DNA of 64,000 nucleotides from Rubritepida flocculans DSM 14296 (GTDB lineage: Bacteria; Pseudomonadota; Alphaproteobacteria; Acetobacterales; Acetobacteraceae), in NCBI RefSeq assembly GCF_000425365.1, contig NZ_AUDH01000002.1:248001-312000 (forward strand). Reading direction: 5' to 3'. Both the position numbers and the translations under genes were made by a program. The notes under the pieces are model-generated. The model did not search any database and was not told the DNA's origin. It worked only from the letters and a program-made list of their open reading frames with translations. Shown one piece after another: positions 1 to 64,000 of this stretch (position 1 is the first letter of the stretch; every line of letters begins with the position of its first letter).

Positions 1-491
1 TGCTCGCCGCCTGCGGGGGAGGCCGCCTCGTGGGCAACGAGGAATACGGCACCGACAACCAGCGCGAGATGATCCTGCGGCAGACGGGCCGGAACCCCGC
101 GGACGCCGGCATCGTCATCTTCGGCGTGGACCGCTCCCGCCAGCAGGAGCAGGCCTCCGGCGGGGCCGGCATGGCCGTGAACGCCTTCCTCTGGCGCGCC
201 ACTCTGGACACGCTCTCCTTCATGCCGCTGGCCAGCGCCGATCCCTTCGGCGGCGTGATCATCACCGACTGGTATTCGCCGCCCGGCGCGCCCGGCGAGC
301 GCTTCAAGGCCACCGCCTATGTGCTGAGCCGGCAGCTCCGCTCCGACGGGGTGCGCGTGCAGGTGTTCCGCCAGGTGTTGCGCGGCAACCAATGGGTGGA
401 TGCGCCGGCCTCCGCCGCCACCAACGCCGAGTTCGAGGACCGGGTGCTGGCCCGCGCGCGCGAGCTGCGCACCCAGTCCGCCGGGCGCTAG
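1..491 (+). CDS. DUF3576-family lipoprotein, 5' end missing
   Basis: The frame is open from the first bases. It begins with a lipobox-like LAAC at about 3-14 followed by GGGRLVGNEEYGTD, so the true start and signal peptide lie left of the window. The GTG at 30 is internal and would remove the lipidation cysteine. The remaining roughly 160 residues match the DUF3576 family as I recall it: a small alphaproteobacterial envelope lipoprotein often found near leuS, lptE and holA, which lie a few kilobases to the right here. Function is unknown; outer-membrane or periplasmic location is inferred from the lipobox. The stop is TAG at 489-491. Confidence 0.75.
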   Translation, partial: LAACGGGRLVGNEEYGTDNQREMILRQTGRNPADAGIVIFGVDRSRQQEQASGGAGMAVNAFLWRATLDTLSFMPLASADPFGGVIITDWYSPPGAPGERFKATAYVLSRQLRSDGVRVQVFRQVLRGNQWVDAPASAATNAEFEDRVLARARELRTQSAGR

Positions 492-579
492 GCCAGGAAC
501 GGATTTCGCGGATCATGGCCTGGCCTTCGCCGAGAGGGCGATTCGCCGCTGCGGCGACTCCGCCTTCGCGGATCGCGCC

Positions 580-1680
580 CTAGCCGCCCCCGCAGCCGCG
601 GCGGCGCAGCCCGCGCGGCGCGCCGGCCTCGGGCGCGCGCAGCAGCGTGATCACGCAGGCCGCGTAGTCGCGCGTGAAACGCCAGTCCCCGACCGCCGAG
701 TGCCCGCGCGCCGGCCCCTGCGGCCAGAGCGCGAGGGTGGGCGCGCGCCGCTCCGCCGCCAGCTCGGCCACGGCGCGGGCGCGCTGGCCGGGGTCGGGGT
801 CGAACTCGTCCTCCTCGAACAGCATCACCAGCAGCCGCAGCGGCGTCTCCCGCAGCCCGGCCAGGGCGCGGCGGAAATCCTCGAGCGCCAGGGCCTGGGT
901 CTCGGTCGAGGCCCCCATCTCGCCATGCGCGGCCGGGGCGGCGGCCAGCACCGCCTCCACCAGATCGGGCCGCTGCGCCGCCGCCAGCATGGCCTGCCAG
1001 CCCCCGCGCGACTGCCCGCCCAGGATCACGCGGCGATAGCCGGCCTCGCGCAGCAGGGGCAGGGCGCGCACCAGGCGCGGCAGGGTGAGGGCCAGCGCGT
1101 CGTCGCCCGGCACGCGGTCGAAGCGGAGGATGTCGTAGCCCGCCTCGTTCAGCGCGGTCAGGAAGCCGGGCAGGGGCGCGCCGCGCATCTCCTCCCCGGC
1201 CCCGCCATAGCCATGGCCCCAGACCACCACCCCCTCCGCGGCGGCGGGCCCGCGGTGCAGGTGGAAGGCGCTGCGGGTGAAGGGACCGAGCGCGCCCTGC
1301 TCGGCCGGAATCGCCGGGCCGCCGATGATGCGCCCATCGCTCGCCAGCAGGCGGCAGGGCGCGTGCAGCGGCTGGCGCAGGCGGCGAAGCTGGCGCTCGC
1401 AGCCTGCCATGGCCTCGCGCTCCGCCTCCTCCGGGCTCGCGCGGCCGGAGGCCAGCGCCCAGGCGGCGCGCCCATCCTCCCCCTGGGCGAAGGCGAAGGC
1501 GGCGTGCGGCGCCGCGCCCCGATAGTGCTGGGTGAAGCCGATGGCGAGGCTCGCGCTCGGCAGCCCGCCGGGCGTGGGGATGCTGGCCGCGGAGAAGACG
1601 CGGCGATGCGCGCCCTCATCCCCCGCGCGGGCGGCGACGGGCAGAAGCAGCAGCGCGAGGAGGAGGGCGAGGCGGCGCAC
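580..1680 (-). CDS. Secreted alpha/beta hydrolase with an N-terminal DUF4189-like segment
   Basis: A 366-residue protein with a GTG start. A hydrophobic signal peptide (residues 1-19, ending ARA) implies export. Residues 55-130 (AFAFAQGEDG, alternating Ala, paired Cys) look like a DUF4189-type domain. Residues 150-345 carry an alpha/beta-hydrolase core: oxyanion segment GHGYGG (155-160), nucleophile elbow GGQSRGG with Ser224, a probable acid in DEFDPD (291-296) and His327 in GHSAVGDW. The substrate cannot be read from sequence; family members include esterases and peptidases. It runs leftward in the same direction as the neighbouring MCP-like gene, with a 46-base gap. A clear ribosome binding site is not visible, so the exact start is less certain than the reading frame. 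Confidence 0.7.
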   Translation of the reverse strand: MRRLALLLALLLLPVAARAGDEGAHRRVFSAASIPTPGGLPSASLAIGFTQHYRGAAPHAAFAFAQGEDGRAAWALASGRASPEEAEREAMAGCERQLRRLRQPLHAPCRLLASDGRIIGGPAIPAEQGALGPFTRSAFHLHRGPAAAEGVVVWGHGYGGAGEEMRGAPLPGFLTALNEAGYDILRFDRVPGDDALALTLPRLVRALPLLREAGYRRVILGGQSRGGWQAMLAAAQRPDLVEAVLAAAPAAHGEMGASTETQALALEDFRRALAGLRETPLRLLVMLFEEDEFDPDPGQRARAVAELAAERRAPTLALWPQGPARGHSAVGDWRFTRDYAACVITLLRAPEAGAPRGLRRRGCGGG

Positions 1681-1726
1681 CTGCCGGAGTTTGGGCGCCC
1701 GTGGGCCCGGCGCAAGGCGTGCGCCG

Positions 1727-2779
1727 CTACTCCGCCCGGTAGGCGAGGCGGAAGCCGCCCCAATGCCGCCCGCGCACCAGGATGGGGGCCGAGCAGTCCT
1801 TCATCAGCGCCACCTGCCCGCCGCCCATGTCCCGGCGGTAGGCCTGGAGCAGGAAGGGCTTGCGGTTGCGCGCCGCGCCGAGGCCGGTGCGGTCGTCGAA
1901 GATGCGGCGGTTGCGGCAGTTCGCCGTGTTCCAGGCCGTCTCGCCCGGGCGCTGGGGCTGGCTGAACTTCGCGTTGTGCGTGGGCAGATAGCCGTTGCGG
2001 TCCACCGCGGCGGCGAAGACCACGCGCGGGTCGAGGCCGAGCAGGGGCTCCTGCACCGGCGGCAGCAGCCGGTCGGTCAGCGCCGTGAAGCCGGCGAGAA
2101 GCTGGGGCGGGTCGGTCCCGGGGAGGGGGCGATAGGCCTCGTCGAACAGGGCGGCCTCGGTGATGTCGCCGGCGGCGAGGGCGGCCTCGAACAGGCGGCC
2201 GACCTCGGCGGCCGCGGCCTGCGCGGCGCGGATGAAGGGGGAGTCCTCGGTCTCGACGCCGGCGGCGGCCATCTCCTCCATCAGCGCCTCGGAGATGTCG
2301 CGCAGGGTCTCGCCGCGCTGGGCGGCTTGGGTCACCTCCTGCGCAAGGGCGGCGGTGACCTGCGCCTGGGCGGCGATGCCGGTGCGCATGGCGGCGGCCT
2401 CCGCCCCCGCCGCGGCCGCGCCGCCGGCCATGGCGGCCACCTCCTCGCCGGCGCGCTGCACGCTCTCGGCCAGGGCGGCGAGAGCGGCGGCGGCCTCGGC
2501 GCCCGTGGCCTCCTCGCGCGCGGCGGAGAGCGCGGCCTCGGCCCGGCTGGCGCTGCCGGCCATGGCGGCGGCCCCCTCCGCCACCCGGGCCGCGGCGGCG
2601 TCGAGCCGGCCGGCCTCCTCGGCCGCGGCGGCGAGGCCCTGGCGCAGCGCGGCGAGGGAACCGGCGATGTCCGCCACCTGGACGGACACGGCGCCGAGCC
2701 GCCCCGCGACGCGCGCGAAGCCGGCGGCGGAGGCCTGGGAGTCGGCAAGATCGAAGGGAGCCATGCCGCCCCATGGCAT
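1727..2779 (-). CDS. Methyl-accepting-chemotaxis-like protein lacking the signalling hairpin
   Basis: A 350-residue, Ala-rich protein without membrane segments. Residues 15-200 are heptad-like coiled coil. The last ~100 residues (FSQPQ, WNTANCRNRRIF, AARNRKPFLLQ, YRRDMGGG, GRHWGGFRLAY) match the conserved C-terminal domain I recall from soluble alphaproteobacterial MCPs. The highly conserved tip that binds CheA and CheW (LLALNAAIEAARAGE type) is not recognisable. It may therefore be a receptor-derived sensor that no longer signals through CheA. ATG at 2779 is preferred over ATG 2764 because GGGAAAGG sits 8 bases upstream. It is divergent from the RpiR regulator gene. Confidence 0.65.
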   Translation of the reverse strand: MPWGGMAPFDLADSQASAAGFARVAGRLGAVSVQVADIAGSLAALRQGLAAAAEEAGRLDAAAARVAEGAAAMAGSASRAEAALSAAREEATGAEAAAALAALAESVQRAGEEVAAMAGGAAAAGAEAAAMRTGIAAQAQVTAALAQEVTQAAQRGETLRDISEALMEEMAAAGVETEDSPFIRAAQAAAAEVGRLFEAALAAGDITEAALFDEAYRPLPGTDPPQLLAGFTALTDRLLPPVQEPLLGLDPRVVFAAAVDRNGYLPTHNAKFSQPQRPGETAWNTANCRNRRIFDDRTGLGAARNRKPFLLQAYRRDMGGGQVALMKDCSAPILVRGRHWGGFRLAYRAE

Positions 2780-2834
2780 GGCCGGCCTTTCCCGGCGGTT
2801 AAGTCCATGTCATTCATGCGGATGAGCGATTGTT

Positions 2835-2861
2835 CACTACGATATTCACCATGATGTAGTG
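2835..2861. promoter_or_regulatory. Inverted repeat CACTAC-N15-GTAGTG between divergent genes
   Basis: CACTAC (2835-2840) and GTAGTG (2856-2861) are perfect inverted arms, 29 bases before the RpiR regulator start, in a locally AT-richer spacer. The same stretch holds two near-direct repeats, TTCACTACGAT and TTCACCATGAT, spaced 12 bases apart, so binding on one DNA face is also possible. Autoregulation by the adjacent RpiR protein is inference only. Confidence 0.35.
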
Positions 2862-2889
2862 CACGCTTCCCGCCTCCGCAGGGTTCCCC

Positions 2890-3831
2890 ATGCCGCACCC
2901 CCTCTCCGTCGCCGATCTCCCCGCCCCCGCCGATCCCTTCGGCGCGCGCCTCGCCGCCGCCCTGCCGGGCCTGTCGCCCGCCGCGCGGCGCGTGGCCCGC
3001 TTCCTGCACGAGAACCGCGCCCTCGCCCTGGCGCTGAGCGCCATGGAACTGGCCGCGCGGACCGGCACCTCCGATGCGACGGTGGTGCGCACCGTCCAGG
3101 CGCTGGGCTTCGCCGGGCTGCCCGAGCTCCGGCGCGCCCTGGCCGAGGCGCTGGCCGCCCCCCCGCCCGATCCGGGCGAGGCGATGCGCCGCACCCTGGC
3201 CGAGGCCGGCGAGGACGCGGCCCGGGCGATGGACATGGTGCTCGAGACCCAGCGCGAGGCGCTGGAGGCGCTGGCCCGGCCGGAGGCCCGCGCCACGCTC
3301 CGCGCCGCCGTCGCCGCGCTGCACCCGGCGCGGCGCATCCTCGTCTTCGGCCTCGGCCCCTCGGCCGCGCTGGCGCGCCTGCTCGCGCTGCTGCTCGGCC
3401 GGGCGGGGCGTGCCGCCCGTGCGCTGGACGCGAGCGGCCTCGCCCTCGCCGACCAGATGCTCGATCTCGCGCCCGGCGACGCGCTGCTGGTGCTTGCCTA
3501 TGGCCGCGCCTACCGCGAGGTGGCGGCGCTCTTCGCCGAGGCGCGCCGCCTTGCGCTGCCGCTGGTGCTGGTGACCGACAGCCTGGACCGCTCCCTCGCC
3601 CGGCACGCCGATGTGGTGGTGCCCGCGCGGCGCGGACGCGCCCGCCGCGTGGCCCTGCACGGCGCGACGCTGGTGGCGCTGGAGGCCATCGCGCTCGGCC
3701 TCGCCGCCATGGACGGCCCGCGCGCCCTGGCCGCCCTCGACCGGCTGAACGACCTGCGTGCCGCCATCGCGGGGGGCGCTCGGATGTCGGCTGACCCCCG
3801 AACGCCCCGCCCCAGGAGAGACCGGGCATGA
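2890..3831 (+). CDS. MurR/RpiR-family transcriptional regulator
   Basis: A 313-residue regulator. Residues 1-80 form the RpiR helix-turn-helix (FLHENRALALALSAMELAARTG, then SDATVVRTVQALGFAGLPEL). Residues 115-260 form a SIS sugar-phosphate-binding domain (ARRILVFGLGPSAALA, then ALLVLAYGR). Family members usually sense a phosphosugar. The stop overlaps the start of the next membrane protein gene (ATGA at 3828-3831), so the two are probably co-translated. The C-terminal ~25 residues are low-complexity and basic. The effector and target are unknown. Confidence 0.88.
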   Translation: MPHPLSVADLPAPADPFGARLAAALPGLSPAARRVARFLHENRALALALSAMELAARTGTSDATVVRTVQALGFAGLPELRRALAEALAAPPPDPGEAMRRTLAEAGEDAARAMDMVLETQREALEALARPEARATLRAAVAALHPARRILVFGLGPSAALARLLALLLGRAGRAARALDASGLALADQMLDLAPGDALLVLAYGRAYREVAALFAEARRLALPLVLVTDSLDRSLARHADVVVPARRGRARRVALHGATLVALEAIALGLAAMDGPRALAALDRLNDLRAAIAGGARMSADPRTPRPRRDRA

Positions 3832-4580
3832 GCTGGATCGAACTCGCCCCCACCGTGGGGGCCGCCTTCCTCGCCTCCCTCGTCGAATGCGTGGAGGCGG
3901 CGACCATCGTCCTCGCCGTCGGCACGGTGCGGGGCTGGCGCTCGGCGCTGGCGGGAACCGGGCTTGCGCTGGCGGCGCTGGTGGCGCTGGTGGCCGCGCT
4001 CGGCCCCGCGCTCGCGCATCTGCCGGAGAGGGCGCTGCAGCTCGTGGTCGGGCTGCTGCTGCTGCTGTTCGGGATGCGCTGGCTGCGCAAGGCCATCCTG
4101 CGCGCGGCGGGCGTGATCCCGCTGCACGACGAGGAGGCGGTGTTCCGCAGCGAGACGGCGAATCTCCGCCTCGCGCGCGCCACCGAGCGCTGGGGGGTGG
4201 AGCCCATCGCCACCGCCACCGCCTTCAAGGGCGTGCTGCTCGAGGGGGTGGAGGTGGCCTTCCTGGTGCTGGCCGTGGCCGCGGGCAGCCCCGCCCTGGT
4301 GCCCCCCGCCGCCCTGGGCGCCCTGGCCGCGGCGCTGCTGGTGACGCTCGCGGCCCTGATCCTGCACCGCCCGCTCTCGCGCGTGCCGGAGAACACGCTG
4401 AAGTTCAGCGTGGGCGTGATCATCTCCGCCTTCGGGATCTTCTGGACGGGCGAGGGGCTGGGCATCGCCTGGCCCGGGCATGACCTTGCGCTGATCGGCA
4501 TCGCCGCGGCGCTCCTGGCCGCGGGGCTGGCGGGGGTCCGCCTCGCCGCGGCGCCCCTTCGCATGCGGGAGGCCGGGTGA
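3828..4580 (+). CDS. COG4280-type integral membrane protein with internal duplication
   Basis: A 250-residue, strongly hydrophobic protein with about six to seven membrane segments. Two halves resemble each other: LVECVEAATIVLAV (18-31) matches LLEGVEVAFLVLAV (137-150), and PERALQLVVG (66-75) matches PENTLKFSVG (187-196). Each half carries an ExxE motif (E20/E23 and E139/E142) in a membrane segment. Duplicated acidic membrane motifs are typical of cation transporters such as FTR1 and GDT1/UPF0016, so ion transport is a reasonable but unproved guess. The start overlaps the RpiR gene, with AGGAGAG eight bases upstream. Confidence 0.7.
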   Translation: MSWIELAPTVGAAFLASLVECVEAATIVLAVGTVRGWRSALAGTGLALAALVALVAALGPALAHLPERALQLVVGLLLLLFGMRWLRKAILRAAGVIPLHDEEAVFRSETANLRLARATERWGVEPIATATAFKGVLLEGVEVAFLVLAVAAGSPALVPPAALGALAAALLVTLAALILHRPLSRVPENTLKFSVGVIISAFGIFWTGEGLGIAWPGHDLALIGIAAALLAAGLAGVRLAAAPLRMREAG

Positions 4581-4795
4581 TGGGAATGCTGCGCGCCATC
4601 CTGCACGAGATCGTCGGCCTCTTCGTGGACGATGAGGCGCTGGCCCTGGCCCTGCTGCTCTGGTGCGCCGCCATCGGCGCGGCCGTGCTGCTGCTGCCGG
4701 GGCTGCCCGTCCCGCTCGCCGCCGCCCTGCTGCTGGCCGGCTGCCTGGCCATCCTGCTCGGCACCGTCGCGCGGGCAGCGCGCAGGCGGCGATGA
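4580..4795 (+). CDS. Small membrane protein, function unknown
   Basis: A 71-residue protein with two hydrophobic segments (about 20-38 and 40-62) and a basic tail ending ARAARRRR, so the C-terminus is probably cytoplasmic. The ATG at 4580 shares its A with the stop of the COG4280 gene (TGATG), and GGGAGG lies about 8 bases before it; a GTG at 4577 is a weaker alternative. Coupling suggests it is an accessory of the COG4280 protein. Its final codons lie inside a 27-bp tandem repeat. Confidence 0.6.
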   Translation: MGMLRAILHEIVGLFVDDEALALALLLWCAAIGAAVLLLPGLPVPLAAALLLAGCLAILLGTVARAARRRR

Positions 4796-4830
4796 GCGCG
4801 GGCAGCGCGCAGGCGGCGATGAGCGCGGGC
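4771..4830. repeat. 27-bp tandem repeat, 2.2 copies
   Basis: Unit one (4771-4797) and unit two (4798-4824) are identical 27-mers beginning GCGGGCAGCGCGCAGG; a third starts at 4825 and decays after six bases. The stop codon of the small membrane protein gene lies in unit one. Because 27 is a multiple of three, the duplication keeps frame and could have lengthened or shortened the protein end. Confidence 0.9.
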
Positions 4831-4853
4831 GGCGACGCGCGCCGCCCGGGCGC

Positions 4854-5858
4854 CTACCGCCGCGCGATGGCGAGCAGCGCCTGCCGCGCGATCAGCGCAT
4901 CGGGCAGGCCGGTGGTCTTGGCCTGGCGCTCGGCGCGCAGCAGCGCGTTGCCCAGCGCCTCCAGCCGCGCCGCGTTCCAGCGGCGCAGCGCCCGCTCCAG
5001 GGCGGGCTTGTGCCGCCAGAACACGGGCGGGCGCAGCGCGGCGATCGCCTCGGCGGGCGGGGCGCCGCGCTCCACCGCCAGCGCCGCGAGGTGCAGCCGC
5101 TGCACATGGCGCAGCGCGGCGCGGATCACCTGCACTGCGTTGCTTCCCTCCGCGAAGGCCTGGGCGATGGCGCGATCGGCCGCCGCCACCTGCCCCTCGG
5201 TCGCGGCGAGCAGCGCCTCCTCGAGGTCGAGCGCCGCGCCCTCGCCCAGCAGGGCCATGGCGTGCTCCACGGTGATCGCCTCGCCCGGCGCGGCGTGCAG
5301 CGCCAGCACCTCGAGCTGGCGGCGCAGCGCCATGCGGTCCTCGCCGCCGCGCTCGGCCAGCCAGTCCAGCGCCGCGGGCTCGGCCCGCGCGCCGAGCTCG
5401 GCGAGGATGCGCTGGATGGAGGCGGCGAGGTCCCGCCCGCGCTCGGCGTAGCATTCGACGATCTGCCCGCGCGGGTCCTTCTCGATCAGCGCGCGCAGCT
5501 TCGAGGCCTTGGTGAGCCCCGGCCCCTCGAACACCACGAGCCCCGGCCCCGGCCCGGCGAGAACGAGGCGCGCGGCCTCTGCCCAGGCGTCCTTCGCATC
5601 CCGCACGCGCAGCGCCATGCGCCCGCCCATCAGGGGCGTGGCGGCGGCGGCATCCGCCAGCGCGCGGGGATCCTTCAGCGCCTCGCGCCCCGGCTCGGCC
5701 ACGCAGAGCGCATCCCCGCCCGAGACGGCGCGCAGCAGCGCCTCGGCGCGCTCGGCGATCAGCCCGGAATCGTCGCCCAGCAGCAGCACGGCGCGGCAAT
5801 CGGGCGGCGGGGCGGCCAGGAACTCCGCGAGCCGCCGCGGATCGAGCCGGCCGGCCAT
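4854..5858 (-). CDS. holA: DNA polymerase III subunit delta
   Basis: A 334-residue protein of the usual HolA length. It loads the sliding clamp as part of the polymerase III clamp-loader complex. Recognisable features are the N-terminal LLLGDDSGLIAERA region, the central LRALIEKDPRGQIVEC segment, and the C-terminal collar region (ALRHVQRLHLAAL, then RWNAARLEALGNALLRAERQ). It is the third gene of the leftward leuS-lptE-holA run, starting 6 bases after the lptE stop, the standard alphaproteobacterial order. It ends in the spacer holding the 27-bp repeat. Confidence 0.93.
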   Translation of the reverse strand: MAGRLDPRRLAEFLAAPPPDCRAVLLLGDDSGLIAERAEALLRAVSGGDALCVAEPGREALKDPRALADAAAATPLMGGRMALRVRDAKDAWAEAARLVLAGPGPGLVVFEGPGLTKASKLRALIEKDPRGQIVECYAERGRDLAASIQRILAELGARAEPAALDWLAERGGEDRMALRRQLEVLALHAAPGEAITVEHAMALLGEGAALDLEEALLAATEGQVAAADRAIAQAFAEGSNAVQVIRAALRHVQRLHLAALAVERGAPPAEAIAALRPPVFWRHKPALERALRRWNAARLEALGNALLRAERQAKTTGLPDALIARQALLAIARR

Positions 5859-5864
5859 GGGCCC

Positions 5865-6404
5865 TCAGCCCTGGGCGGCGAGGCGCTGGCGCAGCCGCGC
5901 CGCCACGGCGAGCGTGATGCGCTCGCCGAGTTCCTGCACGATGCGCCGCTCCATGTCGTCGCGCGAGACCTCGGCGGCGAAGAGCTGCACGTCGGGGATG
6001 TTGTAGGAGTCGAGGGTGCGCACCTCGCCGCGCCCGATCAGGCTGGGCGGCGCGGCCGTGTCGGTCAGCGCCCAGGTGCCGGTGGCGATGTAGCGCACCC
6101 GGGTGGGCAGCCCGTCGCGCCGGATGCCCAGCACCTCGACCGTGTAGCCGAGGCTCGCGATCAGGGTGTAGCGCTGCGGCGTGCCGGGCAGCCGGTCCTC
6201 GAAGCTGCGCTGGAGCTGGCGGCGCAGGAGCTGGCCCACGCGCTCGGGAATTTCGGCCACGCGCACCGCCGCCATCTCGCGCACCAGGCGCGGCTCGCTC
6301 GGCGTCTCGGCCGGGCGGCGTTCGCCGTCCGGGCCGTAGAGCGGGCGGAAGCCGCAGCCGCCGAGCGGGGCCAGCGCCCCGAGCAGGAAGGCCCTACGCC
6401 ACAA
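5865..6404 (-). CDS. lptE: LPS assembly lipoprotein LptE
   Basis: A 179-residue outer-membrane lipoprotein that plugs the LptD barrel and helps insert lipopolysaccharide. A short signal peptide ends in the lipobox LGGC with Cys17, followed by GFRPLYG, the typical LptE start of the mature protein. The C-terminal [20 protein letters not shown] segment is also typical. The start is TTG: an in-frame TGA lies two codons upstream, so no earlier start is possible. It overlaps the leuS stop by 11 bases, indicating translational coupling. Confidence 0.9.
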
Positions 6405-8979
6405 GGTTCACCACCCGCCCCTTCACGTGGATGCGCTTGCGCACCGGCTTGCCGTCGAGCGCGCGGATCACGTTGGGCTCGGCCTCGGCGAGCGCGAAGA
6501 CCTGCTCGTCCGTCGCGTCCACGGGCACCTCGATGGTGGCGCGCAGCTTGCCGCCCACCTGCACGGCGAGGGTGAGCGTCTCGGCCGCCAGCAGGGCGGG
6601 GTCGGCCTCGGGCCAGGGAAGCCGGGCGAGGAGCCCCGCGCCGGGGTTCAGCGCGTGCCAGATCTCCTCGGCCAGATGCGGCATCATCGGCGCGAAGAGG
6701 CGCGTCATCGTCTCCAGCGCCTCGCGCCGCGCGGCCAGCGGGGCGGAGGGGCTGTCGGCGATGGCGTTGGCCAGCTCGTGGATGCGCGCCACCGCCACGT
6801 TGAAGGCGAAGCCCTCCAGCGCCTCGGTCACGGCGGCGATGGTGCGGTGCGTGGCCTGGCGGAGCTTGCGGCCCGCCGCCTCGTCCGGCGCATCGGCCTC
6901 CTGCAGCGACTGGGCGAGACGCCAGAGGCGGCCGATGAAGCGGCTGGCGCCGGCCACGCCGGCCTCGCTCCACTCCATGTCGCGCTCGGGCGGGTTGTCG
7001 GAGAGGATGAACCAGCGCGCCGTGTCCGCGCCGTAGCGGTCGATGATCGCGCCGGGATCCACCGTGTTGCGCTTGGACTTGGACATGGCCTCGACGCGGC
7101 CGATGGTCACGGGCTCCTCCGTGCCCTTCACCACCGCGGTGCCGTCGGGGCGCTTCTCCACCTCGTCGGGGTAGAGCCAGCGGCCATCCGCGCCCTTGTA
7201 GCTCTCGTGCTGCACCATGCCCTGGGTGAAGAGGCCGGCGAAGGGCTCGTCGAGCGCCACATGCCCCGTGGCCTTCATCGCGCGGGTGAAGAAGCGGCTG
7301 TAGAGCAGGTGCAGGATCGCGTGCTCGATGCCGCCGATGTACTGGTCCACCGGCAGCCAGGCGTCCACGGCCTCGCGCGTCACCGGCTCGGCCGCGCGGG
7401 GCGAGCAGAAGCGCGCGAAATACCAGGAACTGTCCACGAAGGTGTCGAAGGTGTCCGTCTCGCGCCGTGCGGGGGCGCCGCAGCGCGGGCAGGGAACGTG
7501 CTTCCAGCTCGGATGGTGGTCCAGCGGGTTGCCGGGCTTCGAGAAGTCCACATCCTCCGGCAGCCGCACGGGGAGCTGTTCCTTCGGCACCGGGACGATG
7601 CCGCAGGCCTCGCAGTGGATCACCGGGATGGGGCAGCCCCAGTAGCGCTGGCGCGAGACGCCCCAGTCGCGCAGGCGCCAGTTCACCACGCCGCGGCCCG
7701 CGCCGAGCTCCTCGAGCCTCGCGATGGCCGCGCGCTTGGCCGCGGCCACGTCGAGCCCGTCGAGGAAGCCCGAGTTGACGATCACGCCGTCCTCGGTGAA
7801 GGGCTTCTCGGCCACCGAGAAATCCTCCCCCGCCTCGCGCGGCTTCACCACGGGCTTGATGGGCAGCCCGTATTTCCTGGCGAATTCGTGGTCGCGCTCG
7901 TCATGGCCGGGGCAGCCGAAAAGCGCGCCCGTGCCGTATTCCATCAGCACGAAATTCGCGATCCAGACCGGGTGGGTCTCGCCAGTGAAGGGGTGGACGA
8001 CGCGCAGGCCCGTGTCGTAGCCGCGCTTCTCGGCCTGCTCGATCACCGCCTCGCTGGTGCCCATGGCGCGGCACTCGGCGATAAAGGCGGCGGCGGCCGG
8101 ATCGCGCGCCGCGACGGCGGCGGCGATCGGGTGCTCGGCGGCCACCGCGAGGAAGCTCATGCCGAAGAGCGTGTCGGGGCGGGTGGTGAAGACTTCGCAC
8201 TCCGCAATGCCGGCCACCGGCGTCGCCAGCCGGAACGCGAAGCGCGCGCCCTCGCTGCGGCCGATCCAGTTGGCCTGCATGAGCTTCACGCGCTCCGGCC
8301 AGCGCGCGAGCGTGCCGAGCGCCTCGAGCAGTTCCGGCGCGAATTTGGTGATGGAGAGGAACCACTGGCTGAGCTTCTTCTTCTCCACCGGCGCGCCGCT
8401 GCGCCAGCCGCGCCCGTCGATCACCTGCTCGTTGGCCAGCACCGTGCCGTCCACCGGATCCCAGTTGACCCAGCTCTCCTTGCGCTCGACGAGGCCGGCC
8501 TCGAGGAAGTCGAGGAACAGCTTCTGCTGCTGGCCGTAGTATTCGGGGTCGCAGGTGGCGAATTCGCGCTCCCATTCCAGGGAGAGGCCCATGCGCTTCA
8601 GCTCGGCGCGCATGTTGGCGATGTTGTCGTAGGTCCATTTCCCGGGATGGATGCCGCGTTCGCGCGCCGCGTTCTCGGCGGGCAGGCCGAAGGCGTCCCA
8701 GCCCATGGGGTGCATCACCAGATGCCCGCGCGCGCGCTTGTAGCGGGCCACCACGTCGCCCAGCGTGTAGTTGCGCACATGGCCCATGTGGATCTTCCCC
8801 GAGGGGTAGGGGAACATCTCCAGCACGTAATACTTGCGCGCGCCGGGCGGGGGCACGTCGGGCACGCGGAAGCAGCCGGCCTCCTCCCAGGCGCGCTGCC
8901 ATTTCGGCTCGGCGGCGCGGAAGTCGTAACGGCTCTCGGGGCGCGTGTCGGCGTGAGGGGGCGCGGGTGTGTCGGGCAT
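6394..8979 (-). CDS. leuS: Leucyl-tRNA synthetase
   Basis: An 861-residue class I aminoacyl-tRNA synthetase that charges tRNA-Leu. The HIGH signature is HMGH (64-67) within [14 protein letters not shown], and the KMSKS signature is MSKSK beginning at residue 632. An editing domain and two zinc-type cysteine pairs (CEACG, CPRCG) are present. The frame stays open upstream, but the family start fits [13 protein letters not shown] at 8979, about 12 residues before the conserved [11 protein letters not shown]. No strong ribosome binding site precedes it. It is divergent from the ribosomal protein operon and leads the leuS-lptE-holA run. Confidence 0.96.
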
Positions 8980-9186
8980 GCTCGGGACGCGGAAGGGAAA
9001 TGGCTCGGCCCCCCTGTAATGCAGAACGGCGCAAACGGGAAACGCCCGGCGATTCCCCCTTGATCGGGCGGGCGGGCTGTGGTTCATGCCGCCCACCCTG
9101 CCGCCGGCGCTGGCACGCCCGCGGCTATGCCCGTTTGCGCGCCCCGATCCCCGGGGCCTGGGGCTGAGCATCCACAGGGAGAGATC

Positions 9187-9651
9187 ATGCCGCTCTACGA
9201 ATGCGTGTTCATCGCGCGCAACGACGTCACCCAGCAGCAGGTCGAGGCGATCGCCGACCAGATGGCCGCCGTGCTCGGCGAGCAGGGCGGCGAGGTGAAG
9301 AAGCGCGAATACTGGGGCCTGCGCGGCCTCGCCTACCGCATCAAGAAGAACCGCAAGGGGCACTACATGCTCCTCGGGATCGACGCGCCGCCGGCCGCCA
9401 TGCAGGAGGTGGAGCGCCAGCTCGGCCTGCACGAGGACGTGTTGCGCGAGATGACCATCCGCGTCGAGGCGATCGAGGAGGCGCCCTCGGCCATCCTCGC
9501 CAAGCGCGGCGAGGAGCGCGAGCGCGGCTTCCGCGGGCCCAAGCCGGCCGGGCGCTTCGCCTCCGGCCGCGGCCGCGGCGGCGATGACCGCGAGGAGTTC
9601 CGCGCCCGCCCGCGCGACGAGCTCGACATGTCCATGAACGAGGAGGTCTGA
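9187..9651 (+). CDS. rpsF: 30S ribosomal protein bS6
   Basis: A 154-residue S6 protein that binds 16S rRNA with S18 on the small-subunit platform. The core ([45 protein letters not shown]) covers residues 1-105. A charged Gly/Arg/Glu-rich tail follows, as in other alphaproteobacteria. The ATG at 9187 is preceded by AGGGAGAG at about 6 bases; the same frame is open further upstream, but that extension is not family sequence. It is the first gene of the rpsF-rpsR-DUF2232-rplI operon. Confidence 0.97.
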
Positions 9652-9655
9652 GCCG

Positions 9656-9934
9656 ATGAGCGAGAGCCTCGAGCCTAACATCGCCAACCGCCGCCCCGCC
9701 GTGGGGGCGCGCCGGCCCTTCTACCGCCGCAAGAAGTCCTGCCCCTTCTCCGGCCCCAACGCGCCAAAGATCGACTACAAGGACGTGCGGCTGCTCTCCC
9801 GCTTCCTCAGCGAGCGCGGGAAGATCGTGCCCTCGCGCATCACGGCGGTGAGCGGCAAGAAGCAGCGGGAACTCGCGCAGGCGATCAAGCGCGCGCGCTT
9901 CCTCGCGCTGCTGCCCTACGTCATCAACGACTGA
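9656..9934 (+). CDS. rpsR: 30S ribosomal protein bS18
   Basis: A 92-residue S18 with the conserved core ([55 protein letters not shown]). Its ribosome binding site AGGAGG lies inside the last codons of rpsF, and the genes are four bases apart, so translation is tightly linked. It pairs with bS6 on the 30S platform. Confidence 0.97.
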
Positions 9935-9959
9935 GCGGGCGGGACGGGAGCCGGGCGCC

Positions 9960-10868
9960 GTGAGCGGTGCGGGACAGGCGGGCCAACCGGGCCAGGCGGC
10001 GATGCTCGCCGCGGGCGCGGCCGGGCTCGTCTCGGCCGTGCTGGCGCTCTGGGCCATGCGGGGGCTGCCCTTCGGCGCGCTGCTGCTGTGGCTCGCGCCG
10101 CTGCCGCTCTTCGCGGCCGCCTCGGGCTTCGGCCCGCGCGTGGCCTGGGGGGCGGCGGGCATCGGCGCGCTGGCGGTGGCGATCGGCAGCAACAGCCTGG
10201 GGGCCGCGCTCTACCTCGGCGCCTTCGCCCTGCCGGCGGCGCTGATCGCGGCCACCGCCTTCCCGGGCGGCGCGCCGGCGGGCCGGCTCGACCTCTCCAC
10301 GCCGCTCGCGCTGCTCGGCCTGTGGCCGACGCTGGTGCTCGCCCTGGTCGCGCTCATGGTGAGCGACCTCGAGGGCGCCATGCGCGAGGCGGTGAGCCAG
10401 GGGGTGCGCCGGATGGGCGTGCCGCTGGCCGAGGAGATGATCGAGCAGATCGCCCGCGTGAAGGCGGCGGCGGTGGGGTTCTGGACGGCGCTGCTCATGC
10501 TCGGCAACGGGCTGGCGGGGCAGCGGCTGATGGAGCGGCAGGGCCTTGCTCTCGCGCCGCTGCCCGAGGCCGACGACCTGCGCCTGCCCGGCTGGTACGC
10601 GCCGCTGCCGCTGCTGGCGCTGGCGGCCTGGGCGGCCTTCGGCGGCGTGCTGACCATCTCGGCGCTGCTGATCCTGCTGATCCCCTTCTTCCTGCTCGGC
10701 GTGGTGGGGGTGCACCGGCGGCTGCGCGGGCGGGCAGGGCGGCTGGCCTTTCTCGCCGGCTTCTACCTGCTGATGCTCCTCTTCCTGCAGATCATGGCCC
10801 CGCTGCTGGTCGGCGTGGGCCTGTTCGACCAGTTCCGGCGGCGCGCCGCGCCGTCCAACCCGACGTGA
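9960..10868 (+). CDS. DUF2232 polytopic membrane protein
   Basis: A 302-residue protein with about eight hydrophobic helices, GTG start. It sits between rpsR and rplI, the characteristic position of DUF2232 proteins in alphaproteobacteria. The conserved region around residues 150-190 (EMIEQIARVKAAAVGFWTALLMLGNGLAGQRL) and the final helices ending GVGLFDQFRRR match that family as recalled. The function is unknown; distant links to S-component-like or YybS-type membrane proteins are reported for related families. The start at 9960 follows GGGACGGGAG. Co-transcription with the ribosomal genes is implied by spacing under 30 bases on each side. Confidence 0.82.
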   Translation: MSGAGQAGQPGQAAMLAAGAAGLVSAVLALWAMRGLPFGALLLWLAPLPLFAAASGFGPRVAWGAAGIGALAVAIGSNSLGAALYLGAFALPAALIAATAFPGGAPAGRLDLSTPLALLGLWPTLVLALVALMVSDLEGAMREAVSQGVRRMGVPLAEEMIEQIARVKAAAVGFWTALLMLGNGLAGQRLMERQGLALAPLPEADDLRLPGWYAPLPLLALAAWAAFGGVLTISALLILLIPFFLLGVVGVHRRLRGRAGRLAFLAGFYLLMLLFLQIMAPLLVGVGLFDQFRRRAAPSNPT

Positions 10869-10892
10869 ACTCCGATCCCGAAAGGGCGTGCC

Positions 10893-11444
10893 ATGATTGA
10901 ACTGATTCTGATGCAGCGCGTGGAAAAGCTCGGCCAGATGGGCGAGCTGGTGAAGGTCAAGCCCGGCTACGCGCGCAACTACCTGCTGCCGCAGGGCAAG
11001 GCCATCCGCGCCACCAAGGCGAACATCGCGCAGTTCGAGGCGCAGCGCGCGCAGCTCGAGGCGCAGAACCTCAAGCGCCGCGAGGAGGCCGAGCGCGTGG
11101 CCGAGCGCATGGAGGGCCTCTCCGTCGTGCTCATCCGCTCGGCGGGCGAGAGCGGCAGCCTCTACGGCTCCGTCTCCGCGCGCGACATCGCGGAGGCCTG
11201 CAAGGCCGCGGGCCTCAACATCTCCCGCCAGCAGGTGCTGCTGGACGCGCCGATCAAGACGCTCGGCCTCTCCACCGTGCGCGTGGAGCTGCACCCGGAG
11301 GTGCTGCTGCCCGTTGTGGTGAACGTGGCGCGCAGCCCCGAGGAGGCCGAGAAGCAGGCGCGCGGCGAGGAGATCGTCCGCGAGGAGGAGATCACCCTCG
11401 AGGAGGAGCTGGTCGCCGAGCTCGGGGCCGCCACGCGCGAGTGA
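10893..11444 (+). CDS. rplI: 50S ribosomal protein bL9
   Basis: A 183-residue L9 that binds 23S rRNA at the base of the L1 stalk. The N-terminal domain ([35 protein letters not shown]), the long connecting helix ([19 protein letters not shown]) and the C-terminal domain ([25 protein letters not shown]) are all present. An acidic tail beyond residue 150 makes it longer than the E. coli protein. It ends the ribosomal operon and is followed by an intrinsic terminator. Confidence 0.97.
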
Positions 11445-11475
11445 TCCGGCCGGCCTCGGCCGGGCGGCGAACAGG

Positions 11476-11504
11476 GGGCGGTGCGCGGGCGCGCCGCCCT
11501 CTTT
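11476..11504 (+). terminator. Intrinsic terminator after rplI
   Basis: GGGCGGTGCGC (11476-11486) pairs with GCGCGCCGCCC (11489-11499), with one G-T pair and an opened apical loop, followed by TCTTTCG. The U-run is short, but the stem is long and lies 32 bases after the rplI stop. Confidence 0.7.
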
Positions 11505-11540
11505 CGCGTTGCCCCTTTCGCGTTGCCCCTTTCGCGTTCT
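11501..11540. repeat. 14-bp tandem repeat, 2.7 copies
   Basis: CTTTCGCGTTGCCC at 11501-11514 and 11515-11528 is followed by a partial third copy from 11529 (CTTTCGCGTT). The array begins in the terminator tail and ends just before the LysE promoter region. Confidence 0.9.
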
Positions 11541-11553
11541 GGGGGGGCAAGAA

Positions 11554-11572
11554 ACGTCAGCTATATTGACGT
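11554..11572. promoter_or_regulatory. Inverted repeat ACGTCA-N7-TGACGT over a -10-like box
   Basis: Perfect six-base arms (11554-11559 and 11567-11572) flank GCTATAT. The overlapping TATATT (11562-11567) could be a -10 element, placing transcription start near 11574 and a short leader before the LysE ATG at 11602. A dimeric repressor site is inferred; no -35 is obvious and no regulator gene is adjacent. Confidence 0.4.
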
Positions 11573-11601
11573 AATTGCCGCCGCGCGCGAGCCTCCCGCG
11601 C

Positions 11602-12189
11602 ATGGACGCGCCGCTCGCCCTGATGGGCTTCGCCATCGCCACCTCGGCCACGCCGGGGCCGAACACGCTGATGGTCTCGGCGGCGGCGGCGCAGGTCGGC
11701 CTGCGGCGGCTGGCCCCGCACATGATGGGCGTCACGCTCGGCTTTCCGGCCATGATGCTGGTGATCGGGCTCGGGCTGGAGGCGCCCTTCCAGGCCCTGC
11801 CCTGGCTGCATGGGCTGCTGCGGGCGGCGGGCAGCGCCTGGCTGCTCTGGCTCGCCTTCCGGATCGCCACCGCCCCGCCGCCGGGCGAGGGGCCGGCGCG
11901 GCCGCCGCTCGGCTTCTGGGGAGCGGTCGCCTTCCAGTGGATCAACCCCAAGGCCTGGATGATCGCGCTGGCCGCCGTGCCCGCCTTCACCAGCCCGGCC
12001 GCGCCCATGCCGCCGCAGGTGCTGCTGCTGGCCGCCATCTTCGCCGCCTGCACCCTGCCGACGCTCTGGCTCTGGGCGGTGATCGGGGTGGGCGCGCGCC
12101 GCCTGCTCGCCACGCCGCGCCAGGCGCGCGCCTTCAATGCGAGCATGGCGCTGCTGCTGGTGCTGAGCCTGGTGCCGGCCTGGCTGTAG
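11602..12189 (+). CDS. LysE/RhtB-family amino acid exporter
   Basis: A 195-residue inner-membrane protein with about six hydrophobic helices. The N-terminal signature MGFAIATSATPGPNTLMV and central FQWINPKAWMIALAAVPAF are hallmarks of the LysE/RhtB family, which exports amino acids or their derivatives. The substrate cannot be predicted. The ATG at 11602 is preferred to a TTG at 11575, because the family starts close to the first helix and the upstream region contains the promoter-like palindrome. No ribosome binding site is clear. Confidence 0.88.
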   Translation: MDAPLALMGFAIATSATPGPNTLMVSAAAAQVGLRRLAPHMMGVTLGFPAMMLVIGLGLEAPFQALPWLHGLLRAAGSAWLLWLAFRIATAPPPGEGPARPPLGFWGAVAFQWINPKAWMIALAAVPAFTSPAAPMPPQVLLLAAIFAACTLPTLWLWAVIGVGARRLLATPRQARAFNASMALLLVLSLVPAWL

Positions 12190-12217
12190 GCCCGTCCGAG
12201 CGCCATGCGGCGGAAAA

Positions 12218-12233
12218 GGCCGGCGGCCGCGCC
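12218..12233. repeat. GGCCGGCGGCCGCGCC gene-end element, copy 1
   Basis: A 16-mer located 29 bases after the lysE-type gene stop, identical to 13397-13412 after the next gene. It can fold on itself (CCGGC/GCCGG). It belongs to a set of GGCCGGCG motifs found after stop codons in this window. Confidence 0.6.
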
Positions 12234-12334
12234 GGACCTCTCCTGCTCCTGGCGGAGAGGCGCGGGCCGCCCCGCCGCCGCCGGGGCCGAGCTTGCCCTC
12301 CGGCGCGGGGCGGGGCATCAGGGCCGGCCCGCCG

Positions 12335-13393
12335 ATGCCGCTTTCCACCCTCCTGCCGATCCTGCTGCTCGCGCCCGGGCTCGCCCTCGTCTCGGCGCTG
12401 GCGGTGCGGGCGATGATCGCGCGCCCCATCCTGGACCACCCCGATGCGCGCAAGGCCCATGCGCGGCCCACGCCCAAGGGCGGCGGGGTGGGGCCGGTGC
12501 TCGCTTTCGTGCTGGGGATGCTCGCGCTCTACCACCTCATCCCGCTGAGCCCGGCGGCCGAGACGCGCTATGTCGGCGTCATCCTGGCGGCGGTGGCCAT
12601 CGCGGGCATCGCGCTGTGGGACGACGTGAAGGATTTCCGCTTCGTCGTGAAGCTGGCCGCGCAGGGGCTGGCGGCGCTGGTGGCGATGGGCTCGGGGCTG
12701 GTGCTGACGCGGCTCTCCCTCCCCGGGCTCGGCCCGCTGGAGCTCGGGCTGCTGGGCTATGGGCTGACGCTGTTCTGGATCCTGGGCTGCACCAACGCGG
12801 TGAACTTCCTCGACGGGATGGATTCGCTGGTGGCGGGCGTGGTGATCATCGCCTCGGCCGCGCTGGCGGCGATCGCGGCCATCGAGGGCGCGTGGTTCGT
12901 GCACGCCGCGGCGCTGTTCCTGCTGGCGGGCTTCCTCGGCTTCCTGCCCTTCAACCTGCCGCCCGCGCGCATCTTCATGGGCGATGTGGGCAGCCAGTTC
13001 GCGGGCTTCATGCTGGCGGTGCTCGGGATCGCCGCCGCCGGCTTCGAGGAGAGCCAGGTGAGCTTCCTCATCGTGCCGCTGCTGCTGTTCGGGCTGCTGT
13101 TCGACGCCGCCTTCACGCTGGTCCGCCGCGCGCTCGCGGGCGAGCGGGTGAGCGCCCCGCACCGCAGCCACCTCTACCAGATGGCGCAGCGGGCGGGGAT
13201 GCCGGTGCGGGTGGTGAGCGGCGCCCATGCCGGCTTCGCCCTGTTCCACGCGGGGCTCGCCTTCCTCTTTCTCGGCCTGGGGCCGGAGCAGAAGCCGCTG
13301 GTCGTGCTGCCGGCGCTGGCGGTGCAGCTCCTCTGGCTCGGCCTGGTGCTCGGGGCGATGCGCCGGGCCGGGATCGGCTTCCGCGACCGCTGA
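12335..13393 (+). CDS. Undecaprenyl-phosphate glycosyl-1-phosphate transferase, WecA/MraY family
   Basis: A 352-residue polytopic enzyme, predicted to move a sugar-1-phosphate from a UDP-sugar to undecaprenyl phosphate, the first step of O-antigen, capsule or enterobacterial-type glycans. Motifs: LDHPDARKAHARPTPKGGG (N-terminal), DDVKDFR (Mg-binding Asp pair), GCTNAVNFLDGMD (WecA/TagO type rather than MraY), MGDVGSQF, and a C-terminal RRALAGERVSAPHRSHLYQ loop with the substrate-binding histidines. The ATG at 12335 places the start directly before the first helix. No other polysaccharide genes are adjacent, so the glycan is unknown. Confidence 0.87.
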   Translation: MPLSTLLPILLLAPGLALVSALAVRAMIARPILDHPDARKAHARPTPKGGGVGPVLAFVLGMLALYHLIPLSPAAETRYVGVILAAVAIAGIALWDDVKDFRFVVKLAAQGLAALVAMGSGLVLTRLSLPGLGPLELGLLGYGLTLFWILGCTNAVNFLDGMDSLVAGVVIIASAALAAIAAIEGAWFVHAAALFLLAGFLGFLPFNLPPARIFMGDVGSQFAGFMLAVLGIAAAGFEESQVSFLIVPLLLFGLLFDAAFTLVRRALAGERVSAPHRSHLYQMAQRAGMPVRVVSGAHAGFALFHAGLAFLFLGLGPEQKPLVVLPALAVQLLWLGLVLGAMRRAGIGFRDR

Positions 13394-13409
13394 TGCGGCC
13401 GGCGGCCGC
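13391..13409. terminator. Stop-codon-linked hairpin between convergent genes
   Basis: GCGGCC (13395-13400) and GGCCGC (13404-13409) form a perfect stem with a three-base loop, starting right after the TGA at 13391-13393. The 14-mer TGATGCGGCCGGCG here recurs at 27611 and 58176. Termination is inferred from position; there is no U-run. Confidence 0.45.
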
Positions 13410-13419
13410 GCCGCCCCGA

Positions 13420-15513
13420 TCAGCCCCCCTCGCCGCGCTTCGCCCGCTCCGCCTCGCGCAGGTAATCCTCGGTGGTGCGGGTCGGCGGGCGCTCGCCGGC
13501 GGCGTAGGGGTCCATCCCGCCCAGCGTCGCCTCCACCACGCGGCAATCCTCGCAGAGATCGAGCACGGCGAGGCGCTGGGGGTCGGTGAACATCCAGTGC
13601 GCGCTGGCCGTCAGCTTCGCCTTCACGCGGGCGATGCTGGCCTTGGTCCCGAACAGCTTGTTGCAGCGCGGGCAGGCGGCCGGCTCCTCCTCCTTCACCA
13701 CCACGGGCTGCGCGGCCTCGGGCGCGAGGTTGAGCCGGGGCTCGAGGGTGATCACCTTCTCCGGGCAGGTGGCGGCGCAGAGGCCGCACTGCACGCAGGC
13801 ATCCTCCAGGAAGCGGAGCTGGGGCGTGTCGGGGTTGGCGGTGAAGGCGCTGGTCGGGCAGACCATGGTGCAGGCGAGGCAGAGGGTGCAGCCCTCCGTC
13901 GCCACCCTGGCGAGGCCGAAGGGCGCCTTCTCCGGCATGGGCAGGATGCCGGCCGGCGCGCCGCTGGCGGCGGCGAGCGCGCGGAAGGCCTGCTTCATCA
14001 CCTCGCGCGGCTTGCCGAGCGGCAGGAAGCTGTCGGCCGTCCAGCCGGCGCGCAGCGGGGCGAGGGCGTAGAGGGCCTCGCCGAGCGCGAAGGGATCGTC
14101 CGTCTCGATGGCGGCGGCGCGGGGCAGGGGGGCGGCGAGGCCGAGCCCCGCCAGCGCGGCCTCGATGTAGCCGAGGTTGCGCAGCGCCCCCTCCACCCCG
14201 TGGCCGCGCCGGGCCGGCAGCAGCAGCCGCACCCCGGCTGCGCCCCAGGCGAAGGCGCCGGCCAGCAGGGAGAGATCCACCTGGCCCATCTCGTTCACGC
14301 GCAGCGGCAGCACCCGGGCGGGCAGCCCCTCGCCATGGCGGGCCAGCGCGTCCATCAGCGCCTCGCCATGCGCCTCGTCGTGCAGGAGGAGGATGCCGTC
14401 GCGCCCGCCCGCCTCGGCATAGCCCATCAGCAGGGCGCGCATCCGCCGGGCCAGCGCATCGGCGGGCGGCAGGGCGTAGGTGATGGCGCCGGTGGGGCAG
14501 ACGGCGGCGCAGGCGCCGCAGCCGGCGCAGATTTCGGCGCTGACCTCGACGAAATCCCGCGTCGCGCCCTGCGCCCCCGGCAGGGCCGAGGCGGCGGGCG
14601 CGGCGGTGAGGGAGGTGATCGCCCCGGTCGGGCAGAGGTCGAGGCAGCGGGTGCAGCCGGTCCTGCGGTTGCGGGAATGGGCGCAGAGCCCGGCCTCCAT
14701 CGTCACGAAGCGCGGCTTGTCGAAGGTGCCGACCAGCTCGCCCGCCGCCGCGACGGCCTTGGCCACCGCCGCCGCGTCGCGCGGGTCGGCGCGCAGATAG
14801 CCCTGGCGCACCTCATGGGAGGGGAAGAGCGGCGCCCGCCCCGTCAGGTCGAGGATGATGTCGCAGCGGCTCGTCGTGCCGTTCTTGCCCTCGCCCCAGA
14901 GGTAATGGGTGCGCGAGGCGGGCGAGGCGGCGGCGGCCTGGTCCACCGTCACGGTGAAGTTGCCGAGCCAGCCCGTCGCCCCCCGCGCCACGCCCTTGAG
15001 CACCGGGAACTCCACCCGCCGCGCGGGGGTGACGGCGGCCTCGCCCGTCAGCAGCACGGTGAGGTCAAGCTTCTCCTGCAGGGCGCGGGCGGCCTCCAGC
15101 GCCACCTCGTCGCGCCCCAGCACCAGGCACACGCCCTGGCTCTGCAGCGAGACGAGCGGCACGGGCGGCATGGGCACGGCGGCGGCGGCCAGCAGCCCGG
15201 CCATCTTGGGCCCGGCCTCGGCGCCCTCGCGGCTCCAGCCCGCCTGCTCGCGGAGGTTCACGAAATCCAGCGTGCCGGCGAAGCCCGCGGCCTCGGCCTC
15301 CTGCTGGAAGAGCGGCGCCTCCTGCGTGCAGGCCACGGTGACGGGCCGGCCCTGCTCCAGCGCGGCGAGGAAGCGGTCGAGCTGGCTGCGGCAGAGCTGC
15401 TCGGCGGTGCGCAGCTCCGCGCCGCGGGCCTGGCAGCCCCTGGAGAGGGCCTTGCCGTCCAGATCCATCGTGTCCTCGCAGGAGCAGACGAAGGCGATTC
15501 GGCTATCCGACAT
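13420..15513 (-). CDS. Multi-cluster 4Fe-4S protein of the formate dehydrogenase island
   Basis: A 697-residue protein. Four ferredoxin-type cluster motifs are visible: C277/C287/C290/C294, C329/C332/C335/C339, C542/C545/C548/C552 and C573/C576/C579/C583. The C-terminal CPRC (614-617) and CEDC (654-657) pairs could bind zinc. The N-terminus FVCSCEDTMD resembles the opening of HdrA-like electron-transfer proteins. Residues 375-432 (VNEMGQVDLSLLAGAFAWGAAGV) resemble an MvhD/FlpD domain that has lost its cysteines. It is divergent from the accessory operon, as in other alphaproteobacterial FDH clusters I recall. Its role is probably electron transfer or cluster assembly for formate dehydrogenase. 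The start at 15513 is chosen because the conserved sequence begins at SRIAFVCSC. Confidence 0.8.
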   Translation of the reverse strand: MSDSRIAFVCSCEDTMDLDGKALSRGCQARGAELRTAEQLCRSQLDRFLAALEQGRPVTVACTQEAPLFQQEAEAAGFAGTLDFVNLREQAGWSREGAEAGPKMAGLLAAAAVPMPPVPLVSLQSQGVCLVLGRDEVALEAARALQEKLDLTVLLTGEAAVTPARRVEFPVLKGVARGATGWLGNFTVTVDQAAAASPASRTHYLWGEGKNGTTSRCDIILDLTGRAPLFPSHEVRQGYLRADPRDAAAVAKAVAAAGELVGTFDKPRFVTMEAGLCAHSRNRRTGCTRCLDLCPTGAITSLTAAPAASALPGAQGATRDFVEVSAEICAGCGACAAVCPTGAITYALPPADALARRMRALLMGYAEAGGRDGILLLHDEAHGEALMDALARHGEGLPARVLPLRVNEMGQVDLSLLAGAFAWGAAGVRLLLPARRGHGVEGALRNLGYIEAALAGLGLAAPLPRAAAIETDDPFALGEALYALAPLRAGWTADSFLPLGKPREVMKQAFRALAAASGAPAGILPMPEKAPFGLARVATEGCTLCLACTMVCPTSAFTANPDTPQLRFLEDACVQCGLCAATCPEKVITLEPRLNLAPEAAQPVVVKEEEPAACPRCNKLFGTKASIARVKAKLTASAHWMFTDPQRLAVLDLCEDCRVVEATLGGMDPYAAGERPPTRTTEDYLREAERAKRGEGG

Positions 15514-15593
15514 GATGGCTCTGGCTTTCTTCCCGGCGCGGCCCGCGCCGCCTATATGGCCCGCGAGTGACGCCCCGATAGATGGGAGGTGAC

Positions 15594-16304
15594 GTGACCG
15601 CAAGCGAGGGCCTGCCGCCCCTGCCCAGCCTCTTCGCGCCGGTGATGCTGCGCGAGGGGGGCGATGCGCTCGCGCGCGCCGTGGAGCTCGCGCCCGAAAC
15701 GGGGCCGGGCTTCGCGCCCACGCGCGGGGCGGGCACGCTGGTCTGGGTGCGCGCCTATGCCCGGGCCGAGGCCGCGGTGGTGCTGGAGCCCGAGCTGCCC
15801 TTCGCCGAGGCGCGGCTCGCCGTGCTCGCGGCCGGCAATGCGCTGGCCGATGCGCTGGCCGCCATCGCCCCGCCCGAGCGGCCGGTGCAGTGGCGCTGGC
15901 CCGGCCGGCTGCTGGTGAATGCGGGCGATGTGGGCGGGCTGCGCTGGGCCGCGCCCCCCGGCACGGCCGAGGACGCGGTGCCGGACTGGCTGGTGGTGGG
16001 CTTCGCCATCCGCATCGCCTGGCCCGAGGGCACCGTCACCGGCGAGCGCCCGGGCGAGACGGCCCTGCACGAGGAAGGCTTCGAGGACATCACCCCCGCC
16101 CTGCTGACGGAATCCTGGGCGCGGCACCTGATGGCCAATCTCGACGAATGGCAGGCGCGCGGGCCGCGCCGCGTCACCGAGAAATTCCTCGCCCGGCTGG
16201 CCGATCCCGCCGCGGAGAAGGGGCTGCGGCGCGGCATCAACCCCAAGGGCGCCGCCCTGGTGCTGGAGCGCGAGGGCGCGCGGAGGGAGCTGCCCCTCGC
16301 ATGA
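15594..16304 (+). CDS. Biotin/lipoate ligase-fold protein of the FDH island
   Basis: A 236-residue protein resembling the biotin/lipoate-protein ligase family annotated at this position in many FDH clusters. The GTG at 15594 is the likely start: an ATG at 15582 lies within GGGAGGTGA, which reads as the ribosome binding site for the GTG. The catalytic-lysine segment of BirA (WPNDI...KLAG) seems to be replaced by WPGRLLVNAGDVGGLRWA, which has no lysine, and the glycine/arginine-rich biotin loop is also absent. Ligase activity is therefore doubtful; a scaffold or cofactor-binding role in maturation is possible. It overlaps the next gene by four bases (ATGA). Confidence 0.7.
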   Translation: MTASEGLPPLPSLFAPVMLREGGDALARAVELAPETGPGFAPTRGAGTLVWVRAYARAEAAVVLEPELPFAEARLAVLAAGNALADALAAIAPPERPVQWRWPGRLLVNAGDVGGLRWAAPPGTAEDAVPDWLVVGFAIRIAWPEGTVTGERPGETALHEEGFEDITPALLTESWARHLMANLDEWQARGPRRVTEKFLARLADPAAEKGLRRGINPKGAALVLEREGARRELPLA

Positions 16305-16852
16305 TCCTGCTGCTGCGCACCCTGCGCCTCGACGCCTCCGACACGCTGATCTTCCCCGCCGCGGCCGAGCCCGGGGAATGGGCGGTGCCCGGCGGCTTCG
16401 CCTTCTGGGACGACGCGCCGGGCAGCCTTTCCGGCAAGCGCCAGCAGGCCTTCCGGGCCGGCTTCCTCGGCCTCTCCTCCTTCGGCTGGTCCACGCTGGT
16501 GGAGGTGGCCGAGGCGAGCCCTGCCGAGCGCGAGGCGGCGCTCGCCGCGCTCGCCGCGCACATCCGCGCCGCCTATGGCGCGCCCGACGAGGCCGCCGCC
16601 CGCGCCGCGGCGGAGGAGGAGCTCGCCTTCGCCGCCTCGCTCTGCGAGGGGCAGGCGCCGGGCACGGTGCTCGCGCTGCACCGCAGCCACGACGAGACGG
16701 GCGCCCAGCGCGAGGCCTTCCGCACGCTGCACCGCCGCGAGACCCCGCATCGGGATTTCGGCGCGCTGCCCGTCTTCGCCATCGCCGCCGTGGAGGAGGA
16801 GGGGCCGGCCGAGCAGCCCGACCTCGCGGCGCTCATCAGGGCCAGGCCATGA
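16301..16852 (+). CDS. DUF6505-family protein of the FDH island
   Basis: A 183-residue soluble protein that starts MILLLRTLRLDASDTLIFPAA and contains GEWAVPGGFAFW and AFRAGFLGLSSFGWSTLVEV. This matches the uncharacterised family (DUF6505 as I recall) that follows the ligase-like gene in alphaproteobacterial formate dehydrogenase clusters. No catalytic motif is evident. ATGA overlaps on both sides (16301-16304 and 16849-16852) show it belongs to one translational unit with its neighbours, consistent with stoichiometric expression. Confidence 0.7.
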   Translation: MILLLRTLRLDASDTLIFPAAAEPGEWAVPGGFAFWDDAPGSLSGKRQQAFRAGFLGLSSFGWSTLVEVAEASPAEREAALAALAAHIRAAYGAPDEAAARAAAEEELAFAASLCEGQAPGTVLALHRSHDETGAQREAFRTLHRRETPHRDFGALPVFAIAAVEEEGPAEQPDLAALIRARP

Positions 16853-17877
16853 CGCTGCTCGCTCCCGGCGATTTCTGGGTCTCCTCCGGGCATCATCTCT
16901 GCGACGTGACGGAGGAGGGGCGGCTGCGCGCCACGCCCGATCTCTGGCGCGCCTTCCTCGCCAGGCCGGAGCTGATCCCGCCTCCCGAGGCCTGCGCGGC
17001 CGAGCGCGCCCTGCACGCGCGGCTGATGGAGGAGCCCCTGGCCGCGGTGGAGGCGCGCGGCCTTGCGGACCCGGACGCGGAGGAGAACTGGCGGCTCTTC
17101 CTCGGCTTCCGCGACCGGGTGGCGGCCCAGCCCACGCTGGAGGCCGCCTGGCTCGCGCTGTTCCGGGGGGATGTCTCGGGCATCCCGCCGCTCTTCCTGC
17201 AGATGCTCACCCATCTCGTCGCCCGCGCGGCGCTGGAAGGGGAGGGCGACGCCTTCACCCTGCGCGCCGCCGAATGCTTCTGGCGAACCCAGCGCGTCGC
17301 CATCACCCAGGGCGCGACCTTGCTGGCGGACGAGGAGGTGGTGGACATGAAGCACCGGGACGGCGACCTCGGCGCGCTGGGGCGGCTGCTGGTGGAGGCC
17401 GGCGCGCCGCCCCGCGAGGTGGAGCTGGACGTGCTCTCGGAGGAGAACGCGCCGGGCTACAAGGCGCGCTCGGACGCGCACGACATGGCCCTCGACATCG
17501 CCGAGAACCGCCCCGGCCAGCACGGCCTCGCGCGCGCGCTGGAGCGCTTCATTCTGCACCTCTTCGGCGAGCGGGTGAGCATCCGCCCCGTCCCTGTCAT
17601 CGAGGACCGGCACTGGACCTGGCATGTGGGGCTGGACGCGGAGGCCACGCGCATCGCCAACGCGCTGTGGGACGGAAAGCAGGTGAAGCAGGCGGACCTG
17701 GCGAAGATCCTCTGGCTCGGCGTGCTGGAGTTCGCCGACCCCTCGCGTGTGCTGAAGCGGGTGCAGGGGCGGCCCGTCTATCTGGCGCTGGCGATGGACG
17801 CGGCGCAGCGGGTGCGGATGAAGCCGCAGAACCTCGTCCCGGGCCTGCCCCTGGTGGCGGCGGAGAAGGCGGCCTGA
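16849..17877 (+). CDS. DUF6352-family protein of the FDH island
   Basis: A 342-residue soluble protein. The N-terminus (LAPGDFWVSSGHHLCDVTEEG) and the central LRAAECFWRTQRVAITQG and VEDRHWTW-like segment (IEDRHWTWHVGLD) are distinctive. I assign it to the DUF6352 family by gene context and memory of such sequences. No metal or nucleotide motif is obvious apart from clustered His/Trp residues (HH at 16-17, HWTWH near 263). It overlaps the next gene by one base (TGATG). The function is unknown; FDH maturation is inferred from context. Confidence 0.7.
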   Translation: MTLLAPGDFWVSSGHHLCDVTEEGRLRATPDLWRAFLARPELIPPPEACAAERALHARLMEEPLAAVEARGLADPDAEENWRLFLGFRDRVAAQPTLEAAWLALFRGDVSGIPPLFLQMLTHLVARAALEGEGDAFTLRAAECFWRTQRVAITQGATLLADEEVVDMKHRDGDLGALGRLLVEAGAPPREVELDVLSEENAPGYKARSDAHDMALDIAENRPGQHGLARALERFILHLFGERVSIRPVPVIEDRHWTWHVGLDAEATRIANALWDGKQVKQADLAKILWLGVLEFADPSRVLKRVQGRPVYLALAMDAAQRVRMKPQNLVPGLPLVAAEKAA

Positions 17878-18371
17878 TGGACGCGCTTCCGCCCGAGCTC
17901 GAGATTCCCGTGGCGATCCTGGCCGAGCGCCGGCCCGGCGCCACCCCCTGGCAGGAGCATGTCTGGCGCGCCGCCGCCGTTCTGGAGGAGGCGCCGCCCG
18001 TGCCCCCCTGGACGAAGCTGCGCGAGGAGGCGGGGCGGGAGCTCTTCTTCGCCGGCACGGCCCCGGTGCGGCTGCACCGCACCGACACGCCGAACTACCG
18101 CGAGAACCTGACGGCGGCCGAGCCGCGCCTTTGGGCGCTGCTGCGCGAATCGGGCGCGGGGATGGAGCTGGCGGCGGTGACGGTGGACCCCGGCGAGGCC
18201 GAGGTGCTGGCCGAGGATCCGCGTGCGCTGCTGGAGGCGCTGCCCCTGCCGCCCGGGCTGCAGGCGCTGCTCGCCGCCTTCGTGGCGCAGCACCATGTCG
18301 AGCGCGAATTCCACAAGCGCAAGCGCGACCGCCAGGATCCCGATTCGCTCGGCCGGAGGGGGCGGGTGTGA
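17877..18371 (+). CDS. DUF3305 domain protein
   Basis: A 164-residue protein beginning MDALPPELEIPVAILAERRP, followed by PWQEHVWRAAAVLEEAPPV, the opening typical of DUF3305. It ends with a strongly basic HVEREFHKRKRDRQ segment. DUF3305 and DUF3306 genes are regularly paired within formate dehydrogenase clusters; their function is unknown. The start shares one base with the stop of the preceding gene. A 54-bp tandem repeat begins five bases after its stop, breaking the otherwise overlapping arrangement of this operon. Confidence 0.8.
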   Translation: MDALPPELEIPVAILAERRPGATPWQEHVWRAAAVLEEAPPVPPWTKLREEAGRELFFAGTAPVRLHRTDTPNYRENLTAAEPRLWALLRESGAGMELAAVTVDPGEAEVLAEDPRALLEALPLPPGLQALLAAFVAQHHVEREFHKRKRDRQDPDSLGRRGRV

Positions 18372-18376
18372 GGGGC

Positions 18377-18508
18377 GTGGCGGCTGCGCGCCGCGGGGTG
18401 GCGCATCTTCCCGCGGCGCGGAGGGTTGGCGTGGCGGCTGCGCGCCGCGGGGTGGCGCATCTTCCCGCGGCGCGGAGGGTTGGTGTGGCGGCTGCGCGCC
18501 GCGGGGTG
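18377..18508. repeat. 54-bp tandem repeat, 2.4 copies, in the FDH accessory operon
   Basis: Units at 18377-18430 and 18431-18484 are essentially identical; a third runs 24 bases from 18485. Each unit begins GTGGCGGCTGCGCGCCGCGG, which can fold (GCGGC/GCCGC). The 25 bases at 18476-18500 are identical, in reverse complement, to 46297-46321. The array fills the gap between the DUF3305 and DUF3306 genes. Confidence 0.93.
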
Positions 18509-18512
18509 AAAA

Positions 18513-19208
18513 ATGCCCTCTGAGGGTTTCCTCTCCCGCTGGTCGCGCCGCAAGCAGGCCTTCGCGCGCGGCGAGGGGCCGGCCGAGCCCGCGCCCGAGC
18601 CGCCGCCCGCGGCCGCCCCCGGCCTCGTTCCGCCGCCCGAACCGGCCGCGCCGCCTCCCGCCCCGGCGGTCGAGGCCGCCGCGCCCGCGGAGGCCGAGCC
18701 AGAGTTCGACCTGTCCAGCCTGCCGGACATCGAGACCATCACGGCCGCCACCGACATCCGCGTCTTCTTCCACAAGGCGGTGCCCGAGGCGCTGCGCCAG
18801 GCGGCGCTGCGCAAGGCCTGGGCGACGGACCCGGTGATCAGCACCTATATGGGCCCGCTGGACTATGCCTGGGACTTCAACACGCCGGGGGGCCTGCCCT
18901 ACGGCTTCGCCTCCGAACTGGGCGAGGTGGGGGAGAAGCTGCGCGAGCTGATCGCTCAGGCGATCGGCGAACCGCCGGCCCGGCCCGATTCCGAGGCCGA
19001 GGCCGAGCCCGGATCGCCCCCCGCGGCGCTGGCGGAGGCCGCCGATGCCCCTCCGGCCGATGAGGCCGCCCCGCTCGAGGCGCCCCCTTCGCCGCTGCGT
19101 CTCGCGCAGGACGCCCCGGCGGAGGATTCGCCGCCCTCTCCCGCCCCCGAGGCGCCCGCCGAACCCCCTCCGCCGCGGCGGCGGCATGGCGGGGCCCTGC
19201 CGGTGTGA
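18513..19208 (+). CDS. DUF3306 domain protein
   Basis: A 231-residue protein. The N-terminal FLSRWSRRKQAF and central SSLPDIETITAATDIRVFFHKAVPE, ALRKAWATDP and YMGPLDYAWDFN are DUF3306 hallmarks. The flanking regions (25-62 and 155-225) are Pro/Ala/Glu-rich and probably disordered. The ATG at 18513 lies directly after the tandem repeat, and AAAAATG gives only a weak ribosome binding site, so the repeat may influence its translation. Its role is unknown; the family is tied to formate dehydrogenase operons. Confidence 0.82.
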   Translation: MPSEGFLSRWSRRKQAFARGEGPAEPAPEPPPAAAPGLVPPPEPAAPPPAPAVEAAAPAEAEPEFDLSSLPDIETITAATDIRVFFHKAVPEALRQAALRKAWATDPVISTYMGPLDYAWDFNTPGGLPYGFASELGEVGEKLRELIAQAIGEPPARPDSEAEAEPGSPPAALAEAADAPPADEAAPLEAPPSPLRLAQDAPAEDSPPSPAPEAPAEPPPPRRRHGGALPV

Positions 19209-19232
19209 TGGCAGGGCGGGGAGGGGGGTAGT

Positions 19233-19316
19233 TGCAATCGCCTCGCAATTGCACTATCTGAAAAACCTGACATCCTTTCGCCATCCCCGGTTGACGCGGG
19301 TGCAGTTTCTTTGCAC
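19233..19316. promoter_or_regulatory. TGCA half-site array upstream of the chaperone-regulator gene
   Basis: In the 119-base spacer, two inverted repeats are visible: TGCAAT-N9-ATTGCA (19233-19253) and GTGCA-N7-TGCAC (19300-19316). Three of the four half-sites read TTGCA. TTGACG at 19291-19296 could be a -35 box, but the -10 is poor. The spacer is much more AT-rich than its surroundings. It probably holds the promoter for the fdh structural genes; control by the encoded HTH protein is a guess. Confidence 0.4.
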
Positions 19317-19327
19317 GCTCCGCGGCA

Positions 19328-20107
19328 ATGAAGCAGGAAGCGCATGCTGGGGCGCTGGACGCCGCGATCGCCGCGGCCGGGGGGATGGAAGCCTTCCAGG
19401 CCGCGCTGGGCGTTGCGCGCCGCACCGTCTTCCTCTGGAAGCAGCAGGGCGTTCCGGCAGAGCGCGTGCCGGAGATCGAGGCCGCCACCGGCGTGCCCCG
19501 CCACAAGCTGCGCCCCGACCTCTGGGCCCCGCCGGGCGCCATCGCCGACCCGATGCGCGAGGGCCGGGCCAACCTCTATGCGCTGCTCGGCCATCTGCTG
19601 AGCGATGTGCCGGCGCCCGCGGTGCTCGCGCGCCTCGCCGCCCTGCCCGCCGACGACACGCCTCTCGGCGCCGCGCTGGGCGCGCTCTCGGCCGCCGCCC
19701 GGGTGGCGAGGCCGGAGGCCCTGGAGCGCGAGTATCACGCCTTGTTCATCGGGCTGGGCCGCGGAGAGCTGCTGCCCTTCGCCTCCTACTATCTCACGGG
19801 CTTCCTGCACGAGCGGCCGCTGGCGGAGCTGCGCGCCGATCTCGGCCGGCTGGGCATCGTCCGCGCCGAGGGCGTCTATGAGCCCGAGGACCACATCGCC
19901 TTCCTCTGCGAGACCATGGCCGGGCTGCTGCGCGGCGGGACGCCGGAGGAGGCGGACGCGCTGTTCGCGCGGCATATCCGCCCCTGGGCGGGTCGTTTCT
20001 TCGCCGACCTGTGCGTGGCCGAGAACGCGGTGTTCTACCGCGCCGTCGGCGGGCTGGGTCGGGCTCTGATGGATGTGGAACTGGCGGCGGCGGAGCTGCC
20101 CGCCTGA
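19328..20107 (+). CDS. TorD-family chaperone fused to a YdaS-like helix-turn-helix domain
   Basis: A 259-residue protein in two parts. Residues 8-66 (ALGVARRTVFLWKQQGVPAE, then RVPEIEAATGVPRHKLRPDLW) match the YdaS/Cro-type helix-turn-helix, whose usual ending is RHELRPDIY. Residues 77-250 are a TorD/DmsD redox-enzyme chaperone: EYHALFIGLGRGELLPFASYY (135-155 region) and EPEDHIAFLCETMAGLL (185-201). TorD proteins bind the Tat signal of a molybdoenzyme and help insert the cofactor before export; the client here is presumably FdhA. The frame is continuous, so the fusion is not a simple frameshift artefact. There is no clear ribosome binding site before the ATG; leaderless translation is possible. 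Confidence 0.85.
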   Translation: MKQEAHAGALDAAIAAAGGMEAFQAALGVARRTVFLWKQQGVPAERVPEIEAATGVPRHKLRPDLWAPPGAIADPMREGRANLYALLGHLLSDVPAPAVLARLAALPADDTPLGAALGALSAAARVARPEALEREYHALFIGLGRGELLPFASYYLTGFLHERPLAELRADLGRLGIVRAEGVYEPEDHIAFLCETMAGLLRGGTPEEADALFARHIRPWAGRFFADLCVAENAVFYRAVGGLGRALMDVELAAAELPA

Positions 20108-20139
20108 GGCTTCAACGGGTGACTGGGAAGGAGTTCGCC

Positions 20140-20373
20140 ATGGCGAGCAATGACGACAAGGGCGCGAGCAAGCGCCGCGGCTTCCTGAAGACGCTGGGCA
20201 TCGGCACCGCCGCGGCCGCCGCCGCGGCCTCGCCCGCGCTGGCGCAGCGCGCCGACAGCGTGCCCGCCCGCGAGGCGCGCAAGGAGAACGCCCAGCAGCG
20301 CGTGGCGGCCCGCTACCAGGCGAACTCCGCGCATGTGCAGAACTTCTACCGCACCAACCGCTACGAGTACTGA
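20140..20373 (+). CDS. Small Tat-signal protein of formate dehydrogenase region
   Basis: A 77-residue protein: a twin-arginine signal (SKRRGFLKTLGIGTAAAAAA, then SPALAQ) followed by only about 40 mature residues ending YRTNRYEY. This matches the small 'formate dehydrogenase region TAT target' family that precedes fdh catalytic genes. It is presumably exported folded and may associate with the enzyme. A strong ribosome binding site, GGAAGGAG, lies 6 bases before the ATG. It begins 32 bases after the TorD-type gene and 23 bases before fdhA. Confidence 0.85.
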   Translation: MASNDDKGASKRRGFLKTLGIGTAAAAAAASPALAQRADSVPAREARKENAQQRVAARYQANSAHVQNFYRTNRYEY

Positions 20374-20396
20374 GCGCCGGGAGAGGAAGAACAACA

Positions 20397-23342
20397 ATGC
20401 TCATCAAGCGTTCCGACGGGGCCCGCGCCAAGCAGCGGCTCGCTTCGGCCTATCAGGGCCTCTCCGCCGGCGGCATGGACCGCCGCTCCTTCCTCAAGAC
20501 CGCGGGGCTCGCGGGCGCCGGCGTGGCCGCGCTGGCGGGCATCGCGCCGCGCATGGCCGAGGCCGCGGGCGCCGCGACCGGCGTGCATGACCTCTCGCGC
20601 CCCATCCAGCGGGTGAAGAATCTCTGCACCCACTGCTCGGTGGGCTGCACGGTCACGGCCGAGGTGCAGAACGGCGTCTGGGTGGGCCAGGAGCCGACCT
20701 GGGAGAGCCCGATCAACCGCGGCACGCACTGCGCCAAGGGCGCCTCGGTGCGCGAGCTGGTGCATGGCGACCGCCGGCTGAAGTACCCGATGAAGCTGGT
20801 GAACGGCCAGTGGCAGCGCATCACCTGGGATGTGGCGATGAGCGAGATCGCCGACCGGATGATGGCGATCCGCGCCGCCTCCGGCCCTGACTCCGTGTAC
20901 TGGCTGGGCAGCGCCAAGTTCTCCAACGAGGGCGCCTATCTGTTCCGCAAGTTCGTGGCCTTCTGGGGCACGAACCACGTGGACCACCAGGCGCGCATCT
21001 GCCACTCGACGACGGTGGCGGGTGTGGCGAACACCTGGGGCTATGGCGCGCAGACCAACAGCTACAACGACATCCGCAACTCCAAGACCATGATCATCAT
21101 GGGCGGGAACCCTGCAGAGGCGCATCCGGTCTCGCTGCAGCACGTGCTCTCCGGCAAGGAGATCAACCGTGCGAACATGATCGTGATCGACCCGCGCTAC
21201 ACCCGCACGGCCGCCCACGCCACGGAATATGTGCGCATCCGCCCGGGCACGGACATCCCGGTGATCTGGGGCATCCTCTGGCACATCTTCGAGAATGGCT
21301 GGGAGGACAAGGAGTTCATTCGCCAGCGCGTCTACGGCATGGACGAAATCCGCGCCGAGGTCGCGAAGTGGAACCCGCAGGAGGTGGAGCGCGTGACCGG
21401 CGTGCCGGGCGCGCAGCTCCGCCGGGTGGCGGAGATGTTCGCCACGCAGAAGCCCTCCACGCTGATCTGGTGCATGGGCACCACGCAGAAGACGGTGGGC
21501 ACGGCGAATGTGCGCGCCTACTCGGTGCTGCTGCTGGCCACCGGCAATGTCGGGGCGGAGGGCACAGGGGCCAACATCTTCCGCGGCCACTGCAACGTGC
21601 AGGGCGCCTCGGATTTCGGCCTCGATGTGGGCACGCTGCCGGCCTATTACGGGCTGGACGAGACGGCGTGGCGGCACTGGAGCCGCGTCTGGGGCGTCTC
21701 CTTCGAGTCCATGCGCGCGCGCTTCGACACGCCGCAGATGATGAACACGCCCGGCATCCCCTCCACGCGCTACATGGATGCCGTGCTGCTGCCCAAGGAC
21801 CAGGTGCAGCAGCGTGACAACCTCAAGGGCATGATCGTGTTCGGCCACGGCGGCAACACCGTGACCCGCATGCCCGAGGCGCAGCGGGCCCTCGATGCGC
21901 TGGACCTGCTGGTGGTCGCGGACCCGCACCCCACCACCTTCGCGGTGCTGCACAACCGGCGCGAGAACACCTATCTGCTGCCCATCGCCACGCAGTTCGA
22001 GTGCTCGGGCAGCCGCACCAGCTCCAACCGCTCGGTGCAGTGGGGCGAGAAGATCGTGAACCCGATCTTCGAGAGCCGCACCGACTACCGCGTGATGTTC
22101 GACCTGGCCAAGGCGCTCGACGCCGCGGCGCAGCGCCGGAACATGACCATCCGCTTCGCGGAGGACATGTTCAAGCACTACGACATCCAGAACGGCGAGC
22201 CGACGCCCGAGAGCATCCTGCGCGAGATCAACCGCGGCGCCTGGGGCACCGGCTATAGCGGCATCAGCCCCGAGCGGCTGAAGCTGCACATGCAGCACCA
22301 GGACAAGTTCGACCTGGTGACGCTGCGCGCCAAGCCGGACGCCCCGGCGGAAATCCGCGGCGACTACTACGGCCTGCCCTGGCCCTGCTGGGGCACGCCG
22401 GAGCAGCGCCACCCCGGCAGCCACATCCTCTACAACACCAACCTCGCGGTGAAGGATGGCGGCGGCACCTTCCGCCCGCGCTTCGGTCTGGAGCGCAACG
22501 GCGTGACGCTGCTGGCCGAGGGCAGCTACTCGAAGGACAGCGACATCCGCGACGGCTACCCCGAGTTCACGGTGGCGCTGCTCAAGCGGCTCGGCTGGTA
22601 TGACGAGCTCACGGCGGCCGAGAAGGCGACCATCGCCGAGATCGGCCAGGGCCTGGGCGGCGAGGACCGCGTCTCCTGGATGACGGACCTCTCGGGCGGC
22701 ATCCAGCGCGTGGCCATCGCGCATGGCTGCTCGCCCTTCGGCAACGGCAAGGCCCGCGCGGTGGCGTGGAACCTGCCCGACCCGGTGCCCGTGCATCGCG
22801 AGCCGATCTACACGGCCCGCCCGGACCTGATCGCCCAGTACCCGACCCTGCCGGACCGGCGCGGCTTCCGCCTGCCGCATCTCGGCCAGTCGGTGCAGGC
22901 GCGCAGCCCCGAGGTGTTCCGCAACTTCCCGATCATTCTCACCTCCGGCCGACTGGTGGAGTACGAGGGCGGCGGCGAGGAGACGCGCTCGAACAAGTGG
23001 CTGGCCGAGCTGCAGCAGGACATGTTCGTGGAGATCAACCCGGCCGACGCCGCGGCGCGCAACATCCGCGACGGCGCCTGGGTGTGGGTCACCGGCCCGG
23101 AGAACAACAGCCGCGCCCGCGTGAAGGCGCTGGTGACGGAGCGCGTGGGGCCGGGTGTGGCCTTCATGCCCTTCCACTTCGCCGGCTGGTTCATGGGCGA
23201 GGACCAGCGCCGCAAGTATCCGCAGGGGACGGACCCCGTGGTGCTCGGCGAATCGGTCAACGCCATCACCACCTACGGCTATGACCCCGTCACCTTCATG
23301 CAGGAGACGAAGGTCACGCTCTGCCAGATCCGTGCCGCCTAA
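20397..23342 (+). CDS. fdhA: Formate dehydrogenase, catalytic alpha subunit (molybdopterin)
   Basis: A 981-residue molybdopterin bis-MGD oxidoreductase. A Tat signal (RRSFLKTAG at 29-37) directs export. A 4Fe-4S site is formed by C77/C80/C84/C112. The molybdenum ligand is Cys202, followed by His203, in HQARICHSTTVAG; the codon at 21000-21002 is TGC, so this is a cysteine-type, not a selenocysteine, enzyme. Further MGD-binding signatures are MGGNPAEAHPV and MIVFGHGGNTVTRMP. It oxidises formate to CO2 in the periplasm and hands electrons to the beta subunit encoded 15 bases downstream. GAGAGGAAGA serves as ribosome binding site. Confidence 0.95.
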   Translation: MLIKRSDGARAKQRLASAYQGLSAGGMDRRSFLKTAGLAGAGVAALAGIAPRMAEAAGAATGVHDLSRPIQRVKNLCTHCSVGCTVTAEVQNGVWVGQEPTWESPINRGTHCAKGASVRELVHGDRRLKYPMKLVNGQWQRITWDVAMSEIADRMMAIRAASGPDSVYWLGSAKFSNEGAYLFRKFVAFWGTNHVDHQARICHSTTVAGVANTWGYGAQTNSYNDIRNSKTMIIMGGNPAEAHPVSLQHVLSGKEINRANMIVIDPRYTRTAAHATEYVRIRPGTDIPVIWGILWHIFENGWEDKEFIRQRVYGMDEIRAEVAKWNPQEVERVTGVPGAQLRRVAEMFATQKPSTLIWCMGTTQKTVGTANVRAYSVLLLATGNVGAEGTGANIFRGHCNVQGASDFGLDVGTLPAYYGLDETAWRHWSRVWGVSFESMRARFDTPQMMNTPGIPSTRYMDAVLLPKDQVQQRDNLKGMIVFGHGGNTVTRMPEAQRALDALDLLVVADPHPTTFAVLHNRRENTYLLPIATQFECSGSRTSSNRSVQWGEKIVNPIFESRTDYRVMFDLAKALDAAAQRRNMTIRFAEDMFKHYDIQNGEPTPESILREINRGAWGTGYSGISPERLKLHMQHQDKFDLVTLRAKPDAPAEIRGDYYGLPWPCWGTPEQRHPGSHILYNTNLAVKDGGGTFRPRFGLERNGVTLLAEGSYSKDSDIRDGYPEFTVALLKRLGWYDELTAAEKATIAEIGQGLGGEDRVSWMTDLSGGIQRVAIAHGCSPFGNGKARAVAWNLPDPVPVHREPIYTARPDLIAQYPTLPDRRGFRLPHLGQSVQARSPEVFRNFPIILTSGRLVEYEGGGEETRSNKWLAELQQDMFVEINPADAAARNIRDGAWVWVTGPENNSRARVKALVTERVGPGVAFMPFHFAGWFMGEDQRRKYPQGTDPVVLGESVNAITTYGYDPVTFMQETKVTLCQIRAA

Positions 23343-23357
23343 GGGAGAACCAGCAAC

Positions 23358-23954
23358 ATGGCCCGCATGAAGTTCCTCTGCGACGCGGACCGCTGCATCG
23401 AGTGCAACGCCTGCGTCACCGCCTGCAAGAACGAGCACGAGGTGCCCTGGGGCATCAACCGGCGCCGCGTCGTCACCATCAATGACGGCCGGCCCGGCGA
23501 GCGCTCGATCTCCATGGCCTGCATGCACTGCACGGACGCGCCCTGCGCGGCCGTCTGCCCCGTGTCCTGCTTCTACACGACGGCGGATGCCATCGTGCTG
23601 CACGACAAGGATCTGTGCATCGGCTGCGGCTACTGCTTCTACGCCTGCCCCTTCGGCGCGCCGCAATATCCGCGCGTCGGCAACTTCGGCGGGCGCGGGA
23701 AGATGGACAAGTGCACCTACTGCGCGGGCGGCCCGCAGCAGGACAACACCCTGGTCGAGTACACGCAGTACGGCGCGAACCGCATCGCCGAGGGCAAGCT
23801 GCCGCTCTGCGCCGAGATGTGCTCGACCAAGGCGCTGCTCGCCGGCGATGGCGAGATGATCGCGACCATCTACCGCGAGCGCGTGCAGCGGCGCGGCTAT
23901 GGCTCGGGCGCCTGGGGCTGGCGCACGGCCTATCGCACCACGGTCAACGCCTGA
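23358..23954 (+). CDS. fdh3B: Formate dehydrogenase FDH3-type beta subunit (Fe-S)
   Basis: A 198-residue ferredoxin-like subunit with four cysteine groups: CDADRCIECNACVTACK, CMHCTDAPCAAVCP, CIGCGYCFYACP and CTYC...CAEMCSTKAL. It should carry four 4Fe-4S clusters and pass electrons from the molybdenum subunit to the membrane cytochrome. It has no signal peptide of its own and probably rides out with the alpha subunit. It lies between fdhA and two strong RNA hairpins that precede the gamma gene. Confidence 0.95.
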   Translation: MARMKFLCDADRCIECNACVTACKNEHEVPWGINRRRVVTINDGRPGERSISMACMHCTDAPCAAVCPVSCFYTTADAIVLHDKDLCIGCGYCFYACPFGAPQYPRVGNFGGRGKMDKCTYCAGGPQQDNTLVEYTQYGANRIAEGKLPLCAEMCSTKALLAGDGEMIATIYRERVQRRGYGSGAWGWRTAYRTTVNA

Positions 23955-23961
23955 TGATCCG

Positions 23962-24028
23962 GCGGCCCGGGCTTCCCCGGGCCGCTTCCCCTTCTCCCGC
24001 CGCGCGGCCGCTCTGCCGGGGCCGCGCG
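23962..24028 (+). other. Two strong hairpins between fdhB and the gamma subunit gene
   Basis: Stem one: GCGGCCCGGG (23962-23971) pairs with CCCGGGCCGC (23976-23985) around a CTTC loop. Stem two: CGCGCGGCC (24001-24009) pairs with GGCCGCGCG (24020-24028) around a 10-base loop. Neither is followed by a U-run. They could stabilise the fdhAB transcript end, attenuate the gamma gene or mark RNA processing; which of these applies cannot be read from the sequence. Confidence 0.75.
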
Positions 24029-24070
24029 CATCGGAACCGGGCACAGACCCGCTGATCCGGAGGAAGTCAC

Positions 24071-25072
24071 ATGCGGCGCATCCTTCTCGCACCCTTCATG
24101 GTGCTGTTCCTGGCGCTGGCCGCGCCCGGCCTGATCGGCGGCGCCCTCGCGCAGCCCGCGGCCGGCGCGCGCGGCGCCATCTCGGCCGAGGAGCTCGAGC
24201 TCCAGCGCATGCTGCAGGGCGGGCGCATCGAGGGCCGCACCACCCTGCCCGACGCGCAGTCCGAGGTGCTGATCCAGCCGGCCGGCAAGGCCTGGCGGGA
24301 CTTCCACAACGTCACGCTGGCCTGGGTGGGCGGCATCGCGGTGGGCGGCATGCTGCTCATCCTCATCGCCTTCTACCTCGGGCGCGGGAAGATCATGGTG
24401 GAGGGTGGCCTTTCGGGCCGGACCATCCAGCGCTTCAACCTGCTCGAGCGCGCCAACCACTGGATGGTGGCCACCTGCTTCATCATCCTGGGGCTGACGG
24501 GGCTGAACCTCACCTTCGGCCGCCACCTGCTTCTGCCGATCGTCGGGCCCGAGGCCTTCACCGCCATCTCGCTCTACGGGAAGATCCTGCACAACTTCCT
24601 GGCCTTCCCCTTCACGCTCGGCATCGTGCTGATGCTGCTGCTCTGGGTGAAGGACAACATCCCGAACGGCCGCGACATCGAGTGGTTCAAGCAGGGCGGC
24701 GGGCTGATCGGGAAGGGCCATCCCAAGGCCGGGCGCTTCAACGCCGGGCAGAAGATGGTGTTCTGGATCACCACGCTGGGCGGCGCGGCGGTCGCTGTCT
24801 CCGGCTATCTGCTGATCTTCCCCTTCTGGGGCGAGTTCGGCGTGGCCGAGATGCAGCTCGCGCACATCGTGCACTCCATCATCTCGGTGCTGATGATCGC
24901 GGCGATGCTGGCGCACATCTACATCGGCTCCATCGGCATGCAGGGCGCCTTCGACGCCATGGGCACCGGCCAGGTGGACCTGAACTGGGCCAAGGAGCAC
25001 CACAGCCTCTGGGTCGAGGAGCAGCAGAAGCGCGAGGCCGCCGCCCCGCGCGGCGCCCAGCCCGCGGAGTGA
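24071..25072 (+). CDS. Formate dehydrogenase gamma subunit (cytochrome b)
   Basis: A 333-residue protein: an N-terminal Sec signal (to about residue 28, ALAQ), a periplasmic stretch to about 75, then a four-helix cytochrome b561-type domain. Haem-ligand candidates are His in ERANHWMV, LYGKILHNFLAF and LAHIVHSIISV, plus LAHIYIGSIG. It anchors the FDH complex and transfers electrons to quinone. GGAGGAAG precedes the ATG at 24071. A 116-base spacer with two hairpins separates it from the beta gene, in contrast to the tight packing elsewhere in the island. Confidence 0.92.
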   Translation: MRRILLAPFMVLFLALAAPGLIGGALAQPAAGARGAISAEELELQRMLQGGRIEGRTTLPDAQSEVLIQPAGKAWRDFHNVTLAWVGGIAVGGMLLILIAFYLGRGKIMVEGGLSGRTIQRFNLLERANHWMVATCFIILGLTGLNLTFGRHLLLPIVGPEAFTAISLYGKILHNFLAFPFTLGIVLMLLLWVKDNIPNGRDIEWFKQGGGLIGKGHPKAGRFNAGQKMVFWITTLGGAAVAVSGYLLIFPFWGEFGVAEMQLAHIVHSIISVLMIAAMLAHIYIGSIGMQGAFDAMGTGQVDLNWAKEHHSLWVEEQQKREAAAPRGAQPAE

Positions 25073-25082
25073 GGCCCGGCCC

Positions 25083-25589
25083 ATGCGGGTGATCGGCCTC
25101 GCCGGCTGGAGCGGGGCCGGCAAGACCACGCTTCTCGCCAAGCTCATCCCCTGCCTCACCGGGCAGGGGGTTTCCGTTTCCACGCTCAAGCACGCCCATC
25201 ACCGCTTCGACCTGGACCAGCCGGGCAAGGACAGCCACACCCACCGTATGGCGGGCGCGCGCCAGGTGCTGATCTCCTCGGCGAACCGCTGGGCGCTGAT
25301 GAGCGAGCTGCGCGGCGCGCCCGAGCCGGGGCTGCGCGAGCTCCTCGCGAAGCTCGACCCGGTGGACCTCGTGATCATCGAGGGCTTCAAGCGCGACACC
25401 CACCCGAAGATCGAGGTGCACCGCGCCGCCAACGGCAAGCCCTGGATCTTCCCCGAGGACCCCATGATCCGCGCGGTGGCGAGCGACACGCCGCCGCCCG
25501 AGGGCGCGCCCGAATCCTTCCACCTGGACGACGCCCCGGCCATCGCCGCCGCCCTGCTGCGCCTCGCGGTTCCGCGCGCCGCGCTGTAG
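25083..25589 (+). CDS. mobB: Molybdopterin-guanine dinucleotide biosynthesis protein MobB
   Basis: A 168-residue GTP-binding protein with the P-loop GWSGAGKTT (8-16), KHAHHRFDLDQPGKDS and the Walker-B-like VDLVIIEGFKRDTHPKIEV. It assists attachment of GMP to molybdopterin to form the bis-MGD cofactor used by FdhA. It starts 10 bases after the gamma gene with no obvious ribosome binding site, suggesting coupling. Its presence here supports dedicated cofactor supply for the formate dehydrogenase. Confidence 0.93.
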   Translation: MRVIGLAGWSGAGKTTLLAKLIPCLTGQGVSVSTLKHAHHRFDLDQPGKDSHTHRMAGARQVLISSANRWALMSELRGAPEPGLRELLAKLDPVDLVIIEGFKRDTHPKIEVHRAANGKPWIFPEDPMIRAVASDTPPPEGAPESFHLDDAPAIAAALLRLAVPRAAL

Positions 25590-25598
25590 GAAGGGCGC

Positions 25599-26834
25599 AT
25601 GGCCCAGCTCTCGGACGACTGCTTCGCCTTCGGCGGCGCGCTGCTCTCCGTCGAGGCCGCGCAGGCGCTGATCCTGGAGCGGGTCTCGCCCCTGCCCGGC
25701 GTGGAGGAGGTGCCGCTGCCCGCCGCGCTCGGCCGGGTGCTGGCCGGCCCGCTCATCGCGCGCACGCCGCTGCCCCCCTTCTTCAACTCGGCGGTGGACG
25801 GCTACGCCTTCCGTCACGCGGACCTGACGCCGGGCGCGGAGACGCGGCTCGCCCTCGCCGGGCGCATCGCCGCCGGGGCGCGCGGCGGCCCGCTCGCCCC
25901 CGGCACGGCGGCGCGCATCTTCACCGGCGCGCCCATGCCCGAGGGCGCCGACACGGTGATGATGCAGGAGGATGCGCGGCTGGAGGGCGAGGCGCTGCTC
26001 CTCCCCCCCGGCCTCAAGCCCGGGGCGAACTGCCGCCCGGCGGGCGAGGATGTGCCCGCGGGGGCCGAGGCGCTGGCCGAGGGCACGCGGCTGCGCGCGC
26101 CCGAGATCGGGCTCGCCGCCGCGCTGGGCGTCGCGCGGCTGCCGGTGCGGCCGCGGCTGCGCGTGGGCGTCTTCTCCACGGGCGATGAGCTGGTCTCGCC
26201 CGGCGCGCCGCTCGGCCCGGCGCAGACCTACGATTCCAACCGCTTCACGCTCATGGCGCTGCTCGCCGCCCTGCCGGTGGAGGTGACCGATCTCGGCATC
26301 CTGCCCGACCGCGCCGAGGCCACGGCGGCGGCGCTGCGCGCGGCGGCGGCGGGGCAGGATCTGCTGCTGACCTCCGGCGGCGTCTCCACCGGCGAGGAGG
26401 ACCATGTGCGCGCCGCCATCGAGGGGGCGGGGCGGCTGGTGTTCTGGCGGCTGGCGGTGAAGCCGGGCCGGCCGGCGGCCATTGGGGTGGTGGAGGGCAC
26501 GCCCATGGTGGGGCTGCCCGGCAACCCCGTCGCGGCGGTGGTGACCTTCCTGCACCTGGCGCGGCCGCTGATCCTGCGGCTGGCCGGGGCGCGGCCCGAG
26601 GCGCTGCCGCGCTTTTCCGTCACCGCCGATTTCGCCTACCGCAAGAAGGCGGGGCGGCGGGAGTATGTGCGCGTGGCGCTGGAGGGCGCGCGGGCCCGGA
26701 AATTCCCGCGCGAGGGCGCGGGGCTGCTCACCTCGCTCACCCTCTCCGACGCCTTCGCCGAGCTGCCCGAGGAGGTGACGCAGGTGGCCCCCGGCGACAC
26801 GGTGCGGGTGCTGCCCTTCGCGGCGATCTTCTGA
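25599..26834 (+). CDS. moeA: Molybdopterin molybdenumtransferase
   Basis: A 411-residue MoeA, which inserts molybdate into adenylylated molybdopterin. Motifs include SAVDGYAFR in the N-terminal region, IFTGAPMPEGADTVMMQED, FSTGDELV, YDSNRFTL, TSGGVSTGEEDHV and GLPGNPVAAVVTFLHL. Length is normal. The start follows GGAAGGG and lies 9 bases after mobB, so the two form the 3' end of the formate dehydrogenase island. Confidence 0.95.
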   Translation: MAQLSDDCFAFGGALLSVEAAQALILERVSPLPGVEEVPLPAALGRVLAGPLIARTPLPPFFNSAVDGYAFRHADLTPGAETRLALAGRIAAGARGGPLAPGTAARIFTGAPMPEGADTVMMQEDARLEGEALLLPPGLKPGANCRPAGEDVPAGAEALAEGTRLRAPEIGLAAALGVARLPVRPRLRVGVFSTGDELVSPGAPLGPAQTYDSNRFTLMALLAALPVEVTDLGILPDRAEATAAALRAAAAGQDLLLTSGGVSTGEEDHVRAAIEGAGRLVFWRLAVKPGRPAAIGVVEGTPMVGLPGNPVAAVVTFLHLARPLILRLAGARPEALPRFSVTADFAYRKKAGRREYVRVALEGARARKFPREGAGLLTSLTLSDAFAELPEEVTQVAPGDTVRVLPFAAIF

Positions 26835-26860
26835 CACTCTCCCGCCCAAGGGAGAGAGAC

Positions 26861-27613
26861 ATGTCCGACCACGTCCTGATCGAGCACGCCGGGCCCGTGC
26901 GCACCATCCGCCTGCACCGGCCGGAGAAGAAGAACGCGCTGACGCGGGCGATGTATGGCGCCATGGCCGCCGCCCTGAACGCGGCGGCGGAGGAGGAGGC
27001 GGTGCGCGCCGTGGTGCTGGCCGGCGGCGCGGACTTCACCGCCGGCAACGACATCGCCGATTTCGCCGACGCCACCGCCCGCGCGCCGGGCGAGCCTGGG
27101 GCGGGCTTCCTCTTCCTCGAGGCGCTGGCCGCCTTCCCCAAGCCCGTGCTGGCGGCGGTGCGCGGCCATGCGGTGGGCATCGGCACCACGCTGCTGCTGC
27201 ATTGCGACGTGGTGGTGGCCTCCGAGACGGCGCGGCTGATGACGCCCTTCACGAAGCTCGCCCTGGTGCCGGAGGGCGGCTCCTCCCTGCTGCTCGCCCA
27301 GCGCGTCGGCCCCGCGCGGGCGAGCTGGTGGCTGCTCTCGGGCGAGGCCTTCAGCGGGCGGGAGGCGGCGGAGGCCGGGCTCGCCACCTGCGCCCTGCCC
27401 GATGCGGAGGTGGAGGCCGAGGCCGCGCGCCGTGCCGCGCAGCTCGCCGCGCTGCCGCCCGGCGCGGTGCGGGAATCGAAGCGCCTGATCCGCGCGCCCC
27501 AGGCCGCCGCGCTGCAGGCCGCCATGGCGGCCGAGCGCGCGAGCTTCGGCGAGCGGCTGCGCAGCGCCGAGGCGCAGGCCGCCTTCGCGGCTTTTCTCAG
27601 GCGGTCGGCGTGA
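26861..27613 (+). CDS. Enoyl-CoA hydratase/isomerase family protein
   Basis: A 250-residue crotonase-fold enzyme: LHRPEKKNALTRAMYGAM, GGADFTAGNDIADF (oxyanion-hole region), KPVLAAVRGHAVGIGTTLLLHCD and FTKLALVPEGGSSLLL with the usual acidic residue. It acts on an acyl-CoA, but the exact reaction is not determinable. GGGAGAGAG precedes the ATG. Its 3' end overlaps the convergent oxidoreductase gene by 17 bases, and the stop is part of the recurrent TGATGCGGCCGGCG motif. Confidence 0.9.
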   Translation: MSDHVLIEHAGPVRTIRLHRPEKKNALTRAMYGAMAAALNAAAEEEAVRAVVLAGGADFTAGNDIADFADATARAPGEPGAGFLFLEALAAFPKPVLAAVRGHAVGIGTTLLLHCDVVVASETARLMTPFTKLALVPEGGSSLLLAQRVGPARASWWLLSGEAFSGREAAEAGLATCALPDAEVEAEAARRAAQLAALPPGAVRESKRLIRAPQAAALQAAMAAERASFGERLRSAEAQAAFAAFLRRSA

Positions 27614-28673
27614 TGCGGCCGGCGGTTTCGCCGGACCTGTCCGGCGCGCCGGGATGGTGGGCGTCGGCGTGCAAAGACAAGCGCGTGCCACCGGCCGCTG
27701 GCATGAGCACCACGCGCCCGATGGCCCGGCGCGCGCGCAGCTCCGCCATCGCCTCGCGGAAGGCCTCGAGCGGATAGGCGGCGTGGAGTTCGGGCCGCAG
27801 CCTGCCCTGCGCCCACCACTCCATCAGTTGCTGCCAGAGGGCGCGCACGCGGGGCGCGTGGCGCTCCCGCCCGTCGCCCGGCGACCAGCCGACATAGCTG
27901 CCCCAGTTGAAGCCCGCCACCGCGATGTTCTTGAGCAGCAGGATGTTGGCCGCCACGCTCGGGATGCCGCCGCCCGCATAGCCGATGGTGACGAGCGTGC
28001 CCCCATCGCCGAGGCAGCGCAGCGCCTCGTCGAAGGCGGGGCCGCCCAGCGTGTCCAGCACGCAGGCCACCCCTGCGCCGCCGGTGGCCTCGCGCACCGC
28101 CTCGCGGAAGGGAAGGGCGGAATCGAGGATCACCTCCGCCCCGCGCGCGGCCAGCGCCGCGTGCTTGGCCGCCCCGGCGCGGGCGATGACGCGGCAGCCC
28201 ATGGCGCGGACCACCTCCACGCCGGCGAGCCCCACGCCGCCCGCCGCGCCGAGCACCAGCACCCACTCGCCCGGGCCGGGCCTGGCGCGCCAGAGCAGGG
28301 CCCCGGCGGCGGTGGGGTAGCTGATTGGGAAGGCCACCGCGGCGAGATGCGGCAGCCCCTCGGGGATGGGGACGCAGTGGATGGCATCAGCCACCGCCTG
28401 CTCGGCGAAGCCGCCCCAGTCGAGCACGGCGAAGACGCGCGTGCCGGCGGGCAGCGGCCCCTCCAGCACCCGGCCCACCACCTCGGTGCCCGGCACGAAG
28501 GGCAGGGGCGGCTTGCGCTGGTATTTCCCCGCCACCACGAGCTGCGTGGCGAAGGAGACGCCCGCCGCCTCCACCGCGAGGCGCACGGCGCCGGGGCGCA
28601 GCGGGGGCGGCGGGATGTCCTTCACCTCCAGCGCGTCGAAGTCGCGCCAGCTCTCGCAGACCAGGGCGCGCAC
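27597..28673 (-). CDS. Zinc-independent MDR oxidoreductase (NADPH:quinone reductase-like) with C-terminal extension
   Basis: A 358-residue medium-chain dehydrogenase. Residues 1-120 form the GroES-like domain (GVSFATQLVVAGKYQRKPPL, PFVPGTEVVG). A Rossmann domain follows (VLVLGAAGGVGLAGVEVVRA, then DTLGGPAFDEALRCL). The family normally ends near GRVVLMP (about residue 325); here about 33 further Gly/His/Arg-rich residues follow, running into the convergent hydratase gene. This looks like loss of the original stop. The start at 28673 is set by MRALVCESWRDFDALEV, the usual opening. Confidence 0.87.
   Translation of the reverse strand: MRALVCESWRDFDALEVKDIPPPPLRPGAVRLAVEAAGVSFATQLVVAGKYQRKPPLPFVPGTEVVGRVLEGPLPAGTRVFAVLDWGGFAEQAVADAIHCVPIPEGLPHLAAVAFPISYPTAAGALLWRARPGPGEWVLVLGAAGGVGLAGVEVVRAMGCRVIARAGAAKHAALAARGAEVILDSALPFREAVREATGGAGVACVLDTLGGPAFDEALRCLGDGGTLVTIGYAGGGIPSVAANILLLKNIAVAGFNWGSYVGWSPGDGRERHAPRVRALWQQLMEWWAQGRLRPELHAAYPLEAFREAMAELRARRAIGRVVLMPAAGGTRLSLHADAHHPGAPDRSGETAGRITPTA
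27611..27634. terminator. Hairpin at overlapping convergent gene ends
   Basis: CCGGCG (27619-27624) and CGCCGG (27629-27634) form a stem around GTTT, immediately after the hydratase stop (27611-27613). It lies within the extended 3' end of the opposite gene. Terminator function is inferred; there is no U-run. Confidence 0.4.
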
Positions 28674-28729
28674 GGCGTTCCTCCCTCGCGTGTTTGCCGC
28701 CAGGATAGGCGCGCAACGGAGGAACGGCC

Positions 28730-29845
28730 ATGACGAAGCCCTATGAGGGCCTGTTCGTGCTCGACGCGGCGCAGGGCATCGCGGGGCCCTATTGCGGCAT
28801 GCTGCTGGCGCTGTGCGGGGCGACGGTGGTGAAGCTCGAACCCCCGAAGGGCGACTGGTCGCGCGGGCTCACCGCGCGCGCGGGCGGCCATTCGGTCATG
28901 TCCACCGCCTTCAACCGGGGCAAGAAGGGCGTGGTGCTCGACCTCGCGACCGAGCAGGGCCGGGCGCGGGCCGGGGCCCTCGCCGCGCGGGCGGATGTGC
29001 TGATCGAGGCCTTCCGCCCCGGGGTTGCCGCGCGTATCGGGCTCGGGCCGGAGCGGGCGAAGCCGGATGCCGTCTGCGTCTCCGTCTCCGGCTTCGGCCA
29101 GCAGGGGCCCTATGCCGAGCGCCCCTGCACCGATGGGGTGGCGCAGGCCTTCTCGGGCCTGGTGGCGCTCAATGCGGGGATGGACGGGGTGCCGCACAAG
29201 GCGGGCACGCTGGTGGTGGACGTGTTCACCGGCCTCTCCGCCTTCGCCGCCTGCCAGGCCGCGCTGGCCGAGCAGGCGCGGGACCGCGCGGCGGGCGCGG
29301 CCCCGCGGCGTCGGCTTCTCGACATCTCGCTCATGCAGGCCGCGGCCTCGCTGATGGTGCTGCCCCTGGCCGAAGCGGGGCTGCTCGGCCGGTTGCCGGC
29401 GGAGATGAACTTCCCCGCCGGCGCCTGGCCCGCGGCGGACGGCGCCTTCGTGATGATCGCGATGGTGCGGGAGGAGGAGTTCGTCACCCTCTGCCGCGAG
29501 CTCGGCCTGCCCGATCTGCCGAGCGACCCGCGCTTCGCAAGCTTCCCGCAGCGCGCCGCGCACAAGGCCGCTCTGCGCCCCATCCTGGAGGCGGCCTTCC
29601 GCACGCGCCCCGCCGCCGAATGGGTGGCGCGGCTGCAGGCGGCGCGGATGCTGTGCGAGCGGGTGAACACCCCGCTCGACTGGCTGGCCGATCCGCATGT
29701 GCAGGCGGTGGGGGCGGCCCCCTTGTTCGCCCAGCCGGGCCTCGGCACGCTGCCCTTCCCGCTCATCCCCGGGCTCGGCGCGGCCGGCGCGCCCGCCCCG
29801 GGCCTGGGCGAGCACGACGCCTTCCTCACCGAACTCGGGATCTGA
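28730..29845 (+). CDS. Family III CoA-transferase (CaiB/BaiF)
   Basis: A 371-residue CoA-transferase. The N-terminal VLDAAQGIAGPYCGMLLALCGATVVKLEPP and FNRGKKGVVLDL are typical. The catalytic aspartate is Asp164 in VVDVFTG, which forms the acyl-CoA anhydride in this family. It transfers CoA between carboxylic acids; the substrates are unknown. A strong GGAGGAA site precedes the ATG. It is followed 4 bases later by a TPR protein gene, and the enoyl-CoA hydratase nearby suggests an acyl-CoA pathway. Confidence 0.9.
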   Translation: MTKPYEGLFVLDAAQGIAGPYCGMLLALCGATVVKLEPPKGDWSRGLTARAGGHSVMSTAFNRGKKGVVLDLATEQGRARAGALAARADVLIEAFRPGVAARIGLGPERAKPDAVCVSVSGFGQQGPYAERPCTDGVAQAFSGLVALNAGMDGVPHKAGTLVVDVFTGLSAFAACQAALAEQARDRAAGAAPRRRLLDISLMQAAASLMVLPLAEAGLLGRLPAEMNFPAGAWPAADGAFVMIAMVREEEFVTLCRELGLPDLPSDPRFASFPQRAAHKAALRPILEAAFRTRPAAEWVARLQAARMLCERVNTPLDWLADPHVQAVGAAPLFAQPGLGTLPFPLIPGLGAAGAPAPGLGEHDAFLTELGI

Positions 29846-29849
29846 GCCC

Positions 29850-31193
29850 ATGCCGCAGGACGCCCAGGGAAACGCCGCCAGCTTCGCCTCGGAGGCCGCC
29901 GCGGCGGCCTTCGACGCGGCGGTGGAGGCCTTCCTCAAATACCGCTTCGACACCCCGCTGCGGCTGAAGGAGGCGCTGAAGCTCGACGCCGAGGCGCCGA
30001 TGCTGCACGTGATGAAGGCGGGCTTCGCGCTGCTGGCCTACAACGCCGCGCATCTCCCCGCCGCGCGGGCGGCCATCGCCGCGGCCCGCGGCTTCGGCCC
30101 CAACCCGCGCGAGGCGCGCCACCTCGATGCGCTGCAGGCCTGGGCCGATGGGGCGCAGGAGCGCGCGCTGGCCGTCTGGGAGGACATCCTGGCGCAGCAC
30201 CCGCGCGACATGCTGGCCTTCCGCTTCCACCACTTCTCGGCCTTCTGGATGGGGCGGCCCGAGGCGATGCTGGCGAGCGTGGAGCGCAGCCTGCCCCATT
30301 GGGGCGAGGAGATCCCGGGCTACGGCTCCATGCTCGCCTGCCGCGCCTTCGCCAACGAGGAATGCGGGAACTACGTGGTGGCCGAGAATGCGGGGCGCGA
30401 GGCCATCCGGCGCGACCCCGCCGATCTCTGGGCCGCGCACGCCATCGCGCATGTGCTGGAGATGCAGGGCCGCCGCGCCGAGGGCATCGGCTGGATCACG
30501 CGCCTCACCCCGCATTTCGGCGAGGGCAACAACCTGCGCCACCACATCTTCTGGCACCAGGCCATGTTCCACCTCGAGCGCGGCGAGCACGCGGAGGTGC
30601 TGCGCCTCTACGACGAGGGGTTCCGCAACCTCGACAGCCCGGTGACGCAGGTGCAGCCCGACCTCTACATCGACTGCCAGAACGCCGCCTCCATGCTGTT
30701 CCGGCTGGAGCGGCAGGGCGTGGATGTGGGCGCGCGCTGGGAGGAGCTGGCCGAGAAGGCCGAGGCGCGGATCGGCGACTGCCTCTCCGCCTTCACCCTG
30801 CCGCACTGGATGATGGCGCTGACCGCGACGGGCCGCCTGGCCGCCGCCGAGCGCATGCTGGAGGCGATGCGCGACTATGCCGGCGCGAACCGGGGCGAGA
30901 ACCCGCGCATCGTCCGCGAGGCCGCGATCCCGGTCTGCGAGGCGCTGCTGCACCGCGCGCGGGGGGAATACGCGCAGGCCGTGGCGGCCATGCGCCCCGC
31001 GCTGGGTGGCATGTATGAGCTGGGCGGCAGCCATGCGCAGCAGGACGTGCTGGAGCAGCTTTTCCTGGATGTGGCGCTGAAGGCCGGCTTCCACGCCGAT
31101 GCGGCGATGCTGCTGGAGCGGGTGCGCGGGCGCTGGCCCACCCCGCCCGAGCGGCGCGCGGGCTATGCCGAGGCGGCGCGGCGGCTGGGCTGA
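29850..31193 (+). CDS. TTC38-like tetratricopeptide repeat protein
   Basis: A 447-residue soluble protein built of helical pairs: FLKYRFDTPLRLKEALKLD, HVMKAGFALLAYNAA, LAFRFHHFSAFWMGRPEAML, AHAIAHVLEMQGRRAEGIGWI, LRHHIFWHQAMFHLERGEH and a C-terminal pair ending LLERVRGRW. The pattern and length match TTC38-type tetratricopeptide proteins. The ATG at 29850 follows the CoA-transferase stop by 4 bases. The partner and role are unknown; co-expression with the CoA-transferase is the only clue. Confidence 0.85.
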   Translation: MPQDAQGNAASFASEAAAAAFDAAVEAFLKYRFDTPLRLKEALKLDAEAPMLHVMKAGFALLAYNAAHLPAARAAIAAARGFGPNPREARHLDALQAWADGAQERALAVWEDILAQHPRDMLAFRFHHFSAFWMGRPEAMLASVERSLPHWGEEIPGYGSMLACRAFANEECGNYVVAENAGREAIRRDPADLWAAHAIAHVLEMQGRRAEGIGWITRLTPHFGEGNNLRHHIFWHQAMFHLERGEHAEVLRLYDEGFRNLDSPVTQVQPDLYIDCQNAASMLFRLERQGVDVGARWEELAEKAEARIGDCLSAFTLPHWMMALTATGRLAAAERMLEAMRDYAGANRGENPRIVREAAIPVCEALLHRARGEYAQAVAAMRPALGGMYELGGSHAQQDVLEQLFLDVALKAGFHADAAMLLERVRGRWPTPPERRAGYAEAARRLG

Positions 31194-31494
31194 TCCGGGC
31201 GGCAGGAGAGGGCCGGCGGTCCCGCCCGAGGGGGCGCGCGCAGGGTCGGGGGCCGGCGTGGCGGCCCGTGCATCGAGACACGACCATGCCATTGGTCGCG
31301 TCGCGGGGTCAGGCGCGGAAAACAGCGGCCGCCGGCATGGGTCTTTTCACGGGGCAAACAGGTGAAGTTTCATCTTTAAAGTGAGACAAAACAAACTGAT
31401 TGATCTCGGCCTCCCGTAAGGGCATGGTTGCTCAGGAGCCCCACCGCGCCGCTTGTCTCAAAAAGCGCGGAAGCATCCGGAGAGGAGACGGTCC
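31194..31494. other. Intergenic stretch with AT-rich island and long-range inverted repeat
   Basis: No gene is supported here. The first 160 bases are GC-rich; 31358-31404 is strikingly AT-rich for this genome (TTTCATCTTTAAAGTGAGAC and the bases after it), which suggests a promoter, although no clean -35/-10 pair is seen. TGAGACAA (31382-31389) and TTGTCTCA (31453-31460) are perfect inverted arms 63 bases apart. The stretch ends in GGAGAGGAGACGG, a strong ribosome binding site for the tiny frame at 31495. Confidence 0.5.
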
Positions 31495-31548
31495 ATGCCC
31501 AGCCATGCCGGAGGCCTTCACGCCTCCTGTGCGGAGCTCAGCCGATGA
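31495..31548 (+). CDS. Putative 17-residue leader peptide
   Basis: ATG at 31495 follows GGAGAGGAGACGGTCC, one of the best ribosome binding sites in the region, and encodes MPSHAGGLHASCAELSR before TGA at 31546-31548. The stop overlaps the ATG of the next small frame (ATGA at 31545). Coupling of this kind suggests the peptide is translated to deliver ribosomes to the following gene. It has no recognisable motif. It could also be chance. Confidence 0.4.
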   Translation: MPSHAGGLHASCAELSR

Positions 31549-31643
31549 GTTCACTGGAATACGGGCTGGCGGCCGCCAGCCTCTCGGCCCTGGTCATGTT
31601 CGGGCTGTCGGCGCTGTTCTCGGCCCTCGGGCTGATGCCCTGA
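31545..31643 (+). CDS. 32-residue hydrophobic small protein, Flp-pilin-like core
   Basis: MSSLEYGLAAASLSALVMF followed by GLSALFSALGLMP forms one predicted membrane helix. The SLEYGLAAA opening resembles the EYGLIAA processing region of Flp/Fap pilins, but the leader with the prepilin cleavage glycine and the C-terminal part are missing, and no tad genes are near. It may be a membrane microprotein instead. GGAG lies 9 bases upstream, and the start overlaps the stop of the 17-residue frame. Confidence 0.5.
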   Translation: MSSLEYGLAAASLSALVMFGLSALFSALGLMP

Positions 31644-31669
31644 AACGGCCGGCGTGACCGCCGTCCGCC

Positions 31670-32131
31670 TCAGCCGCGGATCAGCACCACCGCCTCGATC
31701 TCGACCGGGATGCCGCGCGGCAGGCTGCCCATGCCGACGGCCGAACGCGCGGGCCGCCCGTTCTCGCCGAACACTTCCACGAAGAGGTCGGTGCAGCCGT
31801 TGATCACCTCGGGCTGCTCGCCGAAATCCGGCGCCGCGCGCACCATGCCCAGCACCTTGAGGATGGTGTCCACCCGGTCGAGCGAGCCGAGCGCCCCCTT
31901 CATGTTGGCCAGCAGGTTGATGGCGCAGAGCCGCGCCGCCTCATAGCCCTGCGCCACGCTGAGATCCCGCCCCACCACGCCCGCCATGAAACTCCCATCG
32001 GGCTGGCGCGGCCCCACGCCGGAGAGGAACAAAAGCCCGCCCCCGATGCGCCACGGCACATAGTTGCCCATGGCCTTGGGCGGCGGCGGCAGCGTGATGC
32101 CGAGCGCGGCGAGACGGGCTTCTGCGGACAT
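31670..32131 (-). CDS. RidA-family protein
   Basis: A 153-residue RidA/YjgF protein of the longer subgroup: LFLSGVGPRQPDGSF, AARLCAINLLANMKGALGSLD, VINGCTDLFVEVFGENGRPAR and SAVGMGSLPRGIPVEIEAVV. The conserved arginine in GRPARSAVG is present, consistent with enamine/imine deaminase activity. GAGGAAGGAAA precedes the ATG. It lies 15 bases downstream of the RND permease gene on the same strand, so read-through is likely, though a functional link is not evident. Confidence 0.92.
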   Translation of the reverse strand: MSAEARLAALGITLPPPPKAMGNYVPWRIGGGLLFLSGVGPRQPDGSFMAGVVGRDLSVAQGYEAARLCAINLLANMKGALGSLDRVDTILKVLGMVRAAPDFGEQPEVINGCTDLFVEVFGENGRPARSAVGMGSLPRGIPVEIEAVVLIRG

Positions 32132-32146
32132 GGCGCGTTTCCTTCC

Positions 32147-35100
32147 TCAATGCGCCGCCGCGGCGGCGGGCTTCGCGCCGAGGGCGCCCTTCACCCGCTC
32201 GCGCAGCGTCTGGAACACCACGTAGAGCATCGGGATCATGAAGATCCCGAAGATCGAGGCGGCGAGCATGCCGCCGAACACCGGCAGCCCCACCGCCTGG
32301 CGCGAGAGCATCGCCGCCCCCGTGGCGGTAACCAGCGGCACGAGGCCCAGGATGAAGGCGAAGGAGGTCATCATCACGGCGCGGAAGCGCATGCGCGCGC
32401 CCATCACCGCGGCCTCCTTCACGCCGAGCCCCTTCTCCCGCTGCTCCTTCGCGAACTCCACGATCAGGATGCCGTTCTTCGCCGCCAGCGCGATGAGCAC
32501 GACGAGGCCGATCTGCGCATAGACCGTGAGCGGCTTCTGCGCGACGAGGAGCGCGAGGAAGGAGCCGAGCCCGCCCACCGCCACCGAGAGCAGCACGGGC
32601 ACGGGTATGGTCCAGCTCTCGTAGAGCGCCACGAGGAACAGGTAGGCGAAGAGCACCGCGAGCGCGACGAGCACGCCCGTCTGCCCCGCCGCCTGCTTCT
32701 CCTGGAAGGCGGTGCCGGTCCATTCGAAGCTGTATCCCGGCGGCAGCACCCGGCGCGAGATTTCCTCCATCGCCGCCAGCGCCGCGCCGGAGGAGACACC
32801 CGGCCGCGGCGCGCCGTTGAGCGTGAGCGAGCGGACGTTGTTGTAGCGCTGGATGGTCTGCGGCCCCAGCACCACGCGCACATCGGCGAAGGCGCGCAGC
32901 GGCACCATCTGCCCGCGGGCGTTGCGCACCTGCAGGCGCCAGATGTCGGGCAGGTCGTCCCGGTCGGGCGCCACGGCCTGGATGTTCACCTGCCAGGTGC
33001 GGCCGAACAGGTTGAAGTCGTTCACGTAGAAGCCGCCGAGCGAGGCCTGCAGCGTGGTGAACACGTCGCTGATGCGGATGCCCAGCGTCTGCGCCTTGTC
33101 GCGGTCGATGTCGAGGAACAGCGAGGGGGTGGTGGGCGAGAAGGTGGAGAACACCCCCATCAGCCGCGGATCCTGGTTCGCCGCCACCATCATCCCCAGC
33201 ATGGCGGAGGCCATCTCCACCGGCTCGCGCCCCTCGAAGTCCTGGAGCTGGTATTCGAAGCCGCCGCCGGTGCCCAGCCCGATGATGGGCGGGATGTTGA
33301 AGGCGAAGACATTGGCGGTGCGGATGGCCTGCGCCTCGCCGAAGATGCGCTGGATGCCGAAGAACACGCTGTCCTGCACGCGGGTGCGCTCGGCGAAGGG
33401 CTTCATCCGCGCCACCATGAAGGCGGAGTTGGACTGCGCCCCGCCGTCGATCAGCGAGAAGCCGACGATGGCGAGGATGTTCTCCACCGCCGGGTTCGCG
33501 CGCAGCAGCTCCTCCACCTGGATCACCGCCTCGCGCGTGCGCGCCACCGAGGAGCCCTGCGGAAGCTGGAGCTGGATGAAGAAGGCGCCCTGGTCCTCCG
33601 CGGGCAGGAAGCCCGAGGGCGTGCGCTTGCCGATCTCGAGGATGCCCCAGGCGATGGCGGCCGTGACGACGAGCGAGAGCACCGCCACGCGCACCAGCCG
33701 CGCCACGATCCAGGCATAGCCGTCGCGCACCTTGTCGATGGCGCGCAGCACGTATTTGATCGGCCCGCGCTTCGGCCCGCCATGGCGCAGGATCATGGCG
33801 CAGAGCGCGGGCGAGAGGGTGAGCGCGTTGATCGCCGAGATCACCATCGCCACGCTGATCGTCACGGCGAACTGCGCGAAGAGCACCCCCGCCACGCCCG
33901 AGATCAGCCCGATGGGCACGAAGACCGAAAGCAGAACGAGGGTGATGGCGATGATCGGCCCCGTGATCTCGCGCATCGCCTTGTCGGTCGCTTCGGCGGG
34001 GGTGAGGTCGGGGTTCTCCTCCATCACGCGCTCGACGTTCTCGACCACCACGATCGCGTCGTCCACCACGATGCCGATGGCCAGCACCATGGCAAGCAGC
34101 GAGATGGTGTTGGCCGAGTAGCCGAGCGCGAGCAGCACGGCGAAGGTGCCGATCAGGCTGACCGGCACGGCCACCGTGGGAATGACGGTGGCGCGCAGCG
34201 AGCCGAGGAAGAGATAGACGACGACCACGACGAGGATGAAGGCCTCGATCAGCGTCTTGATCACCTCGCGCATCGTCTCCACGACGAAGGTGGAGGTGTC
34301 GTAGATCACCGTGGTCCGCATCCCCTGGGGGAAGCGCTGGCCGAGGCTGTCCAGCGTGGCGCGCACCCGGCCCGCCACCTCCACCGCATTGGCGCCGGGC
34401 GAGAGGTAGATGCCCATGGTGATGGTGGGGCGCTGGTTGAGCCGCGCCTCCGTGTCCATGTTCGCCGCGCCGAGCTCGATGCTCGCCACGTCGCGCAGCC
34501 GCAGCGTCGAGCCGTCGGGGTTGGCGCGCACCACGATCTCGCCGAACTGCTCGGGGCTCGTCAGCCGGCCCTGGGTCTGGATGTTGAACTGGAACTGCTG
34601 GTCCTCGCTCACCGGGCGGGCGCCGATGCGCCCCGCGGCGGCCTGGATGTTCTGCGCCTGGATGGCGGCGATGATCTCGGAGGGCGTGATGTTGAGGTTG
34701 TTCAGCCGGTCCACCTCGAACCACACGCGCATCGAGTAGTCCTGCGCGCCGAACATCTGCACGTCGCCCACGCCGGGCAGGCGGCGCAGCGTGTCCAGCA
34801 TGTTGATGGTGACGTAGTTCGAGAGGAAGAGCGTCGAATGCTCCGGATTGTCGGAGGAGACGCCGACGAACTGCAGCACCGCCGCCGACTGCTTGCGCAC
34901 CGTGACGCCGCCGCGCTGCACCTCGGCCGGCAGCCGCGCCAGCACGCCCTGCACGCGGTTGTTCACGTTCACCGTGTTGATGTCGGGGTTCGTGCCCAGC
35001 GCGAAGGTCACGATCAGGCTGTAGCTGCCGTCATTGGCGCTGTTGGAGCGCATGTAGAGCATGCGGTCCGCGCCGTTCACCGCGCTTTCGATGGGCTGGG

Positions 35101-35287
35101 CCACGGTGGCCTCGACCACCCCGGCGGAGGCGCCCGGGTAGCGCGCCGTGACCTGCACCGTGGGCGGGACGATCTCGGGGAACTGCGCCACCGGGATCTG
35201 CATGAGCGAGAGCAGCCCCGCCAGCGTCATCACGATGGAGATGACGATGGCGAAGCGCGGGCGGCGGATGAAAAGGGCGGAGAACAT
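32147..35287 (-). CDS. RND multidrug efflux permease, HAE1 (AcrB-like) family
   Basis: A 1046-residue inner-membrane pump of full length. The N-terminus [20 protein letters not shown], the proton-relay Asp pair in [16 protein letters not shown], and [20 protein letters not shown] are classic. A second half repeats the topology, with the membrane segment [16 protein letters not shown]. It exports hydrophobic compounds using the proton gradient, together with the periplasmic adaptor encoded 7 bases upstream. No outer-membrane factor gene is next to it, so it presumably shares a TolC-like channel encoded elsewhere. No local TetR-type repressor is seen. Confidence 0.95.
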
Positions 35288-35294
35288 CGGCCGC

Positions 35295-36458
35295 TCAGCC
35301 CGGCCGGCCCTGCATGCCCGTCGGCCGCGGGGGCGCGCCGGCGGGGGCGGCGTTCACCGGCTGGCCCGGGCGGACGCGCTGCACGCCCTCCACGATCACG
35401 CGCTCGCCGTCCTCGAGCCCCGACTCCACCACCGCGGTTTCCGCCGTGCTGCGCCCGAGCCGGATGTTGCGCCGCTGCGCGCGCCCCTCGGCGTCCACCA
35501 CGAAGACGAAGAAGCCCTGCTGGTCCTGCGCCACGGCGGCGCGCGGAATGGCGATGGCCTGCACGGGCTGCGCGCCCTCCAGCAGCACCGTCACGAACTG
35601 GCCGTCGAGAAGGGTCCGCCCGCCGGCCAGCGCCGTGCCATGGCCCGCGCGCATGGGGTTGGGCAGGGAGGCGCGCATCAGCAGCGTGTCCGTCTCGCGG
35701 TTCAGCGCGGTGTCGATGAAGTCCACCCGGCCGACATGCTCATAGACGCGCCCGCCGGCGAAGCGGATGCGCACCTGCAGCGCCTCCGCCCCGCCGCGCG
35801 CCTCGAAGCGCTCGCGCAGCTCCTGCGCCTGGCGGGAGGAGACGTTGAAGGCCACGCGCATGGGATCCTGGCTGGTGATGGTGGCCAGCACCTCGCTGCT
35901 CGGCGAGACGACATTGCCCGGCGTGAAGGTGGAGCGCCCGATGGCGCCCGAAATGGGGGCCGTGATCTCGGTGTAGGCGAGGTTGATCTCCGCCACCCGC
36001 ACCTGCGCCTGGGCGCTCAGCACCTGGGCGGCGGCCACGCGCTCCTGCGCCAGCGCATTGTCCAGCGCCACCTGGGTGCCCGCTCCGGTGGCGCGCAGCT
36101 CGCGCGCGCGCGCCAGCGCGACGCGCGCGTTGTAGAGCTGCGCCTCGGCCGAGGCCACCGCCGCGCGCGCCTGTTCGAGCTGCGCCTCGAAGGGCGCGCG
36201 CTCGATGCGGAACAGCAGCGCGCCCTCCTCCACCTCGCTGCCCTCCTGGAAGAGGCGTTCCTCCAGATAGCCCGTCACGCGCGCGCGGATGTCCACGCGC
36301 TGGATGGCCTCCACGCGGCCGATGAACTCCGTCAGTTCCGTCACCGCCTGGCGGCGCGCCTCCACCACGCCCACCGCCGGCGGGCCGGCGGGGCCGAACT
36401 GCGCCGCCGCGGGCAGCGGGGCGAGCAGCAGGGCGAGAAGGAACAGGCCAGCACGCAT
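35295..36458 (-). CDS. RND efflux periplasmic adaptor (membrane fusion protein)
   Basis: A 387-residue AcrA/MexA-type adaptor: signal peptide ([20 protein letters not shown]), barrel-sandwich halves ([20 protein letters not shown], then [19 protein letters not shown]) around an alpha-hairpin (91-165), then beta-barrel and membrane-proximal domains. The ATG at 36458 is preferred because GAGGTG lies about 7 bases upstream and the signal peptide starts there; ATG at 36476 is an alternative. No lipobox cysteine is seen. It forms an operon with the permease and is divergent from a CoA-transferase gene. Confidence 0.92.
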
Positions 36459-36594
36459 GAAGGGGCACCTCGTCATGGCGCGCAGCACGCCCGAGCGGCG
36501 CGCGCCGGTCAACCGAAATCCCCGTCACCTTGCATGGCGCGCAGGCCGGGGCCAGTCTCCCGCGCGCAAGCCTGCCCCGCAGAGGATTTCGCGC

Positions 36595-37788
36595 ATGGAC
36601 GCGCCCGAATCGCCCGCGCAACCGCTTCGTCACCTGCGCGTCGTCGAGTTCACGCACATGGTCATGGGCCCCACGGCGGGCATGGTGCTGGCCGATCTCG
36701 GGGCGGATGTGGTGAAGGTGGAGCCCGCGCCGAAGGGCGACACCACCCGCCACCTCACGGGCAGCGGCACGGGATTCTACGCGAGCTTCCAGCGCAACCG
36801 CCGCTCCCTCTGCGTGGACATGAAGCGGCCCGAGGGGCTTGCGCTCGTGAAGCGCCTCATCGCGCGCAGCGACGCGCTGATCGAGAACTTCCGCCCCGGC
36901 GCGATGGAGAAGCTCAGCCTCGGGCCCGCGGCGCTGATGGCCGAGCATCCGCGCCTGATCTACTGCTCCTGCAAGGGCTTCCTGCCCGGCCCCTACGAGC
37001 ACCGCACCGCGCTGGACGAGGTGGTGCAGATGATGGGCGGCCTCGCCTACATGACCGGCCCCGAGGGGCGGCCGCTGCGCGCGGGCAGCAGCGTGATCGA
37101 CATCATGGGCGGGCTCTCGGCCGCCATCGCCATCCTTGCGGTGGTGGCCGAGCGCGAGCGGACGGGCCGCGGCCGCCATGTGCAGGCCGCGCTGTTCGAG
37201 ACGGTGGCGCTGCTCATGGCACAGCACATGGCTCAGACCGCCATCACCGGCCAGGCGCCGCCGCCCATGTCCGTCCGCACCCCCGCCTGGCCCGTCTATG
37301 ACGTGTTCGAGACGGCCGATGGCGGGCAGATCTTCGTGGGCGTGGTGACCGACACGGCCTGGCCCGCCTTCTGCGACGCCTTCGGCCTCGCGGCGCTGAA
37401 GGAGGACCCCTCGCTCGCCACCAAGCAGCAGCGCGTGGCGGCACGCGCGCGCACCATTCCCGTCATCGCCGAGGCGCTGCGCCGCTTCACCACCGCGGCG
37501 CTGGTGGAACGATGCGAGGCGCTGGGCCTGCCCTACGCCCCCATCGGCAAGCCGGCCGACCTGTTCGAGGACCCGCACCTCAACGCGAGCGGCGGCCTCG
37601 TGCCCCTCACCCTGCCCGATGGGCGGCCGGTGAAGCTGCCGGCCCTGCCGCTCTCGCTGGACGGGGCGCGCCCGCCGCTGCGGCACGACCTCGCGCCCCC
37701 CGGCGCGCACAACGAGGAGATCGCGCGCGAACTCGGCCTGGGGGAGGCGGAGATCGCCGCGCTGCGCGCCGAGGGCGTGCTGGCCTGA
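36595..37788 (+). CDS. Family III CoA-transferase (CaiB/BaiF)
   Basis: A 397-residue enzyme: VVEFTHMVMGPTAGMVLADL, VVKVEPAPKGD, FQRNRRSLCVDMKRPEG, and the catalytic Asp169 in SSVIDIMGGLSA. Its position equals the canonical Asp169 of formyl-CoA transferase, but the substrate is unknown. The ATG at 36595 follows AGAGGA. It differs clearly from the other CoA-transferase at 28.7 kb, so it is not a recent duplicate. It lies 66 bases upstream of the molybdenum hydroxylase gene and probably shares its transcript. Confidence 0.9.
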   Translation: MDAPESPAQPLRHLRVVEFTHMVMGPTAGMVLADLGADVVKVEPAPKGDTTRHLTGSGTGFYASFQRNRRSLCVDMKRPEGLALVKRLIARSDALIENFRPGAMEKLSLGPAALMAEHPRLIYCSCKGFLPGPYEHRTALDEVVQMMGGLAYMTGPEGRPLRAGSSVIDIMGGLSAAIAILAVVAERERTGRGRHVQAALFETVALLMAQHMAQTAITGQAPPPMSVRTPAWPVYDVFETADGGQIFVGVVTDTAWPAFCDAFGLAALKEDPSLATKQQRVAARARTIPVIAEALRRFTTAALVERCEALGLPYAPIGKPADLFEDPHLNASGGLVPLTLPDGRPVKLPALPLSLDGARPPLRHDLAPPGAHNEEIARELGLGEAEIAALRAEGVLA

Positions 37789-37854
37789 CCCCCCTTCCCC
37801 TTTCGCCCCGCGCCGTCAGATGATGGGCGCGACAAGGGACGAGGGAGCCTGACC

Positions 37855-40179
37855 ATGCCGAAATTCGGCCTCAGCCAATCCGTGCGCCGCGTCGAGGACC
37901 CGCGCCTGCTGCTCGGCGCCGGGCGCTACACCGACGACATCGCCCTGCCCGGCGCCGCGGTCGGCCTCGTGCTGCGCAGCCCGCACGCCCATGCGGCGAT
38001 CAAGGGCATGGACACGGCCGCCGCCAAGGCCATGCCGGGCGTGCGGGCCGTGATCACGGGCGCGGATCTCGTGGCGATGGGAATCGGCGAGGTGCCCTGC
38101 GCCATTCCGCTCAAGAACCGCGACGGCACGCCCCGCGCCGAGACGCCGCGCCTGCCGCTCGCCACCGACCGCGTGCGCCATGTGGGCGACCCCGTGGCCT
38201 TCATCGTGGCCGACACGCTCCAGCAGGCGCGCGACGCCGCCGAGGCCGTGGCGGTGGAGTACGAGGAGCTGCCCTCCGTCACCGACCTCGCCACCGCGCA
38301 TGAGCCCGGCCAGCCGCAGATCTGGGAGGGCGCGCCCAACAACATCTGCTTCGACTGGGAGGCGGGCGACAAGGCGAAGACCGACGCGCTCTTCGCCGAG
38401 GCCGCGCATGTGACGCGGCTCACCGTCGTGAACAACCGCGTCGTCGTCGCCTCCATGGAGGGGCGCGCCTGCGCCGCGGAATACGATGCGGCGAGCGGGC
38501 GATACACGCTCTACGCGGGCACCCAGGGCTCCTGGCTGGTGAAGAACCTGCTCGCCAGCTCCGTGCTGAAGGTGGAGCCGGAGAAGGTGCGCGTCGTCAC
38601 CCCCGATGTGGGCGGCGGCTTCGGCATGAAGCTCTACCTCTACGCCGAATACGCGCTGTGCGCGATCGCGGCGAAGCTGGTGGGAAGGCCGGTGAAGTGG
38701 CGCGCCGAGCGCACGGAGGCCTTCCTCTCCGACACGCATGGGCGGGACAACATCACGCTGGGCGAGCTCGCGCTCGACAAGGAGGGGCGCTTCCTCGCGC
38801 TGCGCACGAGGAACCACGCGAACATGGGGGCCTATCTCTCCACCTTCGCGCCCTTCATCCCGACCGGCGCGGGCACCAAGGTGCTGGCGAGCGTCTATGA
38901 CTTCGGCGCGATCCACGCCCATGTGCTGGGCGTGCTGACCAACACCGTGCCGGTGGACGCCTATCGCGGCGCCGGGCGGCCGGAGAGCAACTACCTGGTC
39001 GAGCGGCTGATCGACCAGGCGGCGCGGGAGATGGGCCTCGACCGCATCGAGATCCGCCGGCGCAACATGGTGACGGCGGCGAAGATGCCCTACGTCACCG
39101 CCATCGGCCAGCGCTACGACAGCGGCGACTTCCCGCGGCTGATGGACGCGGCACTCGCGAAGATCGACTGGGCCGGCTTCCCGGCGCGGCGGGCGGAGGC
39201 GGCGAAGCGCGGGAAGAAGCGCGGCATCGGCCTCGCCTACTACCTCGAGGCCACGGGCGGCGCGCCGACCGAGAACGCCAAGGTCGTCTTCGCCGAGGAC
39301 GGCATGGTGGACGTGTTCGTGGGCACCCAGAGCACCGGCCAGGGCCATGAGACGGCCTACGCCATGCTCACCTCGCACGAGCTCGGCATCCCGCTCGAGA
39401 AGATCCGCGTGAAGCAGGGCGATTCCGACTCGCTGCCCTCGGGCGGCGGCACGGGCGGGGCGCGCAGCCTCTATTCCGAGGGCCAGGCCATCCTCGTCAC
39501 CACCGCGAGCGTGATCGAGAAGGGCAAGCAGGCCGCGGCGGAGGTGCTGGAAGCGGCGGTGGCGGACATCGAGTTCGACCCGCGCGGCGCGGAGGGCGGC
39601 CGCTTCGCCGTGGCCGGCACGGACCGCGCCATCGGCATCCTCGAGCTCGCGGCGCGGCAGCGGGCGCGCGTGGCGGCGGGCGAGGACACCACGCTGCTCG
39701 ACGCCTTCGAGGTGGCGAAGATCGACGCGCACACCTTCCCCAATGGCTGCCATGTGGCCGAGGTGGAGGTGGACCCGGAGACGGGCGTGGTCACCATCCC
39801 GCGCTACATCGTGGTGGACGATGTGGGCCATGCGCTGAACCCGCTGATCGTGCGCGGCCAGGTGCATGGCGGCGTGGCGCAGGGCATCGGCCAGGCGGTG
39901 CTGGAGAAGACCGCCTATGACCGCGAGAGCGGCCAGCTCCTCTCCGCCTCCTTCATGGACTACGCGCTGCCCCGCGCCGACGACCTGCCCGACATCGAGG
40001 TGGACCTCATCGAGGTGCCCTGCGAGACGAACCCGCTCGGCGTGAAGGGCGCGGGCGAGGCGGGCGCGGTGGGCTCGCCGCCCGCCGTGGTGAACGCGAT
40101 CATCGACGCGCTGGGCGGCGCGGCGCTCGACATGCCCGCCACGCCCGAGACGGTGTGGAAGGCGCTGCACGCGGCCTGA
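37855..40179 (+). CDS. Xanthine dehydrogenase-family molybdopterin-binding (large) subunit
   Basis: A 774-residue molybdenum hydroxylase large subunit. Features are the N-terminal RRVEDPRLLLGAGRYTDDI, GGGFGMKLYLYAEY, the AYRGAGRPE loop in place of the AYRCSFR loop of true CO dehydrogenase, and the catalytic glutamate Glu735 in GVKGAGEAGAVGSPP. It is thus an aldehyde oxidase/CoxL-like enzyme of unknown substrate, not a CO dehydrogenase. The partner 2Fe-2S and FAD subunits are not adjacent on either side. GAGGGAG precedes the ATG. It uses a different cofactor form (MCD) from FdhA. Confidence 0.9.
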   Translation: MPKFGLSQSVRRVEDPRLLLGAGRYTDDIALPGAAVGLVLRSPHAHAAIKGMDTAAAKAMPGVRAVITGADLVAMGIGEVPCAIPLKNRDGTPRAETPRLPLATDRVRHVGDPVAFIVADTLQQARDAAEAVAVEYEELPSVTDLATAHEPGQPQIWEGAPNNICFDWEAGDKAKTDALFAEAAHVTRLTVVNNRVVVASMEGRACAAEYDAASGRYTLYAGTQGSWLVKNLLASSVLKVEPEKVRVVTPDVGGGFGMKLYLYAEYALCAIAAKLVGRPVKWRAERTEAFLSDTHGRDNITLGELALDKEGRFLALRTRNHANMGAYLSTFAPFIPTGAGTKVLASVYDFGAIHAHVLGVLTNTVPVDAYRGAGRPESNYLVERLIDQAAREMGLDRIEIRRRNMVTAAKMPYVTAIGQRYDSGDFPRLMDAALAKIDWAGFPARRAEAAKRGKKRGIGLAYYLEATGGAPTENAKVVFAEDGMVDVFVGTQSTGQGHETAYAMLTSHELGIPLEKIRVKQGDSDSLPSGGGTGGARSLYSEGQAILVTTASVIEKGKQAAAEVLEAAVADIEFDPRGAEGGRFAVAGTDRAIGILELAARQRARVAAGEDTTLLDAFEVAKIDAHTFPNGCHVAEVEVDPETGVVTIPRYIVVDDVGHALNPLIVRGQVHGGVAQGIGQAVLEKTAYDRESGQLLSASFMDYALPRADDLPDIEVDLIEVPCETNPLGVKGAGEAGAVGSPPAVVNAIIDALGGAALDMPATPETVWKALHAA

Positions 40180-40193
40180 CAAGGGCCGCGTCA

Positions 40194-40206
40194 GGCCGGC
40201 GGCCGC
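40194..40206. repeat. GGCCGGCGGCCGC gene-end element
   Basis: The same 13-mer as at 12218 and 13397, lying 15 bases after the molybdenum hydroxylase stop and before the convergent NTF2-like gene. It can fold locally; terminator function is inferred from repeated placement. Confidence 0.5.
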
Positions 40207-40249
40207 CTGCCGCGACTCGCGGGGCAAGCGGCGCGGCCGCCCGTCTGCG

Positions 40250-40663
40250 CTACTCCACCTGCGCGATCCAGGCGCGCAGGTTGTAGAAGTTCGTCACCCG
40301 CGCGATGCGCCCGCCCTCGATGGCGAAGAAGGCGCCGGCCGGCAGGCGGTAGCTCTGGCCGCGCGCGGGCGGCAGGCCGGGGTCGGTAACCAGGTATTCG
40401 CCGCTGACCACGAACTCCGCTGCGGCGCGGCGGCCATCGGCGCTGACCATCACCACCAGCGCCTCCACCTGTTCGCGGTAGTGGCGGGCCATGCGGTCGA
40501 GGAAGGCGCGGAAGGCGGCGCGCCCGCCCTCGCGCGCGCCCTGGTTCACGTCATGCGCCACATCCTCGCTCAGCAGCGCGGCCATGCCGTCCCAGTCGCC
40601 GGCGTTGAAGGCGGCGTAATAGGCGCGGAGCAGGGCCTCGGCGCCCATCCCCTCGCCGCTCAT
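40250..40663 (-). CDS. SnoaL/NTF2-like protein
   Basis: A 137-residue protein with the NTF2-like cone fold signature: ALLRAYYAAFNAGDWDGMAA, LLSEDVAHDVNQG, FRAFLDRMARHYREQ and the C-terminal GGRIARVTNFYNLRAWI. Such proteins include ketosteroid-isomerase-like enzymes and small-ligand binders; the reaction is unknown. The ATG at 40663 overlaps the stop of the upstream racemase gene (ATGA), so the pair is one translational unit. Confidence 0.88.
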   Translation of the reverse strand: MSGEGMGAEALLRAYYAAFNAGDWDGMAALLSEDVAHDVNQGAREGGRAAFRAFLDRMARHYREQVEALVVMVSADGRRAAAEFVVSGEYLVTDPGLPPARGQSYRLPAGAFFAIEGGRIARVTNFYNLRAWIAQVE

Positions 40664-41325
40664 GCGGCCAGCACCGGGGCGCGGGCGCCGAGCACCGCGA
40701 GCAGCGCCGCCGCCGCCGCCGCCTGGCAGGGCTCGATGACCGGCAGGCCGGGTTCGGCCGCCGGGCCCACATGGCGCGCAAGGCCCGCGCAGCCCAGCAC
40801 GATGGCCTCCGCCCCGCGCTCGGCCAGGGCGCGCGCGGCCTCGGCGATGCGCGGCTGGGGCGCCACCGGGTCGGTCAACACCTCCATGGGCAGGTCGAGC
40901 GGGATCCAGGCGGCGAGGCGCTGCTCCACCCCCATGGCCTGCAGGATGCGCCGCTGCCGCGCCTCGGAGCGGTGGGTGAAGCCGATCACGCCGAACCGCT
41001 CCGCCCGCGTCATCGCCGCGGCCACGGCGCAGCGGAACATGCCCAGCACGGGCCGGTCGGTGACGGCGCGCGCCGCCTCCAGCCCCGGATCGCTGACGCA
41101 GCCGATGACATAGGCCTCCGCCGCCTCGCGCTCGATGGCGCGGCAGAGGGGCTCGGCCGCCGCATGCCAGTCCCGCCAGGTGACGATGGCGGGCGGCCCC
41201 TCGGGCAGGAAGGTCACGTCCAGCCGCGGCAGACCGGGCGCGGCGAAGGGGGCGACGGCCTCGGCGATTCCCTCGGTGCAGGCCCGCGAGGCGTTGGGGT
41301 TGATGATGAGGATTCGTCCCGCCAT
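40660..41325 (-). CDS. Aspartate/glutamate or hydantoin racemase family protein
   Basis: A 221-residue protein: GRILIINPNASRACTEGIAEAV, the first catalytic cysteine region YVIGCVSDPGLEAAR, and the second cysteine in EAIVLGCAGLARHVG. This is the Asp/Glu/hydantoin racemase family. Two cysteines about 110 residues apart fit a two-base racemase. The start is uncertain: ATG at 41325 matches the family N-terminus, while ATGs at 41331 and 41337 add a few residues. Coupled to the NTF2-like gene downstream; divergent from the DUF983 gene. Confidence 0.87.
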   Translation of the reverse strand: MAGRILIINPNASRACTEGIAEAVAPFAAPGLPRLDVTFLPEGPPAIVTWRDWHAAAEPLCRAIEREAAEAYVIGCVSDPGLEAARAVTDRPVLGMFRCAVAAAMTRAERFGVIGFTHRSEARQRRILQAMGVEQRLAAWIPLDLPMEVLTDPVAPQPRIAEAARALAERGAEAIVLGCAGLARHVGPAAEPGLPVIEPCQAAAAAALLAVLGARAPVLAA

Positions 41326-41395
41326 GGACATCAGCATGGCAGGAAGCGGTTTTCCTTGCCATGCTGCCCGCGCCAGTCCAATTGTGCATCGCAAC

Positions 41396-41824
41396 ATGAC
41401 CTCATCCGACACCCCCGCCACCTGGGCGCCCGACCGTGCGGCGCCCTCCGCGCCCTGGCCCCGCCCCGGGCTCAGGGAGGGGCTGTGGCGCGGCGCGCGC
41501 GGGCGCTGCCCCGTCTGCGGCGAGGGCCAGGCCTTCCGCGGCTTCCTGCGCGTGGCGGAGGCCTGCGGCCATTGCGGCGCGCCGCTCGGCCGGCTGCGGG
41601 CGGATGACGCGCCGCCCTATTTCACCATCTTCCTCGTCGGCCACCTCGTGGTGCCGCCCATCCTGATGGTGGAGCGCCTCTACACCCCGCCCATGTGGCT
41701 GCACATGGCGGTGTGGCTGCCCATGATCGCGGTGCTGACCACGCTGCTGCTGCGCCCGGTGAAGGGGGCGACGCTCGGGCTGATGTGCCGCCTCGGCATC
41801 ACGGGCGAGGACCAGAAGGCCTGA
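41396..41824 (+). CDS. DUF983 protein with zinc-ribbon
   Basis: A 142-residue protein. Residues 37-70 hold CPVCGEG and CGHCG, a rubredoxin-like knuckle; two membrane helices follow (about 85-105 and 110-127, FTIFLVGHLVVPPILMVERL and MWLHMAVWLPMIAVLTTLLL). This is the DUF983 pattern. The function is unknown. The ATG at 41396 is weakly supported, since no ribosome binding site is seen, but the upstream sequence is not family-like. The UPF0262 gene follows within 8 bases. Confidence 0.88.
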   Translation: MTSSDTPATWAPDRAAPSAPWPRPGLREGLWRGARGRCPVCGEGQAFRGFLRVAEACGHCGAPLGRLRADDAPPYFTIFLVGHLVVPPILMVERLYTPPMWLHMAVWLPMIAVLTTLLLRPVKGATLGLMCRLGITGEDQKA

Positions 41825-41831
41825 GCGCGCC

Positions 41832-42302
41832 GTGCCCGACCGAAGGCTGATCCGCATCGAACTGCCCGATGCCCCGCCGCCGCCCTCCGCCTATGCCGAG
41901 GCCGACCGGCGCCAGGCCATCGAGGATCTGCTGCGCGGCAACCGCTTCGACCCCGCCGGGGCGGGGCGCGGCCCCTTCGGCCTCAGGCTGATGGTGCGCG
42001 AGGGGCGGCTCGTCTTCGACATCCGCGACGCCGAGGGCGCGCCGCTGCGCGCCATCATCCTCGCCCTCGGCCCCTTCCGGCGGCTGATCAAGGACTACCT
42101 GATGCTGGTGGAGCACCACGAGGAGGCGGTGACCCATGGCGCGATGGAGGCGCGGGTGCAGGCCATCGACATGGGGCGGCGCGGCCTGCACAACGAGGCG
42201 GCGGAGCTGCTGATCTCGCGCCTCGAGGGCCGCATCCAGGTGGATTTCGAGACGGCGCGGCGGCTGTTCACGCTGATCGCCGCGCTGCATCAGCGCGTGT
42301 GA
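41832..42302 (+). CDS. UPF0262 family protein
   Basis: A 156-residue soluble protein with GTG start. LRLMVREGRLVFDIRD, FRRLIKDYLMLVEHHEEAV and IDMGRRGLHNEAAELL match UPF0262, a family nearly confined to alphaproteobacteria and of unknown function. It begins 8 bases after the DUF983 gene and precedes mtnA by 49 bases; the DUF983-UPF0262 pairing supports the lineage assignment. Confidence 0.92.
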   Translation: MPDRRLIRIELPDAPPPPSAYAEADRRQAIEDLLRGNRFDPAGAGRGPFGLRLMVREGRLVFDIRDAEGAPLRAIILALGPFRRLIKDYLMLVEHHEEAVTHGAMEARVQAIDMGRRGLHNEAAELLISRLEGRIQVDFETARRLFTLIAALHQRV

Positions 42303-42351
42303 CCCGGCCGCGCCCCGCCGCGCATGAGGCCCCCATCGAGGACAGGGACGC

Positions 42352-43431
<1,080 letters not shown>

Positions 43432-43437
43432 AGCGCC

Positions 43438-44757
43438 CTATTCCTCCCGCGCCGCGAGGCCGAGCCGGCGCAGCCGCTCCCACAGCGTGGTGCGGCCGAT
43501 GCCGAGCACCCGGGCCGCCTCGCCGACGCGCCCGCCGCAGCGGGCCAGCACGCGGCGGATGTGCTCGCGCTCCGCGGCCTCGCGCGCCTCGGCCAGCGTC
43601 TCGCCCTGGGGCGCGGGCGGGGGCGCGTCGGGAAAGAGATCGGCGGGCGCGATGCGCGGGCCCTCGGCCAGCACGGCGGCGCGGGCGAGGCGGTTGCGCA
43701 GCTCGCGCACATTGCCGGGCCAGGGATGGGCGGCGAGCGCGGCGCGCGCGGCCTCCGTCAGCGCGAGCCCGGGCCGGCCCGCCTCCTCGGCCGCCATGGC
43801 CAGCAGCGCATCGGTCAGCGCCTCCAGATCCTCGGGGCGTTCGCGCAGCGGCGGCACGCGCAGCTCCACCACGGCGAGGCGGAAGTAGAGATCCTCGCGG
43901 AAACGCCCCTCGCGCACCCGCGCCGCGAGGTCGGCATTGGTGGCGGCGAGGATGCGCGCCTCCAGCGCCAGCTCCTTCGTCCCGCCCAGGCGGAGGTAGC
44001 GCCGCTCCTCGAGCAGCCGCAGCAGCTTGGCCTGCAGCAGCGGGTCGAGCTCCGCCACCTCGTCGAGCAGCAGCGTGCCCGCGCCCGCGCGCTCGGCCGC
44101 GCCGGGGCGGCGCTCCGTGGCCCCGGTGAAGGCGCCGCGCTCATGGCCGAACACCTCGCTCTCCAGCAGGTCGCGCGGGATGGCGGCGCAGTTGAGCGCG
44201 ACGAAGGGGGCGGCGGCGCGCGGGCCCAGCGCGTGCAGGCGGCGCGCCGCCACCTCCTTGCCCGCGCCGCTCTCGCCCAGCAGCAGCACGGGCGTGGCGC
44301 CGGGCGCGAGGCGGCGCAGCGCCCGATCGAGCGCGCGCATGGCGGGCGAGGCCCAGCCCGCCTCTGCCGGGGCGGGGGCCGGGGCGGGCGCGGCGGGCGC
44401 CGGCAGGGCGCGCAGCTTCTCGAGCAGCCGCTCCATGTCGAAGGGCTTGAGCAGGTAGTCGTCCGCCCCGGCGCGGACGAGGCGCACCGCCTGCTCCACC
44501 CCGCCATAGGCCGTCATCGCGATCACCGGCGCGGCGCCCAGCTCGGGCAGGAGGCGCAGCAGCAGCGCCTCGCCCGAACCGTCGGGCAGGCGCATGTCGC
44601 AGAGCACGGCGGCGGGGGGCGGGCCCTGCCGCAGCGCCGCCTCGCCCTGCGCGAGGCTGCGCGCCCAGCGCGGGGCGAAGCCCTCGAGCCGCAGGCGCTG
44701 GGTCAGCGCCTCGCCCAGCACCGGGTCGTCCTCGATCAGCAGGATGGGCGCGCTCAT
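43438..44757 (-). CDS. Sigma54-dependent response regulator (NtrC/DctD family)
   Basis: A 439-residue regulator. The receiver domain (1-115) has acidic pocket E9/D10/D11, phospho-acceptor Asp54 and Lys104. The AAA+ domain (135-365) has Walker A GESGAGKE (161-168), the sigma54-contact motif GAFTGA (208-213) and Walker B LLLDEV (229-234). A Fis-type helix-turn-helix closes the protein (CGGRVGEAARVLGIGRTTLW). The GAFTGA motif is intact, so it should activate sigma54 promoters. It overlaps the kinase stop by ATGA. Target genes are unknown. Confidence 0.95.
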   Translation of the reverse strand: MSAPILLIEDDPVLGEALTQRLRLEGFAPRWARSLAQGEAALRQGPPPAAVLCDMRLPDGSGEALLLRLLPELGAAPVIAMTAYGGVEQAVRLVRAGADDYLLKPFDMERLLEKLRALPAPAAPAPAPAPAEAGWASPAMRALDRALRRLAPGATPVLLLGESGAGKEVAARRLHALGPRAAAPFVALNCAAIPRDLLESEVFGHERGAFTGATERRPGAAERAGAGTLLLDEVAELDPLLQAKLLRLLEERRYLRLGGTKELALEARILAATNADLAARVREGRFREDLYFRLAVVELRVPPLRERPEDLEALTDALLAMAAEEAGRPGLALTEAARAALAAHPWPGNVRELRNRLARAAVLAEGPRIAPADLFPDAPPPAPQGETLAEAREAAEREHIRRVLARCGGRVGEAARVLGIGRTTLWERLRRLGLAAREE

Positions 44758-46151
44758 GCCGCCGAGGGCTCCGGCCGGGGCAGGTGCAGCACGATGCGCG
44801 TCGCGCGGCCCGGGGCGGTGTCCACCGCGATGCGCCCCTCGAGCCGCGCGAGCTGCGCCATCACCACCGAGAGCCCGAGGCCGGGGCCGCGCCCCCGCTC
44901 GCCCGAGAGCAGGCGGCGCGCGGGCTCGGGCAGGCCGGGGCCCTCGTCCAGCACCTCGATGCGCAGCCCCTCCGCCTCCTCCTCCACGCTGAGGCTGACC
45001 GTGCCGCCCGGCGGCGTGGCGGCGAGCGCGTTGAGCAGCAGGTTGAGCAGCGCCTGGCGCGCGGCCAGCGCATCGGCGGGGAAGGGGGCCGCAAGCCGCA
45101 CGGCCAAGCGCAGCCGCACGCCGCGCCGCGCCGCCTCGGGCCGCAGCAGCGCCTCCAGGTCCTGGAAATCCTCGGCCGAGAGGGGGCGCGGCTCGGGCGG
45201 GCCGCGATGGGTGGCCAGCGTCGCCTCCACCACGCGCTCGATCTGGCGCAGGCCGCGCTCCAGCAGGTCGCAGGCGCGGGCGCGCTCCTCCTCCGCCGCG
45301 CCGAAGCGGCGCAGCGAGCCGAGGGCGGTGAGCATGCCGGCCAGCGGGTTGCGCACCTCATGGGCGATGGTGGCGGCGAGCTCGCCGAGGCCCGCGGCCT
45401 GCTCGCGCTCGGCCAGGCGCTGCGCCAGCTCCTCGCGCTCGCTGAGGCGGGCCAGCATCATCTCGGCCGAGGCGAGAAGGCGGGCCGCCTCGCTGCCGGG
45501 CGCGGGCGGGCGCGCCGGGGGCAGGGGCCGGAAATCCCCCGCGCCCGCGCGGTCCAGCACCCCCGCGACCAGCAGCAGCGGCGCCATGGCCCGGCGGGCC
45601 AGCAGCGCGGCGAGCAGCGCGGCCAGCGCGGCCAGCGCCACGTCGAGCCCAAGCAGCCACAGACGCAGCGCGGCGCGCCGGTCGAGCGACTCGCCGAGGT
45701 CGAGCCGGGCGGCGATCACCGCCGGCGCTGCGCCCGGCACGGGCACCACGCGCCGCACCCAGGCGCTGCGCGAATCCCGGTCCATCTCCCAGCCCGGCGG
45801 CTGGCTGGCCGGGTGGGGCGGCGCGCTGCCCTCCCCGGCGAGGATGGGCGGCAGCCCCGGTCCCGGCCAGACGACGAGCTGGCGCTCCCGCACCCCCTCC
45901 TGCACGCGCAGCGCATCGCCGAGCGCGGCGGCGATGGCGGCCTCGTCGCGCGCGGCCAGCGGGCGGGCCAGGGCGGCGGCCAGCCCGTCCAGATAGACCG
46001 CGCCGAGCTGCGCCAGCGCGCGGTCCACCTCGCGCTCCAGGGCGCGGCTGGTCACCTGGGTGGTGGCGACGGCGGCGAGAAAGACGCAGAGCGCCGCGAG
46101 AAGCGGCAGCTTCACCGCGAGCGGCAGGGGGGGCAGGGCGAGGCGGCGCAT
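44754..46151 (-). CDS. Sensor histidine kinase
   Basis: A 465-residue membrane kinase: first helix about 13-31, a periplasmic sensor region to about 160 without a recognisable fold, second helix about 165-185, HAMP-like linker, then the dimerisation domain with phospho-accepting His264 (ATIAHEVRNPLAGML), the N-box LLNLLLNALA and G-boxes DEGPGLPEPA and GPGLGLSVV. It pairs with the downstream NtrC-type regulator (four-base overlap). ATG at 46151 is chosen, as it lies just before the first helix; ATG at 46187 would add 12 residues. The signal is unknown. Confidence 0.92.
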   Translation of the reverse strand: MRRLALPPLPLAVKLPLLAALCVFLAAVATTQVTSRALEREVDRALAQLGAVYLDGLAAALARPLAARDEAAIAAALGDALRVQEGVRERQLVVWPGPGLPPILAGEGSAPPHPASQPPGWEMDRDSRSAWVRRVVPVPGAAPAVIAARLDLGESLDRRAALRLWLLGLDVALAALAALLAALLARRAMAPLLLVAGVLDRAGAGDFRPLPPARPPAPGSEAARLLASAEMMLARLSEREELAQRLAEREQAAGLGELAATIAHEVRNPLAGMLTALGSLRRFGAAEEERARACDLLERGLRQIERVVEATLATHRGPPEPRPLSAEDFQDLEALLRPEAARRGVRLRLAVRLAAPFPADALAARQALLNLLLNALAATPPGGTVSLSVEEEAEGLRIEVLDEGPGLPEPARRLLSGERGRGPGLGLSVVMAQLARLEGRIAVDTAPGRATRIVLHLPRPEPSAA

Positions 46152-46231
46152 GGCACGCCATATCGCCCCTGGCGGGGCCGGGGCCAACGCCCCCGGGCGG
46201 CGAGGCGGCGCGCGCGCGCCGCGGGCCCTCT

Positions 46232-46286
46232 CATACCAGCGGCCGCTGTTTCTGACCCCTGCGAAAGCGGTGCGGCCGCTGGTATG
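46232..46286. repeat. 15-bp perfect inverted repeat with 25-bp loop
   Basis: CATACCAGCGGCCGC (46232-46246) and GCGGCCGCTGGTATG (46272-46286) are exact inverted copies in the gap between the kinase and reductase genes. It could be a regulator site, a terminator-like RNA stem or the ends of a small mobile element. Confidence 0.85.
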
Positions 46287-46296
46287 CCTTTGTTTT

Positions 46297-46321
46297 GGCG
46301 CGCAGCCGCCACACCAACCCT
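46297..46321. repeat. 25-bp dispersed repeat, identical to part of the 18.4-kb array
   Basis: These 25 bases, beginning GGCGCGCAGCCGCCACACCA, equal the reverse complement of 18476-18500 and differ at one base from that of 18422-18446. Both copies are intergenic. Confidence 0.9.
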
Positions 46322-46327
46322 GCGCGC

Positions 46328-46358
46328 GATACGGGCGGCATGTGATGCCGCCCGTATC
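46328..46358 (-). terminator. 14-bp perfect hairpin at the reductase gene end
   Basis: GATACGGGCGGCAT (46328-46341) pairs exactly with ATGCCGCCCGTATC (46345-46358) around a GTG loop. On the minus strand it begins at the stop codon of the ketopantoate-reductase-like gene (46357-46359). There is no U-run, so Rho-independent termination is not certain; RNA stabilisation is an alternative. Confidence 0.6.
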
Positions 46359-47301
46359 ACCCCGGCTGATTCGCCGCCTGCCGCGCCAGCGCCACCAGCA
46401 GCGCGAGCAGCGGCGCGTCCACCCCCGCCCCCCGGGCCAGGCGCAGCGGCGCCTCGAACAGCGCCTCGAACTCCAGCGGCCGGCCCGCTTCCAGATCCTG
46501 CAGGATGGAGGGTTTGTGCGGGATGGCGACGGAGCGCAGGATGCGCGCCTCCGCCCCCTCCGGCACGGGGTGGCCGAGCGCGGCCGCGATCGCCATGCCC
46601 TCGCGCACCACCTGCCGGGCGGCCTCCAGCAGCACGGGGTCCGCGAAGCTCGCGCGCATGTCGCGCCGCGTGAGCAGGCAGATCGGCCCGTTGCTGAGGT
46701 TGTTCAGCAGCTTCACCCAGATTTCGGTGCGGATGTCGGCCACCGCCTCGCCGCCCATGCCGCCCGCCTCCAGCGCCGCGGCCAGCCGGGCCGCGCGCGG
46801 GCTGATGCCGCCCGCGGGCTCGCCGATGAGCAGCCGGCTGGTCGTGCTCCGCACGGTCACCACCCCGGGCTCGGTCACCGTGCAGGCGGACCACACCACC
46901 CCGCCCAGCACCCGCGCGCGCGGCAGGGCGGCGGCGATGGCGCCCTGCGGGTCGAGGGCGGAGGGCCCCTCCTCCCACCACCAGGGGATGCCGTTCACCA
47001 CCACAAGCACCGGGGTCTCGGGCCCGAGCAGCGGGGCGAGCGCGGGCGCCAGCGCCGGCAGGGAATGGGCCTTCACCGCCACCACCACGGCATCCTGCGG
47101 GCCGAGGGCGGCGGGATCCTCCTCGGCGCGCAAGGGCATGGCGAAGCGGCCATCGGGCGCCTCCACGGCGATACCGCGCGCGCGCAGCGCCGCGAGCGTC
47201 GCGCCGCGCGCCAGCACGCTGACCTCGGCCATGCCGCCCCTGGCGAAGCGCAGGGCGAGATGCCCGCCGATGGCGCCCGCGCCGACGACGCAGAGCCTCA
47301 T
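46357..47301 (-). CDS. Ketopantoate reductase family protein (PanE-like)
   Basis: A 314-residue NADPH-dependent reductase: the Rossmann motif GAGAIGG (7-13), VVVAVKAHSLPAL with the substrate-binding Lys, and a C-terminal helical domain (EIWVKLLNNLSNGPICLLT, IPHKPSILQDLEAGRPLE). True PanE reduces 2-dehydropantoate in pantothenate synthesis; many paralogues act on other 2-keto acids, and the coupling to creatininase and amidohydrolase genes favours a catabolic role here. The start overlaps the creatininase stop (ATGA). Confidence 0.87.
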   Translation of the reverse strand: MRLCVVGAGAIGGHLALRFARGGMAEVSVLARGATLAALRARGIAVEAPDGRFAMPLRAEEDPAALGPQDAVVVAVKAHSLPALAPALAPLLGPETPVLVVVNGIPWWWEEGPSALDPQGAIAAALPRARVLGGVVWSACTVTEPGVVTVRSTTSRLLIGEPAGGISPRAARLAAALEAGGMGGEAVADIRTEIWVKLLNNLSNGPICLLTRRDMRASFADPVLLEAARQVVREGMAIAAALGHPVPEGAEARILRSVAIPHKPSILQDLEAGRPLEFEALFEAPLRLARGAGVDAPLLALLVALARQAANQPG

Positions 47302-48059
47302 GCCGGCAGCGCCCGCAGCGCTGCGCAGCCCGCCTCGACGAGCCGGGCGACGAGCCGCGCGCCATGCGCCGCGCTCGCCCCGCGCGGGTCGGCGGCCGCC
47401 ACGCCGCCCGGGGCCACCTCCTCCAGCTCGAGCGGCGCGCCGATCTCGGCCGGCCCCGCGCGCAGCGTGCCGAAGCCGCTCACCGGCAGCCCCAGCATGG
47501 GGGCGAGGGGCGGGCGCGGCGCGAAGCCCTGCGGCGCGCAGAGATCGGGCAGAAGATGCAGCGCCACCGAGGCGATGGGATCCCCGCCATGGCCGAGCGC
47601 CGCCGCATCGCCCCCCAGCTCGGCCTGCCAGGCGGAGGCGTTGCGCCAGAGGTGCAGCACCGGCGCGATCACCCCGCTGGCCCGGCGCAGCGCGCGCTGC
47701 GCCTCCTCGATGGCGGCGATGTTCCCGCCATGGCCGTTCAGGATCAGCAGCCGCCGCGCCCCGCCCGCGACGAGGCTGCCCAGCACGTCGCCGAGCAGCG
47801 CCGCGAGCGTGGCGGGCGCGAGCGCGATGCCGCCCGGCAGGCCGCGGAAGACATCCTCGCCGCCGAAGGGAATGGGCGGGGCCACCAGCGCCGCGCCATC
47901 GGCCGCGGCGATGCGCAGCGCGATGGCCTCGGCCAGCAGATAATCGCCCATGGGCAGGGCCGGGCCATGCGTCTCCAGGCTGCCCATGGGCAGGATCACC
48001 GCCGCGCCTGCGGCGAGGCGCGCCGCCGCCTCGGGGGCGCGCAGCTCCGCGAGCCTCAC
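47298..48059 (-). CDS. Creatininase family protein
   Basis: A 253-residue metal-dependent amidohydrolase. Metal ligands of the family are visible as Glu29 and His31 (GSLETHG) and Asp39 (PMGDYLL), with the later LILNGHGGNIAA motif. Members hydrolyse creatinine or other cyclic amides, or act in cofactor and riboflavin pathways, so the substrate is open. The GTG start at 48059 overlaps the stop of the amidohydrolase (GTGA) and its own stop overlaps the next start, making a rigid three-gene unit. Confidence 0.87.
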   Translation of the reverse strand: MRLAELRAPEAAARLAAGAAVILPMGSLETHGPALPMGDYLLAEAIALRIAAADGAALVAPPIPFGGEDVFRGLPGGIALAPATLAALLGDVLGSLVAGGARRLLILNGHGGNIAAIEEAQRALRRASGVIAPVLHLWRNASAWQAELGGDAAALGHGGDPIASVALHLLPDLCAPQGFAPRPPLAPMLGLPVSGFGTLRAGPAEIGAPLELEEVAPGGVAAADPRGASAAHGARLVARLVEAGCAALRALPA

Positions 48060-49231
48060 CGCAGCAGGTCCAGCGCGATGCGGCTCAGCGCCTGCACGCC
48101 GAGGCCGATGCAGCGCTCGTCGGGCTGGTAGTCGGCGTTGTGCAGCCGGTCGTTGCGGCCCGGCGCGCCGGCGCCGATGCCGAGATGGAAGGCCGGCGCG
48201 CGCTCGGCGAAGGCGGCGAAATCCTCGGCGCCCATGGAGGGCTGGCCCTCCTGCACCACCTCGCCGAAATGCGCGCGCAGGCTGGCGAGCGCGGGCTCGA
48301 GCACGCGGTCGTCGTTCACCAGCGGGCCGATCTTGCGCTGGTAGTCGAGCCGCGCCTCGAGCCGCATGGCGGCCGCCGTGTGTTCGACGAGGCGGCGGAT
48401 CGCGGCCTCCGCCACGTCGCGCGCCTCGGCGTGCAGGGTGCGCACCGTGCCGCGCAGATGCGCGCGCTCGGGGATGATGTTGTAGGTCGTGCCCGCGTTC
48501 ATCATGCCCACGGTGACGACGCAGGGGTGCAGCGGCTTCTGCTCGCGGCTCACCACGGTCTGGAGCTGGGTGATGAGGTGCGCAGCACCCACGATGGGAT
48601 CCACCGCCGCATAGGGGTGCGCGGCATGGCCCGACCGCCCGCGCAGATGCAGGTCGAATCGGTCGGAGGCGGCGAGCGAGGGGCCGCGCACATAGCCGAA
48701 GCTGCCCACCGGCTTGTCGGGGTGGTTGTGGAAGCCGATGGCCATGTCGATGCCCTCGGCCGCGCCGTCGGCGATCATGGCGGGCGCGCCCTCCAGCACC
48801 TCCTCCGCCGGCTGGAAGATCAGCACGATGCGCCCGGCGAGATGCGCGCGCAGCCCGGCCAGCACCTCCGCCGCGCCCAGCAGCGTGGCGGTGTGGATGT
48901 CGTGCCCGCAGGCGTGCATCTTGCCCGGCACGGTGCTGGCGAAATCGAGCCCCGTCTCCTCCTCGATGGGCAGCGCGTCCATGTCGGCGCGCAGCGCGAG
49001 CGTGGGGCCGGGGCGCGCGCCCTCGATCACGCCGAGCACGCCGGTGCCGCCCACCCCCGTGCGGTGCGGGATGCCGATCCGCGACAGTTCGGCCGCGACG
49101 ATGCCGGCGGTGCGATGCTCCTCGAAGGCGAGTTCCGGATGGCGGTGGATGTCGCGCCGCAGCGCGATCAGCCGGGGCTCGAGGCGCGCGGCCTCCTCGC
49201 GGATCGTCCGGGCGGGGTCGTTGCTCAGCAT
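48056..49231 (-). CDS. M20-family amidohydrolase (hippurate hydrolase-like)
   Basis: A 391-residue M20D metalloenzyme: IALRRDIHRHPELAFEE, ALRADMDALPIEE, the metal-binding Cys108 and His110 in MHACGHDIHTA, Glu pair 143-144 (FQPAEEVLEGA), GRSGHAAHPYAAVDPI and the final MGAEDFAAF. Enzymes of this type deacylate N-acyl amino acids or hippurate-like amides. AGGA lies 9 bases before the ATG at 49231; an ATG at 49270 is a weaker choice. It is divergent from tctC. Confidence 0.92.
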   Translation of the reverse strand: MLSNDPARTIREEAARLEPRLIALRRDIHRHPELAFEEHRTAGIVAAELSRIGIPHRTGVGGTGVLGVIEGARPGPTLALRADMDALPIEEETGLDFASTVPGKMHACGHDIHTATLLGAAEVLAGLRAHLAGRIVLIFQPAEEVLEGAPAMIADGAAEGIDMAIGFHNHPDKPVGSFGYVRGPSLAASDRFDLHLRGRSGHAAHPYAAVDPIVGAAHLITQLQTVVSREQKPLHPCVVTVGMMNAGTTYNIIPERAHLRGTVRTLHAEARDVAEAAIRRLVEHTAAAMRLEARLDYQRKIGPLVNDDRVLEPALASLRAHFGEVVQEGQPSMGAEDFAAFAERAPAFHLGIGAGAPGRNDRLHNADYQPDERCIGLGVQALSRIALDLLR

Positions 49232-49382
49232 GGCGTGGTCCTGGTCCTGTCGCGGCGCGGTCACGTCCATGGTGGCAGCGTGGGCGCCCCTGTCCAGCGC
49301 GCTTGCCGCCCGGGCGAACCCATGCCATAGCCGGCATCGAAACGAGGCCGCGAGGCCCGAGGCTGGGAAGGGGGAGAGGTCC

Positions 49383-50348
49383 GTGAGGCTGACGCGCCGC
49401 GCCGCACTGGGCGTGCCCCTGCTGGGTCTCGCCGCGCCCGCCCTGGCGCAGGGCTGGCCCGCGCAGCCCATCCGCCTCATCGTTCCCTTCGCACCCGGCG
49501 GCACAACGGACCTGATCGCGCGGCTCGTCGCCGCGCCGCTGCAGGAGCGGCTGGGCCAGCCCGTGGTGATCGAGAACCGCCCCGGCGCGGGCGCCACGCT
49601 GGGCAGCCAGATGGCCGCCCAGGCGGCGCCGGACGGGCACACCCTGCTGCTCTCCAACATCGCGAGCCACGCGATCTCGCCCGCGCTCTACGGCAATCTG
49701 CGCTACGACGCGCTGCGCGACTTCACGCACATCGCGCTGCTCACGCTCAACCCCTCGGTCATCGTGGCGAATCCGCGCGCGGGCATCGGCAGCATGGCCG
49801 ATCTCGCGCGCATCCACCGCGAGAGCCCGCGCGGCCTCGACATGGCCTCCTCCGGCGCGGGCTCCTCGAACCATCTTCTGATCGTGCGGCTGGGGCAGAT
49901 GCTGGGGCGCGAGATCAACCACATCCCCTTCCGCGGCGCGGGCCCGGCGATGACGGCGGTGATCGGCGGGCAGGTGCCGCTGATGAGCGACAGCCTGCCC
50001 TCGGCCGCCGCGCATATCCGCCAGGGCAGCGTGCGCGCGGTCGCGATGTCGAGCGCGGAGCGCCACCCCGCCTTCCCCGAGGTCGCGACGCTGCGCGAGC
50101 AGGGCTTCGACCTGGTGACGAATTCCTGGTTCGGGTTGTCGGGGCCGGCGCGGCTGCCCGCGCCGGTTGTGGAGCGCCTGGCGCGCGACATCCGCGAAAT
50201 CCTGGCGCGGCCCGACATCCGCGCGCGCTTCGCCGAGATCGGCGGCGCGCCGGGCGCCTTCTCGCCCGCGGAGTTCACGGCCTTCATTGCCGCGGAACTC
50301 GCCGCCTGGGCGCCGCTGGTGCGCGAAAGTGGCGCACAACCTGACTGA
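49383..50348 (+). CDS. Tripartite tricarboxylate transporter substrate-binding protein (Bug/TctC)
   Basis: A 321-residue periplasmic binding protein with GTG start and a signal peptide (RLTRRAALGVPLLGLAAPAL). The mature protein opens WPAQPIRLIVPFAPGGTTD, followed by GQPVVIENRPGAGATLGSQ and VPFRGAGPAMTAVIGGQV-type sequence, all Bug-family hallmarks. It captures a carboxylate for the TctAB membrane unit encoded next. GGGGAGAGG precedes the start. The ligand is unknown; a divergent amidohydrolase operon could supply or use it. Confidence 0.93.
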   Translation: MRLTRRAALGVPLLGLAAPALAQGWPAQPIRLIVPFAPGGTTDLIARLVAAPLQERLGQPVVIENRPGAGATLGSQMAAQAAPDGHTLLLSNIASHAISPALYGNLRYDALRDFTHIALLTLNPSVIVANPRAGIGSMADLARIHRESPRGLDMASSGAGSSNHLLIVRLGQMLGREINHIPFRGAGPAMTAVIGGQVPLMSDSLPSAAAHIRQGSVRAVAMSSAERHPAFPEVATLREQGFDLVTNSWFGLSGPARLPAPVVERLARDIREILARPDIRARFAEIGGAPGAFSPAEFTAFIAAELAAWAPLVRESGAQPD

Positions 50349-50370
50349 CAAGTAAGATTGGAACGGATTT

Positions 50371-50390
50371 CCGGTTGGCGGCAGCCGGTT
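50371..50390 (+). terminator. Hairpin between tctC and tctB
   Basis: CCGGTTG (50371-50377) pairs with CAGCCGG (50382-50388), one wobble, followed by TTTAG. It lies 22 bases after the tctC stop and could reduce read-through into tctBA, giving excess binding protein over membrane units. This is a weak but well-placed stem. Confidence 0.45.
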
Positions 50391-50439
50391 TAGTGCTTAG
50401 CGGACACCACCCTTGGGAAGCGTGCGGGGGAGCGAGCGG

Positions 50440-51042
50440 ATGCAGTTGAAGATCAGCACGAAGGACGTGCTCTCGGGGGTCTTCCTGATCCTCGTGGCCG
50501 TGGTGGGGCTCTACTTGAACCAGGACCACAGCCTGGGCACCGCGCGCCGCATGGGCCCCGGCTACATGCCCATGATGACCTTCTATCTGCTCGGCGGCCT
50601 CGGCGTCTGGACGCTGCTGATCGGGCTGTTCAGCGGCCCCGACCCGCTGGAGAAGTGGACGGGCCAGGATGTGGGCTCGCTCCTCGCCGGCATCGCCGCG
50701 GGGGCGGTGACCTACCTCGTCGCGCCCTCGATCTGGGGCTTCTTCGGCCAGACCTACAACGCGGTGGGGGTGGGCATCCTGGCGGGCATGCTGGTCTTCG
50801 CCATCTCGCCGGGCTGGCGGCCGCTCGCCATCGTCTGCGCGGCGGTGGCGGTGTTCGGCCTGACGCTGGAGAAGGGCGGCTTCTTCCTCGCGCTGACGTC
50901 GCTGATGCTGCTGAGCTGCGTGGCCGACCGCACGCACACCCTGCGCGGCGTGGCGGGGCTGCTCGCCTTCATGCTGGCGCTCTCCTGGTACGTGTTCATC
51001 CACGAACTCGACATCCGCGTGAACCTCTGGCCGGTGCTGTGA
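50440..51042 (+). CDS. Tripartite tricarboxylate transporter small membrane subunit TctB
   Basis: A 200-residue protein with four predicted helices. The conserved N-terminal region (MQLKISTKDVLSGVFLILVA, RRMGPGYMPMMTFYLLGGLG) identifies TctB. The ATG at 50440 is preferred to an upstream TTG at 50413. It ends 21 bases before tctA. The function of the small subunit is structural in the TctAB complex. Confidence 0.9.
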   Translation: MQLKISTKDVLSGVFLILVAVVGLYLNQDHSLGTARRMGPGYMPMMTFYLLGGLGVWTLLIGLFSGPDPLEKWTGQDVGSLLAGIAAGAVTYLVAPSIWGFFGQTYNAVGVGILAGMLVFAISPGWRPLAIVCAAVAVFGLTLEKGGFFLALTSLMLLSCVADRTHTLRGVAGLLAFMLALSWYVFIHELDIRVNLWPVL

Positions 51043-51063
51043 CGGCGGGATAGGGCGACCGAC

Positions 51064-52566
51064 ATGGAACTCCTTCTTTCGAATCTCGCGCACGGCTTCG
51101 GCGTCGCGCTCTCGCTGCAGAACCTCACCTTCGCGCTGCTGGGCGCGCTGATCGGCACGGCCATCGGCGTGCTGCCGGGCATCGGCCCGGTGGCCACCAT
51201 CTCGCTGCTGCTGCCGATCACCTTCGGCCTGCCGGCCACCACCGCGATCATCATGCTGGCCGGCATCTTCTACGGCGCGCAGTATGGCGGCTCGACCACC
51301 TCGATCCTGCTGAACCTGCCGGGCGAGGTGAGCTCCGTCGTCACCACGCTCGAAGGCTACAAGATGGCGCGCAACGGGCGCGCCGGGGCGGCGCTGGCCA
51401 TCGCCGCGCTGGGCAGCTTCTTCGCGGGCTCGGTGGCCACCATCCTGGTCGCCGCCTCGGGCCCGCTGCTGACGCAGGTCGCGCTCTCCTTCGGCCCGGC
51501 GGACTACTTCTCGCTGATGCTGCTCGGCCTCATCATCGCCTGCGTGCTGGCGCAGGGCTCGGTGGTGAAGGCCATCGGCATGGTGGTGCTGGGCGTGGCG
51601 CTCGGCCTCGTGGGCACCGACGTGCAGACGGGCCAGCAGCGCTTCACCTTCGGCATCCCCGAGCTTTCGGACGGCATCGGCTTCGTGCCCATCGCCATGG
51701 GCATGTTCGGCATCGCCGAGATCATCCTGAACCTGGAGCGGCCGGAGGCGCGCTCGGTGCTGAAGTCCAAGGTCGGCTCGCTGTGGCTGACCAAGGAGGA
51801 ATGGGTGCGCGCCACGCCGGCGGTGCTGCGCGGCACGGTGGTGGGCAGCTTCCTCGGCATCCTGCCCGGCGGCGGCGCCTCGCTCGCGGCCTTCGGCTCC
51901 TACATGATGGAGCGCAAGATCAGCCGCGGCCGCAACGAGTTCGGCAAGGGCGCGATCGAGGGCGTGGCGGGGCCGGAGAGCGCCAACAACGCCGCGGCGC
52001 AGACCAGCTTCATCCCGCTTCTCACCCTCGGCATCCCCTCCAACGCGGTGATGGCGCTGATGGTGGGCGCGCTGATCATCCAGGGCATCCAGCCCGGGCC
52101 GCGCATGGTGGAGGCGCAGCCCGACCTGTTCTGGGGCCTCATCGCCTCCATGTGGGTCGGCAACCTGATGCTGCTCGTCATCAACCTGCCGATGATCGGC
52201 ATGTGGGTGAAGCTGCTGCAGGTGCCCTACAAGTTCCTCTACCCCTCCATCCTCGTGTTCTGCTGCATCGGCGTCTATTCGCTGAACAACAACGTGTTCG
52301 ACGTGTACATGACGGTGCTGTTCACGGTGTTCGGCTACATGTGCGCCAAGCTGCGGCTGGAGCCGGCGCCGATGCTGATCGGCTTCGTGCTGGGGCCGAT
52401 GATGGAGGAGCATCTGCGCCGCGCCATGCTGCTCTCGCGCGGCGACTGGATGGTGTTCGTGCAGCGGCCGATCAGCGCCACCATGCTCGCCATCGCGGCC
52501 TTCGCGCTGGTGCTGATGGCGCTGCCCAACATCCGCAAGGGCAAGGACCAGGCGCTGGCGGGCTGA
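51064..52566 (+). CDS. Tripartite tricarboxylate transporter large membrane subunit TctA
   Basis: A 500-residue permease with about twelve helices. Signature stretches are LGALIGTAIGVLPGIGPVA, YGAQYGGSTTSILLNLPGE, KAIGMVVLGVALGLVGTDVQ, ILPGGGASLAAFGSYMMERK and the FIPLLTLGIPSNAVMALM motif. It moves a carboxylate across the inner membrane by ion symport with TctB and the binding protein. A strong intrinsic terminator follows, which closes the tctCBA operon. Confidence 0.95.
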   Translation: MELLLSNLAHGFGVALSLQNLTFALLGALIGTAIGVLPGIGPVATISLLLPITFGLPATTAIIMLAGIFYGAQYGGSTTSILLNLPGEVSSVVTTLEGYKMARNGRAGAALAIAALGSFFAGSVATILVAASGPLLTQVALSFGPADYFSLMLLGLIIACVLAQGSVVKAIGMVVLGVALGLVGTDVQTGQQRFTFGIPELSDGIGFVPIAMGMFGIAEIILNLERPEARSVLKSKVGSLWLTKEEWVRATPAVLRGTVVGSFLGILPGGGASLAAFGSYMMERKISRGRNEFGKGAIEGVAGPESANNAAAQTSFIPLLTLGIPSNAVMALMVGALIIQGIQPGPRMVEAQPDLFWGLIASMWVGNLMLLVINLPMIGMWVKLLQVPYKFLYPSILVFCCIGVYSLNNNVFDVYMTVLFTVFGYMCAKLRLEPAPMLIGFVLGPMMEEHLRRAMLLSRGDWMVFVQRPISATMLAIAAFALVLMALPNIRKGKDQALAG

Positions 52567-52593
52567 GCCGCCCGCCGAAAGGGCCTTGGAAGC

Positions 52594-52630
52594 GCGCCGC
52601 GGGGGTGATCCTCCGCGGCGCTTTTCTTTT
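52594..52630 (+). terminator. Intrinsic terminator after tctA
   Basis: A 12-pair stem, GCGCCGCGGGGG (52594-52605) with CCTCCGCGGCGC (52610-52621) and one G-T pair, has a TGAT loop and is followed by TTTTCTTTT. It is the clearest Rho-independent terminator in the window. On the other strand it has no U-run facing the convergent SDR gene. Confidence 0.92.
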
Positions 52631-52637
52631 CCGGGGC

Positions 52638-53387
52638 TCAGAGCGTCCAGCCCCCGTCGATCACCAGCGCCTGGCCGGTCATGAAGGCGCTCTCGTCGCT
52701 CGCGAGATAGACGACGAGGGCGGCCATCTCCTCCGGCCGCGCCAGCCGCCCCATCGCCTGGCGCGCCACGAAGGCGGCGCGCGCCGCCTCCAGCCCGCCC
52801 GCCGCGGCCGCGTTGGCGGCGATGCGCTCGTGCAGGCTCGGCGTGTCCACCGTGCCGGGGGCGAGGCAGTTGCAGCGCACCCCCGCCGCCACCGCATCGG
52901 CCGCCACGGCGCGGGTAAGGCCGATCACCGCCGCCTTCGTCGCGCCATAGACGAAGCGGTTGGGCGCGCCTTTGATGCTGGAGGCCGCCGAGGCCATGTT
53001 GATGATGCTGCCGCTGCGGCGCGCCAGCATCCCGGGCAGCACGGCGCGGATGGTGCGCCACATGCTGCGCACGTTGAGCGCGAAGGCGAAATCCCACTCC
53101 GCCTCGGTGCAGGTCAGCGCGGTGTTCTGGTGCACCACGCCCGCGCAGTTGAACAGCACGTCGAGCGGGCCGGCCTGCGCGAGCGCGGCCTCCACCGCCG
53201 CATCCTCCAGCACGTCCAGCGCCGCGGTGCGGATGCCGAGCGCGGCGAGGCCCTCGAGCTTGGCCGCGTCGCGGTCGGTGGCGATCACCTCGGCCCCCTC
53301 GGCGGCCATGGCGATGGCGGCGGCGCGGCCGATGCCCTGGCCCGCCGCGGTGACGAAGGCGCGCTTGCCTGAAAGCCGTGCGCTCAT
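52638..53387 (-). CDS. Short-chain dehydrogenase, DHRS6/BDH2-like
   Basis: A 249-residue SDR: a cofactor motif TAAGQGIGRA, NCAG (80-83), active-site Tyr147 and Lys151 (YGATKAA), and Ser in NMASAASS. The stretch PNRFVYGATKAAVIGLTRAV closely resembles the DHRS6/type-2 3-hydroxybutyrate dehydrogenase subgroup as recalled, whose NR-VY arginine is present. A carboxylate-bearing alcohol is the likely substrate, which fits the carboxylate transporter next door. AGGAGG lies 7 bases before the ATG at 53387. Confidence 0.9.
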   Translation of the reverse strand: MSARLSGKRAFVTAAGQGIGRAAAIAMAAEGAEVIATDRDAAKLEGLAALGIRTAALDVLEDAAVEAALAQAGPLDVLFNCAGVVHQNTALTCTEAEWDFAFALNVRSMWRTIRAVLPGMLARRSGSIINMASAASSIKGAPNRFVYGATKAAVIGLTRAVAADAVAAGVRCNCLAPGTVDTPSLHERIAANAAAAGGLEAARAAFVARQAMGRLARPEEMAALVVYLASDESAFMTGQALVIDGGWTL

Positions 53388-53483
53388 GGCGTTTCCTCCT
53401 GCTTGCCGCCGGGCGGGGCGATGCAACGCCCGGCCCGCGCGCGCAGCATGTCGCCCGCGCGGCGGCCCCGCCAGGGGGCGGAG

Positions 53484-54458
53484 TTACTCGTACCGCGCGA
53501 GGCGCACCGCCGTGTGGCCGGGCTGGGTGACCAGGCTGGGCAGGATCAGCAGGCAGTCCGGGTGCTCGGTGCGCACCTCGCGCCCGCCGTCATGGGCGAT
53601 GAGGGTGCCGGCCTCGGGCACGATCTCGCCGCCGCGCCAGGGCCGGGTGAAGACGAAATCGGCGGTGCGGGCGGTGATGGTGCGCGTCACCCGCGCGCGG
53701 CGGGGCGGGGGGCCGGGCGGGGGCAGGGGGGCCGGGACGAGGCCCGTCAGCGCCAGCAGCCGGCGCACCGCCTGCTCCATGCGCGCCACCGTCTCCGCCT
53801 CCCAATGCCAGCCGCCCTCGAGCAGCACGCCGCGCCGGCCGCTGCCGGGCACGCCGAAGGGCCCGTAGTCTATCAGCCGCCGCCCCGCCGCATGCCCCTG
53901 GTCGGAGACCACGAGCGGCGGCGCGCCGAGCTGCAGCGCCAGTTCCATCGAGGCCGGCGAACCGCCCACGAGATAGAGCGGATCGGAGGGCCAGAGCATG
54001 GAGTGCAGGTCGAGGATCACATCGGCCGTGTCGAACAGCGGGCGCAGCGCCCGGGCGCGCCGCAGTTCGGCGCTGCGCCGCGGCCCCTCCAGCGCCGCGA
54101 TGTCCCACAGCCGGTTCATGTCCTCCTCGAGGAAGCGCGAGGCGGTGGGGTCGGCCGGGTCGAAGCGGGCGAAGGCGTCGAGATTGGCGAAGACGAAGCT
54201 GAGCCGCCCGATGGCGGGGCGCAGCCCCTCGCGCAGCAGCCGGTCGAGCAGCACGGCCCCGGCGAACTCGTTGCCGTGGATGAGCGAGACGAGGCAGACA
54301 TGCGGCCCCGGCGCGGCGGCGGCGAAGCTCCAGACGCCGGGCAGCGTGTTGCCGGCGCGCCAGGGCGCGAGATCCGGCACGGGCAGGGCGAGCGGCCGAT
54401 CCGGCGCGCCGGCCTCGCGCAGCAGCGCCTCCAGCACGGGGGGCAGCGCGCCGCTCAT
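53484..54458 (-). CDS. Succinylglutamate desuccinylase/aspartoacylase family protein
   Basis: A 324-residue zinc carboxypeptidase-fold enzyme (M14 superfamily): zinc ligands His61 and Glu64 in LIHGNEFAG, His152 in ILDLHSM, EEDMNRLW (111-118) and a catalytic-type Glu in GVLLEGGWHWE. Members cleave an N-acyl group from an amino acid or related amide. The exact substrate is unknown. The C-terminal ~85 residues form a beta-rich extension (TITARTADFVFTRPWRGGEI). No ribosome binding site is clear at the ATG. Confidence 0.9.
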   Translation of the reverse strand: MSGALPPVLEALLREAGAPDRPLALPVPDLAPWRAGNTLPGVWSFAAAAPGPHVCLVSLIHGNEFAGAVLLDRLLREGLRPAIGRLSFVFANLDAFARFDPADPTASRFLEEDMNRLWDIAALEGPRRSAELRRARALRPLFDTADVILDLHSMLWPSDPLYLVGGSPASMELALQLGAPPLVVSDQGHAAGRRLIDYGPFGVPGSGRRGVLLEGGWHWEAETVARMEQAVRRLLALTGLVPAPLPPPGPPPRRARVTRTITARTADFVFTRPWRGGEIVPEAGTLIAHDGGREVRTEHPDCLLILPSLVTQPGHTAVRLARYE

Positions 54459-54622
54459 GCCCGCGCGCGCCCGGCGGGCGGGGCGGAGAGGGGCGGACGG
54501 CCCGGCGCGCCCCCCGGGACGGTGGCGGGAAGGCGCGCGGGGCTGCCCATGGCGCGCTGCATGGCCGGCATGGCCGGAAGCTTATCCGTTCCTCATCTCC
54601 CGTCCATCCGGGGGGCCGCGGC

Positions 54623-55363
54623 CTATCCGCGCAGCCGCGCGGTGAGCTGGCGCAGCGTGGCGAGGTCGGTGGCGCCGGGGATCAGCGTGGTGCCGCCCAG
54701 GATGGCGGGGGTGCCCTGGATGTCGAGCGCGCGGGCGAGCTGCAGGTTGCGGTCGATGCGCTGCATCACCGCGTTGTCGTCCATGTCGCGGCGCAGCCGG
54801 GCCCAGTCGAGGCGCAGGCGTTCCGCCTCGCGGCGGATCACGGCCTCGGTCGGCTCCTCGCGCAGCCGCATCAGCGCGTCGTAGAGGGCGGCGTAGCGGT
54901 CCTGCCGCCGCGCGGCGAGCAGCGCGCGCGCCGCAAGCAGCGAGTTGGGGCCGAGGATGGGGAAGTCGAACAGGTTCACCCGCACGTCGCGCTCGGCGGC
55001 GATGAGTTCGTCCATCACCGGATGCAGGCGCTTGCAGAAGCCGCAGCGCACGTCGAAGAACTCGGCCAGCACCACGCGGCCCTGGGGGTTGCCCTTGAAG
55101 GGCACATCGGGGTCGCGGAACAGGCGCTCGGCGTGGGCGAGGATGGCGCGGTTCTGCGCCTCGGCGCGCGCCTCCTCCTCGGCGCGCTCCAGGCTCTGGA
55201 AGGCCTCGCGCAGGATGGAGGGATCCTCGCGCAGGGCGCGGCGGAGGATCTCGATCACCTCCGCGCGCTGCGCCTCGGTCAGCGCCTGCGCCAGCGCCGC
55301 GCCCGAGACCAGCGCCGGGGGCAGCAGCGCCGCCGCCAGGCCGAGCATGTTCCGCCGATTCAT
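54623..55363 (-). CDS. DsbA-family periplasmic thiol oxidoreductase (ScsC-like)
   Basis: A 246-residue exported protein: signal peptide (MNRRNMLGLAAALLPPALVS), an N-terminal helical oligomerisation segment (TEAQRAEVIEILRRALREDP), then a thioredoxin fold with the active site CGFC (Cys107 and Cys110) in EFFDVRCGFCKRLHP and a cis-Pro loop GTPAI. The layout resembles ScsC/Com1-type disulfide isomerases. GGAGGAAGG precedes the ATG. It stands alone, divergent from the gamma-glutamyltransferase-like gene. Confidence 0.92.
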   Translation of the reverse strand: MNRRNMLGLAAALLPPALVSGAALAQALTEAQRAEVIEILRRALREDPSILREAFQSLERAEEEARAEAQNRAILAHAERLFRDPDVPFKGNPQGRVVLAEFFDVRCGFCKRLHPVMDELIAAERDVRVNLFDFPILGPNSLLAARALLAARRQDRYAALYDALMRLREEPTEAVIRREAERLRLDWARLRRDMDDNAVMQRIDRNLQLARALDIQGTPAILGGTTLIPGATDLATLRQLTARLRG

Positions 55364-55527
55364 CCCGCCTTCCTCCGGCGCCGCGCGCCTTGTTCACCGC
55401 ATCGGGCCTCATGTTCGCCCGCCCGCGCGCGCCGCGCAAACGCCGCGCGCGGTTGCCCGGCCGGGCGAAGGCCGGTAAGCCCGGAGGCCCGGCGCGGCGA
55501 CGCGGCCGCGGCCCGAGCGAGACAGGG

Positions 55528-57000
55528 ATGAATACCGCCAGCATGACGCCTTCCCCCCGCGCCGCCCGTCCGCGCCACGCACCCCGCGCCGCGCTGGCGC
55601 TGCTCGGCCTGCTGCTGCTGCCCGGCTGCGAGACGGCCCGCAGCCTCACCGCCGGCATCGCCGGCCCCTCCATCCCCGCCGGCACGCCCGGATTCGTGCA
55701 GGGCTTCCTGGGCGGCGTGGCGGCCGAGGAGCCGGTGGCCGCCAGCATCGCCCGCGACGTGCTCTCGGCCGGCGGCAATGCGGCGGATGCGGCGGTGGCG
55801 GCGGCCTTCGCCATGTCCGTCACCTACCCCTCGCGCGTCGGGCTCGGCGGGGGCGGGGCCTGCCTCGTCTATGACGTGCGGCGCAACGAGCCGGAGGCGG
55901 TGCTCTTCCTGCCCGGCCAGGGCGGCGGGGGGGGCGACCGCCCGGCCGCCGTGCCGCTGCTCGCGCGCGGGCTCTTCGCCGTGCATTCGCGCCTCGGGGG
56001 CGGGCGGCCCTTCGAGGAGCTGCTGGCCCCGGCCGAACAGCTCGCCCGCTTCGGCGCGCCCATGTCGCGCGCCCTGCACGCCGACCTCACCGCCGTGCGC
56101 GCCCCCCTCTTCGCCGATGCGCAGAGCCGCGCCGTCTTCGGCACGGCCGAGGCCGGGGTGATCCCGGTGGGCGAGCGGTTCCGCAACGCGCCGCTGGCGG
56201 GCACGCTCTCGGCCATCCGCCTCGCGGGCGCGGGGGATTTCCACCAGGGCGCGCTGGCGCGCCGCATCGAGGAGAGCAGCCCGCAGGCCGGCGGCCCCAT
56301 CGCGGCGGCCGATCTGCGCGCCGCCCTGCCGCGGGTGGCGCGCCCCATCCTGCTCGAGGGGCGCGGGGGCGACCGCATCGCCTTCCTGCCGCCCCCGGCC
56401 GATGGCGGGCTGGCCGCCGCCGCCGCCTTCCGCGCCCTGCAGGCCGGCCAGGGCCCGGCCGAGGCGCAGGCCCGCGCCATCGCCGCCGCCGCCATGGCCC
56501 GCCGCGAGGGGGGCGAGCCCATGGCCATCCTCGCCGCGGCCGGCGCCGGGGCGAGCCTGCCGCCGCTGCCCGCCAGCGCCGGCCTCGTGGTCTATGACCG
56601 CAACGGGAATGCGGTGAGCTGCGCCTTCACCCTGAACAACCTGTTCGGCACCGGGCGCATGGTGCCGGGCATGGGCTTCCTGCTCGCCGCCGCGCCGAAT
56701 GTCGGGCGGGTGCAGCCCCCGCTGCTCTCGGGCGCCATCGCCTGGGCGCCGGTGACGCGCGCCTTCAAGATGGCCGCCGCCGGCTCGGGCCAGGAGGCGG
56801 CGCCGCTGGCGTTGGCCGCCGCCCTCGAGACGGTGCTGCTGCGCGAGCGCCCGGCCGCCGACGCTTTCGCCGCCATTCCCGAGCCCGGCCGGGCGCAGAT
56901 CGGCGCCTGTCCGCGCTACCTCCCCGGCTGGCCGCAACTCTGCACCACGGTGAGCGACCCGCGCGGCGCGGGCGTGGCGCTCGGCGCGACGGGCCGGTAG
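55528..57000 (+). CDS. Gamma-glutamyltransferase-like lipoprotein with Ser at the nucleophile position
   Basis: A 490-residue protein. A lipobox LPGC (Cys34) predicts a lipoprotein. The large-subunit region carries GGNAADAAVAAAFAMSVT and GLGGGGACLVYD, the hallmark of gamma-glutamyltransferases. The expected autoprocessing site (TTHxSVVD) reads SAGLVVYDRNGNAVSC, aligning Ser350 with the catalytic Thr, while the following Thr-His pair is lost. The presumed small subunit is only ~141 residues, shorter than usual. Activity may be altered or absent. ATG at 55528 is used; ATG at 55543 is possible. An aminotransferase gene follows 5 bases later. Confidence 0.82.
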   Translation: MNTASMTPSPRAARPRHAPRAALALLGLLLLPGCETARSLTAGIAGPSIPAGTPGFVQGFLGGVAAEEPVAASIARDVLSAGGNAADAAVAAAFAMSVTYPSRVGLGGGGACLVYDVRRNEPEAVLFLPGQGGGGGDRPAAVPLLARGLFAVHSRLGGGRPFEELLAPAEQLARFGAPMSRALHADLTAVRAPLFADAQSRAVFGTAEAGVIPVGERFRNAPLAGTLSAIRLAGAGDFHQGALARRIEESSPQAGGPIAAADLRAALPRVARPILLEGRGGDRIAFLPPPADGGLAAAAAFRALQAGQGPAEAQARAIAAAAMARREGGEPMAILAAAGAGASLPPLPASAGLVVYDRNGNAVSCAFTLNNLFGTGRMVPGMGFLLAAAPNVGRVQPPLLSGAIAWAPVTRAFKMAAAGSGQEAAPLALAAALETVLLRERPAADAFAAIPEPGRAQIGACPRYLPGWPQLCTTVSDPRGAGVALGATGR

Positions 57001-57005
57001 CGGCG

Positions 57006-58178
57006 GTGGCGCTCAAGACCGGGCGCGGGGCCGAGGCGCCGCCCTTCCTGGTGATGGACGTGATCGCCGCGGCCAATGCCCGGGCGGCGGCGCTGCCCCC
57101 CGGCGCGCCCGGCATCCTCCGCATGGAGGTGGGCCAGCCCGGCAGCCCCGCCCCGCGCGGCGCGACCGAGGCCGCCATCCGCGCCCTGCAGGCGGGCGCG
57201 CCGCTCGGCTACACCGAGGCGCTGGGCAACCCCTCGCTGCGCGCGCGCATCGCCCGGCACTACCGGGAACACTACGGGCTCGAGGCGCCGCCCGCGCGCA
57301 TCGCCGTCACGGTCGGGGCCTCGGGCGCCTTCCCGCTCGCCTTCCTCGCCGCCTTCGACCGGGGCGACCGGGTGGCCATGGCCGCCCCCTTCTATCCGCC
57401 CTACGCCAACATCCTCACCGCGCTCGGCATGGAGCCGGTGCTGCTGGAATGCGGGCCCGAGACCCGCTTCCAGCCGACGGTGGCGATGCTGGACGCCCTC
57501 GACCCCCGCCCCGAGGGGCTGGTGGTGGCGAGCCCCTGCAACCCCGCCGGCACCATGCTCGCGCCGGAGGAGCTGGCCGCCATCGCGCGCTGGTGCCACG
57601 CGAACGGGGTGCGGCTGATCTCGGACGAGATCTACCACGGCCTCTCCTGGGGCAGCGTGGCCGAAAGCAGCGCGGCCGCCTTCTCCGAGAGCGCCATCGT
57701 GGTGAACAGCTTCTCGAAATACTGGTGCATGACGGGCTGGCGCATCGGCTGGCTGCTGCTGCCCGAGGATCTGCTGCGCCCCGTCGAGCGCCTCGCGCAG
57801 AACCTGTTCATCAGCGCCCCGCATGTCGCGCAGGTGGCGGCCGAGGCGGCGATGGACTGCACGGAGGAGCTGGAGGCGAAGAAGGCCGCCTATGCCCGCA
57901 GCCGCGCCCTGCTGCTGGAGGGGCTGCCGCGCGCCGGCTTCCCGCGCATCGCCGCGGCGGATGGCGCCTTCTACCTCTGGTGCGATGTGGGCCACCTCAC
58001 CGCGGACAGCCTGGATTTCTGCGCGCGGATGCTGGAGGGCGCGGGCATCGCCGCCACGCCGGGCGTGGATTTCGACCGGGCGCGCGGGCGGCGCTTCCTG
58101 CGCTTCTCCTATTGCGGCGAGGAGGCGGCGATGGCCGAGGCCCCGGCCCGGCTGGCCGCCTGGCTGGGCAGGAACTGA
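57006..58178 (+). CDS. PLP-dependent aminotransferase, class I/II
   Basis: A 390-residue fold-type I aminotransferase with GTG start: LRMEVGQPGSPAPRGATEAA, LGYTEALGNPSLRARIARHY, AAPFYPPYANIL, ASPCNPAGTML, SDEIYHGLSWG and the PLP lysine Lys238 in NSFSKYWCMTGWRIG. It probably handles an alpha-amino acid; specificity is open. It starts 5 bases after the gamma-glutamyltransferase-like gene and is likely co-translated. The stop lies in a hairpin that also contains the stop of the convergent gene. Confidence 0.92.
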   Translation: MALKTGRGAEAPPFLVMDVIAAANARAAALPPGAPGILRMEVGQPGSPAPRGATEAAIRALQAGAPLGYTEALGNPSLRARIARHYREHYGLEAPPARIAVTVGASGAFPLAFLAAFDRGDRVAMAAPFYPPYANILTALGMEPVLLECGPETRFQPTVAMLDALDPRPEGLVVASPCNPAGTMLAPEELAAIARWCHANGVRLISDEIYHGLSWGSVAESSAAAFSESAIVVNSFSKYWCMTGWRIGWLLLPEDLLRPVERLAQNLFISAPHVAQVAAEAAMDCTEELEAKKAAYARSRALLLEGLPRAGFPRIAAADGAFYLWCDVGHLTADSLDFCARMLEGAGIAATPGVDFDRARGRRFLRFSYCGEEAAMAEAPARLAAWLGRN

Positions 58179-58194
58179 TGCGGCCGGCGCATCA
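58176..58194. terminator. Hairpin whose two arms hold the stop codons of convergent genes
   Basis: TGATGCG (58176-58182) and CGCATCA (58188-58194) form a perfect seven-pair stem with a five-base loop. The TGA of the aminotransferase starts the left arm, and the TGA of the phytase-like gene, read on the other strand, ends the right arm. A bidirectional terminator is plausible. Confidence 0.5.
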
Positions 58195-59187
58195 CCCCAT
58201 CCGGTAGAGCAGCAGCAGGCTGCGCTGGGCCCGTCGCTCATTGTCGTCGGAGATCAGCGCCACCAGCGTCGCGCCGCCATGGCGGGCGGCGGCCACCCCC
58301 TCCCAGTTCTCCGCCGGGGCGTCCTCGGGCAGGGAGAGCAGCGTCTCGCCGGCGAGGGGGGCCTCGGCGGACAGCGCGGCGGCGGGCAGCCGCGCGAGCC
58401 GGCAGCGGAAGCCGGAGAACAGGGCGTAGCGCCGTTCCAGCACCAGCGCGCCGCCATCGGGCAGGCCGGCCGCGCCGGTGGGCTCCATGTCGGGCTCGGG
58501 GCGATAGGCGTGGGGCGTCCAGCGCGGCCGGCCCGCCTCCAGCCGGGCGAGCCAGGCGGCGCGCAGCCCGCTCTCGCCGCCCGGGGCGAGGGATTCGGCG
58601 AGGGCGAGCAGCCGCCCGTCGGCAAGCTGGGTCAGCGCCTCCAGCCCGCCATTGTCGGGGGCGGCGGCGAGGCCGGGCGGGGCGGGGAAGGCAAGCCCGG
58701 GCGCGTCCAGCCGCGCATGGTGCTGGATGCGGTGCTGCCGCTCGAAGGCGATCAGCCAGCCGCCCGAATCGAGGCGCGCCAGCGCCTCGGCATCGCCGGC
58801 GCGGCCGCTCAGCGCCTGGCCGTTCGCGCCCCGCAGCGGGCCGTGCCGCACCTCCTCGACCGCGCGGGGCTGGCCCTCCGCGTCCAGGCGCAGCCGCCCC
58901 TGCCACCAGCGCCCGCGGTCGCTGACGGCCGAGAGGGTGAGATCGGGCGCGAGGTGCAGGCCGGAGAAGCCGCCGAACCCCCAGAGCGAGGTGTCGAGCG
59001 CCAGCCCGCCGAGCGGCCGCAGCCCCGGCCGCGCCGGGGCGGGAAGCGGAAAGGGGCCGGTGACGGCCCGGGCCAGGGCGGGCGCGGCGAGAAGCCCGAG
59101 CAGCAGGGCGCGGCGGCCCGCCCCGGCGTCGGAAGGGCCGGGCGTCAGAGGATCGCCGGCGCACGCTCCGCCGCGGCCCGGTGCCAC
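58192..59187 (-). CDS. Esterase-like activity of phytase family protein
   Basis: A 331-residue protein with a signal sequence containing [18 protein letters not shown], thus probably periplasmic. The rest is beta-propeller-like: [50 protein letters not shown] and [18 protein letters not shown], the pattern of the phytase-like domain family (PF13449 as I recall). The start is uncertain: GTG at 59187 gives a 43-base overlap with cobT, and no closer in-frame ATG keeps the signal peptide. Function is not established. Confidence 0.8.
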
Positions 59188-61013
59188 GCCTCGGCGGCGT
59201 CCTCGTCGAACAGCTCGGCCAGCTTCTTCATCATGGTGCCGCCCAGCTCCTCTGCGTCCACGATGGTGACGGCGCGGCGGTAGTAGCGCGTCACGTCATG
59301 GCCGATGCCGATGGCGATCAGCTCCACCTGCTGGCGCGTCTCGATCTCCTTGATCACCTCGCGCAGGTGGCGTTCCAGGTAGTTGCCGGGGTTCACCGAG
59401 AGGGTGGAATCGTCCACCGGCGCGCCGTCGCTGATCACCATCAGGATGCGCCGGTGCTCGCTGCGCGCCAGCAGCCGGCGATAGGCCCAGTTCAGCGCCT
59501 CGCCGTCTATGTTCTCCTTGAGCAGCCCCTCGCGCAGCATCAGCCCCATGGACCGGCGCGCGCGGCGCCAGGGCGCGTCGGCGGGCTTGTAGACGATGTG
59601 GCGCAGGTCGTTCAGGCGCCCCGGGTTGCGGGGCTTGCCTTCCTGCACCCAGCGCTCGCGGCTCTGCCCGCCCTTCCAGGCGCGGGTGGTGAAGCCCAGG
59701 ATCTCCACCTTCACCGCGCAGCGTTCCAGCGTGCGCGCCAGGATGTCGGCGCACATGGCGGCCACCGTGATGGGCCGGCCGCGCATGGAGCCGGAGTTGT
59801 CGATCAGCAGGCTCACCACCGTGTCGCGGAAGTCGGCGTCGCGCTCGCGCTTGTAGGAGAGCGAGTGGGTGGGGTTGGCCACCACGCGCGCGAGGCGCGC
59901 GACGTCGAGCAGCCCCTCCTCCAGGTCGAACTCCCAGGCGCGCTGCTGCTGGGCCATCAGCCGCCGCTGCAGCCGGTTGGCGAGCTTGGAGACCACGCCC
60001 TGCAGGTGCTGGAGCTGCTGGTCGAGCTGCTGGCGCAGCCGCGTCAGCTCGTCGGGGTCGCAGAGATCCTCGGCCTCCACCACCTCGTCGAACTGGGTGG
60101 TGAAGGCGCGGTAGCGCGACGCGTCCTCGACCTGCGGCGGCTCGCGCCGGGCCTGGGGGCCGCCGGGCTTCTCGTCGCCCTCGGCGGCGGCGCCCTCCTC
60201 CTCGGAATCCTGGGCCTCCTCCTCGGCGGCGTCGCCCTCCATGGTCTCGGGCTCGGCGCCCTGCATGGATTCCTGGTCCATGGACTGCGCCTCGCCGGGC
60301 GAGGCCTGGTCCTGCTGGCTCGCCTCCTCGGCGCCCTCGTCGCCCTCCTGGTCCTCCTCGGCCTCGGATTCGAGTTCCGCCTCGGCGAGGTCCATCGCCG
60401 CGAGCAGCTTGCGCGCGGCGCGGGCGAAGGCGTCCTGGTCGTCGGTGAGGGCGGCGAGCTCCTCCATCGCCGCGCTGGCCTTCTCGTCGAGATGGCCGCG
60501 CCAGAGCTCCAGCACGCGCTGGGCGGCGGGCGGCGGGGGCTCGCCGGTGATCTTCTCGCGCGCGATCAGCGCCAGCGCCGCGTGCAGCGGAAGCTGGTCC
60601 TTGCGCGTCATGCGGTCGAAGCCCTCGGCTTCGCACTCCTCGGCGAGGCGGGCGCGCAGGTTGGCCGCCACACCCGCCATGTGGCGCGCGCCCACGGCCT
60701 GCACGCGCACATCCTCCAGCGCGTCGAACACCTCGCGCGCCTCCTTGCGGGCGGGGGCGCGGGCGGCGTGGGTGGCCTCGTCGTGGTGGCGCAGCTTGAG
60801 CGCCACGGCATCCGCCGCGCCGCGCAGCCGCGCCATCTCGGCCGGCGGCAGGGAACGGGTGGGCAGGGGCAGGCGCGCGCGCTTTCCCGCCACGCCGGCC
60901 GGCCCGGGCTGGAAGGCGACCTGCACCTCCGCGCCCTGCTGGGCGATGGCGCGCACCGCACCGGCTGTGGCGCGCTTGAACTCTTCCTGGCGGGTGAGGT
61001 CGGGCTTGGACAT
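59145..61013 (-). CDS. cobT: Cobaltochelatase subunit CobT
   Basis: A 622-residue protein. With CobN and CobS it inserts cobalt into hydrogenobyrinic acid diamide in aerobic vitamin B12 synthesis. The N-terminal domain ([17 protein letters not shown], then a helical region) leads to a very acidic linker (residues 215-290) and a C-terminal VWA domain with the MIDAS motif DNSGSMRG (from Asp405) and [12 protein letters not shown]. CobS is encoded upstream, 96 bases away; CobN is not in the window. Length is normal for alphaproteobacteria. Confidence 0.95.
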
Positions 61014-61109
61014 GTCCCGGGCGCGGCCCTTGCGTGCTGTTCCGCCCCCCGGACCCTCAGGGGCGGCCGGCGCGGGAGGCGCCGCCGGAAGCCCCGCGCG
61101 CGAAGGCGG

Positions 61110-62114
61110 TCACCCCGCCTTCCTGTACAGCCCCGTCGCGATCTCCTCGTTGAAGCAGCGCTGGTAGTATTCGGCCACCGTCGCGCGCTCGGCCTCGTCG
61201 CACTTGTTGAGGAAGGTGAGGCGGAAGGCGAATCCCACATCGCCGAAGATGCGCGCGTTGTCCGCCCAGGTGATGACGGTGCGCGGCGACATCACGGTGC
61301 TGATGTCGCCCGCCATGAAGCCAGCGCGCGTGAGGTCGGCCAGCGCGACCATCGCCTCCACCTGCTTGCGCATCTTGGGGTCGTTGGTGGCGCCGAGCTT
61401 GGCCAGCACGATGTCCACCTCCTGCGCGTGCGGCAGGTAGTTCAGCGTGCAGACGATGTTCCAGCGGTCCATCTGGCCCTGGTTGATCTGCTGCGTGCCG
61501 TGATAGAGCCCCGTCGTGTCGCCCAGCCCCACCGTGTTGGCGGTGGCGAAGAGGCGGAACATCGGGTGCGGGCGGATCACCCGGTTCTGGTCGAGCAGCG
61601 TGAGCTTGCCCTCCACCTCCAGCACGCGCTGGATCACGAACATCACGTCCGGCCGGCCGGCGTCGTACTCGTCGAACACCAGCGCGCAGGGGTGCTGCAG
61701 CGCCCAGGGGAGGATGCCCTCGCGGAACTCCGTCACCTGCTTGCCGTCCTTCAGCACGATCGCGTCCTTGCCGATGAGGTCGATGCGCGAGATGTGGCTG
61801 TCGAGGTTGACGCGGATGCAGGGCCAGTTGAGGCGCGCGGCCACCTGCTCGATGTGGGTGGACTTGCCCGTACCGTGATAGCCCTGGACCATCACGCGCC
61901 GGTTGTGCGCGAAGCCCGCGAGGATGGCGAGCGTGGTCTCGCGGTCGAAGCGGTAGGCGGGGTCGAGCTCGGGCACATGCTCGGTGCGGATGGAGAAGGC
62001 GGGCACCTGCATGTCGATGTCCACGCCGAAGACCTCGCGCGCGTTCACCGTCCGGTCCGGCATGCTGATCGCGCTGGTCGGCTGCACGTCGCCGATGGGG
62101 GCCACCTGGTTCAT
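61110..62114 (-). CDS. cobS: Cobaltochelatase ATPase subunit CobS
   Basis: A 334-residue AAA+ ATPase that powers cobalt insertion. Walker A is GYHGTGKST (78-86); Walker B is CALVFDEYD, followed by [20 protein letters not shown] and [13 protein letters not shown] (sensor region). ATG at 62114 is used; the preceding GTG at 62117 would add one residue. A small hairpin (61068-61084) lies between cobS and cobT. Both genes read leftward and should be co-transcribed. Confidence 0.96.
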
Positions 62115-62173
62115 CACGTATCCGCTTCGCTCAGTGATCGTCGGGGGATGTTAGGCCAAGCCCGCCGAGGGGG

Positions 62174-62806
62174 CTACCCGTGCGCCGCGCAGGAGAGCGC
62201 GCGCGCCTGCGCCATCACCTGGCCGCGCAGCAGCGTCCCCGCGACCGCCACGGGCAGGCCCGCGGCGGCCAGCGCCTCCGCCGTCCAGCTGTTGCAGGTG
62301 TAGGCCAGGGAGTAGCGCCGGGCGGCGGCCAGGAAATGCCGCGCGGGCGGCAGGGAGAGCAGCGGCGGCGGCAGCCGCCCCGCCGCGTCGCGGGCGAAGG
62401 CGGCGGCGAGGAAGCGCACGAGCCCCTCGCGCGCCCCGCGCAGCGCCAGCAGCTCCGCATCGCCCTCCGCGCGCGGCGGCGCGTCCAGGAAACGGGCGCG
62501 GATCACCGCGGGGCCGGGGGCGAGCGCCGCCAGCGCCTCAGCGAGCCCCGGCCGGTCGGCCATGAAGAACTCGCGCTGGCCGAAGCCCAGCATGACGAGC
62601 CCCGCCCCCGGCGCGAGCGGGGCGAGATCGGGCAGCCAGGCGGCGGGGACCACCACCTCGCTGTGCCAGTCGCGCGCATAGGCGAAAAAGGGCGCCCCCG
62701 GCCCGCAGCCTGCCGCGGGCGGGGGGGCGGGCGCCAGGGCGCAGGCGGGAAGCGCGAGCGGCAGCGCCAGCGCCGCGCGTCGGGGCAGCCTATCCGGCCG
62801 CCGCAT
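62174..62806 (-). CDS. DUF2459 family lipoprotein
   Basis: A 210-residue protein with a signal peptide and lipobox-like LPAC (19-22). ARDWHSEVVVPAAWLPDL, VMLGFGQREFFM and a C-terminal YTCNSWTAEALAAAGLPV match DUF2459 (TIGR02117-type). The conserved His and Cys in WHSE and TCNSW suggest an NlpC/P60-like papain fold, which is inference. The start overlaps the J-domain gene by 17 bases, so they are probably co-translated. Confidence 0.85.
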   Translation of the reverse strand: MRRPDRLPRRAALALPLALPACALAPAPPPAAGCGPGAPFFAYARDWHSEVVVPAAWLPDLAPLAPGAGLVMLGFGQREFFMADRPGLAEALAALAPGPAVIRARFLDAPPRAEGDAELLALRGAREGLVRFLAAAFARDAAGRLPPPLLSLPPARHFLAAARRYSLAYTCNSWTAEALAAAGLPVAVAGTLLRGQVMAQARALSCAAHG

Positions 62807-63419
62807 GGGGGGCTGCGGGCTCGGCGCGCGGCAGGCGGCGGCGCAGCAGGGAATAGGCGCGGTTGATGTCCTTCAGCCGCTCCTCCGCCCCGCGGTCGCC
62901 GCCATTCGCATCCGGGTGGTAGCGCTTGGCCAGCTCCTTGTAGCGCGCCTTGAGCGCGGCCGGATCGAGCGGCCAGTCGAGTCCGAGCAGGCCGAGCGCG
63001 GCGCGCAGCTCGGGCGGCGCCTCCTCGCGCTTCGGGGCGCGGCGGCGCGCCTGCAGGGGGGTCTCGCGCAGGATGCCGAGCGGGTCGGCCAGCCGCTCCG
63101 GGTCGAGCCGCACCCCGCCCAGCCGGCCGAGCGGCCAGGTGGGGCGCTGCCAGCCCGCATCGGCGCGGATGGCGTGCTCGATGTCGGCCGGGCCCATGCC
63201 GCGGTAGTAGTCCCAGGCGGCGTTGTAGGCCCGCACGTGATCCAGGCAGAACCAGTGGTGCTCGCGCAGCGTGCGGTCCTTGGGCGCGCGGAACTCGCCG
63301 GGCTTGTCGCAGCCCTCGGCGTCGCAGGGGCGCGGGGGGTCTTTCGGATCGCGCTGGGGTTGGAAGGACTGGCGGCGGGCCATCTGCGGGTTATGGGTCT
63401 CGCGCCCCCGCTTGTCCAT
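62790..63419 (-). CDS. J-domain (DnaJ-like) protein with N-terminal zinc motif
   Basis: A 209-residue protein. Residues 30-65 hold CDAEGCDKPGEFRAP and WFCLDHVRAYN, a possible zinc site conserved in this alphaproteobacterial group. The J-domain is at the C-terminus (about 140-195): ALGLLGLDWPLDPAALKARY, KELAKRYHPDAN with the HPD motif, and LKDINRAYSLL. It should stimulate DnaK on an unknown client. ATG at 63419 or 63383 may be the start; neither has a clear ribosome binding site. It is divergent from the BolA gene, 26 bases away. Confidence 0.88.
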   Translation of the reverse strand: MDKRGRETHNPQMARRQSFQPQRDPKDPPRPCDAEGCDKPGEFRAPKDRTLREHHWFCLDHVRAYNAAWDYYRGMGPADIEHAIRADAGWQRPTWPLGRLGGVRLDPERLADPLGILRETPLQARRRAPKREEAPPELRAALGLLGLDWPLDPAALKARYKELAKRYHPDANGGDRGAEERLKDINRAYSLLRRRLPRAEPAAPHAAAG

Positions 63420-63445
63420 GATCGCGGCTTGGGCAAACTGCGTCC

Positions 63446-63721
63446 ATGCCGACCCGCGCCGACCGCATCCGCGCCGCGCTCGAGGCGCGTTTCGCGCCCC
63501 TCGCGCTGGAGATCACCGACGACAGCGCCCGCCATGCCGGCCATGCCGGCGCGCGGCCGGAGGGGGAGACGCACTACAGCGTGGTGCTGGTCAGCCCGGC
63601 CTTCTCGGGGATGAACCGCCTCGCCCGCTCGCGCGCCGTGCACGAGGCGCTGCGGGAGGAGTTCGCCTCCGGCCTGCACGCGCTGGCGCTGACGCTGCGC
63701 GCGCCCGAGGAGCTGGGCTGA
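63446..63721 (+). CDS. BolA family protein
   Basis: A 91-residue BolA: RAALEARFAPLALEITDDSA, the histidine segment RHAGHAG, ETHYSVVLVSPAFSGMNRLA and RSRAVHEALREE. BolA proteins work with monothiol glutaredoxins in Fe-S cluster handling and in stress morphology. The J-domain protein lies divergently next to it, a common alphaproteobacterial arrangement. The next gene starts 4 bases later. Confidence 0.93.
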   Translation: MPTRADRIRAALEARFAPLALEITDDSARHAGHAGARPEGETHYSVVLVSPAFSGMNRLARSRAVHEALREEFASGLHALALTLRAPEELG

Positions 63722-63725
63722 GGCC

Positions 63726-64000
63726 GTGATCGAGCGGCTCTCCGCCCTGCCGGACGGCACGCGGGCGGAGGCCGACCTCGCCATCATCGGCGGCGGCGCG
63801 GCGGGCATCGCGCTGGCGCTGGCGCTGCGCGGCTCCGGGCTCTCGGTGCTGCTGGCCGAGTCCGGCGGCGCGCCGGATCAGCCGAGCCTCGATTCGCTGA
63901 ACGAGGTGACGCTCGCCGGCCACCCCTTCCCCGGCGCGCGGGAGGGGCGGGCGCGGCGGCTGGGGGGCGCCACCACCCTCTGGGCCGGGCAGTCCCTGCC
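63726..64000 (+). CDS. FAD-dependent oxidoreductase, GMC-like, 3' end missing
   Basis: A frame beginning GTG at 63726 and still open at the window edge (91 residues seen). It carries an N-terminal dinucleotide-binding fold: ADLAIIGGGAAGIALALALR, with the acidic residue at LLAESGG. The following GRARRLGGATTLWAGQS resembles the flavin-attachment region of GMC-type oxidoreductases. Substrate unknown. It starts 4 bases after bolA. Confidence 0.75.
   Translation, partial: MIERLSALPDGTRAEADLAIIGGGAAGIALALALRGSGLSVLLAESGGAPDQPSLDSLNEVTLAGHPFPGAREGRARRLGGATTLWAGQSL

Follow-up and report, generated by a model that had tools for sequence, protein, structure and literature searches.

Does the gene that lies ahead of the formate dehydrogenase genes in the 64-kb stretch of DNA analysed here (the window) encode a chaperone only, or does the helix-turn-helix (HTH) at its N-terminus make the same protein a regulator of its own operon? 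From the evidence presented below we consider it likely that the protein is a formate-dehydrogenase-linked chaperone of the TorD/DmsD type that also serves as a Cro-type, dimer-binding regulator of its own torD-tat-fdhABC operon. A sequence-only reading of the window had described a YdaS/Cro-type HTH joined in frame to a TorD-type chaperone. This description was borne out, with both Pfam domains found above their curated cut-offs within one protein, and the profile search of residues 1-70 on their own that it had proposed returned PF15943 with an E-value of 6.8e-14. The gene and its two domains are located as follows:

19328..20107, + strand: HTH-TorD fusion gene, an intact reading frame of 259 amino acids with its ATG at 19328 and its stop codon at 20105-20107
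19349..19525, + strand: Cro/YdaS helix-turn-helix domain, residues 8-66 (Pfam, PDB sequence search, AlphaFold2, Foldseek)
19550..20095, + strand: TorD/DmsD-type chaperone domain, residues 75-256 (Pfam for residues 108-226, AlphaFold2, Foldseek)

In the complete fusion protein the Pfam family PF02613 (TorD/NarJ delta) matches residues 108-226 with 104.5 bits against a gathering cut-off of 22.2 (E 6.1e-30), and PF15943 (Cro-like 'YdaS') matches residues 10-67 with 48 bits against a cut-off of 30 (E 1.1e-12); the only other Pfam hit is a weak one to P22_Cro. A phmmer search against PDB sequences identified DmsD (1.8e-7), the Cro protein 3bd1 (3.3e-5, residues 8-69) and the Cro hybrid XPH1 (5.6e-4), and residues 9-69 match the phage transcriptional repressor family phrog_35 of PHROGs. 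Matches to the NCBIfam equivalogs stay below cut-off, with 42 bits against 162 for DmsD and 35.1 against 132 for TorD, as does a match to the carph-isopro model; the window chaperone is a member of the wider TorD/DmsD/NarJ (REMP) family and is filed as neither TorD nor DmsD proper. The segment E-P-x-D-H is a conserved mark of TorD/DmsD/NarJ chaperones, and in 35 fused sequences E187, D188 and H189 are invariant and E185 and P186 nearly so. Note that PF15943 carries the toxin name YdaS in Pfam; the neighbours of the window fusion gene are fdh genes, and we see no reason for calling the fusion protein a toxin.

Both folds are present in an AlphaFold2 model calculated from an alignment of 35 fused sequences (mean pLDDT 89.4, pTM 0.74), with helices at residues 2-16, 20-27, 31-40 and 44-54 that are followed by the TorD helices from residue 75. 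Helix 3 (residues 31-40, RRTVFLWKQQ) is taken here to be the recognition helix, by the convention of the Cro fold. The top Foldseek matches of the model are YcdY (9m26) and DmsD (3efp, 3cw0, 1s9u), representing the all-helical TorD/DmsD fold with E-values from 8.5e-6 to 7.5e-5. Cro 3bd1 ranked below these, with an E-value of only 0.25-0.34 for a short matched part, and superimposes on the N-terminal ~60 residues with an rmsd of 1.1-1.3 Å, a TM-score by target of 0.80-0.84 and a probability of 1.00. The fusion is no sequencing accident, because full-length fused homologues are present in many genera and dN/dS is far below 1 in both parts, the HTH showing the lower values (medians of 0.124 for the HTH versus 0.226 for TorD in the window's clade, and of 0.109 versus 0.154 in Bradyrhizobium).

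The genes around the fusion are the following:

18513..19208, + strand: DUF3306 gene (Pfam), preceding torD with a 119-bp gap
20140..20373, + strand: gene for a small TAT-signal protein between torD and fdhA, TIGR02811-like but below the model cut-off
20397..23342, + strand: fdhA, formate dehydrogenase alpha subunit and presumed client, with an RRSFLK Tat-like signal (TIGR01591 with 455.5 bits, equivalog cut-off 666; synteny)
23358..23954, + strand: fdhB, iron-sulphur subunit, named by synteny
24071..25072, + strand: fdhC, gamma/cytochrome b subunit (TIGR01583, above cut-off)

The same gene order is annotated on a Bradyrhizobium plasmid, where torD is fused as well; that gene is annotated as 'molecular chaperone TorD family protein' and nothing more, an example of how an HTH fusion can be hidden by annotation.

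Fused homologues were found in the window's genus, in other Acetobacterales and in Hyphomicrobiales. When 100 relatives were searched with the fusion protein, 37 gave a match, 16 of them fused over their full length or nearly so, 11 with TorD lacking the HTH, 9 with the HTH part only and one (G002) with a fusion truncated at the end of its contig. Within the window's genus the fused gene is present in 13 of 21 genomes, its own included, and an unfused one in none. Among the matches listed for named genomes, the best 80 loci comprise 72 fused ones, including one cut at a contig end (L050), a frequency biased by ranking according to likeness to the fused query. The fairer survey is an even draw of 385 alphaproteobacterial genomes, of which 57 match at E 1e-8. 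Here 10 are fused (G000, G084, G093, G181, G187, G216, G248, G262, G354 and G420) and 45 apparently hold TorD alone, as called from the N-terminus where the locus was fetched and otherwise from the aligned range; of the other two, G285 (residues 13-248) stands outside both counts and G075 matches mainly by its HTH.

The sequence-only reading had proposed a survey of how often the domains are fused and whether always beside fdh genes, and had itself raised the objection that the N-terminal segment could be a general helix of TorD. The fusion extends over many genera and fdhA follows within 1.5 kb in 80/80 fused loci for which over 1 kb of DNA beyond the gene was available (of 86 overall), while the objection fails, 19 relatives being without a recognisable HTH. 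The fusion thus shows the linkage to a Tat-dependent molybdoenzyme that marks TorD/DmsD/NarJ chaperones. As fdhA is also found downstream of unfused torD, in 16/17 cases with enough sequence, we take the HTH-TorD fusion for a regularly occurring variant that a minority of fdh chaperones show. Some related arrangements were observed along the way. In L070, an Elioraea metagenome-assembled genome, the stretch before an unfused torD resembles a degraded HTH, which may represent decay or an assembly error. L029 (G075:C86:35816-36031, minus strand) has a YdaS-type HTH in frame with another enzyme-like part, presumably an NAD(P)HX epimerase/dehydratase, and is possibly a second HTH-enzyme fusion or the result of a misplaced start. 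Related YdaS-type HTH genes away from torD are found at L115:2220-2645 and in L030, with a C-terminal part that we take to resemble a CcdA-type antitoxin; torD is unfused in the genome of L115 (G048).

A candidate target of the HTH is located directly before the gene:

19291..19296, + strand: TTGACG, a -35-like hexamer, with the operator in the 17-bp spacer that follows
19300..19316, no strand assigned: putative operator GTGCAGTTTCTTTGCAC (GTGCA-N7-TGCAC), the class-specific dyad, ending 11 bp before the ATG at 19328
19314..19319, + strand: putative -10 element CACGCT, a weak match overlapped by the right arm of the operator

Counted within the window only, TGCA-N7-TGCA shows no significant excess, with 1 copy found versus 0.81 expected. 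The 10-base form GTGCA-N7-TGCAC occurs twice in the 3.83-Mb genome, the second copy inside an amidohydrolase-like reading frame, and 1-5 times in each of seven other genomes of the genus (0-1 for a reversed-pattern control), in G020 at the torD site alone; the window protein looks like a dedicated autoregulator. As the -10 element is weak, a strict consensus scan did not find a promoter before torD in the window and no terminator-like site was found in the 119-bp gap, read-through into torD from the DUF3306 side is possible. No Shine-Dalgarno sequence was seen before the window torD, and with a 17-bp spacer that would put the transcript start close to the ATG, the torD mRNA may be leaderless.

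The case for the dyad comes from comparison across loci. For a first count, L031 and L032 (duplicates) and L050 were left out from 108 TorD loci, L111 was set apart as a class of its own, L023 was moved to the unfused group and L025, whose contig ends in the gene, was not entered. Within 260 bp upstream, ATAG-N7-CTAT was present in 58/72 loci with the canonical helix (0.06 expected) and in 0/13 loci with the RRTVF helix of the window's clade, and TGCA-N7-TGCA in 13/13 RRTVF and 0/72 canonical loci; neither was detected in the 19 unfused ones. A gap of 7 alone is enriched (58/72 for ATAG, 13/13 for TGCA), other gaps from 3 to 12 giving 0 or 1; a scan for ATAG-N6-CTAT found nothing, N7 being the right gap. 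Twelve of the 14 canonical loci without the ATAG dyad have a QPA helix, the other two being L078 and L087.

The loci were accordingly counted by recognition helix, in upstream regions of 220-260 bp, with expected values from first-order shuffles and without the further duplicates L016, L021, L119, L120, L123 and L144. A QPS or QPT helix goes with ATAG-N7-CTAT in 62/64 loci (0.10 expected), and a QPA helix with ATAA-N7-TTAT in 11/12 (0.02 expected), the twelfth, L071, having a mixed ATAG/ATAA dyad. The RRTVF helix goes with TGCA-N7-TGCA in 13/13 loci (0.06 expected; 0.14 in the 260-bp count), and the VWHW type (ANVWHW, or GHVWHW in L125) with ACAAA-N4-TTTGT in 4/4 (0.00 expected), a circular count in that the motif was read from these four. 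Each class dyad is found 0 times in the other three fused classes. Upstream of unfused torD, with distances taken from where the TorD match begins and not from the start codon, any of the four dyads occurs in 1/36 loci (L059, ATAA), and an extension to 600 bp again yielded L059 only (n=17); dyads of any sequence with 6-bp arms are present before 21/36 of these genes versus 12.7 expected from shuffles.

Loci read once the motifs were fixed show the same association. All eight later QPS loci (L117, L118, L121 and L122, which are also among the 64, and L148, L151, L152 and L156) carry the ATAG dyad, some of them coming from genera already represented, and ACAAA-N4-TTTGT is found in 6/8 new VWHW loci, of which L165, L170 and L171 closely resemble earlier ones; it is absent from L168 and L169, which are fused and near-identical. 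The QPP helix of L114 is accompanied by an ATAG dyad before torD, the sole one in 16.7 kb. L037 and L100 contain a second class-matching dyad at the beginning of the fused gene, overlapping its start codon or lying immediately next to it.

Within the canonical class the distinction narrows to a single position. Residue 33 in helix 3 (window protein numbering) separates ATAG from ATAA in 70/70 called loci, with S or T for the former and A for the latter; the corresponding table of 58/0/0/12, in which the mixed dyad of L071 is counted as ATAA, gives a Fisher value of 9e-14 that ignores relatedness. Both states occur in Bosea, where L099 has QPS with ATAG and six other loci have QPA with ATAA.

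It is conceivable, if very unlikely, that the dyad serves some other, unlinked regulator, the HTH being vestigial or a part for protein interaction. The helix-dyad match is known from sequence comparison, and dyad type mostly tracks phylogeny. In a tree of 105 TorD domains the fused and unfused states differ by 4 changes and the S and A helix states by 3, and 12/13 RRTVF sequences fall into one supported clade, the position of L033 not being firm. In the best tree of the canonical loci helix state and operator state each change 3 times, with 1 independent pair on strongly supported branches. The co-variation of S/T versus A thus is complete in the called loci yet stems from few events; the wider difference from the TGCA and ACAAA classes comes in addition. 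Exceptions to the match also exist: L059 has its dyad without an HTH, L168 and L169 an HTH without the dyad, L078 and L087 no exact dyad, and L114 its QPP helix with ATAG. However, an unlinked regulator leaves it unexplained that no class dyad precedes 35/36 unfused torD genes, that the dyads change with the recognition helix, within Bosea too, and that the HTH is under strong purifying selection. From both domains, the neighbouring genes, the class-specific dyad and the co-variation with the helix we infer dimeric binding of the window protein to its dyad and regulation of the operon. The sequence-only reading had located no DNA target, the putative operator at 19300-19316 lying outside the stretch of 19328-20107 with which it dealt; its suggestion that transcription of the fdh genes is the target of the fused domain gains support from the helix-matched dyad and from its absence in the 35/36 unfused cases.

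The position of the dyad bears on the sign of this regulation. In 13/13 RRTVF-class loci the dyad centre follows TTGAC at a distance of 15-17 bp, and because the dyad is within the promoter spacer, a regulator bound there should block polymerase. The HTH would bind the single operator GTGCA-N7-TGCAC just ahead of the torD start codon, and the bound HTH-TorD protein would keep RNA polymerase off, so that in the window's clade the regulator probably acts as a repressor. Among 66 S-class sites, however, 36 lie 7 or 15-18 bp upstream of TTGAC, 12 over the spacer or the -10 element, and 18 are without placement. Cro/CI-type activators work near such positions upstream of -35, and the spacings are about one helical turn apart, both of which would suit an activator instead of a repressor in at least some Hyphomicrobiales. 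We consider this unlikely, as the two spacings are confined to few clades, and the dyad is in the spacer in 13/13 window-class loci and over the spacer or -10 in the 12 S-class sites. Nevertheless, operator position differs between clades, so that repression may not apply to all of them, and in some the regulator may instead be an activator.

Beyond the region upstream of torD, 2 further class-matching sites were found in 849 kb of 86 fused loci. ATAG-class 10-base dyads number 0-3 per genome in six genomes, near the 0-2 of the reversed-pattern control, and a search for tandem operators in 26 genomes gave 2 matches, both at torD. A second CATAG site in G093 was rejected as an operator, as it extends into the 3' end of a mobA-like gene and does not have a promoter position. 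In G216 and G084, which belong to the same genus, two ATAG-N7-CTAT dyads each stand ~110 and ~166 bp ahead of a tupB-like permease gene, with genes for an ATPase and a TupA-like binding protein coming next, in a tupBCA-like operon ~7.5 kb beyond the fused torD (L175, about 2343-3216; L176). The TupA and TupB models match with 242 and 160 bits, both below the equivalog cut-offs. Supply of tungstate or molybdate to formate dehydrogenase would make sense of these dyads.

A survey of tupB gave 33 matches in 31/33 genomes and thereby 30 loci, L202 and L207 having no usable upstream region. Two ATAG sites each were found in the S-class loci L180 and L181 (same genus), and none in 21/23 usable S-class loci; in the RRTVF class the dyad is present in 0/2 loci upstream of tupB. 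In the VWHW class ACAAA-N4-TTTGT precedes tupB in 2/3 and then in 4/8 further loci. We rejected these VWHW dyads as operators, as the core forms part of a longer hairpin with outer arms that co-vary like those of a terminator or of another regulator's site. In the hairpins of L189, L191 and L210-L217 the outer arms vary yet remain complementary, and the core is exact in 6/10 and near in L211. Two of the dyads are from genomes (G807 and G809) whose torD loci, L169 and L168, are without one, and the genome of L210 (G808) has no HTH-TorD match and lacks the ACAAA-N4-TTTGT core.

What the TorD part contributes to regulation is the second question. By analogy with BirA or with heat-shock repressors subject to chaperone titration, an unfinished FdhA bound through its Tat signal to the TorD part could alter dimerization or DNA affinity, and expression would then track the demand for chaperone; the sensor for missing client apoenzyme or cofactor suggested by the sequence-only reading is plausible as a proposal. 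A solved structure of TorD shows a dimer, and dimer versus client could therefore constitute a simple switch, as in BirA. For its sign we favour a free chaperone that represses and a client-bound one that lets go, with a client-bound co-repressor nearly as likely. That a single chain acts as a client-sensing chaperone-repressor, whose TorD part reports FdhA awaiting cofactor and export and whose Cro part sets transcription of the operon (in one genus also of the tupBCA-like one), is a proposal that we put forward tentatively and at somewhat less than an even chance. Plain autoregulation, in which the HTH sets the operon level, the TorD part signals no client state and the fusion keeps the amounts of chaperone and enzyme in step, is a serious possibility, if still a doubtful one. 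The whole of the DNA evidence fits it without sensing, and many unfused relatives in the same context manage without an HTH. On the other hand, a separate regulator would do equally well for this purpose, and the presence of the fusion beside the client gene in 80/80 loci suggests that coupling of the two activities matters. If client sensing holds, a Tat proofreading chaperone would close a loop in which protein maturation feeds back on gene expression, and confirmation would link enzyme maturation to transcription. The operator, the class-specific sequences and the correspondence of one helix residue with one operator base open the idea to direct testing in vitro.

The established role of Tat proofreading chaperones is in assembly, and in the literature searched, with most subscription papers outside its scope, we found no report of such a chaperone doubling as a DNA-binding regulator, nor of a TorD fused to an HTH. 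A term search for HTH or fusion wording in the accessible text of a review (PMC10609526) found none. The closest described relatives are the TorDfdh/DmsDfdh chaperones, which belong to the NarJ subfamily and are encoded in fdh operons together with DUF3305/DUF3306 and a Tat-signal gene; according to the part of the 2015 study consulted, Alphaproteobacteria are included (PMC4464133). The window protein resembles them in its TorD/DmsD-type chaperone and its fdh operon setting and differs by its fused Cro-type HTH and class-specific dyad; the consulted part of that text names no HTH, DNA binding or fusion (PMC4464133). With the Cro/YdaS phage regulators (Xfaso 1 Cro 3bd1, PF15943, phrog_35) it shares the fold, the sequence family and, as predicted, a dyad target, but its HTH is encoded within a chaperone gene that neighbours fdh genes and in the window's clade has an RRTVF recognition helix. 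The biotin ligase/repressor BirA is a maturation protein fused to an HTH that autoregulates its pathway. The likeness would be one of outline, in the union of maturation protein and HTH, in autoregulation of the own pathway and in dimer or client as a possible switch, while domains and chemistry are different and Pfam finds no biotin ligase domain in the window protein. In the chaperone-coupled repressor system HspR-DnaK, chaperone and repressor are separate proteins; there as here the occupancy of a chaperone could set transcription, but in the window protein both parts belong to one chain.
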